Assembly (NCBI GenBank): GCA_028287395.1 | Contig: JAQBPR010000104.1 | Coordinates: 1-64,000 of the forward strand | Source: Bacilli bacterium | GTDB taxonomy: Bacteria > Bacillota > Bacilli > Paenibacillales > NBRC-103111 | DNA length: 64,000 nt | Reading direction: 5' to 3' | Shown here: piece by piece, positions 1 to 64,000 of the stretch | How the letters are laid out: the number at the start of each line of letters is the position of its first letter | How positions within the stretch are numbered: position 1 is the stretch's first letter | Program-made: the position numbers and the translations under genes | Notes under the pieces: generated by a model | Told to the model about the DNA's origin: nothing | Databases searched by the model: none | Seen by the model: only the letters and a program-made list of their open reading frames with translations

Positions 1-143
1 TTAATTAGTATTTGGTAAAAATTTGCTTGCCCACATTCTGCCTGCATAAAGTTCGAAAATCAAATGTAAAGAAAAGCTTATTTGTCCTCTTGGCTTTATT
101 ATACACGATTCAATGGAAAGAGAGGAAGCAGGGATAAGTGTAA

Positions 144-362
144 AAAAGGGAAGGAGCATATCTACCATTTCAAAAGGGCATTTCATTTACATTAGGACTT
201 TTTATTTTACACATCTTCATTTGCATATGGGCTTATCGGGATGCATTGACTAGAACGGGACAACAAAACACGGCATTATTGGTGCTTCTAGCCATGATAT
301 TTTTTTCGGTGATTGGCATCATCGTATACTTCGTCATTCGTCAAGATTTGGGCCGAAGATGA
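144..362 (+). pseudogene. Remnant of a small PLDc_N-like two-helix membrane protein
   Basis: One plus-strand frame, open from a stop near 141-143 to TGA at 360-362, reads as two hydrophobic helices joined by AYRDALTRTG and ending IIVYFVIRQ. This resembles the phospholipase D nuclease N-terminal (PLDc_N) family of short membrane proteins. I see no ATG, GTG or TTG with a ribosome binding site in that frame, so the 5' end looks lost, or it starts at an unusual codon. The ORF-track entries at 1..186 (minus) and 313..495 (plus) look like shadows. Otherwise I see nothing in 1-519. Confidence 0.35.
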
Positions 363-519
363 CTGGAACTTTAATCTCTACGATTTCATAGGGATATATT
401 GCAGCTTGTTCGAATACATTTACGCTAGGAGTCTGTCCGACGAAAAGCTTGTGCAATTGAAGCTCGCAACTGTTTATTCATCGGGCAAATCATAGCCATA
501 ATGTAGGAGGGAAGCGCAG

Positions 520-3294
520 ATGGGTCAGAAACAAGAGTACCAATTGTCGGTCGAGGAAACATTGCAAGCGCAGCAAACTTTGCCGACACAAGGCTTGTTA
601 TGGGTTGAGGCTACCAAACGGAGAGGCCTTGTTGGCGCAAATGAGTTAACAGAAGGGAAGACAATAGCGCCGTTTATTTTATTTTTGAACCAATTTAAAG
701 ATTTTATGGTATTGGTGCTCATGGGAGCGACACTCATTTCCGGTCTATTAGGCGAATATTTAGATGCCATTACGATTGTGGCCATTATTGTCATGAATGG
801 TGTGCTTGGCTTTGTTCAAGAGTTTCGAGCGGAGCGGTCATTAAAAGCCTTAAAAGCATTATCTGCTCCTTCCGCGAAGGTCATTCGTGAAGGGGAGGTT
901 ACCCAAATTCCAGCTAAAGAATTGGTTCCAGGCGACTTGATTGCGCTTGAAAGCGGAGATCGAATTCCCGCAGATATTCGTTGGATCAAAGCAAACAATG
1001 TTTACGTGGAGGAATCGGCGCTGACAGGTGAGTCGTTCGCAGTAAGCAAGCATACGGACTCTATACCTGCGGATCAAATTCCTTTAGGCGATCAAAAGAA
1101 TTTGGGTTTTATGGGTACGATGATGACTCGCGGAACAGGAACGGGTATTGTCGTTCGTACAGCAATGGACACGGAAATGGGTAAAATCGCCGGGTTGATT
1201 CAGGGAACGGAAACAATGGAAACCCCACTGCAGCATCGTTTAGAGCAACTAGGTAAAATATTAATTATCCTTTCCATCGGACTGACCATCCTGGTTGTAG
1301 CTGCGGGGATTATCCATGGTCAGCCGCCGTATTCGATGTTTTTGGCAGGCGTCAGTTTAGCAGTCGCTGCCATTCCTGAAGGATTGCCAGCGATTGTAAC
1401 GATAGCATTAGCATTAGGCGTACAGCGAATGATTAGACGTAAAGCCATTGTTCGTAAATTACCCTCTGTGGAAACACTTGGATGTGCTTCCGTGATCTGC
1501 TCTGATAAAACGGGGACATTGACCCAGAATAAAATGACGGTGACTCATGTTTGGTTGGGTGGTCAGCTATTAGATGTTACGGGAGATGGTTATGAACCCA
1601 AGGGAGACATTACATTTGAAGGAAGTCCAGTTCATATTCGCACGAATGATATGCTGCGCCAGTTAATGCATGCTTCTGTATTATGCAACAATGCTTCATT
1701 AACAGAGGAATTACCTGAGGCTCAAGGCAAAAAATCAAAAGTGGAGATCAAACGAAATTGGGTGATAAAAGGGGATCCCACAGAAGGTGCGTTAATGGTG
1801 CTTGGCGCAAAAGCAGGGGTGACCTTAACGTCTATTCCAAACTCTTTTCAACGGATAAAAGAATTTCCGTTTGATTCGGAAAGAAAAAGAATGTCAGTGG
1901 CAATGGCTTATTCAGGTGGAACTATGATTTATACGAAAGGTGCACCAGATGTCTTGATGGAGCAATGTAACTATATACTCTGGGACAATAAAGTCATCCC
2001 TTTTACAAACACTTTGCGGCAGAAGGTTATGGCAGCCAACGAGGCTATGGCCAGGTCTGCTTTACGTGTTCTTGGGACTGCTTATCGCGAAATGAAAACA
2101 ATAGAGCCTTTCGAGGATGCGGATCAGGTAGAAGCAAATCTCGTTTTTATTGGTTTGGCAGGGATGATCGATCCACCGCGTAAGGAAGTTCGTGAAGCCA
2201 TTGTTAAATGTAAAAAGGCTGGCATACGCACAATTATGATTACTGGAGATCATCGCACAACTGCTGAAGCCATTGCGAAACAGCTCGGGATGCTTCCGCC
2301 CAAAGGATTAACGCTGGATGGCCAGCAATTATCCAACATGACAGAGGAAGAACTGGACGCGAAAGTGGAAGATGTTTATGTTTATGCAAGGGTATCGCCG
2401 GAGCACAAACTAAACATTGTGAAAGCATTACAACGTAAAGGCCACGTTGTTGCGATGACCGGAGATGGAGTAAATGACGCTCCGGCGATCAAAGCAGCCG
2501 ATATTGGGATTTCAATGGGGATCAGTGGAACGGATGTTGCTAAGGAAGCTTCCTCCCTTATTCTCAGTGATGATAATTTTGCTACGATTGTGGCGGCGAT
2601 TGAAGAGGGACGTGGCATTTATGAAAATATTCGTAAATTTATCCGTTATTTACTCGCTTCAAACGTTGGCGAAATTTTAACGATGTTCTTCGCGATGATG
2701 CTTGCACTTCCTTTACCGTTACTCCCTATTCAAATTTTGTGGGTTAACCTTGTGACGGATGGTTTGCCAGCTATGGCACTTGGCATCGATCAAGCGGAAA
2801 AGGACTTAATGCAGCATAGGCCGCGTTCTGCCAAGGAAAATATTTTTGCGCGCAGGCTCGGATGGAAAATTGTGAGCCGTGGTTTTTTAATCGGAATTTG
2901 TACATTAGGCGCATTTTGGCTGACTTTACATCATCAATTGGATGACACTGCAGGATTATTAAAAGCACAGTCGGTTGCTTTCGCTACGCTTGTTATGGCA
3001 CAGCTTATTCACGTTTTTGATTGTCGCAGTTCACGTTCGATTTTCCATCGCAATCCCCTACAGAATCGCTATTTGGTGTTGGCTGTCTTTTCTTCGCTGG
3101 TCTTACTTTTAGGCGTCATGTATGTAAGCGCCTTGCAGCCGATTTTTAAAACGGTGCCTTTAGATTGGAAAGATTGGATTCTTGTCTTAATCGCGGCAGG
3201 CATTCCGACATTTTTAATGGGATTCGGAAGCTTGATGCAAACTCCTTCACGTAAAAAGAGAATAAGCTACAGCACCAAGTCAATCACTCGTTGA
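520..3294 (+). CDS. yloB: Calcium-translocating P-type ATPase (SERCA type)
   Basis: A 924-residue P2-type cation pump of the plasma membrane that exports Ca2+ using ATP. The sequence shows an N-terminal cation-ATPase domain, the actuator motif TGES near residue 169, the phosphorylation motif [10 protein letters not shown] near 328, the hinge motif TGDGVNDAP near 647, and a hydrophobic C-terminal block (about 710-905) with paired helices. Length matches bacterial SERCA-like pumps. The start is an ATG about 11 nt after GTAGGAGG. In B. subtilis the homologue YloB also lies just upstream of the yicC-remA-gmk segment, and here only dapF and a methyltransferase intervene. Calcium specificity is inferred from family and position. 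Confidence 0.93.
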
Positions 3295-3405
3295 TGAATA
3301 AAAAGCGACGTTTAGGCTATGCATTCGGCTGCTTTTAAGATATGATTAAGTCTAATTGAGGAAAATCATAGCCTTACCTATTTTGAAGCAGAGGTGTACG
3401 AACAC

Positions 3406-4242
3406 ATGGAATTTACAAAAATGCATGGCTTAGGGAATGACTTTATCCTTATTCAAGGAGAGTCGAAGTTACCAACCAATGCTTCACAACTTGCCATCGA
3501 ATTATGCAATCGATTTTTTGGGATTGGCGCTGATGGCCTGGTTTATATTTTACCTTCTGAAAAAGCGGATTTTATGATGCGAATTATTAACTCTGACGGA
3601 TCAGAAGCAGAACAATGCGGAAATGCCATTCGCTGCGTGGCTAAATATGTTTATGACCATGGATTGATCGAGCAAACTGAAATGGCCATTGAAACTTTAG
3701 GCGCAGGTGCGCAAAAAGTTCAAATGAAGCTAAAAGACGGAAAAGTGGACACCGTACGAGTGGACATGGGTGCGCCAATTCTTAAAGGAACGCAAGTACC
3801 AACAACGGTAGATCAAGATATTGTGAAGGATTATCCGATTGAAGTGGATGGTCGACAATTCCGGTTTACTGCCGTCTCTATGGGGAATCCGCATTGTGTC
3901 ATTTATGTCGATGATGCCGTGAATATGGATTTGCAAACCTGGGGTCCCAAGCTTGAAACTCACCCGATGTTTCCTAAAAAAATGAATGTCGAATTTGTAA
4001 CAGTGAAATCGCGTGGTTATACGGATATGCGTGTATGGGAACGTGGAGCGGGACCTACATTAGCTTGTGGAACAGGTGCTTGCGCTACATTAGTTGCTTC
4101 TGTTTTGAATGGATTAACAGATCGTGAGGCAATCGTTTCGTTAAAAGGCGGCGATTTGTTTATTGAGTGGAACGAGCAGGATAATCATGTTTATATGACC
4201 GGTCCAGCTCAAGAAGTGTTTAAAGGAACGGTGGCGAAATAA
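3406..4242 (+). CDS. dapF: Diaminopimelate epimerase
   Basis: Interconverts LL- and meso-diaminopimelate in the cytoplasm, supplying lysine and the peptidoglycan (and spore cortex) cross-linking residue. The N-terminus MEFTKMHGLGNDF is the family signature. The two catalytic cysteines sit in EQCGNAIRC (about residue 70) and ACGTGACAT (about 219). The ORF track starts at GTG 3394, but GAGGTG there works as the ribosome binding site for the ATG at 3406, which gives the usual N-terminus (278 residues). The next gene begins at the base after its stop codon, so the two are probably translated together. No clear terminator separates it from the ATPase upstream. Confidence 0.95.
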   Translation: MEFTKMHGLGNDFILIQGESKLPTNASQLAIELCNRFFGIGADGLVYILPSEKADFMMRIINSDGSEAEQCGNAIRCVAKYVYDHGLIEQTEMAIETLGAGAQKVQMKLKDGKVDTVRVDMGAPILKGTQVPTTVDQDIVKDYPIEVDGRQFRFTAVSMGNPHCVIYVDDAVNMDLQTWGPKLETHPMFPKKMNVEFVTVKSRGYTDMRVWERGAGPTLACGTGACATLVASVLNGLTDREAIVSLKGGDLFIEWNEQDNHVYMTGPAQEVFKGTVAK

Positions 4243-6159
4243 ATGAAGGCTGATCTAAAATCAGATCTACGTCAAAAGCTAAAAGAAGCCATTATAGTTG
4301 GCGATGGAGCGATGGGGACCTATTTATATCAGCTTGGTTTTCCAATCGGCGTATCCTATGAAGAGTTTAATTTATTAAAACCGGATATCATTATGGATGT
4401 GCACCGCCGTTATTATGAGGCTGGTGCACGTTTGATTGAGACGAATACTTTTTCTGCTAATCGTGAAAAGCTGTCCAAATATGGCTTGGAGAATGAAGTT
4501 GCAGCCATCAATCGTGCTGGCGTACAAATCGCGCGTCAAGCAGTTGGAAAAGACGCTTATGTAGTAGGAGCGGTGGGCTCGATCCGTGCCGGAAAAAGGA
4601 CAAACATTTCTTCAAATCAGATCGAATTTGATTTGCAGCAGCAGATTGAAGCCTTAATTGAAGCTGAAATTGATGGTGTTTTGCTAGAAACATTTTATGA
4701 TTTTGCGGAAATGAAAACAGCATTGGGTTTGATACGAAAAGTGTGTGATTTGCCTGTTATTTGTCAATTTGCCACGGAAGGTAATGGATTAACTCGTGAC
4801 GGTGTGCTGTTTACAGAAGCATTTCAACAGTTACAGGAGAATGGAGCCGATGTGATTGGCTTCAATTGTCATAGCGGACCCAATGGGATTTTACGCGCAT
4901 TGGAAAAATTGGTATCCCATTTTACTATGCCTTTTTCTGTATTTCCTAATGCAGGCTTACCCGGTTATATCGATGGACGCTTTACGTACATGGCAGCACC
5001 AGAATATTTTGCTGAAACAGCACTGCAATTTGCTGATTTGGGAGTCCGGATCATCGGAGGATGCTGCGGAACAACACCAGAGCATATTGGCGCTATGGTT
5101 AAAGCTCTTAACGGATATGTACCGCAGCAAAATACTTTAAAACTGGAAAAAAACGAGCTATCCGGTTCATCACTGATTGTTATTGGTGAATCTAAGCTAA
5201 GTGATAAACAGCTTGCTGTTGAACTGCCTTTAGCTGAACCTTCTATTCTTGAACTTGTCCAAAAACGCCATACCGTTATCGTGGAATGGGATTCTCCAAG
5301 GGACTTGGCTATTAATAAATTTATGCAAGGCTCACAAGCGTTAAAGGATGCTGGCGCTGATGCGGTCACTTTAGCGGATAATTCTCTTGCACAGACACGG
5401 ATCAGCAATATGTCGATGGGGCATTTAATCAAAGATCGTCTTGGCATCCGTCCATTGCTACATGTTGCATGCCGTGATCGAAATCTCATTGGCACCCAAT
5501 CCCATTTAATGGGATTGCACGCTTTAGGGATTAATCATGTTCTAGCGATTACAGGTGATCCTGCGAGAGTAGGCGATCTTCCCGGTTCCAGCTCCGTTTA
5601 TGATTTGACGTCATTTGATTTGATTCGAATGACGAAACAATTAAATGAAGGGGTAGCTTTTTCCGGAAAATTATTAAAACAAAAAGCGAATTTTATCGTA
5701 GGGGCTGCGTTTGATCCGAATGTTAAGTATATGGACAAAGGTGTCCAACGAATGGAAAAAAAAGTAGCTGCGGGTGCAGATTATTTTATGACGCAGCCCG
5801 TATTTGATCCGTTGCAAATTGAAAAATTTTATATGGCTTCAAAGCATTTGAATGTGCCTATTTTTATTGGAATTATGCCTTTGATGAGTGGTCGCAACGC
5901 TGAATTTTTGCATAATGAGGTTCCGGGAATTCGGATTTCTGAGGAGATACGCAAACGGATGGCCAATTTAGAGGGCGAAGCGGGACGGAAAATGGGTATT
6001 GTCATTGCCAAAGAGCTCGTTGATGTTGCGATGCGCTATTTTAAAGGGATTTATTTTATGACACCGATGATTTTTTATGATATGACCGTTGAATTAACGC
6101 AATATGTATGGAAAAAATCCAATCGCAGCGATTTGCCCTTGTACCCGTCATCAAAATGA
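4243..6159 (+). CDS. yitJ: Bifunctional homocysteine S-methyltransferase / methylenetetrahydrofolate reductase
   Basis: A 638-residue fusion. Residues about 10-300 form a homocysteine S-methyltransferase barrel with the zinc-binding cysteines in GFNCHSG (about 208) and GGCCGTTP (about 272). Residues about 350-620 form a methylenetetrahydrofolate reductase (MTHFR) barrel, recognisable by AITGDP and YFMTQPVFD. The protein should make 5-methyl-THF and pass methyl groups to homocysteine, giving methionine. B. subtilis YitJ has the same two-domain order. There the gene is under a SAM riboswitch; here it abuts dapF with no room for one, so control probably comes from the upstream promoter. The methyl donor used by the N-terminal domain cannot be told from sequence. 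Confidence 0.88.
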   Translation: MKADLKSDLRQKLKEAIIVGDGAMGTYLYQLGFPIGVSYEEFNLLKPDIIMDVHRRYYEAGARLIETNTFSANREKLSKYGLENEVAAINRAGVQIARQAVGKDAYVVGAVGSIRAGKRTNISSNQIEFDLQQQIEALIEAEIDGVLLETFYDFAEMKTALGLIRKVCDLPVICQFATEGNGLTRDGVLFTEAFQQLQENGADVIGFNCHSGPNGILRALEKLVSHFTMPFSVFPNAGLPGYIDGRFTYMAAPEYFAETALQFADLGVRIIGGCCGTTPEHIGAMVKALNGYVPQQNTLKLEKNELSGSSLIVIGESKLSDKQLAVELPLAEPSILELVQKRHTVIVEWDSPRDLAINKFMQGSQALKDAGADAVTLADNSLAQTRISNMSMGHLIKDRLGIRPLLHVACRDRNLIGTQSHLMGLHALGINHVLAITGDPARVGDLPGSSSVYDLTSFDLIRMTKQLNEGVAFSGKLLKQKANFIVGAAFDPNVKYMDKGVQRMEKKVAAGADYFMTQPVFDPLQIEKFYMASKHLNVPIFIGIMPLMSGRNAEFLHNEVPGIRISEEIRKRMANLEGEAGRKMGIVIAKELVDVAMRYFKGIYFMTPMIFYDMTVELTQYVWKKSNRSDLPLYPSSK

Positions 6160-6181
6160 ATTAAAATAGATAAGATATATA

Positions 6182-6220
6182 CTTACGATGTCTGCTTGTG
6201 AAAACAAGCTCTTGGATGTG
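6182..6220 (+). promoter_or_regulatory. CTTACGATG-hairpin leader element, copy 1
   Basis: CTTACGATG at 6182-6190 is followed by GCTTGT-gaaa-ACAAGC (6194-6209), a 6-bp stem with a 4-nt loop, and then a weak ribosome binding site GGATGTGAT before the TTG start of yicC. The same arrangement precedes remA and gpsA. The function is unknown; a 5' UTR or promoter element is the simplest reading. Confidence 0.6.
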
Positions 6221-6227
6221 ATAGCTC

Positions 6228-7109
6228 TTGATTCAAAGTATGACAGGTTTCGGACAAGCGATCCAAACCAATGAAGGTTACCGGCTGCAAGTTGAATTGA
6301 AATCAGTGAATCATCGTTTTCTGGAGATGAATATTCGCCTACCGCGTGAATGGATACGCTTAGAGGACGTGTTAAAGCAAAAGATTCGTTCTGTAGTGCA
6401 TCGAGGGAAGGTCGACGTTTTTGTCAATATTTATCGCGAGACGCTGGTCGATCAAAAGGTTATTCTTGATTGGTCGCTTGCAGAAGCTTACTTTAATGCG
6501 GCTCAGCAGTTAAGAGCTAAATTCGGCTTACCAGATACGTTTTCGATCCAAGATTTGCTGCATATTCCTGATTTAATCACGCTTTCTGATCAGCCTGACG
6601 AAGCAAATCCTGCGATACAGGATTCCTTACTTGCCTGTACGGAAAACGCTTTGCGCGAATTGCTTTTTATGCGAGACGCGGAAGGGAAACATTTACACGC
6701 AGATTTGATGTTGAGATTACAAGTATTGAAGTCTTTGCATCAATCTATGCAGGTATTGGCTCCTAAGGTGGTCGAGCAATATAAAATAAAATTGCAAACA
6801 CGAATCCAGGAAATGCTTGAAGGAAAGCCGCTGGATGAATATCGCATCTTGCAAGAGGCAGCGATTTATGCGGATCGTTCGAATATTGACGAAGAGCTAA
6901 CACGACTTGATAGTCATTTTCAACAATTTACTCGACTGCTTGTTCACGAAGATCCTTCGGGGCGAAAGCTGGATTTTTTACTACAGGAAATGAACCGAGA
7001 AGTAAACACAATTGGCTCTAAAGCGAATCATACTGATTTGCTCAATGATGTAGTCGAGATGAAGGCGGAATTGGAAAAAATGCGTGAGCAAGTTCAAAAT
7101 ATACAATAA
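6228..7109 (+). CDS. yicC: YicC/YloC-family endoribonuclease
   Basis: A 293-residue protein of the YicC family, whose members are endoribonucleases involved in mRNA or small-RNA turnover. It begins MIQSMTGFGQ, the family's hallmark N-terminus. The YicC-like N-terminal domain covers about residues 1-155 and the DUF1732 C-terminal domain about 207-293, including EEAAIYADRSNIDEELTRL-type conserved sequence and the NREVNTIGSK motif. The start is a TTG with only a modest SD (GGATGTGAT), and a CTTACGATG-hairpin leader lies just before it. remA follows 163 bp later, separated by a palindromic repeat and a second leader. Confidence 0.92.
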   Translation: MIQSMTGFGQAIQTNEGYRLQVELKSVNHRFLEMNIRLPREWIRLEDVLKQKIRSVVHRGKVDVFVNIYRETLVDQKVILDWSLAEAYFNAAQQLRAKFGLPDTFSIQDLLHIPDLITLSDQPDEANPAIQDSLLACTENALRELLFMRDAEGKHLHADLMLRLQVLKSLHQSMQVLAPKVVEQYKIKLQTRIQEMLEGKPLDEYRILQEAAIYADRSNIDEELTRLDSHFQQFTRLLVHEDPSGRKLDFLLQEMNREVNTIGSKANHTDLLNDVVEMKAELEKMREQVQNIQ

Positions 7110-7191
7110 GAGTGTGTTCAAAAAATGGCGAAATGGAGTAATGGGTGTGCTTATTCATTACGCAACATAGCTATACTTTTTGAACAGACTC
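7110..7191 (+). repeat. 82-bp palindromic MITE-like element, full copy
   Basis: The element starts at the base after the yicC stop. Its ends are inverted repeats: GAGTGTGTTCAAAAA at the left and TTTTTGAACAGACTC at the right, 14 of 15 bases complementary. The right half (TTCATTACGCAACATAGC and on through TTTTTGAAC) recurs at 28240-28275. It carries no coding potential. The size and ends fit a non-autonomous mobile or REP-like element, but no parent transposase is in the window. Confidence 0.65.
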
Positions 7192-7226
7192 AATAAGGAT
7201 AATTTTCTAGTGAAACACAGTATATG

Positions 7227-7265
7227 CTTACGATGCTAGCTTGCCACAGCAAGCTTATAGGGGGA
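7227..7265 (+). promoter_or_regulatory. CTTACGATG-hairpin leader element, copy 2
   Basis: CTTACGATG at 7227-7235, then AGCTTGC-caca-GCAAGCT (7238-7255), a perfect 7-bp stem with a 4-nt loop, then TATAGGGGG as the ribosome binding site of remA. The arrangement matches the copies before yicC and gpsA. Confidence 0.65.
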
Positions 7266-7272
7266 CATTCAG

Positions 7273-7533
7273 ATGGCTATTAAATTAATTAATATTGGTT
7301 TCGGGAATATTGTTTCCGCGAATCGCATCATATCTATTGTTAGTCCGGAATCTGCTCCGATCAAAAGAATAATTCAGGAAGCGCGCGATCGCCATATGTT
7401 GATTGACGCTACCTATGGTCGACGCACTCGAGCCGTTATTATTACCGATAGCGATCATGTTATTTTGTCTGCTGTACAACCAGAGACGGTTGCGCATCGA
7501 CTTTCCAACAAGGAAGATGATCATGACGAATAA
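7273..7533 (+). CDS. remA: Extracellular matrix regulator RemA (DUF370)
   Basis: An 86-residue DNA-binding protein that activates biofilm matrix and osmoprotection genes in B. subtilis. The N-terminus [17 protein letters not shown] and the central basic stretch [15 protein letters not shown] are typical. Length and position directly before gmk match the family. Its stop lies inside gmk, overlapping by 11 nt, so the two are probably co-translated. The ribosome binding site (AGGGGG) forms the end of the CTTACGATG leader, whose hairpin might limit access to it. Confidence 0.93.
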
Positions 7534-8161
7534 GCAAGTGCCTGATTTGAACAGTGGCAGGGGAATTCTTATGGTACTTTCCGGACCCTCAGGTGTAGGT
7601 AAAGGCACCGTATGCACCGCCTTAAGAAAAAGTACAATGGATTTGGTTTACTCCGTTTCAGCGACTACACGCGCTCCACGCGAAGGTGAGATCGATGGCG
7701 TTAATTATTTTTTTAAAAGCAAGGAACAGTTTTTAGAGATGATCGCCAATGATGAGTTGTTGGAATGGGCGGAGTACGTCGGTAATTACTACGGTACGCC
7801 GCAGCAATTTGTTGAAGAAACGCTTGCTTCCGGTAAAGACGTCATCCTAGAAATCGAAGTTCAAGGCGCGTTAAAAGTTAAGAAAAAGTTCCCAGAGGGT
7901 GTCTTTACATTTCTTTTGCCCCCATCCCTTGATGAGCTGCAGAATCGGATTGAAACAAGAGGCACGGAAAGTGAAGAAACAATTCGCAACCGTATGTCTG
8001 TTGCGCAAGAGGAAATACAGCTTTTGGAACATTATGATTACGCAATTGTGAATGATCAGGTGGAGACGGCATGCCGTCGTATTCAATCCATTTTAATCGC
8101 CGAGCGGTGCCGGCAAGTAAGAGTGCTGCACAAAATACAAAAATGGATGGATGAGGTGTAG
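7523..8161 (+). CDS. gmk: Guanylate kinase
   Basis: Phosphorylates GMP to GDP in the cytoplasm. The P-loop [10 protein letters not shown] lies near residue 20, followed by the GMP-binding region [11 protein letters not shown] and the VNYFF segment. The ORF track extends the frame back to 7403, but that part lies within remA. ATG 7523 (MTNKQVPDL), preceded by AAGGAAGA, gives the normal length of 212 residues. The gene overlaps the end of remA and is followed after 3 nt by rpoZ, the standard Firmicutes order. Confidence 0.95.
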
Positions 8162-8164
8162 TAC

Positions 8165-8392
8165 ATGTTATATCCTTCAATCGACAAATTGCTCGAAAAA
8201 GTGGACAGTAAGTATTCTTTGGTGGTAGCAGCTTCTAAACGTGCAAGATCATTGCGTGATGGTGCCAAATCAGAACTCCGCAGTCCGAAATCGTTTAAAC
8301 AGGTTGGCGTTGCATTGGAAGAATTGTACGGAGATTACATTTCATACGAAAAGCTTCCAGAAAAAGAAGGAATCAAGGCTAAGCAACAGTAA
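8165..8392 (+). CDS. rpoZ: RNA polymerase omega subunit
   Basis: A 75-residue assembly factor of RNA polymerase. MLYPSIDKLLEKVDSKYSLV and the AASKRARSL segment are the family core; the C-terminus is short and basic, as usual in Bacillales. It starts 3 nt after gmk and ends before a clear intrinsic terminator, suggesting that remA-gmk-rpoZ is one transcription unit with at least partial separation from coaBC. Confidence 0.95.
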   Translation: MLYPSIDKLLEKVDSKYSLVVAASKRARSLRDGAKSELRSPKSFKQVGVALEELYGDYISYEKLPEKEGIKAKQQ

Positions 8393-8397
8393 TTTTC

Positions 8398-8427
8398 TAT
8401 AACAACCCTGGCGGTTGTTATTTTTTT
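8398..8427 (+). terminator. Intrinsic terminator after rpoZ
   Basis: AACAACC - ctggc - GGTTGTT, a 7-bp stem extended by flanking T/A pairs, followed by a run of seven T. It lies six bases after the rpoZ stop. Confidence 0.85.
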
Positions 8428-8463
8428 CTCATAAACTCATTCTAGAAAGCGCGGTGGATAAAA

Positions 8464-9675
8464 ATGCTGCAAGGGAGATCAATACTTTTGGGAGTATGTG
8501 GTGGTATTGCTGCTTATAAAGCTGCGTCGCTGTGTAGTAAATTAGCGCAGGCAGGCGCGGAAGTGCATGTGATTATGACAGCATCAGCAATTAAATTTAT
8601 CGCTCCGCTTACCTTTCAAACTTTGTCCGGACATGCTGTTTCAGTGGATACTTTTACAGAGGAAGATCCTTCGGTTGTTTCGCATATTCATTTGGCAGAC
8701 CATGCAGATTTAATTGTTATTGCGCCTGCGACAGCAAACATGATTGCAAAAATGGCACAAGGTTTAGCTGATGATATGCTAAGTACTACTTTACTTGCTG
8801 CAACGGCACCGGTTTTGGTCGTTCCAGCGATGAATGTTCATATGTTTGCGCATCCAGCTGTTGAGAACAATATGCGGATTTTACGGGAACGCAAGGTGCA
8901 TTTTATTGAGCCTAACGAAGGGCAATTGGCTTGCGGATACGTGGGTAAAGGTCGATTGGCTGAGCCGGAGGAAATTTATTCGGCAATTGAAAAGCTTCTT
9001 TCGTTGAATAAGCCGCTGCTCGGTAAAAGGGTGCTTGTGACTGCGGGTGGAACCAAAGAACGGATCGATCCCGTGCGTTTCCTTTCAAATGATTCATCTG
9101 GAAAAATGGGTTTTGCCATAGCTGAAGCTGCAAAGGAAATGGGCGCGGAAGTGACGCTTATTTATGGATCAACCACGGCTGCATTACCTGCTGGATTGGA
9201 ATTGATTCCAATTGATTCAGCTCAAGACATGCTAGATGCGGTGATGACTAAGCTTCCCGAAATAGATGTTGTGATTAAAGCGGCTGCTGTCGCTGATTAT
9301 CGGCCTATTGAAATTTCAAAGCAAAAAATAAAGAAAACAGAAGACATATTATCCCTCTCTTTGGTGAAAAACACAGATATTTTACATTTAATTGGAGAGC
9401 GTAAAACGCATCAATTCATCGTTGGATTTGCAGCAGAAACAGAGGAGCTAGAAGTAAATGCCATGGCCAAGCTGCAGCGAAAAAAATGCGATTTAATCGT
9501 AGCGAACGATCTGACTCGTGATGGTGCCGGATTTGGAACGGATACGAATATTATCCAAATTTATGATCGTAACGGACTTGTTGAAGCGCTTCCGATTATG
9601 GATAAAAGCGCAGCAGCCAAGCGATTATTAACGTTAATTGCTGAGCGCATTTCCATCCCAAGGAGCGATGGCTAA
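8464..9675 (+). CDS. coaBC: Bifunctional phosphopantothenoylcysteine decarboxylase / phosphopantothenate-cysteine ligase
   Basis: Catalyses two steps of coenzyme A synthesis. The N-terminal flavoprotein CoaC domain (about 1-180) starts GVCGGIAAYK and carries the PAMNVHM substrate motif. The C-terminal CoaB domain (about 187-403) starts VLVTAGGTKERIDPVRF, followed by SSGKMG and a conserved VANDL. Length is normal (403). The start ATG follows GCGGTGG, a mediocre SD. The stop TAA overlaps the priA start ATG by one base (TAATG), indicating translational coupling. Confidence 0.95.
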   Translation: MLQGRSILLGVCGGIAAYKAASLCSKLAQAGAEVHVIMTASAIKFIAPLTFQTLSGHAVSVDTFTEEDPSVVSHIHLADHADLIVIAPATANMIAKMAQGLADDMLSTTLLAATAPVLVVPAMNVHMFAHPAVENNMRILRERKVHFIEPNEGQLACGYVGKGRLAEPEEIYSAIEKLLSLNKPLLGKRVLVTAGGTKERIDPVRFLSNDSSGKMGFAIAEAAKEMGAEVTLIYGSTTAALPAGLELIPIDSAQDMLDAVMTKLPEIDVVIKAAAVADYRPIEISKQKIKKTEDILSLSLVKNTDILHLIGERKTHQFIVGFAAETEELEVNAMAKLQRKKCDLIVANDLTRDGAGFGTDTNIIQIYDRNGLVEALPIMDKSAAAKRLLTLIAERISIPRSDG

Positions 9676-12182
9676 TGTATGCTAAAGTTATCGTCGATGT
9701 GCCCGCAAAGCAAACAAATCGACCTTTTGATTATCTCATTCCGGAGGCTTTAGAAGGCTGGATAGAAGTTGGCAGTCGCGTTGCCGTTTCATTTGGCGCC
9801 AGAACCTTGCAAGGATTTGTCGTAGAAATTTTTGATCATTCGACGCACGATGCTGCAAAAATAAAAGCGATTGAACATGTGCTTGATCTTTATCCGCCGC
9901 TAACTACCGAACTCGTTGAATTGGCTCATTGGATGAGCGATAATTATTTATGCCACGAAATCACCGCATTGCAAGTTATGATCCCCGGTGCGTTGAAAGC
10001 GAAATATGAACGTCAAATATCATGGAATGATGCAATGGATGAGTTAGACAGCCTTTTTTCTCTCCCTTCGCAAAAGGAAGTTGTCGCATACATACAGGCC
10101 AAAGGCAATGTTTCTTTGGAAGCACTGCTTATACGTTTCCCGGATGAGGTACGCTGGATTAAGGAGCTTGTGTTATCGGGGCAATTAGTGGAGCTGCAAA
10201 CCGTAAAAGATCGTATGGCAAAGAAAAAAGTCATGACATTATTTCCACCCGCTGATTTACTTCAGTTAAAATCATGGATAGAGCAGCTTCCTGAGAAAGC
10301 AAAACGCCAAAAACAGGTATTACAGTTCATGCTGGAATACCCGCATCCCATCAAATTAACTGAGTTAATGCTAAAGCTGGATGTGAGTGCAAGTACGGTG
10401 AAAGGTTTGGCAGAAAAAGGCTGGCTGGACTTAAAAGAAATCGAAGTATATCGCGATCCATATGCGATGCATAGCTTCCCACAAACCTATCCTTTGCCGC
10501 TTACAGAAGAGCAAAGGTGCGTTTTTACGTCAATTAGTCAGGCCGTATATGATCAGATACATCGTGTTTTTCTTTTGCATGGCGTAACAGGCAGCGGGAA
10601 AACAGAAGTTTACCTGCAGTCGATCCAACAATGTTTGGATCAAGGTAAAGAAGCAATCGTGCTAGTTCCAGAAATTTCGCTCACCCCACAAATGGTGGAA
10701 AGATTTAAGGGGAGATTTGGCGAGGCGGTTGCTGTTTTGCATAGTCGATTGTCGCAAGGCGAGCGATATGACGAATGGCGAAAAATCTCGTTGCAAAAAG
10801 TAAAGGTAGTCATTGGAGCAAGGTCTGCCGTGTTTGCTCCCTTCACTAAACTTGGGTTGATCATTATCGATGAAGAGCATGAATCCTCTTATAAACAAGA
10901 AGATAGTCCTAAGTATCATGCAAGAGAAGTGGCGATTGAACGAGCCAAAAGGCAAAATGCATCCGTAGTGTTGGGCTCGGCGACACCCTCATTGGAAAGC
11001 TATTACCGTGCAACGAATTCAACAAAGGATGGCTGCGCGGTGGAGTATACTTTACTGACGATGGCCGAACGGGTAGAAGGAAGACCGCTGCCGCCTGTAC
11101 AAGTCGTCGATATGCGGGAAGAACTGAAGGAAGGCAATCGTTCCATGTTCAGCCGCGGTTTGTATAAAGCGATTGAAGAAAGGTTGCACAAGAAAGAACA
11201 GACCGTACTTTTATTAAATCGTCGTGGCTACTCGACCTTTGTCATGTGCCGAACATGCGGTTATACGGTGGGTTGTCCTCATTGTGATATTTCATTGACG
11301 TATCATCAAAGCACAAAACGGATTCGTTGTCATTATTGTGGTTATACGGAGCGTGAGGTTCACGAATGTCCTAGCTGCGGCAGCGAGCATATTCGCTATT
11401 TCGGTACAGGCACTCAACGCGTGGAAGAAGAGTTGGTGAAGCTATTTCCAGGTATCCGCGTGATCCGAATGGATGTCGATACGACGAATGAAAAAGGATC
11501 GCATGAAAAATGGTTGAACATGTTTCGTGACCGTCAAGCGGATGTATTGCTCGGAACGCAGATGGTTGCCAAGGGTCTGGATTTTCCAGATGTGACGTTG
11601 GTAGGGGTTATTGCCGCGGATACCGTATTAAATTTACCGGATTTTCGCGCAGGAGAACGTACCTTTCAGCTGCTGACACAAGTAGCAGGACGTGCGGGAA
11701 GACATCAATTGCCAGGTGAAGTATTCATTCAGACCTACACACCGGAGCATTACAGCATTCAAAGCGCAAGTCATCATGATTATGAAGCTTTTATTCATAC
11801 GGAGCTTGATTTACGGCAATTAAGGGGTTATCCACCTTACAATCGGCTTATTCTCGTAACCTTATCTCATGAACAAATTCCCTTGCTCGTTCGTACAGCG
11901 GAATCATACGTAAGTCGGTTAAAGGAATTAGCCAAGGACGCAGGAATGCGACTTCAATCCAACGCAAATACACCCGATGAATGGGATATGGACATTCTTG
12001 GTCCAGTAGCATCGCCTATACCTCGAATCAAAGATAGATATCGCTTTCAATGCATGCTAAAATATCGGGGAGAGCGGCAAATTTCGCAGCTTGTCAACAA
12101 AGCCACAGCTTCTTTCGATGATTTGTGCCGCCAACAAAATTTGCAAATCAGTGTTGATGTAGATCCGCAATTGTTACAATAA
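9675..12182 (+). CDS. priA: Primosomal replication restart helicase PriA
   Basis: A 3'-to-5' DNA helicase that reloads the replisome at stalled forks. The N-terminal DNA-binding domain begins VIVDVPAKQTNRPFDY. The Walker A motif GVTGSGKTEVYL is near residue 303, DEEHESSYKQ near 398, and GSATPSLES follows. A zinc-binding insertion with eight cysteines (CRTCGYTVGCPHC and CHYCGYTE...CPSCG) lies at about 524-570. At 835 residues it is slightly longer than E. coli PriA and usual for Bacillales. It overlaps coaBC by one base and is followed 19 nt later by def. Confidence 0.96.
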   Translation: MYAKVIVDVPAKQTNRPFDYLIPEALEGWIEVGSRVAVSFGARTLQGFVVEIFDHSTHDAAKIKAIEHVLDLYPPLTTELVELAHWMSDNYLCHEITALQVMIPGALKAKYERQISWNDAMDELDSLFSLPSQKEVVAYIQAKGNVSLEALLIRFPDEVRWIKELVLSGQLVELQTVKDRMAKKKVMTLFPPADLLQLKSWIEQLPEKAKRQKQVLQFMLEYPHPIKLTELMLKLDVSASTVKGLAEKGWLDLKEIEVYRDPYAMHSFPQTYPLPLTEEQRCVFTSISQAVYDQIHRVFLLHGVTGSGKTEVYLQSIQQCLDQGKEAIVLVPEISLTPQMVERFKGRFGEAVAVLHSRLSQGERYDEWRKISLQKVKVVIGARSAVFAPFTKLGLIIIDEEHESSYKQEDSPKYHAREVAIERAKRQNASVVLGSATPSLESYYRATNSTKDGCAVEYTLLTMAERVEGRPLPPVQVVDMREELKEGNRSMFSRGLYKAIEERLHKKEQTVLLLNRRGYSTFVMCRTCGYTVGCPHCDISLTYHQSTKRIRCHYCGYTEREVHECPSCGSEHIRYFGTGTQRVEEELVKLFPGIRVIRMDVDTTNEKGSHEKWLNMFRDRQADVLLGTQMVAKGLDFPDVTLVGVIAADTVLNLPDFRAGERTFQLLTQVAGRAGRHQLPGEVFIQTYTPEHYSIQSASHHDYEAFIHTELDLRQLRGYPPYNRLILVTLSHEQIPLLVRTAESYVSRLKELAKDAGMRLQSNANTPDEWDMDILGPVASPIPRIKDRYRFQCMLKYRGERQISQLVNKATASFDDLCRQQNLQISVDVDPQLLQ

Positions 12183-12200
12183 ATAAAGGTAGGTGCTTTT

Positions 12201-12680
12201 ATGGCCATTCGTATTATTGTTAAAGATCCTGATCCCGTATTACGGGAAATCGCAAAGCGTGTACCCAAAATAACTCCCAACATTCATAAGTTATTAAACG
12301 ATATGGCGGATACGATGTATGATGCGCCGGGGGTTGGGTTGGCTGCACCGCAAATCGGCATTTTAAAGCGCGTCATCGTAATGGACATTGGTGATGAAAA
12401 CGGATTGATCGAACTCATTAATCCGGAGGTTATTTTTGAAGAAGGCGAGCAGTTTGGGCCTGAGGGCTGTTTAAGCATTCCTGGCTTGACGGGGGATGTA
12501 CAAAGAGCACAAAGGGTTATTGTCAAAGGACTGGATCGCGATGGGAATGAAAAGACTGTCGAGGGTACAGATTTGTTAGCACGCTGTATCCTACATGAAG
12601 TCGATCATTTAAATGGTATACTCTATACGGATTTAGCCGAAAAGGTGTACCGCACTGAGCAGCAGGAAGATGAGGAGTGA
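12201..12680 (+). CDS. def: Peptide deformylase
   Basis: Removes the formyl group from nascent N-terminal methionine. The three active-site motifs are present: [18 protein letters not shown] (metal-binding Cys) and HEVDH (metal-binding His pair and catalytic Glu). At 159 residues it resembles the Def of the def-fmt operon rather than the longer DefB/YkrB type. The ATG follows AAAGGTAGGTG. The end of def supplies the SD (GAGGAG) for fmt. Confidence 0.96.
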
Positions 12681-12685
12681 CCATA

Positions 12686-13660
12686 TTGAAGCTTATCTTC
12701 ATGGGAACACCTGAATTTGCTGTACCGATTCTACAAATGCTCCTCAACGAACAATATGATGTCATCGCTGTTGTTACTCAGCCTGATCGCCCCAAGGGCA
12801 GAAAACGTATTCTTACGCCTTCTCCAGTGAAAGAAGAAGCCCTTAAACAAGGTATCCCAGTTATTCAGCCGGAAAAACTGCGCGATTCTGAGGCGGTCGC
12901 GCGAATTGTCGCATTGCAGCCTGATTTAATTGTAACCGCAGCTTATGGGCAAATTTTGCCTAAGGCGATTTTAGAGCTGCCTAAGCATGGCTGTATCAAT
13001 GTTCATGGTTCACTTCTGCCTCGATATCGCGGAGGCGCACCGATTCAACGCGCAATTATGAATGGTGAAGAGCTTACAGGTGTCACGATCATGTACATGG
13101 CTGCTGGCTTGGATACCGGTGATATGATTCGCAAAGCGGAAGTGAAAATTACGAATGAAGATAATACGGGCACGATGTTTACTAAATTGAGTCAAACAGG
13201 TACGGAGCTTTTACGTACAACGCTGCCTGATTTATTAGCAGGACGAATTCAAGCTGTTCCTCAGGATGATTCTTTAGCGACGTTAGCCCCTAATATTTCA
13301 CGAGAAGATGAGCAAATTGTCTGGAGTCGTTCTGCGAACGAGCTATTCAATCAAATTCGTGGATTAAGTCCATGGCCGGGCGCTTTTACAAGTTGGAACA
13401 ATGATAATTTTAAGATATGGGCAAGTAATAAGCCGATTCATCAGCAAAGTATGCTTTCACCGAAAGAAGCTATTCCGGGAACCGTCCTGCAAATGAACGA
13501 TCATGGTATTGAAGTCATGACTGGAGACGGAACCCTCTGGTTGACAGAGATCCAGCCTGCAGGTAAAAAGGCGATGAATGCTGCTCAATTTAGTCTAGGC
13601 GCAACGATGATACTGGGGACAGTTTTAGGACAGCAGATTGTGAAGGAGGATGCGGATTGA
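12686..13660 (+). CDS. fmt: Methionyl-tRNA formyltransferase
   Basis: Formylates initiator Met-tRNA using 10-formyl-THF. The N-terminus LKLIFMGTPEFAVP, the folate-site motif HGSLLPRYRGGAPIQRAI and GVTIMYMAAGLDTGDM are diagnostic; the C-terminal tRNA-binding domain spans about 205-315. The track starts at GTG 12677, but GAGGAG at 12672-12677 sits 8 nt before TTG 12686, which gives MKLIFMGTPEF, so I prefer the TTG. It is paired with def, as in most bacteria, and overlaps rsmB by 4 nt. Confidence 0.95.
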   Translation: MKLIFMGTPEFAVPILQMLLNEQYDVIAVVTQPDRPKGRKRILTPSPVKEEALKQGIPVIQPEKLRDSEAVARIVALQPDLIVTAAYGQILPKAILELPKHGCINVHGSLLPRYRGGAPIQRAIMNGEELTGVTIMYMAAGLDTGDMIRKAEVKITNEDNTGTMFTKLSQTGTELLRTTLPDLLAGRIQAVPQDDSLATLAPNISREDEQIVWSRSANELFNQIRGLSPWPGAFTSWNNDNFKIWASNKPIHQQSMLSPKEAIPGTVLQMNDHGIEVMTGDGTLWLTEIQPAGKKAMNAAQFSLGATMILGTVLGQQIVKEDAD

Positions 13661-15057
13661 AGGAAGGCTCGAAAATGAATTCGAAAATACATCACAGTAA
13701 GAAGCTACCTTTGTCCGCTCGCGAAATCGCGTTGGATATTTTGACACGCGTGGAACAGGACAAGTCCTATAGTAATTTGCTGCTCAATCAGATGCTTCAA
13801 AAACATCCTCTAGAGCGAAACGATGCGGCTTTAGTTACCGAAATCGTCTACGGTACGATCCAAAGATTGAATACGCTCGACTTTTTTCTAAGCCGTTTTG
13901 TGGCAAAGGGCGTGCAAAAGTTGGAACCTTGGGTACGAAGTCTGCTTCGATTAAGCCTTTATCAAATGGTTTATTTAGAGCGAATCCCCGAGCATGCGAT
14001 TGTTAATGAGGCAGTCAATATTGCGAAGAAAAAAGGTCATCAAGGGATTTCAGGAATGGTAAACGGTGTATTGCGAAATGTTATTCGTCAGAAAGATCAA
14101 TTGGTCATCTCGCATGAACTGCCTGCTGCAGATAGAATTTCCTTGCAATTTTCTCACCCGCAATGGATGGTTTCACGTTGGATTACACAGTATGGCGAGC
14201 AAACTACAGAGCTCATATGCCAAGCTAATAATACTCCGCCAAAAACAAGCGCACGCGTAAATCTGCTGAAGCATACTCAAACTGAGATGATTGAGCTTTT
14301 ACTGCAGAAAGGAATCACGGCTGTTCAATCTGAGCTTGCGCCTGCAGGGATTATCGTAGAAAATGGCGGAAACCTCGCTTTTACTCCTTGGTTTATCGAA
14401 GGGGATATTACGATACAAGATGAAAGCTCAATGCTGGTTGCAGAAGCGCTGGCTCCGCTGTCTGGAATGCGGGTTTTGGATTGTTGTGCCGCTCCAGGAG
14501 GAAAAACAACGCATATAGCTGAAAAAATGAAAGATCTTGGTCATGTGATTGCTTGTGATGTACACGTGCACAAAATCGCGTTGATCCAAGAGCAAGCTGC
14601 ACGTTTGAATTTGAATTCAATTGAAACTATTCACAGTGATGCGCTTGATTTACCGTCACATTATGCAGAGGAGTCTTTTGATCGTATTTTATTGGATGCG
14701 CCTTGTTCGGGACTTGGTGTAATTCGACGCAAGCCAGATTTGAAATGGTCTAAACAAAAAAATGAAATGTTGGGTATTTGTAAATTGCAGAGTTCACTTT
14801 TAGCATCGGTTCAGCGACTTCTTCGTCCCGGGGGAATATTAGTCTATAGCACTTGTACCATGGAATATGAGGAAAACCAAGGCATGATCGCTCGGTTTTT
14901 ACAGCAAAACGCTAACTTCTCTTTGGATGAATTTCCGCAGTCCATGTTTCAAAAGGAAGCAAAAAGCAGCTTGTCATTGGATAAGGGCATGCTGCAAATC
15001 CTGCCGCATCAGTATCAATCGGACGGTTTTTTCATTGCGCGTTTACGCAAAGGATGA
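13657..15057 (+). CDS. rsmB: 16S rRNA (cytosine967-C5)-methyltransferase RsmB/Sun
   Basis: An SAM-dependent methyltransferase for C967 of 16S rRNA. The N-terminal NusB-like RNA-binding domain covers about 18-145. The catalytic domain contains the SAM motif VLDCCAAPGGKTTHIAE (about 273), DAPCSGLGVIRRKPD with the first catalytic Cys (about 348), and the second in YSTCTMEYEENQ (about 400). TTG 13657 has AAGGAGG 7 nt upstream and overlaps the fmt stop; ATG 13675 is a possible alternative. Length 466 is normal. Confidence 0.95.
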   Translation: MKEGSKMNSKIHHSKKLPLSAREIALDILTRVEQDKSYSNLLLNQMLQKHPLERNDAALVTEIVYGTIQRLNTLDFFLSRFVAKGVQKLEPWVRSLLRLSLYQMVYLERIPEHAIVNEAVNIAKKKGHQGISGMVNGVLRNVIRQKDQLVISHELPAADRISLQFSHPQWMVSRWITQYGEQTTELICQANNTPPKTSARVNLLKHTQTEMIELLLQKGITAVQSELAPAGIIVENGGNLAFTPWFIEGDITIQDESSMLVAEALAPLSGMRVLDCCAAPGGKTTHIAEKMKDLGHVIACDVHVHKIALIQEQAARLNLNSIETIHSDALDLPSHYAEESFDRILLDAPCSGLGVIRRKPDLKWSKQKNEMLGICKLQSSLLASVQRLLRPGGILVYSTCTMEYEENQGMIARFLQQNANFSLDEFPQSMFQKEAKSSLSLDKGMLQILPHQYQSDGFFIARLRKG

Positions 15058-15139
15058 TCATGACTTAATTATTTATCTAGTTTGTGATAAACTGGATGAG
15101 TTAAGCAACAATATAAAGTAAAAAACAGGTTGTGATGAG

Positions 15140-16189
15140 ATGAAACCATTTATTTATGATTTAACATTTGAACAGTGGCAGCAATGGGCGAAGGACAATG
15201 GCGAAGCCGCCTTTCGTGCTGGTCAAATATTCGACTGGCTCTATGTAAAGCGTGTAAGCAGCTTTGAAGAGATGAGTAATTTAGCTAAGCCATTACGAGA
15301 AAAATTGGACGAGCAATTTCAATTTGTCACCTTAGAAGAAGTAGCACGTCATGAGTCTAAGGACGGTACGATTAAATTCTTATTCGAGCTGCAGGACAAA
15401 AACGCAATCGAAACCGTTATTATGAAGCATAGCTATGGGAACAGTGTTTGTGTTACAACCCAAGTGGGTTGTCGTGTAGGTTGTACATTTTGCGCCTCTA
15501 CTTTAGGCGGTTTAAAGCGTGATTTAACTGCAGGAGAAATTATCGCGCAAGTAGTCAAGTCGCAGAAGCTTCTCGATGCGATAGACGAAAGAGTGAGTAG
15601 TATTGTCATTATGGGCATCGGCGAGCCATTCGAGAATTACGATGCGATGATGGCATTTTTAAAAGTGATGGTACACGAAAAGGGTCTCAACATTGGTCAA
15701 AGACATATTACCGTCTCGACAAGTGGTATTGTGCCGAATATATATCGTTTTGCCGATGAGAATACGCAGGTCAATTTAGCGATTTCCATTCATGCCCCGA
15801 ATGATACGCTTCGTTCTAAGTTAATGCCGGTGAATCGCAGATTCCCATTTGCCGACCTGCTAAAAGCATGCAAATATTATATTGAGAAAACGGGCAGACG
15901 TCTAACCTTTGAATATGCTTTAATGGGTGGGGTTAACGATCAACCGGAGCATGCCGAAGAGTTAGCGCAAGTACTCAAAGAAATGCCATTATGTCATGTT
16001 AATTTAATTCCAGTCAATTATGTTTCAGAACGGGATTATGTGCGGACACCGCGAGATGATATTTTTCAATTTCAGCGCATTCTGGAACGCAATAAAATCA
16101 ACGCAACGATCAGAAGAGAACACGGAAGCGACATTGCGGCGGCATGCGGACAACTGCGTGCACAGCATATGGAGTCAAGCGCGAGGTGA
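15140..16189 (+). CDS. rlmN: 23S rRNA (adenine2503-C2)-methyltransferase RlmN
   Basis: A radical-SAM enzyme that methylates A2503 of 23S rRNA and can modify some tRNAs. The cluster motif [11 protein letters not shown] lies near residue 112, [16 protein letters not shown] near 155, and the second catalytic Cys in AACGQL near the C-terminus (about 338). Length 349 is typical. The A/T-rich 82-nt gap after rsmB holds no obvious terminator, so it probably belongs to the same transcript. Confidence 0.95.
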
Positions 16190-16195
16190 ATTAAG

Positions 16196-16951
16196 GTGAA
16201 CATAGCCAATAAAACCGATATTGGACGCATTCGAGTGGTCAACGAGGATCGTTCCATCGTTCAACAAGATTTGAACGGTTTTGCTTTAGCCATTGTAGCA
16301 GACGGTATGGGAGGACATCAGGCTGGAGACATTGCCAGTCAAATGGCAATTGAAGTCATTCAGGAACAATTGCAAGCAGTTCATATAGCGATGACGCTTG
16401 ATGAATGTAAAGCGATCGTGCGGGAATCCATTGAAAAAGCAAATCAAACTATATTTGAGTTTGCTTCCAGTGGGGAGCAATATCATGGAATGGGCACAAC
16501 TGTAGTTGTTTTACTCGCTACGGACGAGGTTCTGGTCATTGGTCACATTGGCGATAGTCGAGCTTACCTCGCTACATCTGAACAAATGGTCCAGTTGACG
16601 GAAGATCATTCTTTAGTGTTTGAATTGCTGCGAAGCGGTCAGATTACAGAAGAAGAAGCCAGCCAACACCCACGCAGAAATGTTCTGACACGCGCACTTG
16701 GCACAGACTCTAAAGTTGAGGCTGAAGTAGGTCATTTCACTTGGCAGCCTGGGGATTTGGTATTGATGTGCAGCGATGGATTAAGCGGTCAGTTAGATAA
16801 CATGGCTATCCTGAATATTTTACAAACGGGAAGTGACCTGCAGTGGAAAGTAGATCTATTGGTAAAAGAAGCGCTGCAAGCAGGCGGAGATGATAACATT
16901 ACGGTTGTCTTGTTGGCGAACGAACCAAGTATAAGGGGTGATCATTCGTGA
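16196..16951 (+). CDS. prpC: PP2C-type serine/threonine phosphatase (PrpC/Stp)
   Basis: A 251-residue Mn2+-dependent phosphatase that reverses PrkC phosphorylation in the cytoplasm. PP2C metal-site motifs are present: DIGRIRVVNEDR, VADGMGGHQAGD, GMGTTVVVL, GHIGDSRAYL and GDDNITVVL. The GTG start at 16196 has GAGGTGA 6 nt upstream. The gene overlaps prkC by 4 nt, the usual paired arrangement that balances phosphorylation of cell-wall and germination targets. Confidence 0.95.
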   Translation: MNIANKTDIGRIRVVNEDRSIVQQDLNGFALAIVADGMGGHQAGDIASQMAIEVIQEQLQAVHIAMTLDECKAIVRESIEKANQTIFEFASSGEQYHGMGTTVVVLLATDEVLVIGHIGDSRAYLATSEQMVQLTEDHSLVFELLRSGQITEEEASQHPRRNVLTRALGTDSKVEAEVGHFTWQPGDLVLMCSDGLSGQLDNMAILNILQTGSDLQWKVDLLVKEALQAGGDDNITVVLLANEPSIRGDHS

Positions 16952-18993
16952 TAGGTCTGCAGCTAGGTGGAAGATACGAGGTTTTAGAACGCATCGGCGG
17001 CGGCGGAATGGCGCTTGTTTATAAAGCTCACGATATTTTACTGAATCGCTTTGTTGCTGTAAAAGTACTTCGTCAGCAGTATGTGAATGATGAGGAGTTC
17101 ATCCGCAGGTTTCGTCGTGAAGCCCAATCGGCGGCTTCGCTTTCACATCCCAATATTGTCAGTATTTATGATGTAGGACAAGAACAAGAAATCCATTATA
17201 TTATTATGGAATATGTTGAAGGTGTAACGTTAAACGATATTATTAAGGAAAGAGCACCTTTGCAAGTAGAAGAGGCGATTCGATTTGCTTGCCAGATTTG
17301 TGATGCGTTAGAGCATGCGCATGTGAATCATATTATTCATCGTGACATTAAGCCGCATAATATTTTGATCGGAAAAAATGGTAAAGTCAAGGTCACCGAT
17401 TTTGGAATTGCCCGCGCCACGAGCTCTTCGACGATCACTCAAACGGGTTCGGTAGTCGGTTCAGTTCACTATTTTTCACCTGAACATGCCAAGGGTACGC
17501 TTACCGGTGCCAAATCGGATCTTTATTCATTAGGTATTGTATTATACCAGATGCTGACAGCGCATCTTCCTTTTATCGGTGAGAGCCCCATTAGTGTCGC
17601 TTTAAAGCATCTTCAAGAAATGATGGTAGAGCCGCGTAAAGTAAATCCGCTTATCCCGCAAAGCGTTGAAAACATTATTTTAAAATCCACACGTAAAAAT
17701 CAAGACGAGCGCTATCAATCCGCAAAGGAAATGTTAGTTGATTTGGATTCTTGTCTTTTACCGCAGCGTCGCAATGAACCAAAGCTAGTTTTCCTCAAAG
17801 ATGGCGATCAAGACGACGAAATGACGAGAGTCATACCTGCTATTCGTGCTTCAGACTTCGTTGCGAAAAAAGAAGTTGCACAGGACGAAGAGAATTGGGA
17901 GCCAAAAAGAAATTACTGGATAGGTCCATTGATATGGGGAGTTATTTTCTTAGTCACGATTTGTGTCTTATGGTTTGGACTTTTACCGTATATTAAAAAT
18001 CATGCTACACTGAAGGATGTTAAGGTTCCAGATGTTAAAGGACAAACTGTGATAGCGGCTGAAAAAATGATTACAGACGTAGGATTGAAACCTGTTGAAA
18101 GCTACCAATCGAACGATAAAATACTGAAAGATATTGTCATCAGTCAATCTCCTGTAGGCTTAAGCGTAAAAGAAGGCGCGCCCATTACTTTATTTATCAG
18201 CAAAGGTTTTGATAAACCGAAAATGGCCAATTATGGTGGTAGGAAATGGCAGGATGTTCGCGCTGAGTTACTCAATGCAGGTGTGGATGAAAAAAGCCAA
18301 ATTACAATCATACCGAAATCTTTACCTGATGAAAAGGATACGATTGTAAAACAGGACCCCAATCCGGATGATGAATACGATCCTGCTACTGTGCATTATA
18401 CATTCACTGTAAGCAGCGGAAGCGAGAAAATTGCGATGCCTGATTTAATCGGTAAAGCTTTGCCTGAGGCCAAAAATATTCTTTCCTTACAAAATTTATC
18501 GCTTGAACAGCCGGATACGGTCGGCATTATTTATAAACCAAGCTTTGAACAACCGAAAGATAAGATTTTTAAGCAATTTCCCTTTAAAGCCGGAGAGGAT
18601 GTCGACCCTGGGCAAAATACAATTGTTGTATGGGTAAGCACAGGGCCTCCAACAGACGCGGGTGAAATTAAAATTACGGTTAAGCTGGTGCCTGCGAATG
18701 AAGGTTCACCTTCAACCTTCCGATTTACAGTGAAAGATGCCAAAAATGACAGTGTAGATCTAACACCTGTAGAGATTTCAAAAACAGAATTTCAAACCTT
18801 TAAAGTAACCGTTACTAAAGATATTGATGCCGTTGTCAATTTTTATCGGGATAATGTTTTTTATGATACAAAGACGTATACGTATAAGGATTTTCTCAAT
18901 CAGACCACCATTCCAGCACCTAGCGCATCTCCTTCTGGTTCGCCAAGTCCAACACCAGCTCCAACAGCGAAACAAATCACTGGAGGCGGATAG
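16948..18993 (+). CDS. prkC: PASTA-domain serine/threonine protein kinase PrkC
   Basis: A membrane kinase that senses muropeptides and signals growth or spore germination. The kinase domain (about 10-270) has GGGGMALVYKA, VAVKVLR, HRDIKPHNIL and DFGIAR. A juxtamembrane linker follows, then one transmembrane helix (about 326-350), then extracellular PASTA repeats: one starting near DVKVPDVKGQT, a middle one that is more divergent, and one starting near KIAMPDLIGK. The last part is a beta-rich domain followed by a Pro/Ser/Ala/Thr tail ending in GGG. The GTG start overlaps the prpC stop. The 681-residue length is somewhat longer than the B. subtilis protein because of the tail. Confidence 0.95.
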   Translation: MIGLQLGGRYEVLERIGGGGMALVYKAHDILLNRFVAVKVLRQQYVNDEEFIRRFRREAQSAASLSHPNIVSIYDVGQEQEIHYIIMEYVEGVTLNDIIKERAPLQVEEAIRFACQICDALEHAHVNHIIHRDIKPHNILIGKNGKVKVTDFGIARATSSSTITQTGSVVGSVHYFSPEHAKGTLTGAKSDLYSLGIVLYQMLTAHLPFIGESPISVALKHLQEMMVEPRKVNPLIPQSVENIILKSTRKNQDERYQSAKEMLVDLDSCLLPQRRNEPKLVFLKDGDQDDEMTRVIPAIRASDFVAKKEVAQDEENWEPKRNYWIGPLIWGVIFLVTICVLWFGLLPYIKNHATLKDVKVPDVKGQTVIAAEKMITDVGLKPVESYQSNDKILKDIVISQSPVGLSVKEGAPITLFISKGFDKPKMANYGGRKWQDVRAELLNAGVDEKSQITIIPKSLPDEKDTIVKQDPNPDDEYDPATVHYTFTVSSGSEKIAMPDLIGKALPEAKNILSLQNLSLEQPDTVGIIYKPSFEQPKDKIFKQFPFKAGEDVDPGQNTIVVWVSTGPPTDAGEIKITVKLVPANEGSPSTFRFTVKDAKNDSVDLTPVEISKTEFQTFKVTVTKDIDAVVNFYRDNVFYDTKTYTYKDFLNQTTIPAPSASPSGSPSPTPAPTAKQITGGG

Positions 18994-18996
18994 CCC

Positions 18997-19950
18997 ATGG
19001 CACAAGGTCTAATCGTCAAAGCGCTGAGTGGTTATTACTATGTATTGCCTGAGCTTGAAGCAACCAAAACAAGCTTAGAGCCTTCGACGATTGCCAGACC
19101 AGCTCTTGTTCAATGCCGAGGCAGAGGGATTTTACGCAAACATAAAACACCTCCTTTAGTAGGAGACCGCGTAATATATGAGGTTACAGAAAATGGCGAA
19201 GGCATGGTCGATGAAATCTTACCTCGTACCTCAGAGCTGATTCGTCCACCGATAGCCAATGTTCAGTTAGCTGTATTGGTTTTTTCGCTTGATGAACCTG
19301 CTTTAAATCTTCAGCTATTAGATAAGTTTTTGGTTCATATCGAACATGAAGGACTGGAAATATTAATCTGTTTCACAAAGCAGGATTTGTTAAAATCTGC
19401 TAATGCTTCAGATAAACAACTAGAAGCTTCATCTGAAGCAGACAAAGTTTATGAGTTGTATCAGCAAATCGGCTACACTGTTTTGACAACCAGTGCATTA
19501 AAGCGACAAGGGGTCCAAGCGGTGCTTGATAAGCTGCGAGGAACGATTAGCGTCTTTTCTGGACAATCCGGGGTAGGTAAATCTACCTTACTTAATGCCA
19601 TGATGCCAAGTTTACGCTTAGAAACCAATGAAATCAGCATGAAGCTAGGACGAGGTAAACATACCACGCGCCATGTAGAACTAATTCCTCTGGATAATGG
19701 AGGATGGGTTGCAGATACGCCTGGTTTTAGCCAATTGGACTTTTTACAGCTGGAAGCGGAACAGCTTGGCGCTTGTTTTAAGGAATTTCATGTATTGTCT
19801 TCAGGCTGCAAGTTTCGTGGCTGTTTACATCAACATGAACCCGATTGCCGTGTTAGAGAGGCCTTAACAGAAGGCAAGATTGCTGCATCCCGCTATGAGC
19901 ATTATTTGCAGTTTCTGACAGAAATTAAGGAAAGAAAACGGAGGTATTAA
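18997..19950 (+). CDS. rsgA: Ribosome small-subunit-dependent GTPase RsgA
   Basis: A circularly permuted GTPase that checks late 30S assembly. An OB fold occupies about 1-75. The GTPase motifs appear in permuted order: the G4-like FTKQDL first (Thr in place of Asn, as in several RsgA proteins), then P-loop [12 protein letters not shown] (about 188) and DTPGFSQLD. The C-terminal zinc motif is [16 protein letters not shown]. Length 317 is slightly longer than average. It starts 3 nt after prkC and has the same neighbours as in B. subtilis (prkC-rsgA-rpe). Confidence 0.95.
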
Positions 19951-19952
19951 TT

Positions 19953-20627
19953 TTGCCTACAATTCAAATAGCGCCATCTATATTATCGGCGGATTTTGCC
20001 AAATTGGGTGATGAAATTAAGGAAGTCGATGCTGCAGGAGCCAATTGGATTCATGTGGATGTTATGGATGGGCATTTTGTCCCCAATATTACAATAGGCC
20101 CATTAGTTGTTTCAGCCATTCGACCGCTGACCCGCCTTCCAATAGATGTTCATTTAATGATCGAAAATCCAGAACAATATATCCCTGCTTTTGCTAAGGC
20201 TGGGGCCGATTATATATCCGTTCATGCTGAGGCTTGCACCCATTTGCACCGTACGCTAAATTTTATTCGCGAGCAAGGGGTTAAAGCGGGTGTCGTTTTA
20301 AATCCAGCCACTCCATTATCTGCAATCGAACTTATATTAGCAGAAGTCGATTACATCTTAATCATGACCGTAAATCCAGGCTTTGGCGGACAAAAATTTA
20401 TACCTGAAATGCTGCCGAAAATAAAGCAGCTGAAGGAAATGCTCTTGAAACGTGGATTATCCCATGTTCATATTGAAGTGGATGGAGGCATTAACGAAGA
20501 AACAGCCCCACTCGTAACCAAGGCTGGAGCTGATGTGCTCGTTGCAGGTCAAGCTGTATTTGGTCAAGCCAATCGAGCTGCTGCAATGGAACGGATACGC
20601 TCTGCTGCAGGTGTAGAAGAAACATAA
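19953..20627 (+). CDS. rpe: Ribulose-phosphate 3-epimerase
   Basis: Interconverts ribulose-5-P and xylulose-5-P in the pentose phosphate pathway. The TIM-barrel motifs are clear: [51 protein letters not shown] and [10 protein letters not shown]. The TTG start lies 8 nt after CGGAGGT. This is the last gene of the plus-strand housekeeping run, and a strong terminator follows about 50 nt after its stop. Confidence 0.96.
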
Positions 20628-20679
20628 GGACTATATTTTTAGCGAGCTGTCATATTTTTCGGTAAAGTTTCATAATATG

Positions 20680-20713
20680 GGTTACAGGAGCAGACTGCTT
20701 CTGTGACCTTTTT
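20680..20713 (+). terminator. Intrinsic terminator after rpe
   Basis: GGTTACAGGAGCA - gac - TGCTTCTGTGACC, a 13-bp stem with two G-T pairs, followed by TTTTT. It separates the rpe operon from spoVM. Confidence 0.85.
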
Positions 20714-20809
20714 ATATTTATGCACGTGTTTAATGTAGTTTGAATATACTGATCGTACCGAATGAAGTAAATGCCTTAGCGGAACTTTACATTTGAAGGA
20801 GGGGTAGAG

Positions 20810-20890
20810 ATGAAATTTTATACCATCAAGCTGCCAAAGTTGTTAGGTGGCGTAGTGAAAGCTGTTCTCAACACCTTTAGCAAAAACTAA
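20810..20890 (+). CDS. spoVM: Stage V sporulation protein M
   Basis: A 26-residue peptide too short for the ORF track: MKFYTIKLPKLLGGVVKAVL and six more residues. It matches the SpoVM family in length, N-terminus and amphipathic-helix pattern. SpoVM recognises the convex surface of the forespore membrane and anchors SpoIVA to start coat assembly; spoIVA is also in this window, at the right edge. The start ATG has GAAGGAGGGG about 6 nt upstream. The location between rpe and rpmB is conserved in Bacillales. A mother-cell (sigma-E) promoter is expected in the 96 nt after the rpe terminator, but I could not place it with confidence. Confidence 0.95.
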   Translation: MKFYTIKLPKLLGGVVKAVLNTFSKN

Positions 20891-20933
20891 AGGAGAAGCG
20901 AGGCATAGGCGCATGCATATGATCTTATATAAG

Positions 20934-20967
20934 CGTAAAAAAAGCACCTATCGTCAGGTGCTTTTTG
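20934..20967. terminator. Bidirectional terminator between spoVM and rpmB
   Basis: AAAAAGCACCT - atcgtc - AGGTGCTTTTT. A-rich and T-rich flanks on the two sides let it work for both spoVM (plus) and rpmB (minus). Confidence 0.85.
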
Positions 20968-20979
20968 TGTTGCAATCAT

Positions 20980-21168
20980 TTATACGCGGGTAAGTTTCCC
21001 GGATTTCAAGGCACGTGTACTGACATAAACTCGTTTTGGTTTACCGTCTACGAGGATGCGAACCTTTTGCACATTTATTCCCCAAGTACGTTTATTTTTA
21101 TTATTCGCATGAGAAACATTATTTCCCGCTTTTGGAGATTTTCCAGTAATATAACATTTGCGTGACAT
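20980..21168 (-). CDS. rpmB: 50S ribosomal protein L28
   Basis: A 62-residue ribosomal protein of the large subunit: [20 protein letters not shown] and so on, ending [11 protein letters not shown]. Only one cysteine is present, so this is the zinc-free form of L28. The track ORF (20980..21408) is longer, but the correct start is the ATG at 21166-21168, preceded on the minus strand by GAGGGGGTG. It is transcribed divergently from fakA and convergently with spoVM, the conserved Bacillales arrangement. Confidence 0.96.
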
Positions 21169-21373
21169 ATATGACACCCCCTCTATAAGCTTTCGGAGAA
21201 AACCTTGACGTTCGTAAAACATACTATAACATAATATCACAGTAAAAGAACGTGCGTCAACATTAGAAATAATGAAAATAGATTTATTATTCATTTTGAA
21301 TATAGTACAATGAAGATTATTGAAGTCAAACATATTCATATTATCGTGCAAGATGGACATGTTGCTCTTTGAT

Positions 21374-23083
21374 ATGGAAGGGGAAATTATTCTGAGGAAG
21401 CGCTTCAATTCTATAGATGGTTTTGATTTTTATCAAATGATATTAGCAGGCTCACGTCAGATAAACGAAAATGCTGAGCGTGTAAATGGATTGAATGTAT
21501 TTCCTGTACCAGATGGAGATACAGGTACGAATATGAATTTAACGATGACCTCAGGACTTGAGGAATTGAGGAAGAAACAGACAGATCATATAGGCTATGC
21601 AGCCGATGCTTTCTCTAAAGGCTTATTAATGGGAGCGAGAGGTAATTCGGGTGTTATTTTATCGCAGTTATTTAGCGGCTTTGCCAAATCCGTTCATGAA
21701 TGTAAAGAAATCAGTACGCAGCAATTTGCAGCAGCGCTTCAGCAAGGGGTGGATATGGCTTATAAAGCGGTGGTTAAGCCTGTAGAAGGGACCATTCTTA
21801 CTGTATCCAAAGAGGCTGCCAAATATGCTGTAGTGCAAGCACGTCGAACAAATGATCTTGAAGAACTGATGCGAGATGTTTTGCTGCAGAGCAAGCTAGC
21901 GTTGGCTAAAACGCCGGATTTGCTTCCAATATTGAAACAGGTTGGAGTCGTTGATGCGGGTGGACAAGGATTAGTGCACATTTATGAAGGGTTTTTAAAT
22001 GTTTTATCAGATGAGAATACTGACTTTGCTGTACCCTTGCCATTTCATGCTCCAAGTTATGTGAAAAGTGTTCAGTCGCAATTAAATAACGAATCGATCG
22101 AATACGGTTATTGCACTGAGTTTTTAATTAAATTAAATGCTGCGAATGGGAAGGAAACCGCTTTTAAAGAAGCGCATTTCCGCCAAGACTTGTCAAGGTT
22201 TGGAGATTCTTTACTTGTAGCTGCTGACGAGGACTTAGTTAAAGTACACATTCACGCGGAGTATCCTGGCGAAGTGATGAATCATGCGATGAAGTATGGA
22301 GAGCTGATAAACATTAAGATTGAAAATATGCGAGAACAGCATGCACACATTTTGGAGAATGACGAGGATAGTACGCATGTAAAACCATTGACTTCAAATT
22401 CATCTTCAATGGATAAAATAGAAAAAGCTTACGGCTTTGTTGTTGTTGGCGCAGGAGACGGTATTGCTGCGATTTTTCGCAGTTTAGGCGTTGATGTTGT
22501 TTTATTTGGCGGACAAACCATGAATCCAAGCACGGAGGATATTGTGCATGCGATCAAGCAGGCTGCGGCGAAAACCGTATTTGTTTTCCCCAACAATTCG
22601 AATATTATTTTAACAGCTCAACAAGCCAAAAAATTGTATTCGGATCAAGAAGTCATTGTTATCCCTTCGAAGACGATTCCTCAAGGCTTGAGTGCGATGA
22701 TGGCTTTTCAAAAAAATACGGATGTGAGCACGAATACCGAAACGATGATGTCTGCTTTAACGAAAGTCGAATCGGGACAAGTTACACATGCGGTGCGTGA
22801 TTCCGATCTGGAAGGTCTCACGATTAAAAAAGACGATTTTCTGGGCATTCATAATAATCAAATTGTCATTTCAAATCATGATTTAATCGACGTCTGTAAA
22901 GCTTTGTTGGCACTTATGATGGACAGAGCCGGGGACATTGTGACAATTTTGACAGGCAAGGATGCGTCCGCAAAACAAACCGATGAATTGGTAAGCTTTA
23001 TTCGCTCCGGCTATTCTCAGTGGGAAGTTGAAGTTTGTTCGGGTGATCAACCGCTGTATCCTTACATTTTTTCAGTAGTGTAA
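21374..23083 (+). CDS. fakA: Fatty acid kinase catalytic subunit FakA (DAK2/YloV family)
   Basis: Phosphorylates fatty acids held by a FakB/DegV partner, feeding exogenous or recycled chains into phospholipid synthesis. The DhaL-type ATP-binding N-terminal domain contains [21 protein letters not shown] and [18 protein letters not shown]; the C-terminal half carries the DegV-like FakA domain. The start is uncertain. The first recognisable family residues ([15 protein letters not shown]) begin just after CTG 21392, which has GGAAGGGGA about 7 nt upstream. ATG 21374 and TTG 21320 lack a convincing SD. The usual Asp23/YloU gene between rpmB and fakA is absent. A possible promoter (TTGACG, 16 nt, TAACAT) lies near 21206-21234. 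Confidence 0.9.
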
Positions 23084-23113
23084 CGTAATTAAATTTAATT
23101 TGAGGTGAGCTTG

Positions 23114-23968
23114 ATGGGAAAGGTTCGGCTTGTAACAGACAGTACAGCAGATATTCCGGAAGAAGTTTGTTTGGCTTTAGGTATTGAAGTTGTACCTCTA
23201 AAGGTTCATTTCGGAACGGATACTTACAGAGACGGAGTGACTCTTCGTGCTGAGCAATTTTATGAATTGCTCTCTAAGTCTCCAGTGATACCCACTACCT
23301 CACAGCCTTCTCCAGTCGATTTTTTGGAAATTTATAAAAAGCTTCTAATCGAACCGGATGTGCAGATTATTTCGATTCATTTATCTTCAGCGTTAAGTGG
23401 AACGTATCAATCTGCTGTATTAGCTAAATCATTATTGAACGATAGCGCAGATATTACAACGATTGATTCGAAATCAGCTTCCTATGGTATGGGAGGGTGG
23501 GTTGTTGCAGCAGCAGAAGCGGCAAAGCAAGGGAAAAGCAAAGAAGAGTGTTTAGCACTCATCCAGCGGTTCAGTGAACAATCGCAATTATACTTTTTAG
23601 TGGATACCTTAGAATTTATGCAAAAAGGCGGTCGCATTGGTAAAGCCGCTGCTCTTATTGGATCGCTGCTAAAAATTAAACCGATCCTAAGTATAGATAA
23701 AGACGGTGAAGCATATTCGGTGGAAAAGGTAAGAGGGCAAAATGCGGCGGTACTTCGTATAATAGAACTCTTTAAGCAAAAAGAGATAGCTGTACATGAG
23801 GTTCGCGTGATGATTGCGCACTCGAATGTGCTTGAAATGGCAGAACGGTTTGGATTATTGATGCAGGAAAACTTTAAAATACATTCGTTATCTTATACCG
23901 TTCTTGGTCCGGTCATTGGAACACATGTTGGTCCCGGTACTGTTGCGGTAATTATGCAGCCGGTGTAA
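23114..23968 (+). CDS. DegV-family fatty-acid-binding protein (FakB)
   Basis: A 284-residue DegV fold that holds a fatty acid for phosphorylation by FakA. Family motifs are VTDSTADIPEE at the N-terminus, IPTTSQPSP, SIHLSSALSGTYQSA and a C-terminal VGPGTVAV. The track begins at GTG 23105, but GAGGTGA at 23102-23108 is the SD for ATG 23114. It lies 30 nt after fakA and 1 nt before recG. The fakA-fakB pair supports an acyl-phosphate supply for plsY downstream. Which acyl chain it prefers cannot be told. Confidence 0.88.
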   Translation: MGKVRLVTDSTADIPEEVCLALGIEVVPLKVHFGTDTYRDGVTLRAEQFYELLSKSPVIPTTSQPSPVDFLEIYKKLLIEPDVQIISIHLSSALSGTYQSAVLAKSLLNDSADITTIDSKSASYGMGGWVVAAAEAAKQGKSKEECLALIQRFSEQSQLYFLVDTLEFMQKGGRIGKAAALIGSLLKIKPILSIDKDGEAYSVEKVRGQNAAVLRIIELFKQKEIAVHEVRVMIAHSNVLEMAERFGLLMQENFKIHSLSYTVLGPVIGTHVGPGTVAVIMQPV

Positions 23969-23969
23969 T

Positions 23970-26021
23970 ATGGTTGATTTACATCTTATCCCAGTGCAAA
24001 ATGTGCGTGGAATTGGGGCGCAAAAAGCAGAAGAACTCCATTCCATAGGCATTCAAACGGTATCGCAGCTTTTGGACTATTTTCCGTTTCGCTATGAGGA
24101 CTATCGACTTCGTGATTTGACTGAAGTAAAAAACGGCGAAAAAATTACCATTCAAGGCACGATCTATAGTGAACCGCTTTTACAAATGATGGGACGAACT
24201 AAGTCGCGGATGACCTGTAAAGTGGTGGTTGAGCGTTTTTTTGTTACGGCTGTGTGGTTTAATCGTCACTTTCTCAAGGAAAAATTAAAAACAGGACAAG
24301 ATATTGTATTGACCGGCAAATGGGACCAAGGAAGACAGCATCTTACCGTTTCTGAATCTGAATTTCCTGGCCAGGGCTATACGCGAACAGGGACCCTGCA
24401 GCCTGTATATTCTTTAGCAGCACCAATGACACAACAATGGCTGCGCAAAACGATGAAACAAGCGTTGACGCAATTTGGTGAAATGATAGCAGAGAATTTA
24501 CCGCTTGAAATAATTGAAAAATATAGATTTTTAACGAGAAGACAAGCCATTGCACTTATTCATCATCCGCTTGACGTTATTGAAGGTCAAAAAGCACGGC
24601 TGCGAATCGTTTACGAAGAATTCTTCTTTTTCCAGCTGAAGATCCAAGCTTATCGAGCTTTGTCGCGAAGTAAAGCAGACGGTGCGGCACATGCCATTGA
24701 TTCGCCCGCAATGCGAGGATTCGTTCGAGCATTGCCGTTTACGTTGACAAATTCACAGAAAAATGTGATTGGAGAAATTGCGCGTGATTTGCAGCAGCCT
24801 TACTGCATGAACCGTCTCCTACAAGGAGATGTTGGCTCTGGTAAAACGATTGTTGCAGCGGTTGCGCTTTTCGCTGTCGTCAAGACGGGATGTCAGGGGG
24901 CGATTATGGCACCCACAGAAATTTTGGCTGAGCAGCACTATCGCTCTTTACAGCGTTTATTTGAGCCGTATGGCATTCGGGTAGGTTTGCTTACAGGAAG
25001 CTTAACGGAGCGGCAGCGTCGCGAGTTCATTGCTTCCATACAGTCTAGTGCCATTGATGTGGTAGTGGGTACACATGCATTGATACAAGAAGATGTATTT
25101 TTTCATAAGCTGGGGATTGTGGTTATTGATGAGCAGCATCGTTTTGGAGTACAGCAACGCAGTGTTTTGCGGCGTAAAGGTTTGCATCCTGACGTTTTAA
25201 CGATGACAGCTACGCCGATTCCACGTACATTAGCGATCACAGCTTACGGTGATATGGATGTATCGACATTGCGTGAACTGCCCAAGGGTCGTAAACCCAT
25301 CCGCACCTATGCGGTGAATCACAATATGCTGGAGCGTGTGCTTGGTTTTATTGAACGCGAGGTGCTGCAAAAAAGGCAAGCCTACGTCATCTGTCCGTTA
25401 ATTGAAGAATCGGAGAAGTTGGACGTACAAAACGCACTTGATTTACATGCGCAGCTGCAGCAGCACTTTCCTCAATTTCGCGTTGGTTTACTCCATGGTA
25501 GACTGTCTTCGTCAGATAAAGATCAAGCGATGCGAGATTTTAGCGAGAATCGGACTCAGGTGTTGGTTTCTACTACCGTTGTAGAGGTAGGAGTGGATGT
25601 GCCCAATGCGACAATTATGGTCATTTATGATGCGCACCGTTTTGGTCTTTCTCAGCTGCATCAATTGCGAGGACGTGTTGGTCGCGGAGAGCATCCTTCT
25701 TTTTGTGTGCTCATTGCAGACCCTAAAAATGAAGTTGGCAAAGAGCGTCTTCGCGTCATGACGGAGACGAACGATGGTTTTGAAATCGCACGACGGGACT
25801 TGGAATTAAGAGGCCCAGGAGATTACTTTGGTACGAAGCAAAGCGGTTTGCCTGATTTTAGACTTGCTGACCTTGTTAGTGATTTTGCGACGTTAGAATT
25901 GGCGCGAGATGATGTCTCAGATCTACTCTCGCGTGAGGATTTTTGGACTTCCTTGGTTTACCTGCCCTTGCGCGAATATTTACTTCGAGAGCATATTTTT
26001 TCTGAAGATTTGTTAGATTGA
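23970..26021 (+). CDS. recG: ATP-dependent DNA helicase RecG
   Basis: Remodels stalled replication forks and branches recombination intermediates. The N-terminal wedge/OB domain covers about 10-160 (VRGIGAQKAEEL, YFPFRYEDYR). The helicase core has GDVGSGKT (about 286), DEQHRFGV (about 386), TATPIPRTLA, and the conserved TRG-type region including QLHQLRGRVGRG. Length 683 is normal. In B. subtilis recG is followed by fapR-plsX; here it is followed by sporulation genes, marking a change in gene order. Confidence 0.96.
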   Translation: MVDLHLIPVQNVRGIGAQKAEELHSIGIQTVSQLLDYFPFRYEDYRLRDLTEVKNGEKITIQGTIYSEPLLQMMGRTKSRMTCKVVVERFFVTAVWFNRHFLKEKLKTGQDIVLTGKWDQGRQHLTVSESEFPGQGYTRTGTLQPVYSLAAPMTQQWLRKTMKQALTQFGEMIAENLPLEIIEKYRFLTRRQAIALIHHPLDVIEGQKARLRIVYEEFFFFQLKIQAYRALSRSKADGAAHAIDSPAMRGFVRALPFTLTNSQKNVIGEIARDLQQPYCMNRLLQGDVGSGKTIVAAVALFAVVKTGCQGAIMAPTEILAEQHYRSLQRLFEPYGIRVGLLTGSLTERQRREFIASIQSSAIDVVVGTHALIQEDVFFHKLGIVVIDEQHRFGVQQRSVLRRKGLHPDVLTMTATPIPRTLAITAYGDMDVSTLRELPKGRKPIRTYAVNHNMLERVLGFIEREVLQKRQAYVICPLIEESEKLDVQNALDLHAQLQQHFPQFRVGLLHGRLSSSDKDQAMRDFSENRTQVLVSTTVVEVGVDVPNATIMVIYDAHRFGLSQLHQLRGRVGRGEHPSFCVLIADPKNEVGKERLRVMTETNDGFEIARRDLELRGPGDYFGTKQSGLPDFRLADLVSDFATLELARDDVSDLLSREDFWTSLVYLPLREYLLREHIFSEDLLD

Positions 26022-26093
26022 TTTCATGATTGAAGTATCATGTACAGGCTGCACCTCATATACTATGTAATGGTTTTTATGGAGGTGTAAAGA

Positions 26094-26381
26094 GTGGACT
26101 ATGAAAATTACGGCATTGATCGTGCTTTTGTAGAAAGAGTGAAGTTAAAGCTGAAAAATCCACAAATCAAAATGCGTGTGCAAATGATTTTAAATGGGCT
26201 AACCAAAGATGACCTGCAGGATCGTCAGAAAATGAACCGCTTACTTGGGAAAATTTCTAAAGTTATGAGTGAAAAGATCTCTGACCGAATGACAGAGAAT
26301 ATACTTAATTTTGTCATAGCGCAAAAAATAGATCCCAACAACACATTTCATTTAATCAAATTATGGGGAATGTTTCGCTAA
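26094..26381 (+). CDS. SpoVIF-like sporulation protein (first paralogue)
   Basis: A 95-residue protein starting at GTG with GGAGGTG 6 nt upstream. It contains KMNRLLGKISKVMSEKISD, then FVIAQKIDPNNTFHLIKLWGMF at the C-terminus. The pattern of a charged helical N-part followed by a conserved D-P-N-N-hydrophobic end resembles the stage VI sporulation protein F (YjcC/SpoVIF) family, which acts in spore coat assembly. A second, clearer member lies at 60431-60712. The assignment comes from remembered family patterns and is moderate. Confidence 0.6.
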   Translation: MDYENYGIDRAFVERVKLKLKNPQIKMRVQMILNGLTKDDLQDRQKMNRLLGKISKVMSEKISDRMTENILNFVIAQKIDPNNTFHLIKLWGMFR

Positions 26382-26405
26382 AACGTCCGAAAGGGCGTTT
26401 TTTCT
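26381..26405 (+). terminator. Intrinsic terminator after the SpoVIF-like gene
   Basis: AAACGTCC - gaaa - GGGCGTTT with a following T run. The stem begins at the last base of the stop codon. Confidence 0.85.
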
Positions 26406-26522
26406 TGTGAAATTAGATCCCGTAGTTGAGAGTTGTTCTACATAGTGTGCTTCCTTTTGGGGCATGATATGCCTGTTGAAACATCTTTGTTAACTCAAAA
26501 TGTTCTTAAAAGGAGGATTTAG

Positions 26523-27020
26523 ATGACAGAGCATCCCATTCAAGGCCTAATGAAAACTGCTATGGAAAATATTAAAGAAATGGTCGATGTAAACACTATT
26601 GTCGGTGATCCAGTTGAGACTCCGGATGGCAGTGTGATTTTACCCATATCCAAGGTAGGATTTGGATTTGCTGCTGGAGGCAGTGAGTTTCTTGGTGAAG
26701 CGGAACAAGATCCATCAAGTAAAAACGATGCGAAAAATGCCATGGTTTCATTGCCATTTGGCGGCGGGAGTGGCGGAGGTGTATCGATTACACCGATTGC
26801 CTTTTTGGTAGTCAATTCTCAAGGAGTTAAAGTGGTTCCATTAGATAATCAAACGCATCTATATGAGCGTTTAATTGATTCCGCTCCGCAAGTATTCGAT
26901 AAAATACAAAGCTTACTAAAGGGCGGTAAAGGGAATATGTCAACTGGCATGTCTGGGAATACTGCGGTTTCCGGCACTGGTATGCCCAATACTATGGCAG
27001 CACCGAACACGAACGTCTAA
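26523..27020 (+). CDS. gerW: Sporulation/germination protein GerW (YtfJ family)
   Basis: A 165-residue protein of the YtfJ family, mother-cell or forespore made and needed for germination with some nutrients in Bacillus. The N-terminus HPIQGLMKTAMENIKEMVDVNTIVGDP and the later GFGFAAGGSEF and FGGGSGGGVSITPIAFLVV are diagnostic. The C-terminal 35 residues are low complexity (Gly/Ser/Thr/Met/Asn). The SD AAAGGAGG lies 7 nt before ATG. It has its own terminator at 27038-27081. Confidence 0.9.
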   Translation: MTEHPIQGLMKTAMENIKEMVDVNTIVGDPVETPDGSVILPISKVGFGFAAGGSEFLGEAEQDPSSKNDAKNAMVSLPFGGGSGGGVSITPIAFLVVNSQGVKVVPLDNQTHLYERLIDSAPQVFDKIQSLLKGGKGNMSTGMSGNTAVSGTGMPNTMAAPNTNV

Positions 27021-27037
27021 TGTATTAAACCTCAGGG

Positions 27038-27081
27038 GATGTTCTTTAAGTAGTTAATCTACTTTAAGGACATCTTTTTTT
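27038..27081 (+). terminator. Intrinsic terminator after gerW
   Basis: GATGTTCTTTAAGTAG - ttaat - CTACTTTAAGGACATC, a 16-bp stem with one mismatch, then seven T. Confidence 0.92.
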
Positions 27082-27144
27082 CATTGCTCTTTTTGATCGT
27101 ATCTTTTATAGTAAAGTTAATTATATCAACGGGTGAGGTTATAT

Positions 27145-28230
27145 ATGCGGTTATTACCAACTAAGCAATGCCAAACGGGAATGCGTTTGGGAAAGGTAAT
27201 TTATAATGAAGATGGCATTATTCTTTTAGGAGTGAATGTTGCCTTAACGGATCCTTTAATTAATCGGCTTGTGCAATTAGGAATTGATTATCTTTATATT
27301 CAAGATCCGAATACGGATGATGTTATAATTGAATCACCACTTTCTGATCAAACGCGGTTTAAGGCCATTACTGAGATTCGCAATAATTTCCGTTCCCTAA
27401 TGGAGCAATCGTCAAGTAAACAAGTTTTTAAAAATCCGACTTTAGGCAAGTCATTTAACAATGTACTTCACATGATCATTGATGATCTAAACGAGCATCC
27501 AGACGCGCTGATTATGCTAACGGATATCCATGTCATGAAGAATTACCTGTATAATCATTCTTTAAATGTTGCCGTGGTTGTCTTATCTTTGGGGATTACA
27601 CATGGTTATTCGCGCAAGGATTTATTTACACTAGGTCTAGGAGCCATTTTGCATGATATCGGAAAAACGAAGATTAACGCTGAACTGTTAACTAAAAATC
27701 GGGTTTTTACGCCTGATGAGTACAATGAGATGCAAAAGCATACCACATTAGGCTACCAAATTTTAAAAGAGGAAGCCAATATCCCGCTTCTATCAGCGCA
27801 CTGTGCATTTCAGCATCATGAACGGGTGAACGGAACGGGTTATCCAAGGGGAATAAAAGGGGATGAAATTCACGAATTTGCCAAATGGATTGCGATTGCC
27901 GACAGTTACGACGCAATGACTAATCATCGTCCTTACCGCGCTGCTATGCTTCCGCATGAAGCGATGGAGGTATTATATGGCTGTTCAGGCACACTTTATG
28001 ATCGTAAAATGGTAGCGATGTTCCGTGATAATGTAGCGATTTATCCACTAGGATTAACGGTCAAGTTGAACACAGGTGAAAAAGGTGTTGTGACAAAAAT
28101 CAATCCAAACTATCCGCAGCGCCCGATTATTCGTGTCTTTGCCAATGCAGACGGTGATAAGAGCGAGCCCTATGAAATTGATTTGTCACAAAAATTAATG
28201 CTGATGATTGAGCAAGTAAATACGCAATAG
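27145..28230 (+). CDS. HD-GYP domain protein, probable c-di-GMP phosphodiesterase
   Basis: A 361-residue soluble protein. An N-terminal beta-rich region (about 1-100) is followed by an HD domain with HDIGKTKIN (about 169) and the HD-GYP hallmark HHERVNGTGYPRG (about 227), then a short C-terminal domain with KGVVTKINPNYP and PIIRVFAN. HD-GYP proteins hydrolyse cyclic di-GMP, and the motif residues appear intact. The track starts at GTG 27133, but GGTGAGGT there serves as SD for ATG 27145. The target of its signalling is unknown; the c-di-GMP effector MotI is encoded elsewhere in the window. Confidence 0.88.
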   Translation: MRLLPTKQCQTGMRLGKVIYNEDGIILLGVNVALTDPLINRLVQLGIDYLYIQDPNTDDVIIESPLSDQTRFKAITEIRNNFRSLMEQSSSKQVFKNPTLGKSFNNVLHMIIDDLNEHPDALIMLTDIHVMKNYLYNHSLNVAVVVLSLGITHGYSRKDLFTLGLGAILHDIGKTKINAELLTKNRVFTPDEYNEMQKHTTLGYQILKEEANIPLLSAHCAFQHHERVNGTGYPRGIKGDEIHEFAKWIAIADSYDAMTNHRPYRAAMLPHEAMEVLYGCSGTLYDRKMVAMFRDNVAIYPLGLTVKLNTGEKGVVTKINPNYPQRPIIRVFANADGDKSEPYEIDLSQKLMLMIEQVNTQ

Positions 28231-28235
28231 TAAAG

Positions 28236-28275
28236 CACATTCATTACGCAACATAGCTATACTTTTTGAACACAC
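28236..28275 (+). repeat. Partial copy of the 82-bp palindromic repeat
   Basis: This stretch, a few bases after the HD-GYP stop, repeats the right half of the element at 7110-7191 nearly base for base from TTCATTACGCAACATAGC to TTTTTGAACA. The left arm is missing. No coding potential. Confidence 0.7.
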
Positions 28276-28392
28276 TATAAGTAACATTTTTGCCTTCATA
28301 ATAGAAGTCAGCTCTTTAATAGGACATGTTCTGAATTGGAAAAGCATATACATGTACAAACATGTGCTTTAACAAGCGTTCGGAGGGTACCT

Positions 28393-29493
28393 ATGAAAAG
28401 GGCTTTTTTGTTGTTCAGTTGTTTGCTTATAAGCAGCTTTAGCTTTCTTGCATTTTCATACAACGTTGACGCCGATTCTGGAGTCGTTAAAACGCATGCG
28501 GAAGCTGCCGCTTTAATTGATGTGACTTCAGGCAAAATATTATACAGCTATCAAGGTGATAAGCAAATGAGAATTGCCAGTTTAACCAAAATTATGACAG
28601 CTATCGTTGCGATTGAGGCGGGGAAGCTAACGGATCAGGTTAAAGTAAGTAAAAATGCCGCAGGAAAAGAAGGTTCCTCGATTTATTTGAAGCAAAATGA
28701 ACAAATGAGCTTAAATAATATGCTTTATGGATTAATGCTGCGCTCCGGCAACGATGCGGCAACAGCTATTGCCGAGCACGTTGGTGGTTCTCTGGATGGC
28801 TTTATTTACTTAATGAATGAAAAAGCGCAAATGCTTGGGATGGATCATTCTCATTTTATGAACCCTCACGGCTTGGATGGTAAAGAGCATTATTCCACTG
28901 CCCGCGATATGGCGGTTTTATCAGCCTATGCGCTGCGCAATGCTGTGTTTCGAGAAATTGTCAAAACTAAAATTAAAAAAGTTCCCAATCCGAATGAAGC
29001 TTGGAGCTATGTGTGGCCCAATAAAAATAAAATGCTTTCACTTTATCCAAACTCGGATGGGGTGAAAACAGGCTATACGAAATTGGCCAATCGGTGTCTG
29101 GTTTCTTCGGCTACACGCGGGGGTCAACAGCTGGCAGTAGTAACCTTAAACGATTCGGATGATTGGGCGGATCATAGTAAATTATTAGATTATGGATTTA
29201 AGCATTTTCCGCTTAAGCAATTGGTTGATAAAGGAGAGCGAATGCCGAATGGCATGCTGACAAGCAAGTCTTTTTCCTATCCGCTTACTGCGGAAGAAAG
29301 TCAAAAGCTAACTAAACAAGTAAAGCTCGAAAATGATCATTCGTTATCTTTTCGCTTAAAAATTTTGGGGCAATTAACTTTTTATATCGAGGGTCAAGAA
29401 ATTGGTAAGGTTCCTCTGGTTGCGGAAAATTCAATACAAACGGGTTTTATACAGCATCTCCATTCCTTCATTTACGCTTTATTTGTCATTTGA
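28393..29493 (+). CDS. dacB: D-alanyl-D-alanine carboxypeptidase (sporulation PBP5* type)
   Basis: A penicillin-binding protein that trims pentapeptides, here probably of the spore cortex. The N-terminal signal peptide is hydrophobic (MKRAFLLFSCLLISSFSFLAFS). Catalytic motifs are SLTK (about 62), SGN (about 117) and KTG (about 224); a C-terminal PBP5 domain and a final hydrophobic helix follow. The track starts at 28336, but GGAGGG lies 7 nt before ATG 28393. The DacB/DacF distinction rests on context: it sits directly upstream of spmA-spmB, as dacB does in B. subtilis, where the operon is sigma-E controlled. Confidence 0.88.
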   Translation: MKRAFLLFSCLLISSFSFLAFSYNVDADSGVVKTHAEAAALIDVTSGKILYSYQGDKQMRIASLTKIMTAIVAIEAGKLTDQVKVSKNAAGKEGSSIYLKQNEQMSLNNMLYGLMLRSGNDAATAIAEHVGGSLDGFIYLMNEKAQMLGMDHSHFMNPHGLDGKEHYSTARDMAVLSAYALRNAVFREIVKTKIKKVPNPNEAWSYVWPNKNKMLSLYPNSDGVKTGYTKLANRCLVSSATRGGQQLAVVTLNDSDDWADHSKLLDYGFKHFPLKQLVDKGERMPNGMLTSKSFSYPLTAEESQKLTKQVKLENDHSLSFRLKILGQLTFYIEGQEIGKVPLVAENSIQTGFIQHLHSFIYALFVI

Positions 29494-29519
29494 AAATTTC
29501 GATTTAGGAGCTGGATATA

Positions 29520-30110
29520 ATGGTCAACTTGATTTGGTTGTTTTTAATCGTAGTCGGTTTTATTGTAGCTGCCATTCAGGGGCGGATTGAACTTGTCACA
29601 GAGGCGGTATTCGATGGCGCGAAAACAGGGGTTGCCGTTTGTTTCGGATTGATCAGCATTCTTGTTTTTTGGTTAGGCATTATGCGGATTGCCGAAGATG
29701 CGGGATTATTAAGCAAATTAGCCGTTTTATTGCGTCCTCTGGTTCGTTTTCTTTTTCCCAGTGTCCCTGCCAATCATCCAGCGATTGGATACATCATGTC
29801 GAATATGAGTGCCAATATTCTTGGATTAGGCAATGCGGCTACACCTATGGGTATTCGCGCCATGCAGGAGCTGCAGAAACTCAATTCAGATAAAGATATT
29901 GCAAGTCCTGCCATGTGTACTTTATTAGCTTTAAACACATCCAGCATTACGCTAATTCCAACCACGCTTATTGCCATTCGGATGAACTATCATTCGCTCA
30001 ATCCTGCAGAAATCGTGGGAACAACACTAATCGCAACTATTATCTCCACGGCAGCAGCGATTTTCGTAGATAAATGGTATCGAAGCAAATACGAAAAAAA
30101 TCTGCGTTAG
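29520..30110 (+). CDS. spmA: Spore maturation protein A
   Basis: A 196-residue multi-span membrane protein of the nucleoside-transporter-like gate family, required with SpmB for proper spore core dehydration. Conserved parts include FDGAKTGVAVCFGLISILVFWLG, IGYIMSNMSANILGLGNAATPMGIRAM and ALNTSSITLIPTT. An SD AGGAG precedes ATG. It lies 26 nt after dacB and 19 nt before spmB. Confidence 0.95.
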   Translation: MVNLIWLFLIVVGFIVAAIQGRIELVTEAVFDGAKTGVAVCFGLISILVFWLGIMRIAEDAGLLSKLAVLLRPLVRFLFPSVPANHPAIGYIMSNMSANILGLGNAATPMGIRAMQELQKLNSDKDIASPAMCTLLALNTSSITLIPTTLIAIRMNYHSLNPAEIVGTTLIATIISTAAAIFVDKWYRSKYEKNLR

Positions 30111-30129
30111 AAAGGAGTAGAGCCATCCT

Positions 30130-30663
30130 GTGTACACTTTCGTTTCCACACTTTCTACGTGGGCCATTCCTCTGATGATTGTCTTTATTCCGCTTTATGC
30201 GGCTTATAAAAAAGTACCCACCTACGAATCCTTTGTTGAGGGAGCCAAAGACGGCTTTCAAACGGCGATTACGATTATGCCGCATCTTGTGGGGATGATG
30301 GTAGCCATTACCGTTTTTCGTGCTTCTGGAGCGATGGATTTGCTTGTTGGGTGGATGCACCCGGTACTTGAACACTTTGGAATACCTGGAGAAGTCTTGC
30401 CATTAGCCTTTCTAAGACCGATAACTGGCGCAGGATCTTTAGCTTTTACCGCAGATTTAATCAAACAATTCGGGCCCGATTCGCTGATAGGGAGAATCGC
30501 ATCAACGATTCAAGGCAGTACAGATACAACCTTATATGTACTTACGGTCTACTTCGGTGCTGTTGGGATACGAAAAGCGATGTATGCGTTAAAAGTAGGC
30601 CTGATCTCCGATGCCATCGGCTTTTTTGCTTCGGTTGCGATATGTTATTGGGTGTTTGCATAA
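30130..30663 (+). CDS. spmB: Spore maturation protein B
   Basis: A 177-residue membrane protein, partner of SpmA. Conserved features are PTYESFVEGAKDGFQTAITIMPHLVGMM, PLAFLRPITGAGSLA and STDTTLYVLTVYFG. The GTG start at 30130 has AAAGGAG upstream at normal spacing. Its transcript probably starts at dacB; the downstream gene rluB has its own SD and a 57-nt gap. Confidence 0.95.
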   Translation: MYTFVSTLSTWAIPLMIVFIPLYAAYKKVPTYESFVEGAKDGFQTAITIMPHLVGMMVAITVFRASGAMDLLVGWMHPVLEHFGIPGEVLPLAFLRPITGAGSLAFTADLIKQFGPDSLIGRIASTIQGSTDTTLYVLTVYFGAVGIRKAMYALKVGLISDAIGFFASVAICYWVFA

Positions 30664-30720
30664 CCTAACTTGTGATTTCCGAGCCAAATCGGTATCATAT
30701 GGTTAGAGGTGAAGTAATTA

Positions 30721-31473
30721 ATGGAAATGGAAAGATTACAGAAGGTTTTGGCGAATGCAGGTGTTGCTTCGCGAAGAAAATGCGAAGAAATTATCGTTGC
30801 AGGCCGTGTTGAAGTAAATGATGAAAAAGTGACCACGCTCGGAGTGAAAGTCGATCCGGTCAACGATATTATCAAGGTGGATGGCCGTGAAATTAACCGC
30901 CAAAATAAAATTTATTTATTAATGAATAAGCCAAAAGGGGTTATTACCAGCGCTGCAGATCCGGAAGGGCGTAAGGTCGTAACGGATTTAATTCACGGGA
31001 TTAAAGAAAGATTATATCCAGTCGGACGGTTGGATTACGATACGGAAGGCTTGCTATTGTTGACGAATGATGGCGATTTAGCACATCTGCTTACACATCC
31101 GAAGCATCATGTTCCGAAAACATATCATGCAACAGTTAAAGGGGTTCCGCACGGAACAATATTGGAAAAATTGAAAAATGGTGTCCAGCTTGATGATGGG
31201 ATTACAGCCCCAGCAGAGGTGGACTATTTTGATGTAAATCCAATAAAAAATGAATCGACCATTACCATTACGATTTATGAAGGCCGCAATCGCCAAGTAC
31301 GCCGAATGTTTGAAGCGGTTCAATTTCCCGTGATTCGATTAAAGCGTATTATGTTTGGACCACTTTTTTTAACTGGCGTGCCTCGAGGCAAATATCGTTA
31401 CTTAACCCCAAAGGAAGTCCAAAGCCTTATAGATTCTGCTTCCCAGTCACACAATGTTCGAAATAAGTCATAA
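30721..31473 (+). CDS. rluB: 23S rRNA pseudouridine(2605) synthase RluB
   Basis: An S4 RNA-binding domain at the N-terminus (about 4-60: MERLQKVLANAGVASRRKCEEI) is followed by the RsuA/RluB catalytic domain with GRLDYDTEGLLLLTNDG, which contains the catalytic Asp. EGRNRQVRRMFEAV is the third family motif. The product should isomerise U2605 (E. coli numbering) in 23S rRNA. Length 250 is normal. The gene sits between spmB and resA exactly as in B. subtilis. Confidence 0.94.
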   Translation: MEMERLQKVLANAGVASRRKCEEIIVAGRVEVNDEKVTTLGVKVDPVNDIIKVDGREINRQNKIYLLMNKPKGVITSAADPEGRKVVTDLIHGIKERLYPVGRLDYDTEGLLLLTNDGDLAHLLTHPKHHVPKTYHATVKGVPHGTILEKLKNGVQLDDGITAPAEVDYFDVNPIKNESTITITIYEGRNRQVRRMFEAVQFPVIRLKRIMFGPLFLTGVPRGKYRYLTPKEVQSLIDSASQSHNVRNKS

Positions 31474-31537
31474 AAGAATACGCTAAAGTTCGTTATAATA
31501 AGGTTAGCAAAATTAAGGTTACGCGAAGGTGAAAATA

Positions 31538-32062
31538 GTGGGGAAAAATAAAAAGTGGCTGCAAATCATCATACTTTCCATCGTGGTCATCATTGGTGGT
31601 CTGACAATTTACAACAATTTGTTTAGCGATCATCAGATCCCTGTTGTAGGGGACAAAGCGCCCAATTTCAAACTGTTAGGTTTGGATGGAAACGTACATC
31701 AGCTTTCCGATTATAAAGGAAAAGTTGTCATTGTGAATTTTTGGGGAACCTATTGTAAATATTGCAAACTTGAAATGCCGGCCATACAGAAGCAATATGA
31801 GCAATGGAAGGATTCGAATGTTGTTGTGCTTGGCGTGAATATGGGCGAAAGTCAAATAACAGCAAAAGCATATGTGGATCAAGTTAAGGTGACATTCCCT
31901 ATCCTTTTGGACGAAAATTTTGAAATTCGCAAAACCTACGGTGTAATCCAATATCCGACTACATTTTTTGTTAATCCACAAGGGAAAATAGCAAAAATAA
32001 ACGTTGCCGGAATGGATGAAAACTATTTGCAGCAAGCTATATCCTCTGTGCTTGGAAAGTAG
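31538..32062 (+). CDS. resA: Thiol-disulfide oxidoreductase ResA
   Basis: An extracytoplasmic, membrane-anchored thioredoxin-like protein that reduces apocytochrome c cysteines before haem attachment. One N-terminal transmembrane helix is followed by the thioredoxin fold with VVIVNFWGTYCKYCKLEMP; the CxxC is CKYC (about 72-75), while many homologues have CEPC. The track starts at GTG 31529; GTG 31538, with AAGGTGA 5 nt upstream, gives MGKNKKW and is preferred (174 residues). A TATAAT at 31494-31499 could be part of its promoter, but a good -35 was not seen. Confidence 0.93.
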   Translation: MGKNKKWLQIIILSIVVIIGGLTIYNNLFSDHQIPVVGDKAPNFKLLGLDGNVHQLSDYKGKVVIVNFWGTYCKYCKLEMPAIQKQYEQWKDSNVVVLGVNMGESQITAKAYVDQVKVTFPILLDENFEIRKTYGVIQYPTTFFVNPQGKIAKINVAGMDENYLQQAISSVLGK

Positions 32063-32099
32063 AAGATACCATTTGCTTATGATTTAGGAGGTCTCACAA

Positions 32100-33779
32100 G
32101 TGTTTGAAAATACAAAATGTGAATGCGGTCATCAGAACCACGTTGGTACCGTGCTATGCGAATCATGTGGAAAACCGTTGTATGACGATTCAGGACAAGA
32201 ATCATTAGAAATGCGCTATGATGGTATCGCCCGTCGTTCACAAAAAGACAATCCATTGATATTGGATCGAGTGTGGAATTTTTTTTCTTCGGTTAAAATA
32301 GCGATTTACTTGATTTTGTTCACCTTGGTCAGTTCTATGCTGGGCACGATTTATCCACAGGAAAATACATTTATCAATATGGATCCATCCGTGTTTTACA
32401 AGCAAAATTATGGGTCCTTGGGCAACATCTATTATTTGCTTGGACTCTCGCACACCTATGAATCATGGTGGTTTATGCTTTTGCTGTTTACGATTGGGAC
32501 CTCGCTGGTCATTTGCAGCTTAGATCGCGTCTTGCCGCTTTATCGGGCCTTGAATAAACAGCAAATTCGCAAGCACTTACAATTTATTTTACGCCAAAAA
32601 ATATCCTATACCGCAACACTTTCACTTCCATCCGAAACAACGTCTAACGGGACAGAGCAATGGATTGAGGGAATGGCGAAACAGCTTCGCAAACAAAGAT
32701 ACCGTGTACATACAGACGGTTCTGCTTTATTAGCAGAAAAATACCGCTTTAGTCGTTGGGGGCCTTATGTTCTTCATATCGGACTTATTATATTTTTATT
32801 AGCGGTACTGATGCGCGGTATTCCAGGATGGCATATGGATCAATATATGGGCTTTCTTGAAGGACAAACAGTGAAAATTCCGAACACATCGTATTATTTG
32901 AAAAATGATAAATTTGTGGTCGATTATTATACCAAGGATGAAATGTCCAAGCAGTTTCAAAAAAAGGATGCCAATGTACCAAAGGTATATGAAACGCAAG
33001 CAATTTTATATAGGTGTACATCCCAGTGCGATGATCCGGCAAAAGAGCCGATACTCCAAGAAGTGCATCGTCAAAATATATTCGTGAATAAACCATTGGA
33101 TTATAAAGGGTTAATGGCATTTCAATTTGATTATAAAGAAACGCCTCGCTTGCTTACCGTTAAGCCGTCTCTGAAAAATAAAGTAACCGGAGAATCGTAT
33201 GGATCCTTTAAGCTATCGATGTCGCGTCCCGAAAGCAGCTATCAAGCAGGAGAATATAAGCTGCAGCTGAAGGATTACTATCCTGATTTTGCCTTGGACG
33301 AACAGGGACAGCCAACCACGCAGTCGAATGACGCAAAAGTGCCTGCTTTTGTTTTCTCCATAACAGGACCCGGACTTGCTCCAAGCGGCGAAATTTATTT
33401 GTATTTCCCTCGCCAGGTCGATAAAGCTGCCTTCCGTCAGGATGATATTAACGGGGCAATTAGTAAAAAGCTTGACATTTCAGTAGAATCAATGAATGAT
33501 GTTGAAATTGCCAGCTATACGAGCTTTCTCAATATTCGCGTGGATAGAGCGATGCCTTATATTTGGGTAGGAGCGGCCATATCGATGTTAGGGCTTGTCA
33601 TGGGCTTCTATTGGCAGCATCGCCGCATATGGCTTCGTATAGATGGTGAAATTCTTGCGCTTGGAGCCCATACGAATAAAAATTGGTTTGGTATACGTAA
33701 TGAAGCAGTCAAAGCATTAAATAAATTAGGTGTCAAAGTGGATGCGAAATCTTTGGAAACAGGAGGGAAATCTGGATGA
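32100..33779 (+). CDS. resB: Cytochrome c biogenesis protein ResB
   Basis: A 559-residue component of the system II haem-export and ligation complex, working with ResC. It starts at GTG with TAGGAGGT 7 nt upstream. The first 25 residues hold a short zinc-ribbon-like CECGHQNHVGTVLCESCGK. Hydrophobic helices follow near residues 65-85, 120-145 and 220-240, then a large extracytoplasmic domain and a final helix near 485-505. The zinc-ribbon N-terminus is an extension beyond the classic ResB core. The stop overlaps the resC start (ATGA). Confidence 0.93.
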   Translation: MFENTKCECGHQNHVGTVLCESCGKPLYDDSGQESLEMRYDGIARRSQKDNPLILDRVWNFFSSVKIAIYLILFTLVSSMLGTIYPQENTFINMDPSVFYKQNYGSLGNIYYLLGLSHTYESWWFMLLLFTIGTSLVICSLDRVLPLYRALNKQQIRKHLQFILRQKISYTATLSLPSETTSNGTEQWIEGMAKQLRKQRYRVHTDGSALLAEKYRFSRWGPYVLHIGLIIFLLAVLMRGIPGWHMDQYMGFLEGQTVKIPNTSYYLKNDKFVVDYYTKDEMSKQFQKKDANVPKVYETQAILYRCTSQCDDPAKEPILQEVHRQNIFVNKPLDYKGLMAFQFDYKETPRLLTVKPSLKNKVTGESYGSFKLSMSRPESSYQAGEYKLQLKDYYPDFALDEQGQPTTQSNDAKVPAFVFSITGPGLAPSGEIYLYFPRQVDKAAFRQDDINGAISKKLDISVESMNDVEIASYTSFLNIRVDRAMPYIWVGAAISMLGLVMGFYWQHRRIWLRIDGEILALGAHTNKNWFGIRNEAVKALNKLGVKVDAKSLETGGKSG

Positions 33780-35050
33780 CGGTTTTATTGGATAAGATTA
33801 GCTCGATCAGCAGTACCTATCTTTTGATTGCTTTTATTTTGTATAATCTCGGTTTTCTGCTTTTTGTACTTTCGATTCTTGGGAAAAAATGGAGCAGTCG
33901 TGACCCGCAAGAGCATATGCGTCGTTGGGGGAAAATAGCTTTTGCTACATCTGTGATTGGTTTTATCGGTCATGTATTGTTTTTCTTTACCCGTTGGTAT
34001 AGTGGGGGACATATACCGACAAGCAATATGTATGAGTTTATGACCTTCCTTGCGATGATGATTATGTGTGCCTTTATCGTCGTATTTCTAATTTATCGCT
34101 CTCTGGTAATCGGTGTGTTTGCACTGCCGGTAGGCATTATTATTCTGGCTTACGCTTCCGTATTTCCGCACGAAGTACAGCCGCTCATTCCCGCGCTGCA
34201 AAGCTATTGGCTTAAGATTCATGTTACAACGGCTGCAACAGGCGAAGCGTTTTTCGCAGTTGGCTTTGCCGGCGGACTGATGTATTTGATTCGGACCATT
34301 GATTTTAAATCAAAGGAGCCGCAAGCAAAAAAAGAACAGCGCAGCATTGAATTTGTCATGTTTGTGATGTTAATCATTATTGGATTTGTAGCTGCGATTT
34401 TTAGTTTTAATGCAGCGGGCTATAAAGCTCAATTTTCCAAAGATGTTACGGTGACAGACAAGGCGGGACAACAACAAACCGTCAATCAAAAAGTGGACTA
34501 TGTTTTACCGCCTATCTTCGCGCCATACAAAACAAAAATGGAGAATATGACCCCATTTTTAGGAATTAAAAAACCATTATTTGAAGCGCCGTCTTGGATG
34601 AATGGCAGTAATGCCGGACGTAAGCTGAATACAGTCGTATGGTCGATTATAAGCGGTCTTGTATTATATGGCCTGCTGCGTCTTTTGTTCCGTAAACCGC
34701 TGGCTGCTGCGATTAGTCCTATTTTAGATGGGATGGACCCTGAAGATATTGATGAGATCAGCTATCGGGCCATAGCGATTGGTTATCCAATTTTCACGCT
34801 AGGCGCTTTGGTATTTGCGATGATTTGGGCTGCGGAAGCTTGGGGACGCTTTTGGGGCTGGGATCCCAAAGAAGTATGGGCATTAATCACTTGGCTTTAC
34901 TATGCGTTTTATCTCCATTTGCGTTTATCCAGAGGCTGGCAGGGTAAAAAGTCAGCATGGCTTTCCGTTATTGGTTTCACAGTTGTCATGTTCACGTTAA
35001 TTGGTGTAAATTTGGTTATAGCTGGTTTGCATTCTTATTCTGGCGTATAA
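33776..35050 (+). CDS. resC: Cytochrome c biogenesis protein ResC (CcsA/CcsB family)
   Basis: A polytopic membrane protein of 424 residues that handles haem for covalent attachment to cytochrome c. The tryptophan-rich haem motif WGRFWGWDPKEVWALITWL is near residue 360. The ATG overlaps the resB stop by 4 nt. An extracytoplasmic insertion (about 215-280) lies between helices. With ResA and ResB it implies that the organism makes c-type cytochromes and respires. Confidence 0.94.
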   Translation: MTVLLDKISSISSTYLLIAFILYNLGFLLFVLSILGKKWSSRDPQEHMRRWGKIAFATSVIGFIGHVLFFFTRWYSGGHIPTSNMYEFMTFLAMMIMCAFIVVFLIYRSLVIGVFALPVGIIILAYASVFPHEVQPLIPALQSYWLKIHVTTAATGEAFFAVGFAGGLMYLIRTIDFKSKEPQAKKEQRSIEFVMFVMLIIIGFVAAIFSFNAAGYKAQFSKDVTVTDKAGQQQTVNQKVDYVLPPIFAPYKTKMENMTPFLGIKKPLFEAPSWMNGSNAGRKLNTVVWSIISGLVLYGLLRLLFRKPLAAAISPILDGMDPEDIDEISYRAIAIGYPIFTLGALVFAMIWAAEAWGRFWGWDPKEVWALITWLYYAFYLHLRLSRGWQGKKSAWLSVIGFTVVMFTLIGVNLVIAGLHSYSGV

Positions 35051-35076
35051 AATAAAGTTGAGGAGTTGTTGTTCAG

Positions 35077-35793
35077 ATGGCAGAATGGAAAGCAAATATT
35101 CTGATTGTCGATGATGAAGAACGAATTCGCCGTTTGCTGCGGATGTATTTGGAAAAGGAAGGCTACACCATTGCTGAAGCGGAAGATGGCGAAAGCGCAC
35201 TTCAGAAAGCATTGGATCAAGACTTTGATTTGATTTTACTTGACTTGATGCTACCAGGAATCGATGGAATTGAAGTTTGCACGAGATTACGCCAAACGAA
35301 AGCAACACCTGTTATCATGCTTACAGCTAAAGGTGAAGAAGCCAATAGAGTCCAAGGCTTTGAGGCGGGAACAGATGACTACGTGGTGAAACCGTTTAGT
35401 CCTCGAGAAGTGATCTATCGTGTTAAAGCTATTTTACGTCGTTCTTCAGCAACAGCATACTTATCTAAAGAAGATAGTCATAGCAATAATATCGTTTTCC
35501 CGCACCTGCTAATTGAACACGATGCGCACCGAGTAACCGCTGGAGGACACGAAGTCGCCTTAACGCCCAAAGAGTATGAATTGCTGCATTATCTCGCCGT
35601 ATCGCCGGACAAGGTGTTTTCGCGTGAAGATTTATTAAAAGATGTCTGGAATTATGAATTTTTTGGCGATTTGCGTACCGTTGACACGCACGTTAAACGA
35701 CTGCGGGAAAAATTAAACAAGGTTTCTCCCGATGCCGCGACGATGATTACCACCGTCTGGGGTGTAGGCTATAAGTTAGAGGTGCCTAAGTAG
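35077..35793 (+). CDS. resD: Redox response regulator ResD (OmpR family)
   Basis: A 238-residue two-component regulator. The receiver domain shows IVDDEERIRRLL, the phospho-acceptor Asp in LLDLMLPGIDG (about 54) and the Lys in VVKPFSP. The C-terminal winged helix ends with VDTHVKRLREKL and TVWGVGYKLE. ResD activates anaerobic and respiratory genes in B. subtilis, including resABC. The SD is GTTGAGGAG upstream of ATG, and resE starts within its stop codon. Confidence 0.95.
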   Translation: MAEWKANILIVDDEERIRRLLRMYLEKEGYTIAEAEDGESALQKALDQDFDLILLDLMLPGIDGIEVCTRLRQTKATPVIMLTAKGEEANRVQGFEAGTDDYVVKPFSPREVIYRVKAILRRSSATAYLSKEDSHSNNIVFPHLLIEHDAHRVTAGGHEVALTPKEYELLHYLAVSPDKVFSREDLLKDVWNYEFFGDLRTVDTHVKRLREKLNKVSPDAATMITTVWGVGYKLEVPK

Positions 35794-37616
35794 TGTTAAT
35801 ATTAAAAAGTATCGTAGTCAAGCTTTGGATGACCATCATTGCACTTGTTGCTGTCGTGCTGCTCATTCTTGGCTTATTTTTATTTCAATATATTAATACC
35901 AGCTTTCCCAAATCCAACGATCAGTCAAGCAGTCTGAAGGATCTTGCAAGCAAAGTCGCTATCCAAGCCGCTCAACATTATAATGAAGAATCGTTCCTTT
36001 CTACAATGAATGATCTTCTAAGTCCGCAGGACGCGGGAATGATTTTGCTTGAACGTAAATCAGGGGCGCTTAATATTGATTTAACCACTTCATTGTTTCT
36101 GAGCAAGGATGAAAAAATGGCGATTGGCGACGTTTTTACCCCAAATGAGCTTGAAACAGCTTTTTCCGGGGGCCTTGTCGATAAACGTAAAGGCGATTAT
36201 TTGTTCGTTGCGGTTCCGATTAAATCCAAAGATAAGCAAAATGCAGTTATATCCCGAATTATTATTATCCATCAGTCCCAAAAATCTGTTGAAAACACGC
36301 AAACCTATGTAAAAAAATTGTTTGTGCTTGTGTCCTTTATTGGTTTTTTGTTGACAACCTTTTTTGCCTTTTTTCTGATTACACGGATTACTAAACCGCT
36401 GCAGCAATTGAAAAAAGCCGCCGATTTAATCACATTAGGGGAGTTCGGCAGTCGTGTGCCCATTGTTTCTAAGGATGAATTAGGTGAATTGGCACAAACA
36501 TTTAATCATATGGGAGAACGATTGGAAGAAACGATTAAAGATTTAAATCATGAAAAAGAAAATTTATCGAGCGTTTTGCGAAGTATGGCGGATGCAGTCA
36601 TTTCCTTTGATGTCGAGGGGAACGTCATCTTTACCAATCCTCATGGAGAGAAAATTATCGCTAATTGGCGTGATATTCAATGGAACACATTGCATAACGA
36701 TGATGATTTTAGTCAAAGGATGAATTCTTCGCCGCATATCCCTGAACCATTGCAGCAATTGTTTGCTAATGTGGTTGAAGATACAACAGAAATCACCTCT
36801 AAACTTCATGTTCATAACGGAGTATGGTCGATTGTTATGGCTCCTTTATATTCACGTGAATTAGTGCGTGGAGCCGTTGCTGTTTTGCGTGATGTAACAG
36901 AGGAACACCGTCTTGAGAAGCTCCGTAAAGATTTCGTTGCTAACGTATCGCATGAACTGCGTACTCCTTTGTCCATGCTGCAAGGGTACAGTGAGGCTTT
37001 GCTCGATGATATCGCTGCTTCCCCAGAGGAACGGACGGAGCTAGCCCAAGTGATCTATGATGAATCTCTGCGAATGGGGAGATTGGTTAAAGATCTTCTG
37101 GACTTGGCTCGGATGGAAGCAGGGCACATGGAACTCCATTTCCGTCCGGTACAGCTCAACGCATTATTGAAAAGAGTGCATCGTAAGTTTAGCGTGCTCT
37201 GTAAGGAACATGAGTTACAGCTATTTATGGAATGTACGGAGCAAGACATTATACTGCCGCACGCAGACGAAGATCGCTTAGAGCAAGTGCTAACAAATTT
37301 GCTTGATAATGCCATACGTCATTCCTCACCTGCTGAGCAAATTACGATGAGAATGGTATTGCAGAACTCTCAAGAGGGGCAGTCTATTTTGATTGAAATT
37401 GAAGATCAAGGTCAAGGCATTCCAACTGGGGATCTGCCCTTCATATTCGAGCGCTTCTATAAAGCTGACAAAGCGCGTACACGCGGTGTAGCCACCGGAA
37501 CAGGTCTAGGCCTAGCCATTGTTAAAAATATCGTAGAAGCGCATCAAGGCACTGTACAAGTGAGGAGTCATGTTGGAAAAGGAACTACTTTTTCCATTGT
37601 ATTTCCATTAAAATAA
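35793..37616 (+). CDS. resE: Sensor histidine kinase ResE
   Basis: A 607-residue membrane kinase paired with ResD. The order is a transmembrane helix (about 8-30), an extracytoplasmic sensing domain, a second helix (about 170-195), HAMP (about 195-250), PAS (about 255-365), then HisKA with VSHELRTPLSML (phospho-His about 387) and HATPase with DNAIRHSS, EDQGQGIP and GTGLGLAI. The GTG start overlaps the resD stop. A strong terminator follows. sigX, which follows resE in B. subtilis, is absent here. Confidence 0.94.
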   Translation: MLILKSIVVKLWMTIIALVAVVLLILGLFLFQYINTSFPKSNDQSSSLKDLASKVAIQAAQHYNEESFLSTMNDLLSPQDAGMILLERKSGALNIDLTTSLFLSKDEKMAIGDVFTPNELETAFSGGLVDKRKGDYLFVAVPIKSKDKQNAVISRIIIIHQSQKSVENTQTYVKKLFVLVSFIGFLLTTFFAFFLITRITKPLQQLKKAADLITLGEFGSRVPIVSKDELGELAQTFNHMGERLEETIKDLNHEKENLSSVLRSMADAVISFDVEGNVIFTNPHGEKIIANWRDIQWNTLHNDDDFSQRMNSSPHIPEPLQQLFANVVEDTTEITSKLHVHNGVWSIVMAPLYSRELVRGAVAVLRDVTEEHRLEKLRKDFVANVSHELRTPLSMLQGYSEALLDDIAASPEERTELAQVIYDESLRMGRLVKDLLDLARMEAGHMELHFRPVQLNALLKRVHRKFSVLCKEHELQLFMECTEQDIILPHADEDRLEQVLTNLLDNAIRHSSPAEQITMRMVLQNSQEGQSILIEIEDQGQGIPTGDLPFIFERFYKADKARTRGVATGTGLGLAIVKNIVEAHQGTVQVRSHVGKGTTFSIVFPLK

Positions 37617-37671
37617 GCTAATTTATTTATAGACATATTACAAATTTATTATGTTTGAAAAATGAAAAAAG

Positions 37672-37712
37672 AAAAAGCATTCCCAAAGCCAGCTTTGTGG
37701 AATGCTTTTTTT
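37672..37712. terminator. Bidirectional terminator between resE and serA
   Basis: A long near-continuous hairpin: AAAAAGCATTCC, AAAGC, CA, GCTTT, then GGAATGCTTTTTTT. It can end both the resE transcript (plus) and serA (minus). Confidence 0.92.
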
Positions 37713-37762
37713 GTTGAAAAACAAAGTTAAATCTTGTTATTCGTGGAACAATCGACGTTTTA

Positions 37763-39349
37763 TTATAAAGAAATTGCTTTAACATGGATTAATTCTGGCA
37801 ATTGTTCCAGTGCGGTTAATACAGTGCCGGGAGCTTCTTTATCAATCGTTAATACCATAATAGCTGAACCACCGAGGTCTTTACGTCCCACTTGCATGGA
37901 AGCGATATTCACATCGTTGTTACCTAGCAGCGTGCCGACACGACCAATAATACCCGGTTTGTCATTATGTGAAATGATCAGCATATTCCCTTCGGGAGAA
38001 ATGTCGACAGGATATTGGTCGATTTGTACAATTCGTTTTCCATAGCCGGAAAGAAGTGTACCAGCAACAACTTTTTCTTCTTTTTTCGTTTTCAAAGTTA
38101 CGGATACCAAATTTGTAAACGTTTTTGATGTGGTTGCTTGTTGGATTACAATATTGATTTCTCTTAATTTAGCCATATGCATCGCATTGACAATATTCAC
38201 TTCATCCGCAAGGTGGTTAAAGAGCACGCCTTTTATAATATGGCGCGTTAGCGGTGATGTATCCACATCGACCAATTCACCAGCGTAATTAATGATGATT
38301 TCTTTTACTGCGCTTTCTGTAAGCTTGCCTGCAAAACGTCCTAACTTCTCGCCTAAATCGAAATAAGGTTGTAATTTGCTAAGCACATTTGCTGGAACAG
38401 GCGGCATGTTAACTGCGTTTTTAAACGGTTGATCACGTAAGATGTGAAGAACCTCTTCCGAAACATCAATGGCCACATTTTCTTGAGCTTCAATCGTTGA
38501 AGCACCAAGATGAGGGGTAACGATAATATGCGGATTATTTAAGAAAGGATGATCTGCTGCTGGCGGCTCTTCTTCAAACACGTCAAAAGCGGCTCCAGCT
38601 ACCGTCCCTTCATTAATTGCTTCGACAAGGGCAACTTCATCAACGATTCCACCACGAGCACAGTTAATGATGCGTACGCCTTTTTTCATCAAATCAAATT
38701 GTGCTTTACCGATAATATGACGCGTTTCAGCTGTCAAAGGAGTGTGAACAGTAATGAAATCGGCTTGTGCGGCAATTTCGTTAACCGATCCCAGTTTGAC
38801 TCCCATTTTCTCAGCACGTTCTTCAGTCAAGAAGGGGTCATAGCCAATAACCTCCATACCAAAAACTTTTGCGCGCTTTGCCACTTCGCTGCCGATCCGT
38901 CCCATACCAATGATACCCAGTACTTTATCACGCAATTCGACGCCGACAAACGTTTTACGATCCCATTCACCACTTACTGTTTTCTTATATGCTTGTGGTA
39001 TTTGTCTTGCAACGGACATCATCATCGCAAATGTTAATTCGCATGTTGCAATCGTATTGCCATCAGGTGCATTAATGACGACGATACCGCGTTTTGTCGC
39101 TGCTTCCAAATCAATATTATCTACGCCCACGCCAGCGCGTCCAACGACCTTCAATTTTTTGCCGGCTTCCATAATACGCTCGGTCACCTTGGTTTGACTG
39201 CGGACAAGCAATGCATCATAGTCGCCGATGATTGCTATGAGCTCGTCTTCCTTTAGTCCTGTTTTTTTGTCTACCGTAACATCAACTGCATCATTTAACT
39301 GTTGAATTCCTAAATCACTGATTGGATCAGATACCAATACTTTAAACAT
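37763..39349 (-). CDS. serA: D-3-phosphoglycerate dehydrogenase
   Basis: Catalyses the first step of serine synthesis, oxidising 3-phosphoglycerate with NAD+. The substrate domain has GRAGVGVDNIDLEAA; the NAD-binding motif is LGIIGMGRIGSEVAKRA; the catalytic region includes NCARGGIVDE and TPHLGASTIEAQ. An intervening allosteric domain and a C-terminal ACT domain (NDKPGIIGRVGTLLG) give the long 528-residue form. The ATG follows AAGGGGGTAATACA. A T-box leader lies upstream, so expression should respond to an uncharged tRNA, most likely tRNA-Ser. Confidence 0.96.
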   Translation of the reverse strand: MFKVLVSDPISDLGIQQLNDAVDVTVDKKTGLKEDELIAIIGDYDALLVRSQTKVTERIMEAGKKLKVVGRAGVGVDNIDLEAATKRGIVVINAPDGNTIATCELTFAMMMSVARQIPQAYKKTVSGEWDRKTFVGVELRDKVLGIIGMGRIGSEVAKRAKVFGMEVIGYDPFLTEERAEKMGVKLGSVNEIAAQADFITVHTPLTAETRHIIGKAQFDLMKKGVRIINCARGGIVDEVALVEAINEGTVAGAAFDVFEEEPPAADHPFLNNPHIIVTPHLGASTIEAQENVAIDVSEEVLHILRDQPFKNAVNMPPVPANVLSKLQPYFDLGEKLGRFAGKLTESAVKEIIINYAGELVDVDTSPLTRHIIKGVLFNHLADEVNIVNAMHMAKLREINIVIQQATTSKTFTNLVSVTLKTKKEEKVVAGTLLSGYGKRIVQIDQYPVDISPEGNMLIISHNDKPGIIGRVGTLLGNNDVNIASMQVGRKDLGGSAIMVLTIDKEAPGTVLTALEQLPELIHVKAISL

Positions 39350-39414
39350 TGTATTACCCCCTTATAATATTGTGCCAGCTAAACCGGCATTGAAAGCAGA
39401 TTCACCTTGAAAAA

Positions 39415-39740
39415 GAAAAAAAAACCCCAATCCCCATACGTGTGCCGTATAAAGGGACGAGAGTTGACTTCGTGGTACCACCCTAATTCGCTGCTTGTTT
39501 TACACAAGCAACCTCATTTGGTCAATTTATGACCTAGAAGATAACGGTCTCTTACCGATTGCATCTACGTCTCGAAATGAACATTCCTACGTTACAATAA
39601 GAATGGTGTTTCCATCGTTCAATGCAATGACTCCGAAATGCTCCACATTCGACCAACCGTCGATTCACACCCTACATCGACTCTCTGAAGGCGTCCAAAT
39701 GCTTGGTTCCATCATCGTATTTATTCGTTATATGAACTTT
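39415..39740 (-). promoter_or_regulatory. T-box riboswitch (probably serine) upstream of serA
   Basis: The minus strand carries the T-box sequence AGGGTGGTACCACG (39471-39484). It is followed by a terminator hairpin (CCC...ATACG - gcaca - CGTAT...GGGG) ending in a T run at about 39419-39426. At the 5' end the stem I motif AGAGAGTCGATG is at 39676-39687. In the distal side of stem I, GGAGCATTTCGG offers AGC (39640-39642, minus strand) as a serine specifier, matching serA. The specifier was chosen by eye; ATT and TTC are nearby alternatives. This fills the >300-base gap between serA and the rhodanese gene. Confidence 0.92.
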
Positions 39741-39746
39741 CCCTAT

Positions 39747-39774
39747 TTTATAGCAAATGGATAGGCAATTGCAA
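39747..39774 (-). promoter_or_regulatory. Probable sigma-A promoter of the T-box/serA transcript
   Basis: On the minus strand, TTGCAA (39769-39774), a 16-nt spacer, then TATAAA (39747-39752). Transcription would start near 39740, just upstream of the T-box stem I. Confidence 0.55.
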
Positions 39775-39784
39775 TGCTTTTTGC

Positions 39785-39817
39785 TTGAACAAATGTGAAT
39801 TTTTCGTTATTGTTCAA
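39785..39817. promoter_or_regulatory. Inverted repeat in the serA/rhodanese divergent region
   Basis: TTGAACAA, 17 nt, TTGTTCAA: a perfect 8-bp inverted repeat that lies just upstream of the serA promoter and just before the rhodanese ribosome binding site. It could be an operator for a dimeric regulator. No protein can be assigned. Confidence 0.4.
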
Positions 39818-39840
39818 ATATGACCGAAAAGGAGGAAAAA

Positions 39841-40164
39841 ATGAACGAGCCATTTATTGAACCGGACGCATTTAATCGAATGTTATTATCTCAAGAAATT
39901 AATCGGAAAAATGTTATTGATGTAAGGGAGATAGGGGAGTGGGAGTATTATCATTTAGCAGAAACCACTCATATTCCAATGAATTCGATTCCTGAGCGAT
40001 TAAGTGAAATTCCAAATGATCAAACGCTTTATATTATTTGTGCCCACGGTGTTCGCAGTGCCGCCGTGTGCAATTACCTGTATAAACATGGCTATGATCA
40101 GGTGAAGAATGTAGAGGGCGGAATGGCTGCAATAGCAGGTTTACGTGGAATCGACTACGATTAA
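39841..40164 (+). CDS. Rhodanese-domain sulfurtransferase
   Basis: A 107-residue single-domain rhodanese. It has the family's NVIDVREIGEWEYYHL, HIPMNSIPERL, and the active loop YIICAHGVRSAAVC with the catalytic cysteine present, then VKNVEGGMAAI. Likely cytoplasmic and involved in sulfur transfer; the partner is unknown. ATG 39841 (MNEPF) follows AAGGAGG; the track's earlier start at 39820 covers the ribosome binding site. It is followed by a strong terminator, so it is probably monocistronic. Confidence 0.88.
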   Translation: MNEPFIEPDAFNRMLLSQEINRKNVIDVREIGEWEYYHLAETTHIPMNSIPERLSEIPNDQTLYIICAHGVRSAAVCNYLYKHGYDQVKNVEGGMAAIAGLRGIDYD

Positions 40165-40166
40165 AA

Positions 40167-40208
40167 ATAGGACCCGATGCTTTATAATATAAGCATCAGG
40201 GTCCTATT
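40167..40208. terminator. Terminator between the rhodanese gene and the convergent gene
   Basis: ATAGGACCC-g-ATGCTT, tataatat, AAGCAT-ca-GGGTCCTAT, followed by TTATTT. The near-symmetric hairpin could work in both directions. Confidence 0.8.
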
Positions 40209-40222
40209 TATTTAACGATTCA

Positions 40223-41152
40223 TTATGTATTTTTGAAAAAGAAAGGGAGTTGAGGTATTTTTTCTGTACCATACCATTTCATCTTCCCATTAATAAAGTC
40301 ATCTTGACGAACGGCTCCGGTTCCTACAAGTATGTCTGCAAGCTGTTGTAATGTCGTTGCGCTCATTTTTTTAGCTTGTCCGGATTGGATCATTTCATCA
40401 ATGCTAATAACTAGATCTTGTGGATTGTACGATTCGAAATACTTACTTGTTAACATTAGAATAGTCACATATTGGTTTTTAATATTAAAGTTCATCTGAT
40501 TCCAATCGGCTAATGCCAAGGGGACATTTTTAACAAAATTCGCGCCCTTTAATGGGTCGACTTCTAACGTTTCATTCCATTTTACAATCGATTCAAAAAA
40601 TTCGTTTTGCGCTTTTAATGCAAACGTTTTTGCTTCGCTAAAATAAGCATCTTTACCGATTTCGGATGCCAGAACACTGCCTTGAATTGAATTCGCCTTG
40701 GTTTGAAAGCTATTGGCGGCCTGGTTAAACAATTTCAAACTTTTTAAATAATTTTGATGTGCTTCTTGGAGGAGTGGAGAGGTACTTGGCATAGATTGCG
40801 TTAACACTATGCTGTATTTGGCATCGGCTAATTTACTTAATTCTTTGATTAAAGAGGCCGGGTCTAGCGTATTTCCTCTCACTTCAATATCGTTCATATC
40901 TTTAAACCATACGGTTTGAAATTCTTTAAACGGTAAATAGATCGTATGATAGAATGAAACGAGAACGGATTGATTATACGCGGTTAAACCCTTTGCTGTT
41001 TCTGTTTTCTGATCTAGCGCTGCTTGTTGTTTTGCTTCTACTTGGGCCGTTCCAAGCTTCACCCCATAAAAAAAGGCTCCAATTGCACAGATAAGCATGA
41101 AAATGAAAATTAGCGAGAGTATGTAATCTGATCGAGAAAGCCGTTTATTCAT
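40223..41152 (-). CDS. Membrane-anchored protein of unknown function
   Basis: I do not recognise this family. The likely start is ATG 41150-41152 (MNKRLSRSDYILSLIFIFML), preceded by AAGGAG on the minus strand, giving 309 residues; the 73 extra N-terminal residues in the track are not needed. It has one N-terminal transmembrane helix (about 10-31), a Gln/Lys-rich segment, then a mostly helical region with charged repeats, probably outside the membrane. It is transcribed divergently from the CPBP protease; the two starts are about 95 nt apart. Its C-terminus faces the rhodanese gene, with a shared terminator. Confidence 0.75.
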   Translation of the reverse strand: MNKRLSRSDYILSLIFIFMLICAIGAFFYGVKLGTAQVEAKQQAALDQKTETAKGLTAYNQSVLVSFYHTIYLPFKEFQTVWFKDMNDIEVRGNTLDPASLIKELSKLADAKYSIVLTQSMPSTSPLLQEAHQNYLKSLKLFNQAANSFQTKANSIQGSVLASEIGKDAYFSEAKTFALKAQNEFFESIVKWNETLEVDPLKGANFVKNVPLALADWNQMNFNIKNQYVTILMLTSKYFESYNPQDLVISIDEMIQSGQAKKMSATTLQQLADILVGTGAVRQDDFINGKMKWYGTEKIPQLPFFFKNT

Positions 41153-41246
41153 TTGGAAGCTCCTTCGACTTTTTTTGCGAATGATTTTATTATAGTATAG
41201 GATAAAAGACGAGAAAAAGGAATACATGTAATGAGAGGATGCCCTG

Positions 41247-41840
41247 ATGAAGAAATGGAATTTTCCGAAATTCAAAATTAAGACGATTGATGTCAATAAA
41301 ATAAGTGATCGAATGCTCGTATTAAATTTATATATCACGCAATTATTAACTTTAATATTAGGTATAATCATTATTTTATTTCAAAAAAACAAGGTTTTTA
41401 ATCAATTAAACTTGACACATTACGATCGTATTTTGATTTGGGGAATTTGTTTTGCCGGATTGTTTTTACTAGTAAATATGATTATCTCCAGATGGGTTCC
41501 TGATGAAGTATCTGATGATGGCGGAATGAATTTTAAATTGTTCGGCAATCGTGCGCTTTGGCACATTTTTGTCATCTCGGCTGTTGTCGCATTTTGTGAA
41601 GAACTGCTTTTTCGTGGTGCCATTCAACATTCATTTGGTTCGTATTGGACAAGTATTTTGTTTGCTGCGATTCATATTCGTTATCTACAGAATTGGATTA
41701 TGACCGGATTAGTTTTTAGTGTTAGTTATGGCTTAGGTTGGATTTATGTGCAGACGGGGACTTTATGGACACCCATTCTAGCTCATTTGTTAATTGATCT
41801 GATTATGGGCTGTATTATTCGCTATCGGAGGGAAGCATGA
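41247..41840 (+). CDS. CPBP-family intramembrane metalloprotease
   Basis: A 197-residue polytopic membrane protein with the CAAX/CPBP protease motifs: EELLFRG (Glu-Glu-x3-Arg, about 116), FAAIH with the second metal His, and a final HLLIDLIMG. Members cleave within membranes or confer bacteriocin immunity. The ATG has GAGAGGATG upstream. The gene overlaps the next small ORF by 4 nt, so the two are probably translated together. The substrate is unknown. Confidence 0.85.
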   Translation: MKKWNFPKFKIKTIDVNKISDRMLVLNLYITQLLTLILGIIIILFQKNKVFNQLNLTHYDRILIWGICFAGLFLLVNMIISRWVPDEVSDDGGMNFKLFGNRALWHIFVISAVVAFCEELLFRGAIQHSFGSYWTSILFAAIHIRYLQNWIMTGLVFSVSYGLGWIYVQTGTLWTPILAHLLIDLIMGCIIRYRREA

Positions 41841-42031
41841 TGGCAGTCGATTCAGAATCATTGGATTCAGAGTCAAATGTGGAAGATTATATCTTGCCGC
41901 CGCGAAGTATTGTACATCCTTCAGCTAAGGGGAAACTAACGCGAATGTTCTATTCGACGATTGTTACTTTGTTTGTGCTGTTAATTTTGACTCTAATCGG
42001 ATGGTTTCTGTTTAATAGTAAACATGGATGA
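41837..42031 (+). CDS. Small single-span membrane protein of unknown function
   Basis: 64 residues. An acidic, serine-rich N-terminus (ESLDSESNVEDYILPPRS) is followed by a basic patch and one transmembrane helix (about 40-60). Two adjacent ATGs follow GGAGGG at good spacing, and the frame overlaps the end of the CPBP protease gene, supporting a real gene. I do not recognise it; a partner or substrate of the protease is only a guess from position. Confidence 0.65.
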   Translation: MMAVDSESLDSESNVEDYILPPRSIVHPSAKGKLTRMFYSTIVTLFVLLILTLIGWFLFNSKHG

Positions 42032-42143
42032 ATTAAACTGTTATATAACTTATTTGAAACTGTTATATACACCTCATATTGATCGAAAAATATAGGTTTC
42101 TTTTGAATATGAAGCATTATTTAAAAAAAAGACAAACTAACTG

Positions 42144-42172
42144 TTGCGACTTAAAAGCGATGTTGTTATAAT
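42144..42172 (+). promoter_or_regulatory. Sigma-A promoter of the 2-oxoacid oxidoreductase operon
   Basis: TTGCGA at 42144-42149, a 17-nt spacer, and TATAAT at 42167-42172. It is the best housekeeping-type promoter match in the window, 68 nt before the operon's first ATG. Confidence 0.8.
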
Positions 42173-42240
42173 TTAATATAAGCAATATTATGAATAGTCA
42201 ATTTGTCTGTTCGTTATGAAAGAAAGGGGAAATCAGCACA

Positions 42241-43251
42241 ATGTCTATTTTGCCTAAAAAAAATGAACTTGGTTTTTTTGAAATTCGTTTAGAATCCATT
42301 GGCGGTTTAGGCGCCAATCTTGCAGGGAAGATGCTGGCTGAAGCTGGTGTTGTAGGTGTTGGTTTAAATGGTGTAAGCTTTTCGTCTTACGGATCTGAAA
42401 AGAAAGGTTCTCCCGTAAAAGCACACATTCGTTTTTGCGATATTGAGACGAACATCCGAGACACTTCACCTGTAGAAAGACCGCATGTTGTCGGAATTTT
42501 TCATGAAGCTTTGTCCAAAACAATTAATGTGAGCAGTGGGATTTATGAAGATAGCATTGTACTCGTTAATTCTGCCCATTCAACCGATGAACTAAAAGAC
42601 AAGTTGAAAATGGTAGGCGGAATTATCGCTGTTGTTGATGCGACAGGGATTTCATTAGAAGAAAAAAATCGTGTCAACATGGCGATGCTTGGTGGATTAT
42701 TTCGCTTATGCGAATTTTTGGATCCACAAATTATGCGTGATGTTATACGCAAATCACTTGAGAAAAAATATCCGCAATCCGTAGAACCTGCACTGCGTAC
42801 GTTTGACCGTGGCTATAACGAAGTGAAATTCCAAACGATAACGTTGCCTGAAGGCCATACAATGCCAGCATTTGTTCGTCATGACACACCTGTGCTTGGT
42901 TATTCCACACAATCCATGGGTGGAACAATCACAAATCCGGGTAACAGTATTTTGAAAGATATTAGTATTTCCCGTTCCGGAATGATGCCGCATTTCCATG
43001 AAGACAAGTGTATCCATTGCGCGGCTTGCGACACAGCTTGCCCTGATTTTTGTTTCGTATGGGATGAGTTGGCCGATAAAAAGGGACGTCCGCAAATGTT
43101 TTTACAGGGAATTGATTATCAATATTGCAAGGGTTGTTTGAAATGTGTAGTTGCTTGTCCGACTGAAGCACTTTCTGACGAGCGTGAAACCGAAGGTTAT
43201 GGCGAAGCGAATCGTGTACCGCACCGTTTTGATTTGGCAGTAAACAACTAA
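42241..43251 (+). CDS. 2-oxoacid:ferredoxin oxidoreductase, fused gamma and delta subunits
   Basis: Residues about 12-190 form the gamma (CoA-binding) domain of pyruvate/2-oxoacid:ferredoxin oxidoreductases, starting IRLESIGGLGANLAGKML. Residues about 255-320 form a two-cluster ferredoxin (delta) domain with CIHCAACDTACPDFC and CKGCLKCVVACP, each coordinating a [4Fe-4S] cluster. The ATG follows AAAGGGGAAA and a strong promoter. With the next gene it makes a complete enzyme that would oxidise a 2-oxoacid to an acyl-CoA and reduce ferredoxin. The substrate cannot be set from sequence. Confidence 0.88.
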   Translation: MSILPKKNELGFFEIRLESIGGLGANLAGKMLAEAGVVGVGLNGVSFSSYGSEKKGSPVKAHIRFCDIETNIRDTSPVERPHVVGIFHEALSKTINVSSGIYEDSIVLVNSAHSTDELKDKLKMVGGIIAVVDATGISLEEKNRVNMAMLGGLFRLCEFLDPQIMRDVIRKSLEKKYPQSVEPALRTFDRGYNEVKFQTITLPEGHTMPAFVRHDTPVLGYSTQSMGGTITNPGNSILKDISISRSGMMPHFHEDKCIHCAACDTACPDFCFVWDELADKKGRPQMFLQGIDYQYCKGCLKCVVACPTEALSDERETEGYGEANRVPHRFDLAVNN

Positions 43252-43276
43252 TCGATTTAAAAAGGATGTGAAAGCA

Positions 43277-45586
43277 ATGTCGATTGAGATTAAAAAAGAA
43301 GTCAGTGAAGGTACGATAGAACAAAGAATGGTTTATGAATCCGGAAACGAGATGGCAGCTTACGCCGCTCATCAAATTAATTATCATATTATGGGTTATT
43401 TTCCGATTTCGCCTTCTACGGAAGTTGCGCAATTTCTCGATTTGATGAAATCGAGCGGACAGCATGATATTAAATTGATTCCTGCTGACGGGGAACATGG
43501 ATCCGCAGGGATTTGTTACGGCGCTTCCACAGCAGGCGGCCGTGTATTCAACGCGACAAGCGCCAATGGTTATTTGTATATGTTGGAGCAAATGCCTGTG
43601 CAATCTGGAACTCGTTTTCCAATGGTTTTAAACTTAGTTTGTCGTTCCGTTTCTGGACCTTTAAACATTCATGGTGATCATTCTGATCTTTACTATGCTT
43701 TGAACACAGGCTGGCCTATTATTATGTGCCGTGATCCACAAGCTGTTTATGATATGAATATTATGGCGATTAAATTGGCTGAAGATCCTGAAGTTCGTCT
43801 TCCTGTTATGGTTGCTTCGGATGGATATTTTACTTCACATCAAAAACGTCGTGTGCAAACTTTTGCTCATCGTACGGATGTTCATGCTTTTGTTGGTGCT
43901 TTGCCTGCACAAATAGGTCAACCGGATGTTTTGGATCGTAACAATCCCATTACCGTTGGGCCTTACATGAATGAACCGGATTATATTAACAACTGCTATC
44001 AACAATCCGTTGCGATGTATAATGCGGAGAAGGTTTTTGACCGTATTCGTAAAGAGTATTTAGTATTAACGGGCCGTGATTATCCGATTTTGGATCTTTA
44101 CCGTATGGAAGATGCAGAAGTTGCTGTATTCATTATGAATTCCTCTTCCGAAATTATTAAAGACGTTGTCGATCAGTTGCGGGAGAAAGGGATTAAAGCG
44201 GGTTCCATCGCGCCGAATATGATTCGTCCTTTCCCACAAAAAGCTATTGCTGAAGCATTGAAGAATGTAAAAGCATTGACTGTAGCCGATCGTGCTGATT
44301 CCTATGGTGCTTATGGCGGTAATATGACACAAGAAGTGAAAGCTGCTTTGTTCACTTATGGCAACAGTACAACAATGGTCGTAAGCCGTGTTTATGGTTT
44401 AGGCGGTAAAGATTTTTATGCTGAAGACGGTCATGCGATGTTTGAATATTCCTTGGACGCGCTTGCTAAAGGCAAGGTTGAAGTTCCTTTTGATTATCAT
44501 GGTCATACACCAGGCGATCCGAATAAAAAAATGGAACGTGTGCTTAATCCAATGAAATTTGAAGATTTGAAAACCGGTCTTATTACAGTTACTAAAGATG
44601 AAGAAACAGGCAGATTAAATGTGAAAATTCCACCGCTTCGCGCTTTAACGAAAAAGCCGAAACGTATCGCTCCGGGTCATGGTGCATGCCCAGGCTGCGG
44701 TATTTTCTCTGGATTAGAGTTGTTCTTCAAAGGAATTGAAGGCGACATTGTTTCCTTGTTTCATACAGGCTGTGCGATGGTTGTTACAACAGGCTACCCT
44801 TACAGTTCGCATAAAGCGACTTATATTCATAATTTGTTCAATAATGGAGCTGCTACGCTGTCAGGTGTTGTAGAAATGTTCTGGGAGCGCAAACGCCGTG
44901 GAGAATTAGAGCATCTTAATCTCCAAGATGACTTCACCTTCGTGATGATTACGGGGGATGGCGGTATGGATATTGGCATGGGTCCTGCAATTGGTGCTGC
45001 GCTTCGTAACCATAAAATGATTATTTTAGAGTATGATAATGAAGGTTATATGAACACAGGGGCTCAATTGTCTTACTCAACGCCAATGGGCCACAGAACG
45101 TCCACTTCCAATGTTGGTAAGCATCAGGGCGGTAAAATGTTCCATCATAAGGATACTGCACAAATTATGGCAGCAACCAATATTCCTTATGTATTTACAG
45201 GCTCGGAAGCTTCACCGCAAGACTTGGTAAAAAAAGCGGCGAAAGCACAATGGTACGCGCAAAATGTCGGAATGGTTTATGGGAAAATTTTGATTACTTG
45301 CCCACTTAACTGGCTGTCGGAGGAAAAAGAGGGTTCTACGATCATTGGTAATGCGGTCGATTGTTGTTTCTTCCCGCTATATGAAATTGAAAATGGCGTT
45401 ACAACCATCACTTACAATCCGGAGGATAAAGGTAAACGCGTTCCGGTAAGCGATTGGTTAAAGACGATGGGTAAAACAAGACATATGGTCAAACCGGAAT
45501 ATTCAGACTCCTTGAAAATGTTTGAGGATGAAGTGGAACGTCGTTGGGTTCGTTTGAAAGCTAAAAGCGAGCACGAGTTCCTGTAA
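43277..45586 (+). CDS. 2-oxoacid:ferredoxin oxidoreductase, fused alpha and beta subunits
   Basis: A 769-residue protein. The alpha part (about 15-410) has HIMGYFPISPSTEVAQFL, CRSVSGPLNIHGDHSD and the later AVADRADSYGAYGG-type segment. The beta part (about 470-760) carries HGACPGCGIFSG and the thiamine diphosphate motif ITGDGGMDIGMG, followed by DNEGYMNTG. The track starts at GTG 43268; AAAGGA leaves either start possible, and ATG 43277 (MSIEIKKE) is preferred. It lies 25 nt after the gamma-delta gene. A terminator follows. An oxygen-tolerant or low-oxygen role in this otherwise respiring organism is only inference. Confidence 0.88.
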   Translation: MSIEIKKEVSEGTIEQRMVYESGNEMAAYAAHQINYHIMGYFPISPSTEVAQFLDLMKSSGQHDIKLIPADGEHGSAGICYGASTAGGRVFNATSANGYLYMLEQMPVQSGTRFPMVLNLVCRSVSGPLNIHGDHSDLYYALNTGWPIIMCRDPQAVYDMNIMAIKLAEDPEVRLPVMVASDGYFTSHQKRRVQTFAHRTDVHAFVGALPAQIGQPDVLDRNNPITVGPYMNEPDYINNCYQQSVAMYNAEKVFDRIRKEYLVLTGRDYPILDLYRMEDAEVAVFIMNSSSEIIKDVVDQLREKGIKAGSIAPNMIRPFPQKAIAEALKNVKALTVADRADSYGAYGGNMTQEVKAALFTYGNSTTMVVSRVYGLGGKDFYAEDGHAMFEYSLDALAKGKVEVPFDYHGHTPGDPNKKMERVLNPMKFEDLKTGLITVTKDEETGRLNVKIPPLRALTKKPKRIAPGHGACPGCGIFSGLELFFKGIEGDIVSLFHTGCAMVVTTGYPYSSHKATYIHNLFNNGAATLSGVVEMFWERKRRGELEHLNLQDDFTFVMITGDGGMDIGMGPAIGAALRNHKMIILEYDNEGYMNTGAQLSYSTPMGHRTSTSNVGKHQGGKMFHHKDTAQIMAATNIPYVFTGSEASPQDLVKKAAKAQWYAQNVGMVYGKILITCPLNWLSEEKEGSTIIGNAVDCCFFPLYEIENGVTTITYNPEDKGKRVPVSDWLKTMGKTRHMVKPEYSDSLKMFEDEVERRWVRLKAKSEHEFL

Positions 45587-45614
45587 TTTTAAAATATTTC
45601 ATCATGCTTTAAGT

Positions 45615-45656
45615 AACAAAAATCCTGCCACGAGTAATCGCGGCAGGATTTTTGTT
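45615..45656 (+). terminator. Intrinsic terminator after the oxidoreductase operon
   Basis: AACAAAAATCCTGCC - acgagtaatcgc - GGCAGGATTTTTGTT. The stem has a GC-rich core and T-rich end. Confidence 0.9.
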
Positions 45657-45700
45657 GTGAATTTTTTTGCTTCTCAGCTTTACGAAAACTTTTACCTCAG

Positions 45701-45747
45701 TTGAAAATGAGTTTCTTGAATTGACGAAGGGGGAAACTCATTTTCAA
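45701..45747. repeat. Perfect 15-bp inverted repeat
   Basis: TTGAAAATGAGTTTC (45701-45715) and GAAACTCATTTTCAA (45733-45747), separated by 17 nt. It lies between the oxidoreductase terminator and the 3' end of the convergent deacetylase gene. There is no T run on either strand directly after it, so it is not a standard terminator. The rest of this 287-nt gap shows nothing else. Confidence 0.7.
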
Positions 45748-45873
45748 AGTCGGCACGTAAACTTTCCAAACACACCTATTACTTCACTTCGCCATTTTTT
45801 GAACAAAGTTAAAAGTTTTGCATTTGTAAAACTCGCTTCGAAAGCATACTTTCATACAAAACAACCGTTAAAC

Positions 45874-46716
45874 TCATTTTACTTCCGCTTCCGTATCAAT
45901 CAACCGAGGATCAAGGAAACTATAGCCTTTATCTTCAAGCTGTGTCAGAAGTGTATCCAATGCTTGCACAGTCCATGGCAGTTCATGCATCAGAATATTA
46001 CTGCCGGGATGTAGTAATTTAAAAATATTTGTAACTAAGGTTTTTGATTTTGTAGTGATACTGAACCCTTTGTTTTCAAGATCCCAATCCAGAGACCCGT
46101 CTGACCAGGTCATGAATAACATTTTGTTTTGTTTAGCTACTTCTCTGACATGATCGTTAGAAGATGCAAAAGGTGGGCGAAAAAATATAGGCGTAATGCC
46201 AATCGTATCTTTTACAATTTTTTGTACATCGTTCAATTGTTGATCAATTTTAGCATTGTTTTCTTTTTTGAGTTCGATATGATCCCATGAATGATTGCCA
46301 ATAATTTGCCCGCGGTCATAAACTAATTTAAGCAATTCAGGTTTGGCTTTGATCCGATACCCATTCATAAAAAAAATCGCTTTTGCCTTGTGTTTGTCAA
46401 GGGTATCCAGCATGGGTTCGATCATAGACTTATCTTTAGGGCCATCATCAAAGGTTAATAACACAACCTTTTTGTTCCCATTGGGGTCTATGGGGACCAG
46501 ATCATAATTTTTATTCATTCGGTACGTTTTCGTGAGACTTTCTGTATTAGGGTTAGGAGATGGTGAAGGTGAAGCAGTAGGTGTAGGCATAGGACTAGGT
46601 GTTACTTGAACTGTTGGTGCTGCTGTTGAAGCTACTTCGTTAGATGGTGTTGTTTTACTTCCGCAAGCCGCAAGCGGCAAAGCAAGTAAAAGTACAGCAG
46701 CGATTATTTTTTTCAT
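45874..46716 (-). CDS. Polysaccharide deacetylase lipoprotein (NodB domain)
   Basis: A 280-residue probable lipoprotein: a hydrophobic signal, a lipobox LPLAAC, then a Pro/Ser/Thr-rich linker, and a NodB domain with TFDDGP (metal Asp), HSWDH (metal His pair), RPPF and a late MHELP. It should remove N-acetyl groups from peptidoglycan or another polysaccharide on the outer face of the membrane. The track starts at a GTG that belongs to the SD GAGGTGA; ATG 46716 (MKKIIAAVLL) is preferred. The specific polymer is unknown. Confidence 0.88.
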   Translation of the reverse strand: MKKIIAAVLLLALPLAACGSKTTPSNEVASTAAPTVQVTPSPMPTPTASPSPSPNPNTESLTKTYRMNKNYDLVPIDPNGNKKVVLLTFDDGPKDKSMIEPMLDTLDKHKAKAIFFMNGYRIKAKPELLKLVYDRGQIIGNHSWDHIELKKENNAKIDQQLNDVQKIVKDTIGITPIFFRPPFASSNDHVREVAKQNKMLFMTWSDGSLDWDLENKGFSITTKSKTLVTNIFKLLHPGSNILMHELPWTVQALDTLLTQLEDKGYSFLDPRLIDTEAEVK

Positions 46717-46869
46717 TAAATTCACCTCTATGTAGAATAATGTTATTGTAACATATTATTTAAGGATTAACCTTCGATCTAATTTCCTATATTTTTAACG
46801 GATAAATAGTAAGGTAAAGTGAAAACTAAAAGGGTGATAAGAAATACGTGAAGAAACGGAGGGAAGCAT

Positions 46870-47193
46870 ATGCGTATGGGAATGTTCTTATTAGGTGGAA
46901 TAGTAGGTGCAGCGGCAGTGGTTTACATCAATCGAAACAATATGATGATGTCAAACTTTTCAAATGCCGGACAATCCGTTGGCAACATGATGGATAAAGC
47001 AAAAACAAAATTTTCAAGTATGAATATGGGAATGAATAGGGATACCGAAAAGAGTAATCAAAACTCAACACAATCTAATGATAAGACGGATTTATCTAAG
47101 GTAGAGGAAATCGTTAATAAGGATCCAAATTTAAAAAGCAAAGTGGATGAGATCTTAGAAAACCAAAGTTCAACTAATTTTAGAATGCAATAG
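46870..47193 (+). CDS. Small N-terminally anchored protein of unknown function
   Basis: 107 residues. An N-terminal hydrophobic helix (about 3-21: FLLGGIVGAAAVVYI) precedes a Met/Asn-rich, then charged, helical tail. The ATG follows CGGAGGGA at correct spacing, and a terminator follows the stop, so it is a credible single-gene unit. It recalls YtxH-type short membrane proteins in layout, but I cannot assign it to a family. Confidence 0.7.
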   Translation: MRMGMFLLGGIVGAAAVVYINRNNMMMSNFSNAGQSVGNMMDKAKTKFSSMNMGMNRDTEKSNQNSTQSNDKTDLSKVEEIVNKDPNLKSKVDEILENQSSTNFRMQ

Positions 47194-47200
47194 AATCAAA

Positions 47201-47253
47201 AAAGAAGCTGTTCCAATTGTAGATAAACCTACCTTTGGGGCAGTTTCTTTTTT
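47201..47253 (+). terminator. Terminator after the small membrane protein gene
   Basis: AAAGAAGCTG-tt-CCAA pairs with TTGG-gg-CAGTTTCTTT across a loop of about 20 nt, followed by TTTT. One mismatch lies in the stem. Confidence 0.7.
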
Positions 47254-47407
47254 ATTCTTTTATTTTACTTATATATTGCATTTCGTTTTAAAAAAATTAA
47301 TAACATGATATAATAGAAATAGATTTAATTGCTGTTGATTTCATCACATTTTCATGCAATAATCATAATCTGTATTATACTTCAAGTAACGTTGAGGGGG
47401 ATCCTAT

Positions 47408-48016
47408 ATGAAAATCGAGCGACTAAGTCCAGACAAAATAAGGATTTTCCTAACCTTTGACGATTTGACTGAACGTGGAATTCAAAAAGAAGATATGTGG
47501 CGAGAGGTTCCCAAGGTTCATGAGCTTTTCAGTGAAATGATGGAACAGGCTTATTCTGAACTGGGATTTGATGCTTCAGGGCCTTTAGCCGTTGAGGTAT
47601 TCGCGCTTCCCGCTCAAGGGATGGTCGTGATCGTTACAAAAAGTAGAATGAATTCTTCGCATAATCAGAGTAATATCGAGGATGAGGAAGATGAAGACGT
47701 TTATGAAATGGAAGTCACGTTAGAGCAGACGGATTTAATATCCTACGCTTTTCATGATTTCGAAGACTTGTTGAGCATGGCCAAGGTAATTAATCCATTG
47801 TTGGTGGACGGTGGAATTCTGTTCTCATATCAAAATAAATGGATTTTACAATTAGAGCCAGTTGATATGGAAGAAAAAGAAAGTCGTTACCAAGCTTTGA
47901 TTGCCGTACTTTCCGAATATGGTGAAGCGACTTCGGTTACTAGAGCCGTTCTGGAGGAATATGGTAAAATCATCATTGCAGATGATGCGGTTAAAGTGCT
48001 CTGTTCCTATTTTTAA
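47408..48016 (+). CDS. mecA: ClpC adaptor protein MecA
   Basis: A 202-residue adaptor that delivers proteins such as ComK to ClpCP. The N-terminus MKIERLSPDKIRIFLTFDDLTERGI is the substrate-binding domain signature; an acidic linker (DEEDEDVYEM, about 98) leads to the C-terminal ClpC-binding domain, which starts near FHDFEDLLSMAK. The SD GAGGGGG precedes ATG. A TATAAT-like box lies about 90 nt upstream, with no clear -35. Confidence 0.92.
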   Translation: MKIERLSPDKIRIFLTFDDLTERGIQKEDMWREVPKVHELFSEMMEQAYSELGFDASGPLAVEVFALPAQGMVVIVTKSRMNSSHNQSNIEDEEDEDVYEMEVTLEQTDLISYAFHDFEDLLSMAKVINPLLVDGGILFSYQNKWILQLEPVDMEEKESRYQALIAVLSEYGEATSVTRAVLEEYGKIIIADDAVKVLCSYF

Positions 48017-48037
48017 TCCTTAAATATTCATAAAAAA

Positions 48038-48072
48038 GGCCCGTAAAACATTTTGTTTTGCGGGTTATTTAT
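48038..48072 (+). terminator. Intrinsic terminator after mecA
   Basis: CCCGTAAAAC - attt - GTTTTGCGGG with one G-T pair, followed by TTATTTATATT. Confidence 0.75.
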
Positions 48073-48162
48073 ATTTATAAGTGATGAGAATAGTTTAATG
48101 ACCTCAAGTGCATTATAGGTGGAAGTGCCGCTATAAAGTACATTTGGATTGGGGTGAAATGA

Positions 48163-49422
48163 TTGATTAATGCAACTGCAACAGAAAATTTAAATGTTCT
48201 CGATTCTACACAGCTTATTATTGAAGAGGCGTTAAATAAATTAGGCTTTTCCACAGAAATGTACGAGTTGTTAAAGGAGCCGCTACGTTTATTGACGGTT
48301 CGTATTCCCATACGCATGGATAATGGGAAAATTAGGATATTTACAGGATATCGTTCCCAACATAATGATTCCATTGGACCGACAAAAGGGGGCATTCGCT
48401 TTCATCCGGATGTTAATGAAGATGAAGTGAAAGCATTATCGATTTGGATGAGTCTCAAATGTGGGATTGTAAACCTTCCCTTTGGGGGAGGCAAAGGCGG
48501 AATTATATGCGATCCGCGAGAAATGTCTTTTAATGAACTTGAAAAACTAAGTCGCGGCTATGTCCGCGCAATTAGTCAATTGGTTGGTCCTAACAAAGAT
48601 ATTCCAGCACCTGATGTCATGACGAACTCTCAGATTATGGCATGGATGATGGACGAATATAGTCGTATTCGTGAATTCGATTCCCCTGGATTTATAACAG
48701 GTAAGCCGATTATACTTGGCGGGTCGCAAGGAAGAGAGACCGCAACAGCTAAAGGCGTGATTCATATGATCCGGCTCGCTATGGAAAAACGTGATTTAAG
48801 TATGGATCAAACTAAAATCATTATCCAGGGCTTTGGCAATGCCGGTAGTTATTTGGCCAAATTTTTGTATGAATCAGGAGCAAAGGTTATTGGAATTTCA
48901 GATGTTTATGGTGCGATATACGATGCAGAGGGCTTGGATATTTTAACTTTACTGGATCGGCGCGATTCATTTGGAACGATAACCAAACTGTTTGTAAATA
49001 CGATTTCTAATCAACAATTGTTGGAGCAAGAATGTGATATCCTTGTGCCAGCTGCGATTGAGAATCAAATTACTCAACAAAATGCCAGTCGTATTCGCGC
49101 GAAAATTATCGTAGAGGCCGCTAATGGACCTACTACATTGGAAGCTACTAGAATATTGTCACAACAAGGAGTACTGCTTGTTCCTGATATTTTAGCGAGT
49201 GCAGGCGGAGTGGTCGTTTCCTATTTTGAATGGGTGCAAAATAATCAAGGTTATTATTGGTCCGAAGCTGAAGTTGAAACCAAGCTGCAGGAAGTAATGG
49301 AAAAAGCATTTGAAAATGTCTATAATGTTCATATAACTAAAGGCGTGAATATGCGTTTGGCAGCCTATATGGTAGGTGTGCGAAAAATGGCTGAGGCATC
49401 TCATTTACGTGGTTGGGTTTAA
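48163..49422 (+). CDS. gudB: Glutamate dehydrogenase (GudB/RocG type)
   Basis: Interconverts glutamate and 2-oxoglutarate plus ammonia. 419 residues with IRFHPDVNEDEVKALS, the substrate motif PFGGGKGGI, the catalytic region NKDIPAPDVMTN, and the NAD-binding GFGNAGSYLAKF. The start is TTG 48163, about 7 nt after GGGGTGA. The gudB name rests on its place just before prsW and ypeB, as in B. subtilis; the sequence alone would not separate it from rocG. No internal repeat of the kind that inactivates B. subtilis gudB was noticed. Confidence 0.92.
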   Translation: MINATATENLNVLDSTQLIIEEALNKLGFSTEMYELLKEPLRLLTVRIPIRMDNGKIRIFTGYRSQHNDSIGPTKGGIRFHPDVNEDEVKALSIWMSLKCGIVNLPFGGGKGGIICDPREMSFNELEKLSRGYVRAISQLVGPNKDIPAPDVMTNSQIMAWMMDEYSRIREFDSPGFITGKPIILGGSQGRETATAKGVIHMIRLAMEKRDLSMDQTKIIIQGFGNAGSYLAKFLYESGAKVIGISDVYGAIYDAEGLDILTLLDRRDSFGTITKLFVNTISNQQLLEQECDILVPAAIENQITQQNASRIRAKIIVEAANGPTTLEATRILSQQGVLLVPDILASAGGVVVSYFEWVQNNQGYYWSEAEVETKLQEVMEKAFENVYNVHITKGVNMRLAAYMVGVRKMAEASHLRGWV

Positions 49423-49460
49423 AATGGCTGGTTTAATCATTATTCACAGGAGGGTTCAGG

Positions 49461-50150
49461 ATGTGGTTTTCGATTATCGCTGCGGCAATCGCTCCAGGGA
49501 TCTCTTTACTTTGTTATTTTTATTTAAAGGATAAATATGAATCGGAGCCCATTTCGATGGTTGCTCGTTTGTTTATATTTGGTGTGATTCTTGTTTTCCC
49601 CACCATGGTGCTGCAAAGGGCGCTTGTTCTCGGCTTTGGTGAAAATCCCTTTGCATTTTCCTTTCTTTTTTCAGCTGGGATGGAAGAATGTTTAAAATTC
49701 TTTATTATTTATTATGTGATCTATAAGCATGTTTATTTTGATGAGCCTTATGACGGAATTGTATACGCTGTAGCTTTATCCTTAGGATTTGCAACTATGG
49801 AAAATGTGATCTACGCCTTACTTGATTTTTCGACTTTTTCACATCTGTTATTTCGTGCTTTTTTGCCCGTTTCGGCACATGCGCTTTTTGGGGTTATTAT
49901 GGGCTACCAAATGGGGAAAGCTAAATTTAATCCGTTGGCTGAAAAAAAATATTTACGACGCGCATTACTTTTACCATTGATATTCCATGGTATTTTTGAT
50001 TATATCTTGCTTAGCTTTAAATCGAACTGGCTTTGGTTAATGCTTCCTTTGATGATTTTTTTATGGTTATTCAGTTTACGGTTGTTGAATAAAGCGAATG
50101 ATCGCTCTCCTTTTCGCGCTGTTCAACGGGATGAAGAGGCTAAAATTTAG
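49461..50150 (+). CDS. prsW: PrsW-family intramembrane metalloprotease
   Basis: A 229-residue multi-span protease of the type that cuts anti-sigma factor RsiW in B. subtilis. The EExxK motif appears as MEECLKFF (about 73), ATMENVIYALL follows, and the later His motifs are SAHALFG and IFHGIFDY. The ATG follows CACAGGAGGGT. In B. subtilis it is followed by sleB-ypeB; here a small zinc-ribbon gene intervenes and no sleB is present. The target here is unknown, since no rsiW is in the window. Confidence 0.9.
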   Translation: MWFSIIAAAIAPGISLLCYFYLKDKYESEPISMVARLFIFGVILVFPTMVLQRALVLGFGENPFAFSFLFSAGMEECLKFFIIYYVIYKHVYFDEPYDGIVYAVALSLGFATMENVIYALLDFSTFSHLLFRAFLPVSAHALFGVIMGYQMGKAKFNPLAEKKYLRRALLLPLIFHGIFDYILLSFKSNWLWLMLPLMIFLWLFSLRLLNKANDRSPFRAVQRDEEAKI

Positions 50151-50176
50151 TGAAGTCAAAGCTCAGGAGGTTTGAC

Positions 50177-50335
50177 ATGACAGCAACAAGGATTAAAGTT
50201 AGCATACGCTGTAAAAAATGTGGTGATCGCTTTATTTTAAAAGGCAGAAAAGAAAAAGGTAAGGTAGATACTGGTTTTATAAGATGCCTATGCAATAATG
50301 AGAATGAATTTGATATTGAAATGCGAGATTATTAA
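50177..50335 (+). CDS. Small zinc-ribbon-like protein
   Basis: 52 residues with a CKKC knuckle (C12, C15) and a CLC pair (C37, C39), a typical short zinc-ribbon layout, with basic residues between. ATG 50177 follows CAGGAGG at 6-nt spacing; the track's longer form runs through that site. It lies 26 nt after prsW and is followed by a terminator, so it belongs with gudB-prsW rather than ypeB. Its function is unknown. Confidence 0.7.
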   Translation: MTATRIKVSIRCKKCGDRFILKGRKEKGKVDTGFIRCLCNNENEFDIEMRDY

Positions 50336-50344
50336 AAATGAGTG

Positions 50345-50371
50345 GAGAGGTCATGGTATGATCTCTTTTTT
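50345..50371 (+). terminator. Terminator after the zinc-ribbon gene
   Basis: GAGAGGTCAT - ggt - ATGATCTC with a bulge, followed by TTTTTT. It separates prsW and the zinc ribbon from ypeB. Confidence 0.75.
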
Positions 50372-50457
50372 AGTTCCAATTATGCATAAAGTTCTTCTTT
50401 TCAACGGAAGCTAGGAAGGAAAGTATACTGCAGCCATTGATGAGAGGGGACAACACG

Positions 50458-51807
50458 ATGTATAAAAGAGCAAGCGGTATTTTATTTCCAATTGTAGTAT
50501 TGGCTTTAATCGGTGCAGGGATTTGGGGGTATCAGGAGAATCAGGATAAAAATGCGATATTAATTAAAGCGGAAAATCAGTATCAACGTTCATTTCACGA
50601 TTTATCGTATCATATCGATAAACTACATACGGAGTTGGGGAATTCAGTAGCCGTGAATTCAACCTCACAAGATTTTTATAAAAAAGGTCTTGTTAACGTC
50701 TGGCAATTGTCGAGACAAGCACAAAATGAAATTAATCAACTGCCGCTCACGCTGCTTCCATTTAATGAAACCCGACAATTTTTGAATAACATTAGTCAAT
50801 TCTCCTATCGCACAGCGGTACGCGATTTAACTTCAAAACCAATTACGCAGGATGAAATGAATACATTAAATACCCTGTTTACGCGATCAAAAGTGATAAG
50901 AGATCAGTTAAATGGGGTGCAAAATCAGGTGCTTGCAAAAAACCTGCGATGGATGGATGTGGAAACAGCGCTTGCCATGCAGAAAAATAATCAAGATAAT
51001 GCGATTGTTGATGGTTTTCGCACAGTAAACAAAAAGGTAGGCGAAAATGCAGAAATGAATTGGGGACCATCAATGACAAGTGTGCTGCAAGAAAGAAAGT
51101 TGAGCATGCTTTCAGGTAAAAGCCAAACGCCGGAAGAAATCAAACAAAAAGCAGCACAGTTTTTAGGTATGCAGGATCCATCCAAACTTAAAGTAGAGGA
51201 AAATGGGGTTGGAACAGACTACAACACCTTTACTGTGAAAGCGGAATTGCCTAATCATCCCGATGGAGTGCATCTGGATCTGACCAAGAAGGGCGGCGAA
51301 GTCGTTTTCTATCTGGCATCAAGAGAAGTTAAAGCTAGAGTCATTGATCATAAAGGAGCGATTCAAGCGGCAACTGAATTTCTCGTACAGCATGGTTATA
51401 ATCAGCTGAAAGCAATCAGTTATGATGAATATCAGAATACAGCCAACATTGAGTTTGCTAAGGAACAAAATAAAGTGATTGTATATCCGGCAAAGCTTTC
51501 CGTTAAAGTGGCTTTAAATGATGGTGAGGTCATAGGGCTTCAAGCAGCAGATTATGTATTCGAAAATAAAGATCGAAAATGGAATGAACCCAAATTAACT
51601 GTCGAAAAAGCTAAAAAAGAATTAAGTCCAAAATTCCAGCTTAGCAATCATTCACTTGCACTGATCAAAAATGAACTGGGACAAGAAGTCTTATGTCATC
51701 AATTTGTCGGCAAAATAAACGGAAATAACTACAAAATTTTTATTAATGCAGATAATGGATATGAAGAAAGCATAGAAGTTTTACGTCCGCAAGAGGCTAA
51801 AGTATAA
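50458..51807 (+). CDS. ypeB: Germination protein YpeB
   Basis: A 449-residue spore protein that stabilises and localises the cortex-lytic enzyme SleB. An N-terminal hydrophobic helix (GILFPIVVLALIGAGIWGY) is followed by the YpeB N-terminal helical domain starting NQYQRSFHDLSYHIDKLH and C-terminal PepSY-like domains (two segments near 240-330 and 380-445). ATG 50458 follows AGAGGGG; the upstream in-frame ATG lacks a site. A terminator precedes it, so it has its own promoter, expected to be forespore-specific. sleB, its usual partner gene immediately upstream, is missing. Confidence 0.92.
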   Translation: MYKRASGILFPIVVLALIGAGIWGYQENQDKNAILIKAENQYQRSFHDLSYHIDKLHTELGNSVAVNSTSQDFYKKGLVNVWQLSRQAQNEINQLPLTLLPFNETRQFLNNISQFSYRTAVRDLTSKPITQDEMNTLNTLFTRSKVIRDQLNGVQNQVLAKNLRWMDVETALAMQKNNQDNAIVDGFRTVNKKVGENAEMNWGPSMTSVLQERKLSMLSGKSQTPEEIKQKAAQFLGMQDPSKLKVEENGVGTDYNTFTVKAELPNHPDGVHLDLTKKGGEVVFYLASREVKARVIDHKGAIQAATEFLVQHGYNQLKAISYDEYQNTANIEFAKEQNKVIVYPAKLSVKVALNDGEVIGLQAADYVFENKDRKWNEPKLTVEKAKKELSPKFQLSNHSLALIKNELGQEVLCHQFVGKINGNNYKIFINADNGYEESIEVLRPQEAKV

Positions 51808-51815
51808 TTTTCTGC

Positions 51816-51847
51816 AAAGAGAAGAGATCATCTTCTCTTTTCTTGTT
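51816..51847 (+). terminator. Intrinsic terminator after ypeB
   Basis: AAAGAGAAGA - gatca - TCTTCTCTTT, a perfect 10-bp stem, then TCTTGTTT. Confidence 0.85.
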
Positions 51848-51867
51848 TCTATTTTCGAATGTCGTGG

Positions 51868-51873
51868 TATAAT
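51868..51873 (+). promoter_or_regulatory. -10 box upstream of motI
   Basis: TATAAT at 51868-51873, about 30 nt before the TTG start. The only -35 candidate, TTGTTT at 51843-51848, has a long 19-nt spacer, so the promoter call is weak. Confidence 0.4.
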
Positions 51874-51904
51874 CAGGGTATACAAAATGTTGGAGGTGCC
51901 GGTT

Positions 51905-52558
51905 TTGCTTCCGAAAGTTAATCAAGTTCTTTTTATGCAAGTTAATTCCATTGATGAAGAAGAAGCTAAAGAAGAATTAAAATCAAGAATTTCCGATGTG
52001 CTTGAAGAACATATATTGATGGAAATTCCCATGCGCGTTAAATCGGGTAAGATTAAACGATTATATGCTGGGGATGAGCTGTCTGCTTATTATGTTACCG
52101 AGGGAGGGGTAAAAAATTATTTTATTACCTCAGTACTCGGTTTTAGAGAAGATGTAGTCAAATTAGTTGTGATTAAGAAGCCAGAGCTAGAAGCCATTAC
52201 GAAAGTCCAGCGTCGGAACTTTTTGCGTGTTCCCGCAGAGCTTGAAATTGCAGTTAAAGTTTCAGAACACATTCAATTTATGGGCTTAACTGACGACGTG
52301 GGCGGCGGCGGAATTTCCTTTTTATGCGAAAAACACATGCCCATTCAAGTAAATAATATGGCGTCTTGCTGGTTACTTGTTCCTTTTAAAAATGGGAAAG
52401 TGGATCATGTGCCATTTAAAGCTGAAATGGTACGGGTTAAACCTACTGAAGATGACTCTTTATTGGTTATGCTGCGGTTTATTGAAATTTCCGATCGTGA
52501 TCGTCAAAAAATCATTCGTTATTGTTTTGAACGACAATTGGATTTCCGTAAAAAATAG
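51905..52558 (+). CDS. motI: PilZ-domain c-di-GMP-binding flagellar brake MotI/YpfA
   Basis: A 217-residue protein with an N-terminal YcgR-like domain and a C-terminal PilZ domain. The PilZ c-di-GMP motifs are QRRNFLRVPAELEI (RxxxR, about 105) and DDVGGGGISF. In B. subtilis the protein acts as a molecular clutch on the flagellar stator when c-di-GMP is high. The track starts at 51887, but GGAGGTG lies 6 nt before TTG 51905, which gives MLPKVNQ. The order ypeB-ypfA-cmk is conserved. Confidence 0.88.
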   Translation: MLPKVNQVLFMQVNSIDEEEAKEELKSRISDVLEEHILMEIPMRVKSGKIKRLYAGDELSAYYVTEGGVKNYFITSVLGFREDVVKLVVIKKPELEAITKVQRRNFLRVPAELEIAVKVSEHIQFMGLTDDVGGGGISFLCEKHMPIQVNNMASCWLLVPFKNGKVDHVPFKAEMVRVKPTEDDSLLVMLRFIEISDRDRQKIIRYCFERQLDFRKK

Positions 52559-52564
52559 TTATTT

Positions 52565-52594
52565 TTGCACATAACCCCAATCTTATGGTATAAT
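52565..52594 (+). promoter_or_regulatory. Promoter directly ahead of the cmk leader hairpin
   Basis: TTGCAC (52565-52570), an 18-nt spacer, and TATAAT (52589-52594). Transcription would begin near 52601, only a few bases before the hairpin at 52605-52628. Confidence 0.65.
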
Positions 52595-52604
52595 TTTTTT
52601 CGTT

Positions 52605-52628
52605 CGCAGGCGCGTGCCTGCTTTTTTT
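52605..52628 (+). terminator. Hairpin with T run between motI and cmk (terminator or attenuator)
   Basis: GCAGGC - gcgt - GCCTGC followed by seven T. It can end motI transcription. Because a good promoter lies immediately upstream, it may also act as an attenuator of cmk. Confidence 0.75.
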
Positions 52629-52662
52629 AATCCAGTTGCGTTACTTTTAGGAGGACCAGCAG

Positions 52663-53337
52663 TTGAAAAAAATCAATGTTGCGCTGGATGGCCCTGCCGG
52701 TGCAGGTAAAAGCACAGTCGCTCGTTTAGTAGCCGATGCTTTAGGCTATGTTTACGTTGATACTGGAGCTATGTACAGAGCTGTGACATGGAAGACAATG
52801 CAAGAGGGGTTGCATCCGGAAATGGTAGAGCAAGTTATTGCTCTGGCAAACCGAATACAAATTGAGTTAAAACCTAGCCCGTACGGTCAACAAGTTTTCG
52901 TTGATGGTATCGATGTGACAGATGCTATCCGATCAGATGAAATCAATCGTACGGTATCCTGGATCGCTCGTATTCCACAAATTCGCGAAATTTTAGTGCA
53001 TTTGCAACAGCAAATGGCCGCTTCCAAAGGAATTGTGATGGATGGAAGAGACATTGGTACGCATGTATTGCCTGATGCCGAAATCAAAGTTTTTTTGACA
53101 GCTAGCGTTAAGGAAAGAGCAGAGCGACGTTACAATGAAATGGTTCACCCGACGATGACTTTGGAGCAGCTTGAACAAGACATTGCCGAGCGGGATCGAC
53201 TGGATGAAGAGCGTGAAGCATCACCATTGATCAAAGCAAATGATGCTCATTTGCTTGACAGCACTCAGATGTCGCTTTCGGAAGTTGTTACAGCAGTACT
53301 TGCTTTATGCAGTACAAACGTAAGCGGAGGTTTTTAA
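52663..53337 (+). CDS. cmk: Cytidylate kinase
   Basis: Phosphorylates CMP and dCMP. The P-loop is ALDGPAGAGKSTVARLVA, followed by GYVYVDTGAMYRA, the CMP-binding insert, and DGRDIGTHVLPDAEIKVFLTA. Length 224 is normal. The TTG start has TAGGAGG upstream. plsC starts one base after its stop, and rpsA follows, the same order as in B. subtilis apart from extra genes there. Confidence 0.96.
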   Translation: MKKINVALDGPAGAGKSTVARLVADALGYVYVDTGAMYRAVTWKTMQEGLHPEMVEQVIALANRIQIELKPSPYGQQVFVDGIDVTDAIRSDEINRTVSWIARIPQIREILVHLQQQMAASKGIVMDGRDIGTHVLPDAEIKVFLTASVKERAERRYNEMVHPTMTLEQLEQDIAERDRLDEEREASPLIKANDAHLLDSTQMSLSEVVTAVLALCSTNVSGGF

Positions 53338-53338
53338 C

Positions 53339-53929
53339 ATGCTCTATCGTTTTGCAAGAAGCTTACTGCGCTTATTATTTTTATTATTGTTCCGACTGGA
53401 AGCTCATGGTTTGGAGAATATCCCACTCGATGGCCCATTGATTATATGTGGAAATCATAGAAGCAATTTCGACCCACCTATGCTCGGGACGCCTTTAAAA
53501 AGAGAGCTCTTTTTTATGGCGAAAGCTGAATTGTTTGATATTCCGATTTTCGGCTGGATCATTAAGAATGTGCATGCTTTTCCTGTTAAACGAGGTGGAG
53601 TCAGTAAGGATTCGATTCGTTTATCGATTCAATTGCTGAAGGATGGCCATGCGATGTGTATTTTTCCGGAAGGATCTCGTAAAAATGCAGGTGGTGTTGG
53701 AAAAAAAGGCGCCGCAAGCCTCGCCTTGAAATCGGATGCGGTCATTATTCCTGCAGCGATTATTGGAAACTATAAACCTTTTCGCCGTATGGCGGTTCAT
53801 TATGGTAAGCCGGTTGATTTGAGTGAGTTTGCTCAAGGAACGTCTGAACAATTGGAAGCGGCGACAGATAAAATCATGAGCGAAATTAGAGCAATGGTTG
53901 CGCTACATCAAACCATTAGTAAAAATTAA
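53339..53929 (+). CDS. plsC: 1-acyl-sn-glycerol-3-phosphate acyltransferase
   Basis: Adds the second acyl chain to make phosphatidic acid at the membrane. The catalytic NHRSNFDP (HX4D) is near residue 40, and FPEGSRKN (glycerol-phosphate binding) near 100. An N-terminal hydrophobic stretch provides membrane contact. 196 residues, on the short side of the family but complete. It works with plsY and gpsA further along. Confidence 0.92.
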   Translation: MLYRFARSLLRLLFLLLFRLEAHGLENIPLDGPLIICGNHRSNFDPPMLGTPLKRELFFMAKAELFDIPIFGWIIKNVHAFPVKRGGVSKDSIRLSIQLLKDGHAMCIFPEGSRKNAGGVGKKGAASLALKSDAVIIPAAIIGNYKPFRRMAVHYGKPVDLSEFAQGTSEQLEAATDKIMSEIRAMVALHQTISKN

Positions 53930-53986
53930 AAGCCGTGAATGGAAAAGGTATTTTAGAATTATACTACAACCTAGGAGGTTACAAAG

Positions 53987-55369
53987 ATGACAGAAGAAAC
54001 AAAGACTACAGAAGAATTAGCTTCAACAGAAGTCGCATCAACAGAAGAGATAAGTGAACAAGAAGCTGCAGAAATAGTTGAAGAAGCGGCACCGGTAATT
54101 GAGGCCGTTAAAGCACCAAAAGCTGCTAAAAAGGCAGCTGCTGTAAAAGTAGAACAAGCGGGTGATTCTACGCCTGAGACAACATTGGATCTTTTAAATG
54201 TAGCCGTAATTAAAAAGGGTTCTACAGTAAAGGGGAAAATTGTAAAGGTAGACGCTGATCAAGCTTTTGTTGATATTGGCTACAAATATGATGGCATTAT
54301 TCCCATACGTGAATTATCTTCCGTTACTTTAGAAAATGCCGCAGATGTGGTTGCCATTGGCCAAGAAGTCGAATTAAAAGTGGTCACCATTGATGATGAG
54401 AAAGAAAAGCTTATTCTTTCCAAACGTGTTGTGGACAGCGAGAACGCTTGGCAGGACCTTCAAAAGAAGCTTGAAACGCAAGAAACGTTTGAAGCTAAGG
54501 TAGCAGACGTAGTAAAAGGCGGATTGGTGATCGATGTCGGTCTTCGCGCTTTTGTACCTGCTTCTATGGTTGAGCGTCATTTTGTCGAAGATTTCAGCGA
54601 TTATAAAGGTCGTATTTTAAGATTAAGAGTGAAAGAGCTGGATCAAGAGAAAAACAAAGTCATTCTTTCGCAAAAAGATGTTTTGGATGAAGAATTTGAA
54701 GTAAATAAGAAAAATTTATTATCTACTTTAAAAATTGGTCAAGAATTGGAAGGAACTGTGCAGCGTTTGACGCCATTCGGTGCTTTTGTAAATATTGGCG
54801 GAATTGATGGCTTGGTGCATATTTCCGAAATGTCATGGCAGCATATTGATCATCCATCAGAAGTAGTATCCGAAGGCGATCAAGTAAAAGTGCAAATTTT
54901 AAAATTGGATCCGCAAAATGATCGCATTAGTTTAAGCTTGAAGGCCACACAACCTGGACCTTGGCAGAAGCTTAGCGGCGATCTTCAAGTAGGTTCGATC
55001 GTTAGCGGAACTGTACAACGTATTACAAACTTCGGTGCTTTTGTAGAAGTTGCACCTGGTATTGAAGGCTTGGTTCACATATCACAAGTTGCGCACCGGC
55101 ATATTTCCACGCCTCACGAAGTGTTGAAAGAAGGACAGGAAGTACAAGTGAAAATCCTGGATATTAATCCAACTGACAAACGCATTAGCTTGAGTATTAA
55201 AGAAACCGAAGAAGCACCAGCCACTTCGGAAAAACCGGAGAAATCGAGATCTGACAGAGACAGACCAGACAGAAGACAACCAAAAAGCGATTATGTACAA
55301 CAAGAGAATCAAAAGCTGACAAATTCGCTTGGTGAGCTATTCGGTGATAAATTAAGCAAGTTTAAATAA
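53987..55369 (+). CDS. rpsA: 30S ribosomal protein S1 homologue
   Basis: 460 residues with an N-terminal acidic, Ala/Glu/Thr-rich extension (about 1-60) and four S1 RNA-binding domains starting near residues 76, 163, 250 and 335; the last two carry the GTVQRITNFGAFV-type signature. The C-terminal tail is charged (SDRDRPDRRQP). Low-GC Gram-positives have this shorter four-domain form (YpfD), which is not a stable ribosomal component in B. subtilis. The SD CTAGGAGG precedes ATG. The acidic N-terminal extension is longer than in B. subtilis. Confidence 0.93.
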   Translation: MTEETKTTEELASTEVASTEEISEQEAAEIVEEAAPVIEAVKAPKAAKKAAAVKVEQAGDSTPETTLDLLNVAVIKKGSTVKGKIVKVDADQAFVDIGYKYDGIIPIRELSSVTLENAADVVAIGQEVELKVVTIDDEKEKLILSKRVVDSENAWQDLQKKLETQETFEAKVADVVKGGLVIDVGLRAFVPASMVERHFVEDFSDYKGRILRLRVKELDQEKNKVILSQKDVLDEEFEVNKKNLLSTLKIGQELEGTVQRLTPFGAFVNIGGIDGLVHISEMSWQHIDHPSEVVSEGDQVKVQILKLDPQNDRISLSLKATQPGPWQKLSGDLQVGSIVSGTVQRITNFGAFVEVAPGIEGLVHISQVAHRHISTPHEVLKEGQEVQVKILDINPTDKRISLSIKETEEAPATSEKPEKSRSDRDRPDRRQPKSDYVQQENQKLTNSLGELFGDKLSKFK

Positions 55370-55381
55370 ATCATTTTCTCA

Positions 55382-55420
55382 GATCGGCAAGCTCAATTCA
55401 GAGCTTGCCGATTTTTATTT
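55382..55420 (+). terminator. Intrinsic terminator after rpsA
   Basis: ATCGGCAAGCTC - aattca - GAGCTTGCCGAT, a 12-bp perfect stem, then TTTTATTTT. Confidence 0.95.
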
Positions 55421-55465
55421 TGCACGCGCATGTCAAAAGCAAAATTGAATCATACTAAGCCGTAG

Positions 55466-56071
55466 GTGATGTTCATGAATCCGGGTTATTTAACTATTTT
55501 CGTTGTTTGCACAACAGTCATTTTATTAGCAAGTGGATGGAAGGATGTATTGTTAGGCGAAATCTCGCGAAAAGCAATTTTTATATTTTTATCAGGATGG
55601 CTGTTTTTTTCTATGTTTACCGTCCCATTCAGCCTGCACATGATGCGAATCCAGTTAAATTTAACTTTTTTATTCTTATTTGTGTATTGCTTGGTTTACT
55701 TAGCAAGCTTGCATCATGTGGTGGCAAGAATGCAAATGCTCTTGGTTGCTTTAATCATCTGTTTAATCGACTTCATTTTGCAACAAGCAGCAACATTACC
55801 CTTAGGAACGAACGTATTGCTATTATCTCTTGTAACGATCTGTTTACAAAAAGGGCCAAAAAAACAAATTTTCAGCCTGCTTCTTGGGTTGCTTTGCGGC
55901 AATGTTTTAAGCATAGTCACTCTTCACCGAACGCAACCGATCCTATTAGCAAATCAACGACTGCAGGATATGTGGTGGCTTGCTTTGTTAATGACACGGG
56001 CGCTTTCAATTTTATTCAAATACATATTATCGTCATGTAAAAAGGCATATATGGAATGGATAAAGCAATAA
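55466..56071 (+). CDS. yphA: YphA-like polytopic membrane protein
   Basis: 201 residues with about six hydrophobic helices and few charged residues. It sits between rpsA and the YIEGIA gene, the place of yphA in B. subtilis, and its length and layout agree. Its function is unknown. The start could be ATG 55466 or the second codon pair ATG 55472; the SD is GTAGGTGATG. It ends 19 nt before the next gene. Confidence 0.65.
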   Translation: MMFMNPGYLTIFVVCTTVILLASGWKDVLLGEISRKAIFIFLSGWLFFSMFTVPFSLHMMRIQLNLTFLFLFVYCLVYLASLHHVVARMQMLLVALIICLIDFILQQAATLPLGTNVLLLSLVTICLQKGPKKQIFSLLLGLLCGNVLSIVTLHRTQPILLANQRLQDMWWLALLMTRALSILFKYILSSCKKAYMEWIKQ

Positions 56072-56090
56072 AAAGAGTGGGGGTTATGCT

Positions 56091-56972
56091 TTGGATTGGT
56101 TTAGCGTTCACCGTTATACATTGGGTGTGATGATAGGTGTTATCTTCGGATTAACTGCAAGATTGCTCTTGCTGCGCACAGATTATCGCCAGTATCCCAC
56201 TTATCCGCATGGGCAAATTATACATATCTCGTTGGGGATTATTGCAGCTGCCTTGGGAGCAGTGGCAGTGCCTTCTTTATTGAATAAGGAATATACAGCC
56301 GTTACATTTTTAGGCTTAGCTGCACAGCAATTTCGTGACGTTCGTAAAATGGAACGTGATACATTGACTATAATGGATGAATTGGAGCTGGTACAACGAG
56401 GCGGCTCCTATATTGAAGGAATCGCTATGGTTTTTGAGGGGAGAAATTATATGGTTATTTTTACAGCCTTTATGGCCAGTTTATTTAGTACGATATTTCC
56501 ATGGTATTGGGGCATTGCCGCAGGTTTAGCGGCACTGTTCATATCGCATTTTTTTAAATCAGGAAAGTCTGTTTCGGAAATCGCGGACGTTAGTGAAGCT
56601 CAATTACGGATGGATGGACCCGATTTATTTGTAGGCGATATTTATATTATGAATGTAGGTCTAGAGGATAGTCAAAAGAAAATTGCGGCACATGGGCTTG
56701 GTTTAATCGTAACACCCAAAAATTTAAATTGTCGTGTAACGCTGGCAAACTTAGGACAGCGACAAGCGATTTTATATGATTTATCAACGATTATGGGGGT
56801 CTTTCGCGATTCTGGAGAACCTTCATTGAGACCGCTGGCAAAACTTGATATGGAAGATGGAAGACTGGGTGTATTCATTCTGCCGCTTGATCCTAATATT
56901 GAAAAAGCGAAGCAGGTGCTTTTGCGTGTACCTTTGTTAGAAAGTGCAGTGCGTATGCCTTCCAAAGCTTGA
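56091..56972 (+). CDS. YIEGIA family membrane protein
   Basis: A 293-residue membrane protein named for the motif SYIEGIAMVFEG, which is present near residue 103. It has N-terminal hydrophobic helices, the conserved motif, a second hydrophobic region (about 120-160), and a soluble C-terminal domain. Homologues are conserved in endospore formers and lie, as here, just before der. The start is TTG 56091, with GGGGGTTATGC upstream. Its partner is the small protein that follows. Confidence 0.82.
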   Translation: MDWFSVHRYTLGVMIGVIFGLTARLLLLRTDYRQYPTYPHGQIIHISLGIIAAALGAVAVPSLLNKEYTAVTFLGLAAQQFRDVRKMERDTLTIMDELELVQRGGSYIEGIAMVFEGRNYMVIFTAFMASLFSTIFPWYWGIAAGLAALFISHFFKSGKSVSEIADVSEAQLRMDGPDLFVGDIYIMNVGLEDSQKKIAAHGLGLIVTPKNLNCRVTLANLGQRQAILYDLSTIMGVFRDSGEPSLRPLAKLDMEDGRLGVFILPLDPNIEKAKQVLLRVPLLESAVRMPSKA

Positions 56973-56993
56973 TATACAAAAGGAGATGAAAGA

Positions 56994-57173
56994 ATGAGCT
57001 CGATTTTGGCCATTATTTCAATGAAAAAAGAACAAATTGCCGGTGGAGCTCCGATTTTTTATGCGGATTCAATAGGTGAGCAGCAAAGTATTGCCTTCAA
57101 ATTAGAGAAAATACTCGATGCGACAGCACATGATTTGAAAAATGGCACGATGATTATTATTAAACATGCTTAG
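56994..57173 (+). CDS. Small capping-type partner of the YIEGIA protein
   Basis: 59 residues, just below the ORF-track cut-off: MSSILAIISMKKEQIAGGAP and on to IIIKHA. The ATG has AAAGGAGATG upstream at 6-8 nt. The size, the IAGGAPIFYA motif and its place directly after the YIEGIA gene match what databases call the capping complex subunit for YIEGIA. The biochemical role is not established to my knowledge. Confidence 0.78.
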   Translation: MSSILAIISMKKEQIAGGAPIFYADSIGEQQSIAFKLEKILDATAHDLKNGTMIIIKHA

Positions 57174-57276
57174 CAAGGGTTGGTTGAAAAGCATAAACTA
57201 GCCAATCGAGCGTTTTTTTGATATGATGAAGATTGTGCGCATTTAAGCGAACAACAGGAACAAGGAGTGAAAAAGA

Positions 57277-58599
57277 ATGGCTAAACCGATTATTGCAATA
57301 GTAGGCCGTCCTAATGTCGGAAAATCAACGATTTTCAACCGACTGATTGGCGATAGGTTAGCTATTGTTGAAGATAAAGCTGGAAGTACAAGAGATCGTC
57401 TTTATGGTTCAAGTGAATGGAATGGCAAAGCATTTAATGTGATCGATACGGGTGGTATTGAAATCAATAGCGATGACGATATATTGCGTTCTGTTCGCAT
57501 GCAAGCAGAATTAGCAATTGAAGAGTCCGATGTCATTATTTTTATGGTCGATGTAAAAGCAGGGATTACGCCAGCAGATTTAGAAGTGAGTCAAATTTTG
57601 TTTCGCGCGCGTAAACCGGTTATTTTGGCCGTGAATAAAGTCGATAACATTTCTTTGCAGGAAGAGATCTATGAATTTTACAGTTTGGGCTTTGGTGAGC
57701 CGATTGCAGTTTCAGGAGCGCATGCCATTGGGATTGGCGATCTTCTTGAGGCAGCGGTAAATCATTTTCCGGAAGACACTGACGATCCTTATGACGAAGA
57801 TGTCATTCGGATTGCTTTAATTGGTCGACCCAACGTGGGTAAATCATCTTTGGTGAACGCTATTTTGGGTGAAGAACGAGTGATCGTAAGTGAGCAAGCG
57901 GGAACGACAAGGGATGCTATCGATACCCCCTTTGAAAAAGATGGACAAAGATACGTTTTGATTGACACAGCTGGTATGCGTAAACGCGGTAAAGTGTATG
58001 AGAGTATGGAAAAATATAGCGTCATGCGTGCCATGAAAGCGATCGAACGCGCTGATGTAGCATTGGTTATCATTAATGGAGAAGAAGGAATCATTGATCA
58101 AGACAAACATATTGCCGGTTACGCGCATGAAGCAGGTAAAGCTAGCATATTTGTGATTAATAAATGGGATGTTGTCGAGAAAGATGATAAAACCATGCAG
58201 CATTTTTCCCAAACCATTCGCGACCATTTTTTATTTATGACCTATGCTCCTATGCTATTTGTCTCGGCAAAAACGAAGCAAAGACTAAACAAACTTCTCC
58301 CCATAGTCAATGAAGTCGCGGAACACAATGCCGTTCGGGTACAAACGCATGTATTGAATGACGTCATCTCTGATGCTGTTGCCATAACTCCGCCACCAAC
58401 CAGCAACGGGAAAAGATTACGCGTTAAATATGTGACACAAGTTGCGGTTAAACCGCCAACGATTGTTGTTTTTGTTAATGATCGCGAGTTAATGCATTTT
58501 TCTTATGAACGATATTTAGAAAATAAACTTCGCGCGGCATTTGATTTTACAGGAACGCCTATTCGTTTGTTTACTCGCAGTAAAAGGGATGACGAATAA
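57277..58599 (+). CDS. der: Ribosome biogenesis GTPase Der (EngA)
   Basis: Essential tandem GTPase for 50S assembly. Two G domains each have a full motif set: [12 protein letters not shown] with DTGGI and NKVD, then [12 protein letters not shown] with DTAGMRKRG and NKWD. A C-terminal KH-like domain starts near residue 350. Length 440 is normal. The ATG follows CAAGGAGTG. The 100-nt gap before it shows only a weak hairpin with a T run near 57210. Confidence 0.96.
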
Positions 58600-58652
58600 T
58601 ATAACGAATAAAATATGTTTGTTAAACAGGTTTTTTATTAGGGGGATGTCTG

Positions 58653-59246
58653 TTGAATTATATTCTTGCTATTTTCATCAGTTATTTATTGGGTTCGATT
58701 AGCTTTAGCTATTTGGCTGGTAAATTATTAAAAGGAATTGATATTCGTCAATATGGAAGCGGAAACGCAGGAGCTACCAACACTTTGCGTGTTTTAGGAA
58801 AAGGTCCTGGGATTACTGTGTTTTTGCTTGATATTTTTAAAGGTGTTTTGGCAGTCTGGATTGGCGGTTGGTTTTTACATGATTCACTTACGATCCAAAT
58901 TCTCTGCGGATTGGCTGTAGTGATCGGACATAATTGGCCTATTTTTTTCAGCTTTAAAGGCGGCAAAGGGATCGCTACAACTATTGGCGTTATGCTAACC
59001 CTCTGTTTTTTACCGGTTTTATTTGCTGGAGTCATTGCCATTATTTCGATTATAATTACGAGATATGTTTCGTTAGGTTCTCTGCTTTTCGCTGTGTTTC
59101 TTCCTGTTTTCGTCTGGGTAATGGATAAGCCGGCTTCCATCTTTTGGATTAGTATTCTCGTCGCCATCTTTGCTTTTGTTCGTCATAGAACCAACATTGT
59201 AAAGCTAATAAATGGAAATGAAAATAAAATAAGCGCTAATAAATAA
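58653..59246 (+). CDS. plsY: Acyl-phosphate glycerol-3-phosphate acyltransferase PlsY
   Basis: A polytopic membrane enzyme of 197 residues that makes lysophosphatidic acid from acyl-phosphate and glycerol-3-P. Motifs are YLLGSISFSYLAGKLLKGIDIRQYGSGNAGATN, VIGHNWPIFFSFKGGKGIATT and a late RHRTNIVKLINGNE. The TTG start has GGGGGATG upstream. It uses the product of gpsA, which follows, and acyl-phosphates that FakA/FakB (upstream in the window) can also supply. Confidence 0.96.
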   Translation: MNYILAIFISYLLGSISFSYLAGKLLKGIDIRQYGSGNAGATNTLRVLGKGPGITVFLLDIFKGVLAVWIGGWFLHDSLTIQILCGLAVVIGHNWPIFFSFKGGKGIATTIGVMLTLCFLPVLFAGVIAIISIIITRYVSLGSLLFAVFLPVFVWVMDKPASIFWISILVAIFAFVRHRTNIVKLINGNENKISANK

Positions 59247-59254
59247 TTAGAATG

Positions 59255-59296
59255 CTTACGATGCAAGTTTTCCTAAAGGAAAACTTTTAGGAGGGG
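59255..59296 (+). promoter_or_regulatory. CTTACGATG-hairpin leader element, copy 3
   Basis: CTTACGATG at 59255-59263, then AAGTTTTCC - taaa - GGAAAACTT (59265-59286), a perfect 9-bp stem, and two bases later AGGAGGGG, the ribosome binding site of gpsA. It is the cleanest of the three copies. Confidence 0.68.
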
Positions 59297-59304
59297 TTTG
59301 AAGG

Positions 59305-60342
59305 ATGCGAGTAAAAAAAGCAGCCGTCCTTGTCGCAGGAAGCTGGGGAACCGCACTGGCTTCATTATTAATAGATAACCATAATGAAGTTATGGTTTGG
59401 TCCCGTAATTCTTCTGAAGTGGATGATATTAATCATCATCATCGCAATAGTCGATTTTTCAAAGAGGTTGCTTTATCACCGAAGCTTCGAGCTACATTAT
59501 CGATGGAAGAAGCAGTTGCGGGTGCAGATGCAATCATATTAGCAGCACCTTCAACTGCAATGCGGGAAGTTTGTGTCCAGCTGAGACCGCTATTGAACAC
59601 AGTCGCTGCGAAAGAAACGCTTATTGTCCATGTCGCTAAAGGTTTCGAAGCTGAATCTATGAAGCGAATGACGACAGTTATTGCTGAAGAACTACCTGAA
59701 TATAATGCCAATAAAATCGTTGTCCTTTCGGGTCCTAGTCATGCTGAAGAAGTTATTTTACACGGTCCAACAACCGTTGTTGTAGCATCTGGAGACGTTA
59801 AAGCAGCTGAAGCAGCACAGGATTTACTCATCAATGCTTATTTTCGTGTTTATACAAATCCGGATGTAATTGGCGTTGAAGTGGGCGGTGCATTAAAAAA
59901 TATTATTGCTTTGGGAGCTGGCTTAACTGAAGGACTTGGCTTTGGCGATAATGCCAAAGCAGCGCTAATAACACGAGGTTTGGCAGAAATAACTCGGCTT
60001 GGAGTTAAGATGGGTGCCAATCCGCTTACTTTTGCAGGTTTAGCAGGAATTGGCGATTTGGTAGTTACCTGTACCAGTAAGCATAGTCGGAATTGGCGTG
60101 CCGGGTATATGCTGGGTCAAGGGAAAGATTTAAATGAAGTACTGCAAAGTATGGGCATGGTTGTAGAAGGTGTGAAAACAACGAAGGCAGCATACGAGCT
60201 TGCTCGTCAATATGAAGTCTCTATGCCAATCACAGATGCGTTGTTTAATGTTCTATTTGCGGGAAAAACCCCAAGAGAAGCGGTCGGAGATTTAATGGGG
60301 CGTGTAAAAACGCATGAAATCGAGGAAATCGCCGGATCTTGA
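59305..60342 (+). CDS. gpsA: NAD(P)H-dependent glycerol-3-phosphate dehydrogenase
   Basis: Reduces dihydroxyacetone phosphate to sn-glycerol-3-P for phospholipid synthesis. Conserved parts: the N-terminal Rossmann motif, VAKGFE, LSGPSHAEEV, the catalytic-lysine region GGALKNIIALGAGL, and GIGDLVVTC. The first glycine of the usual GAGSWGTAL is valine here (VLVAGSWGTAL), which may alter nucleotide binding. Length 345 is normal. The SD AGGAGGGG sits in the CTTACGATG leader. spoVIF follows after 88 nt. Confidence 0.94.
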   Translation: MRVKKAAVLVAGSWGTALASLLIDNHNEVMVWSRNSSEVDDINHHHRNSRFFKEVALSPKLRATLSMEEAVAGADAIILAAPSTAMREVCVQLRPLLNTVAAKETLIVHVAKGFEAESMKRMTTVIAEELPEYNANKIVVLSGPSHAEEVILHGPTTVVVASGDVKAAEAAQDLLINAYFRVYTNPDVIGVEVGGALKNIIALGAGLTEGLGFGDNAKAALITRGLAEITRLGVKMGANPLTFAGLAGIGDLVVTCTSKHSRNWRAGYMLGQGKDLNEVLQSMGMVVEGVKTTKAAYELARQYEVSMPITDALFNVLFAGKTPREAVGDLMGRVKTHEIEEIAGS

Positions 60343-60430
60343 TAAATATTATAATAAGGTAGCCTACACTTTTATCCCATCAGCCTCATAAAATAAATTA
60401 GCTTTTGAGTTTATTTTAGGAGGTTTAACG

Positions 60431-60712
60431 ATGAGTAGTAAAGATGTTTCCAAAGAAGTGCTGAATGTCGTAAAAAAGAAAACCGGTAAAAATGTATCGG
60501 AAAAAGATATACAAAAGCTTGCAAGCGGAGTAAAGCCGTCGACAGTACAAAGTGATTCAGCCTTGCGTCAGTTGATTAAACAAGTATCCGGTTTAGTAAA
60601 TGTCAATGTTTCTGAGGCCACAGTTAATGAGATCATTAAAGCAGTAAGAACCAGTAAGCTGAATCCCAGTAACATTGAACAATTGATGAAATTAATAACT
60701 GGAAAGAAGTAA
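60431..60712 (+). CDS. spoVIF: Stage VI sporulation protein F
   Basis: A 93-residue, lysine-rich helical protein: MSSKDVSKEVLNVVKKKTGK, then KDIQKLASGVKPSTVQSD and LRQLIKQVSGLVNVNVSEATVNEIIKAV. This layout matches SpoVIF (YjcC), which affects coat assembly under GerE control. The SD TTAGGAGGT precedes ATG. It follows gpsA and precedes the spoIVA region. A first, more distant paralogue lies at 26094. Confidence 0.82.
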   Translation: MSSKDVSKEVLNVVKKKTGKNVSEKDIQKLASGVKPSTVQSDSALRQLIKQVSGLVNVNVSEATVNEIIKAVRTSKLNPSNIEQLMKLITGKK

Positions 60713-60716
60713 TTGA

Positions 60717-60757
60717 AGGCATAGGCTGCGCTTGAGAGCGCGCTTATGCTTTATTTT
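60717..60757 (+). terminator. Intrinsic terminator after spoVIF
   Basis: GGCATAGGCTGCGC - ttgaga - GCGCGCTTATGC, an imperfect stem with a GC-rich core, followed by TTTATTTTT. Confidence 0.75.
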
Positions 60758-60810
60758 TATGATATAATTAAAATGATTTTAAAGACAAACAGGGTCGGTG
60801 AACACAGCAA

Positions 60811-60990
60811 ATGAGTGGTTTGGATAAAATGTGGGCTTCATTCGTTGCCATGGGATTAATGGTAGCTGCTTCTTTACTAATTACATATGCAAGGACTAGA
60901 ACGAAAGGGATTTTAAGGCTGGTGCTTTCGTTTGTTGCATTTCTTATATTCATTCCTATTTTGTTATATATGCTGGTGTCCATGCTATGA
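60811..60990 (+). CDS. DUF2768-like small membrane protein
   Basis: 59 residues, missed by the track's length cut-off: MSGLDKMWASFVAMGLMVAA and on to YMLVSML. It has two hydrophobic helices (about 9-26 and 36-58) joined by a basic YARTRTKG loop. Its length, topology and place downstream of gpsA match the DUF2768 family (B. subtilis YphE). The stop overlaps the next start (ATGA). The upstream SD is weak (GGGTCGGTGA). A -10-like TATAAT lies at about 60762. Confidence 0.7.
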   Translation: MSGLDKMWASFVAMGLMVAASLLITYARTRTKGILRLVLSFVAFLIFIPILLYMLVSML

Positions 60991-61280
60991 TTGAATTGAT
61001 CGGACGTTCAAATCGTAAAATAGTTGCGGCAGAAGGACAGTTTACAATATTGGATTTGGCTATAAAGCATGATGTTCAATGGGCGTTTTCTTGCACTCAA
61101 GGCACATGTGCCCGTTGCAGATGTTTTGTTTCTGAAGGCATGTCTTTTTTAAGTGAGCCTAACGATGAAGAATTAGACCGGTTAGAGCCCGAAGAGATTG
61201 AGGCTGGTTATCGTTTAGCTTGTCAGACAAAGGTCAAAGCAGAAGGTCATGTTGTGGTGAAAAATGAGCCTTATTTCTAG
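60987..61280 (+). CDS. [2Fe-2S] ferredoxin, first copy
   Basis: A 97-residue plant/adrenodoxin-type ferredoxin. Cluster ligands are C36, C41, C44 and C79 (CTQGTCARC ... LACQ); C46 is an additional cysteine. The rest fits the beta-grasp fold with an acidic EELDRLEPEEIEAGYRLAC helix. It overlaps the preceding gene (ATGA) and is followed 20 nt later by the nucleotidyltransferase-fold gene. A redox partner is not apparent in the window. Confidence 0.87.
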   Translation: MIELIGRSNRKIVAAEGQFTILDLAIKHDVQWAFSCTQGTCARCRCFVSEGMSFLSEPNDEELDRLEPEEIEAGYRLACQTKVKAEGHVVVKNEPYF

Positions 61281-61300
61281 TTTGAAAGGTGTATAAGGTC

Positions 61301-61885
61301 ATGCTTATTTCTTTAGAAATTTCACAAGCGCTTGAACAAATAAATAATACACTAAAGGAAAAAGACATGAAGTGGCTTGTTGGCGGCAGTTGTGGGTTAT
61401 TGCTGCAAGGAGTGAGCTTATTGCAACCTCCAAGAGACTTAGATATTTATGTCGATAAAACAGCTGCATCCATAATGTATAATACGCTTCGTGCTTATTC
61501 TATAGATCCATTACAACAAAGTGAAACCGCTATTTATATATCTTTGCTGAGTCATTTTCAGATTGCGCACGTTCCGGTTGAGCTGGTCGGCGGATTTGAG
61601 GTAAGAGCTAAACAATCGTTATATCGCGTTGAAGTAGAAGATGTATTGTATGAATACCGTATTCCTGTAAATCTTGGCATGATAAACTTTGAATTAATGC
61701 CATTAGCGCATGAGTTGATTTTTAATTTGTTGCGTGATCGCATGGATCGCTATACGGCTATTGCAATTAAAATGCGCTCAAATCCAGTATTATATATGCC
61801 GCCATTACAAGCGATATTGAAGCGTAATACTTTTGCACCTTCTATATTGACACAAATCAATGAATTGCTTGATATACACTTATAG
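61301..61885 (+). CDS. Nucleotidyltransferase-fold protein of unknown function
   Basis: 194 residues with WLVGGSCGLLLQGV and PRDLDIYVDK, the GGS...DxD core of the nucleotidyltransferase superfamily, followed by AHVPVELVGGFEVRA (a candidate third acidic position) and helical C-terminal sequence. The track starts at GTG 61289; GAAAGGTG there serves as SD for ATG 61301 (MLISLEIS). It could modify a small molecule, protein or RNA, or be a kin of AbiEii-type toxins, but no antitoxin gene is adjacent. The location between two ferredoxin genes is unusual. Confidence 0.7.
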   Translation: MLISLEISQALEQINNTLKEKDMKWLVGGSCGLLLQGVSLLQPPRDLDIYVDKTAASIMYNTLRAYSIDPLQQSETAIYISLLSHFQIAHVPVELVGGFEVRAKQSLYRVEVEDVLYEYRIPVNLGMINFELMPLAHELIFNLLRDRMDRYTAIAIKMRSNPVLYMPPLQAILKRNTFAPSILTQINELLDIHL

Positions 61886-61924
61886 TGCTTAAATTGAAGC
61901 CATAGTGCGGGAAGTTGGAGCTGT

Positions 61925-62263
61925 ATGTCGCCGGAAGTTCACTTTTTTCCAGATAATCGTAAAATACAAGTAAGACCAGGAACTACGATTTTAGATGCAG
62001 GCAACAAGGCGAGGGTGTTGATTCGTACCCGTTGCGGTGGGAAAGCTGCTTGTCTGATGTGTAAAGTAATCGTTAAGGATCAGTCGGGTTTAAGTCCAAT
62101 GAATCGAAATGAACAATTAAAGCTGGGAGAGCTGCAAGAGCAAGGCTATCGATTGGCTTGCCAAGCTTACGTGATTCAGGATATTGATGTGACTATACCG
62201 GAAGACCCGTTAAAAGCCGCGATCCGCGCTCAATTAGCGAAACAAAGAGAGGAAGAACTATGA
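61925..62263 (+). CDS. [2Fe-2S] ferredoxin, second copy
   Basis: 112 residues with ligands C37, C43, C46 and C79 in the C-x5-C-x2-C...C pattern (RCGGKAACLMC ... LACQ), different from the first copy's C-x4-C. Both share the YRLACQ end motif. The C-terminus is an added charged helix (AIRAQLAKQREEEL). The ATG has GTTGGAGC upstream, and the stop overlaps the lipoprotein start (ATGA). Confidence 0.85.
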   Translation: MSPEVHFFPDNRKIQVRPGTTILDAGNKARVLIRTRCGGKAACLMCKVIVKDQSGLSPMNRNEQLKLGELQEQGYRLACQAYVIQDIDVTIPEDPLKAAIRAQLAKQREEEL

Positions 62264-62982
62264 AGAAGCGAGTAAGCCTTTTTTTGCTGGTGCTAATCAC
62301 TATGGGGGTTCTTTCAGGTTGTGTTTATTCAAATGAAATCAAACAGCAAAACTCCCCTGCTACAGGTGAATATATAAGTATTGTGCAAAATGCCGTAGAT
62401 CAATACCAAAAGCGTAACGGAGTTCCGCCAATACAGAATAAAGAACAAAACACACCTATCTATGAGAAATATTTAGTGGATTTTAGTAAATTGCGTAATT
62501 ATAATATGATCAGTACGATTCCTGGCAACGCATTTGAAAATGGCGGAACAGCAATCTATGTCCTTATAAATGTAGAAACGAAGCCAGAAGTAAAGCTGAT
62601 GGATCTGCTATCCTATCAGAAAATGGTAGAACTGCAAAAGGCAGTGGATCAATATAAGTTGAAACATCGGGGACAAATTCCACAAGGAGATCTGGTTGCA
62701 AATCACTTTTATCTTTTAGATGGAAGTAAGCTGAATGGGGAAAAAACACAGATCCAAAGTCCATATTCAAGACTGCTTTTAAATGTGATCATTCATGAGT
62801 CTGGACACATAGCCTTGGATTACACACCTGAATTGCTGATCGCTATGAGCAAAAAAGGATTGCAGCAGGCAGATGTGCAGATCGACTTGCGTACGTTTCT
62901 AGTAAATGAAGCTTACTTTGTGCCGGCATGGTCTTATCCATACCGTTGGGTTAATGATAAGCCGACTATTTCAGAGCAATAA
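62260..62982 (+). CDS. YphF-like lipoprotein
   Basis: A 240-residue probable lipoprotein with signal MKKRVSLFLLVLITMGVLSGC and a lipobox ending LSGC. The mature part is soluble and mixed, with QNAVDQYQKRNGVPPI and a similar VDQYKLKHRGQIPQGD further on, which suggests an internal repeat. It lies just upstream of spoIVA, where B. subtilis has YphF, of unknown function. It overlaps the second ferredoxin gene by 4 nt, implying co-translation. Confidence 0.75.
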   Translation: MKKRVSLFLLVLITMGVLSGCVYSNEIKQQNSPATGEYISIVQNAVDQYQKRNGVPPIQNKEQNTPIYEKYLVDFSKLRNYNMISTIPGNAFENGGTAIYVLINVETKPEVKLMDLLSYQKMVELQKAVDQYKLKHRGQIPQGDLVANHFYLLDGSKLNGEKTQIQSPYSRLLLNVIIHESGHIALDYTPELLIAMSKKGLQQADVQIDLRTFLVNEAYFVPAWSYPYRWVNDKPTISEQ

Positions 62983-62995
62983 TATAGGTTAATTT

Positions 62996-63044
62996 AAACT
63001 GCTATTGTCCCTATATAACTGGACAACAGCGGTTTTTTGTTTTT
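62996..63044 (+). terminator. Intrinsic terminator before spoIVA
   Basis: AAACTGCTATTGTCC - ctatataact - GGACAACAGCGGTT, then TTTTTGTTTTT. One mismatch is in the stem. It separates the ferredoxin operon from spoIVA. Confidence 0.88.
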
Positions 63045-63127
63045 ATAAACCTGTCATATTCACTAGAAAGGCGACATATACTAATTACTAGTCCAAATGA
63101 ATGTACGAACATGTAGGAGGGATCATT

Positions 63128-64000
63128 TTGGAGAAGGTCGATATTTTCAAAGACATTGCTGAACGAACCGGAGGGGATATATACCTGGGTGTTGTTGGTG
63201 CTGTCCGTACAGGCAAATCTACTTTTATTAAACGTTTTATGGAAACGGTTGTACTGCCGAATATTCGTAACGAAGCGGACCGTGTAAGAGCTATTGATGA
63301 ATTGCCGCAAAGTGCAGCGGGACGCACGATTATGACTACAGAACCCAAATTCGTGCCGAATAATGCTGTGCAAATTACGGTTGCGGAAGGCCTTAATGTC
63401 AATGTTAGACTTGTTGACTGTGTTGGTTATGCAGTACAAGGGGCAAAAGGCTATGAAGATGAGAATGGACCGCGCATGATTACTACACCATGGTTCGATG
63501 AACCGATACCGTTTCAAGAAGCGGCTGAAATCGGCACGCGTAAAGTTATTCAAGAGCATTCTACTTTAGGCGTAGTCATAACAACAGATGGAAGTATCTC
63601 AGAAATTCCGCGTTCATCGTATGTTGAAGCTGAGGAGAGAGTGATTGCAGAATTAAAAGAAGTCGGCAAGCCTTTTATTTTGATCATTAATTCGATGAAA
63701 CCAACTAGTGAGCCTGCTATTGAATTGCGAAACGAATTAGCAAGTAAATATGATATTCCAGTTATGGCACTCAGTGCTGCGACCATGGGTGAAGAAGAGG
63801 TTACAGCGGCCTTGAGAGAGGTGCTTTACGAATTCCCGGTCCATGAAGTGAATGTAAATCTTCCGAGCTGGGTGATGGTTTTAGCGGAAAATCATTGGCT
63901 TCGCAGTCGCTTTGAGAATTCTGTGCGTGAAACGGTTCAAGATATCCGCAGATTGCGTGATGTGGACCGAGTCGTTGGCCAATTTGCCGATTATGATTTC
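63128..64000 (+). CDS. spoIVA: Stage IV sporulation protein A (5' part, runs off the window)
   Basis: The first 291 codons of SpoIVA, an ATPase that polymerises on the forespore surface as the base of the spore coat and is anchored by SpoVM (also in this window). The N-terminus is MEKVDIFKDIAERTGGDIYL; the Walker A motif GAVRTGKSTFIKRF is near residue 25, and RLVDCVGYAVQGAKGYED, TTDGSISEIPR and LIINSMKP follow. The TTG start has TAGGAGGG 7 nt upstream. The frame is open to the right edge, so the stop lies outside; the track missed it for that reason. Confidence 0.96.
   Translation, partial: MEKVDIFKDIAERTGGDIYLGVVGAVRTGKSTFIKRFMETVVLPNIRNEADRVRAIDELPQSAAGRTIMTTEPKFVPNNAVQITVAEGLNVNVRLVDCVGYAVQGAKGYEDENGPRMITTPWFDEPIPFQEAAEIGTRKVIQEHSTLGVVITTDGSISEIPRSSYVEAEERVIAELKEVGKPFILIINSMKPTSEPAIELRNELASKYDIPVMALSAATMGEEEVTAALREVLYEFPVHEVNVNLPSWVMVLAENHWLRSRFENSVRETVQDIRRLRDVDRVVGQFADYDF

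Follow-up and report, generated by a model that had tools for sequence, protein, structure and literature searches.

A recurrent motif-and-hairpin unit before Shine-Dalgarno sequences in Paenibacillus-like bacteria: a possible RNA element at the 5' boundaries of functional RNA segments

What is the short leader that precedes yicC, remA and gpsA alike? These genes lie in a 64,000-nucleotide stretch of contig JAQBPR010000104.1 from a Bacilli bacterium (here called the window; the draft genome has 4.56 Mb in 268 contigs). An earlier note, made from the letters of the window, had reported CTTACGATG at 6182, 7227 and 59255, followed each time by a perfect 6-7 bp stem and then by the ribosome binding site. 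Reading the sequence directly bears out all three occurrences of the motif, each on the + strand. The stem length holds for yicC and remA and not for gpsA, where the stem is 8-9 bp (Table 1). The yicC copy is the weakest of the three window leaders under the unit model R1, and it is followed by a weak Shine-Dalgarno (SD) sequence (TTGGATGTG) and a TTG start. The window holds one more exact copy of CTTACGATG, at 37179 (- strand), which has no unit around it and scores 7.3 bits with R1, at chance level.

Table 1. Hairpin units, SD sequences and flanking genes in the window, and units located before 5S rRNA in two other genomes.
Feature	Location	Strand	Description	Score or basis
yicC unit	6179..6209 (R1 match 6179-6210)	+	ATACTTACGATG, TCT, stem GCTTGT/ACAAGC, loop GAAA; degenerate	R1 15.8 bits, E 0.004
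yicC/yloC-like gene, 3' of the first unit	6228..7109	+	TTG start; presumed name, from family knowledge	ORF
remA unit	7224..7255	+	ATGCTTACGATG, CT, stem AGCTTGC/GCAAGCT, loop CACA	R1 33.1 bits, E 1.2e-8 (copy outside the R1 training set)
remA SD, GGGGG	7260..7264	+	4 nt 3' of hairpin	sequence
remA	7273..7533	+		ORF; Pfam RemA-like 3.8e-38
Unit without SD, adjoining MITE-like remnant	45814..45847	-		R1 30.9 bits, E 5.9e-8
gpsA unit	59252..59285	+	ATGCTTACGATG, CA, stem AGTTTTCC/GGAAAACT, loop TAAA	R1 56.4 bits, not independent of training (copy inside the R1 training set)
gpsA SD, AGGAGG	59289..59294	+	3 nt 3' of hairpin	sequence
gpsA	59305..60342	+		ORF; Pfam NAD_Gly3P_dh
G100 pre-5S units	L258, L268, L417-L420, L425, L426			
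G098 pre-5S unit	L450			

The first clue is that the motif is abundant far beyond chance. The 9-mer CTTACGATG occurs 65 times in the whole draft genome against 19 for its reversed control, and exact ATGCTTACGAWG occurs 50 times where arithmetic on a uniform composition gives about 1.1. A pattern search of this genome and its relatives, which the earlier note had proposed, found the unit with one mismatch allowed in 94 of the 105 genomes of the bacterial family, at 0 to about 250 matches per genome; the reversed controls gave close to none. The unit is also present in a second family of the same order, and only background is seen in other orders of the class. The unit model finds 87 matches in genome G013, which belongs to the same genus as the window's genome, and 134 in G100. 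Tens to more than 100 unrelated genes in Paenibacillus-like bacteria carry a preceding unit. The original observation is confirmed, on a far larger scale than was first noted.

The unit begins with TGCTTACGAWG, followed by 2 nt, a hairpin (usually AGTTTTnn, a small loop and nnAAAACT) and YTTAG or YTAAG running into the SD sequence GGAGG. At the RNA level this is a 6-9 bp stem with single-stranded UGCUUACGAWG on its 5' side. Clusters consist of one unit (99), two (59), three (21) or four (11), with a maximum of seven. The arrays have a period of about 37-43 nt; their internal units mostly end in AG with the next unit directly after, and the last unit runs into the SD. Tandem growth with decayed 5' copies is seen, and AG likewise tends to stand at the end of the sequence that precedes the first unit. 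A small ORF starting at the ATG of the motif can be rejected as an explanation, for the observed loop lengths of 3, 4, 5 and 7 nt break the frame and that ATG has no SD.

Is the hairpin itself under selection? The earlier note had suggested so on the grounds that the stems differ in sequence while pairing is kept. A covariance model, as it had recommended, was built from 28 copies of equal length because varying loops misaligned the 3' arms in a MAFFT alignment. In the model alignment of 126 matches, 99.6% of the cells are paired, and 129 cells carry double changes versus 34 in the shuffled controls and at most 11 in the helix-slid ones. Because this alignment is fitted to the model, the test was repeated on sites picked solely by the exact 11-nt motif. 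Here 57 of 114 left arms other than AGTTTT are perfectly complementary to the right arm of the same site, versus a mean of 6.1 (maximum 14) when arms are exchanged. The accC leader was located by gene and not by the element, and its SD-proximal hairpin is kept in 10 of the 12 readable orthologues of one genus, with several stem sequences and mostly 0-2 changes in the motif. Model-fitted and unfitted tests alike strongly support the interpretation that the stems covary and that RNA structure is under selection.

What might this structure do? One suggestion of the earlier note was a thermosensor. Such an RNA, or another kind of switch, would bury the SD in an alternative hairpin. The gpsA leader lends itself to this idea, with an alternative 12-bp hairpin predicted at 59264-59296 that would cover its own SD. 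However, the trend across 177 loci is the opposite, with SD-unit pairing of 0.27 for real units versus 0.40 for shuffled ones (p ~1e-9). The SD-covering fold predicted for gpsA is not general for the unit family. By these predictions the unit reduces SD pairing instead of promoting it, and a thermosensor is very unlikely.

Where does the unit lie? In two complete genomes, 55 of the 63 unit clusters lie directly 5' of a same-strand ORF start. Across many genomes, 160 of 193 gene-associated clusters have the start codon 14-18 nt 3' of the hairpin, with a GGAGG consensus in between. A hairpin just before the SD, seen by the earlier note in the three window copies, is a general arrangement. Where no ORF start follows, the clusters are mostly units internal to an array, copies carried by MITEs in the window's genome, units at 5S rRNA genes, and a single site that apparently lies between convergent genes. 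The last of these, an exception to the rule, is found at about 470-500 of locus L434, where a unit lies 3' of a phnD-like gene and no ORF start follows.

Could the unit simply be a promoter or transcription-factor site, with TATGCT as the -10 element and the hairpin in the 5' UTR? TATACT and TATGCT do resemble a -10 element, and A/T-rich sequence lies upstream; the earlier note had seen a TATAT shared by two copies. Among the 193 gene-associated clusters, however, TATAT is not a general feature, and there is neither a -35/-10 pair nor a spacing signal upstream (positions -50 to -25 hold at most 0.05 bit). Units are also found within operons and between 23S and 5S rRNA genes, and their stems carry compensatory changes. 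We therefore regard this explanation as highly improbable.

The units inside operons deserve a closer look. They lie between ruvA and ruvB, accB and accC, atpG and atpD, and plsY and gpsA. This is the layout associated with selective RNA processing and stabilization, namely a stem-loop between cistrons that adjoins the SD of the downstream gene. In one genus, units also lie directly before 5S rRNA. In G100, eight 23S-5S spacers carry a unit whose hairpin stops 5-6 nt short of the mature 5S rRNA, and three hairpin sequences are represented among them. In G098, one of the three sites examined has a unit before 5S rRNA. The 5S genes of nine other genomes, including G013 of the same genus (up to three sites each), have none, and a universal pre-5S element as the origin of the unit was rejected for this reason. 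The 5S sites have neither an SD nor a start codon. For this reason, and because units also occur within operons, translation alone cannot account for the unit.

This bears on the possibility that UGCUUACGAWG beside the hairpin is the binding site of a global translational regulator (a cold-shock protein, S1, CsrA, a KH-domain protein or an sRNA). It would adjust 30S loading and bind cooperatively where units stand in tandem. Such a site would fit the retention of an 11-nt single-stranded motif in hundreds of copies, the placement of the hairpin edge some 15 nt before the start codon and the existence of arrays; the TAACTGA repeats of Beggiatoaceae have been read in the same way (PMC4679880). 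However, the pre-5S units have no start codon to act on, the genes 3' of units share no common function and form no coherent regulon, and no candidate factor or complementary sRNA came to light. We consider a regulator of this kind unlikely, if less so than a promoter or a thermosensor, and count it as one of the two serious rivals of the reading we prefer.

Does any one gene depend on its unit? Genes that recurrently bear units across species are gpsA, atpG, hslU, asp23, pgk, ruvB, accC and nusB, some of which we take to be so named from our own reading of the proteins. At remA the unit is not conserved: it is present at 3 of the 31 loci examined and absent in most relatives. Occupancy is 7 of 30 loci at gpsA. 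At ruvB it is about 4 of 13 in a single genus, where near relatives have clean empty sites. The accC unit is kept in most of the same genus. Since occupancy is unconserved at most genes, it seems that no single gene needs the unit.

Presence and absence between close relatives, as at ruvB and gpsA, is what might be expected of a mobile sequence. What if the unit is a palindromic DNA repeat of REP-like type whose spread is directed to AG^GAGG? In this scenario its adjacency to the SD and its sense orientation would come from the target and not from a function. The tandem growth with decay at the 5' end and the AG before the first unit would fit, and REPs, too, are palindromes of 20-40 nt that bear a conserved unpaired tag on the 5' side and occur in many copies per genome (PMC3733652). 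However, REPs are found mostly 3' of coding regions (PMC3733652), whereas units lie upstream of genes in a single orientation. The GTAG/CGTC foot tag of REPs is not found in the units, whose conserved 5' part is TGCTTACGAWG, and the 5S sites are not SDs. Mobilisation by a REP/RAYT system was rejected, as the Y1 transposase (PF01797) is absent from the unit-rich G013 and G100 and from G101, G053 and G043, and Y1 loci in other genomes do not have units on both flanks. The hairpins themselves provide a further argument. The probability that two are the same is 0.014-0.053 between loci within a genome versus 0.011-0.033 between genomes, which means that they vary as much in the first case as in the second. 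They mostly differ between the loci of one genome, unlike the 19 further, near-identical copies that the window's genome holds inside a MITE-like element. Differing hairpins beside a motif that stays suggest upkeep at each site. This argues against the gene-associated units having spread recently by copy and paste, although the argument from locus diversity is weakened because the units were selected through their own motif. On balance a REP-like origin is doubtful, though it ranks beside the regulator as a main rival.

Our preferred reading, which we hold tentatively and at a little under even confidence, is that the unit, once transcribed, works as a cis-acting RNA element. It would mark the 5' limit of a functional RNA segment and serve to process or protect what lies downstream. 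This reading is based on the motif, the compensatory stem changes, the fixed distance to the SD and start codon, the sense orientation, the arrays, and the operon and pre-5S sites. Single-stranded UGCUUACGAWG would be recognised by a putative factor that acts on RNA. The likeliest candidate is an endonuclease that cuts near the motif, for instance RNase Y, or else a binding protein. RNase Y may be the natural suspect; it cuts single-stranded RNA near secondary structure (PMC10311766). The SD-adjacent hairpin would then shield the resulting 5' end against 5'-3' decay and leave the SD free, and the stability and yield of the downstream cistron could be set separately from those of the upstream cistron. 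Tandem arrays might provide redundancy or graded strength.

A bolder version of the boundary reading is that there is one general post-transcriptional system throughout the order. A single RNA-acting factor would recognise UGCUUACGAWG and the hairpin at tens to hundreds of cistron starts, and before 5S rRNA in some species, to define and stabilise RNA segments within operons. Units would be gained and lost gene by gene, like mobile RNA punctuation. This is possible but rather less probable than the boundary role itself. The unit would be among the most abundant structured cis-RNA elements in an order of industrial and agricultural use, situated at essential and housekeeping genes and yet belonging to no named family. 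Close relatives differ naturally in the presence and copy number of units, so the effect is directly testable, and the unit could be a ready-made part for tuning genes inside operons.

Is anything like this already known? The earlier note knew of no named element of this form, and that still stands for Rfam 15 and for open-licence papers, among which no published description of the unit was found. At the gathering score or above, or E at most 1, the sole Rfam 15 match in the window is a T-box leader at 39450-39724 (- strand, 102.5 bits), and the unit is unmatched. With the same E limit, a search of 15 loci that bear units returned only a c-di-AMP riboswitch, distant from the units. The aprE and ermC leaders of Bacillus combine a 5' stabiliser hairpin with a strong SD near the 5' end, which resembles the unit. 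However, they concern single genes, share no motif and are not in tandem.

In the cip-cel operon of the Gram-positive Ruminiclostridium cellulolyticum, intercistronic stem-loops govern cleavage and how stable the downstream segment is, and an added upstream stem-loop raised the half-life of a reporter from 5.3 to 45.3 min (PMC10311766). The cut-site sequences there are unconserved and belong to one operon, whereas the present case, known from sequence alone, involves a conserved motif and hairpin before many unrelated genes throughout an order. The TAACTGA repeats of Beggiatoaceae are short, tandem, located just 5' of many unrelated start codons and presumed to act post-transcriptionally (PMC4679880). 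However, they are structureless heptamers, with an SD in only about 10% of those intergenic regions, whereas the unit differs in sequence and has a conserved hairpin and a strong SD. The combination of unpaired motif, covarying hairpin, arrays, SD distance, pre-5S sites and scale fits none of the known systems compared, although its parts are familiar in kind.

MITE-like sequences are also present in the window. The gap between yicC and remA contains a short element of this type at 7110-7191, with inverted ends GAGTGTGTTCAAAAA / TTTTTGAACAGACTC, and its longer relatives elsewhere in the genome hold two same-strand hairpin units each. A partial MITE-like sequence at 45600-45860 (- strand) adjoins the hairpin unit that lacks an SD.
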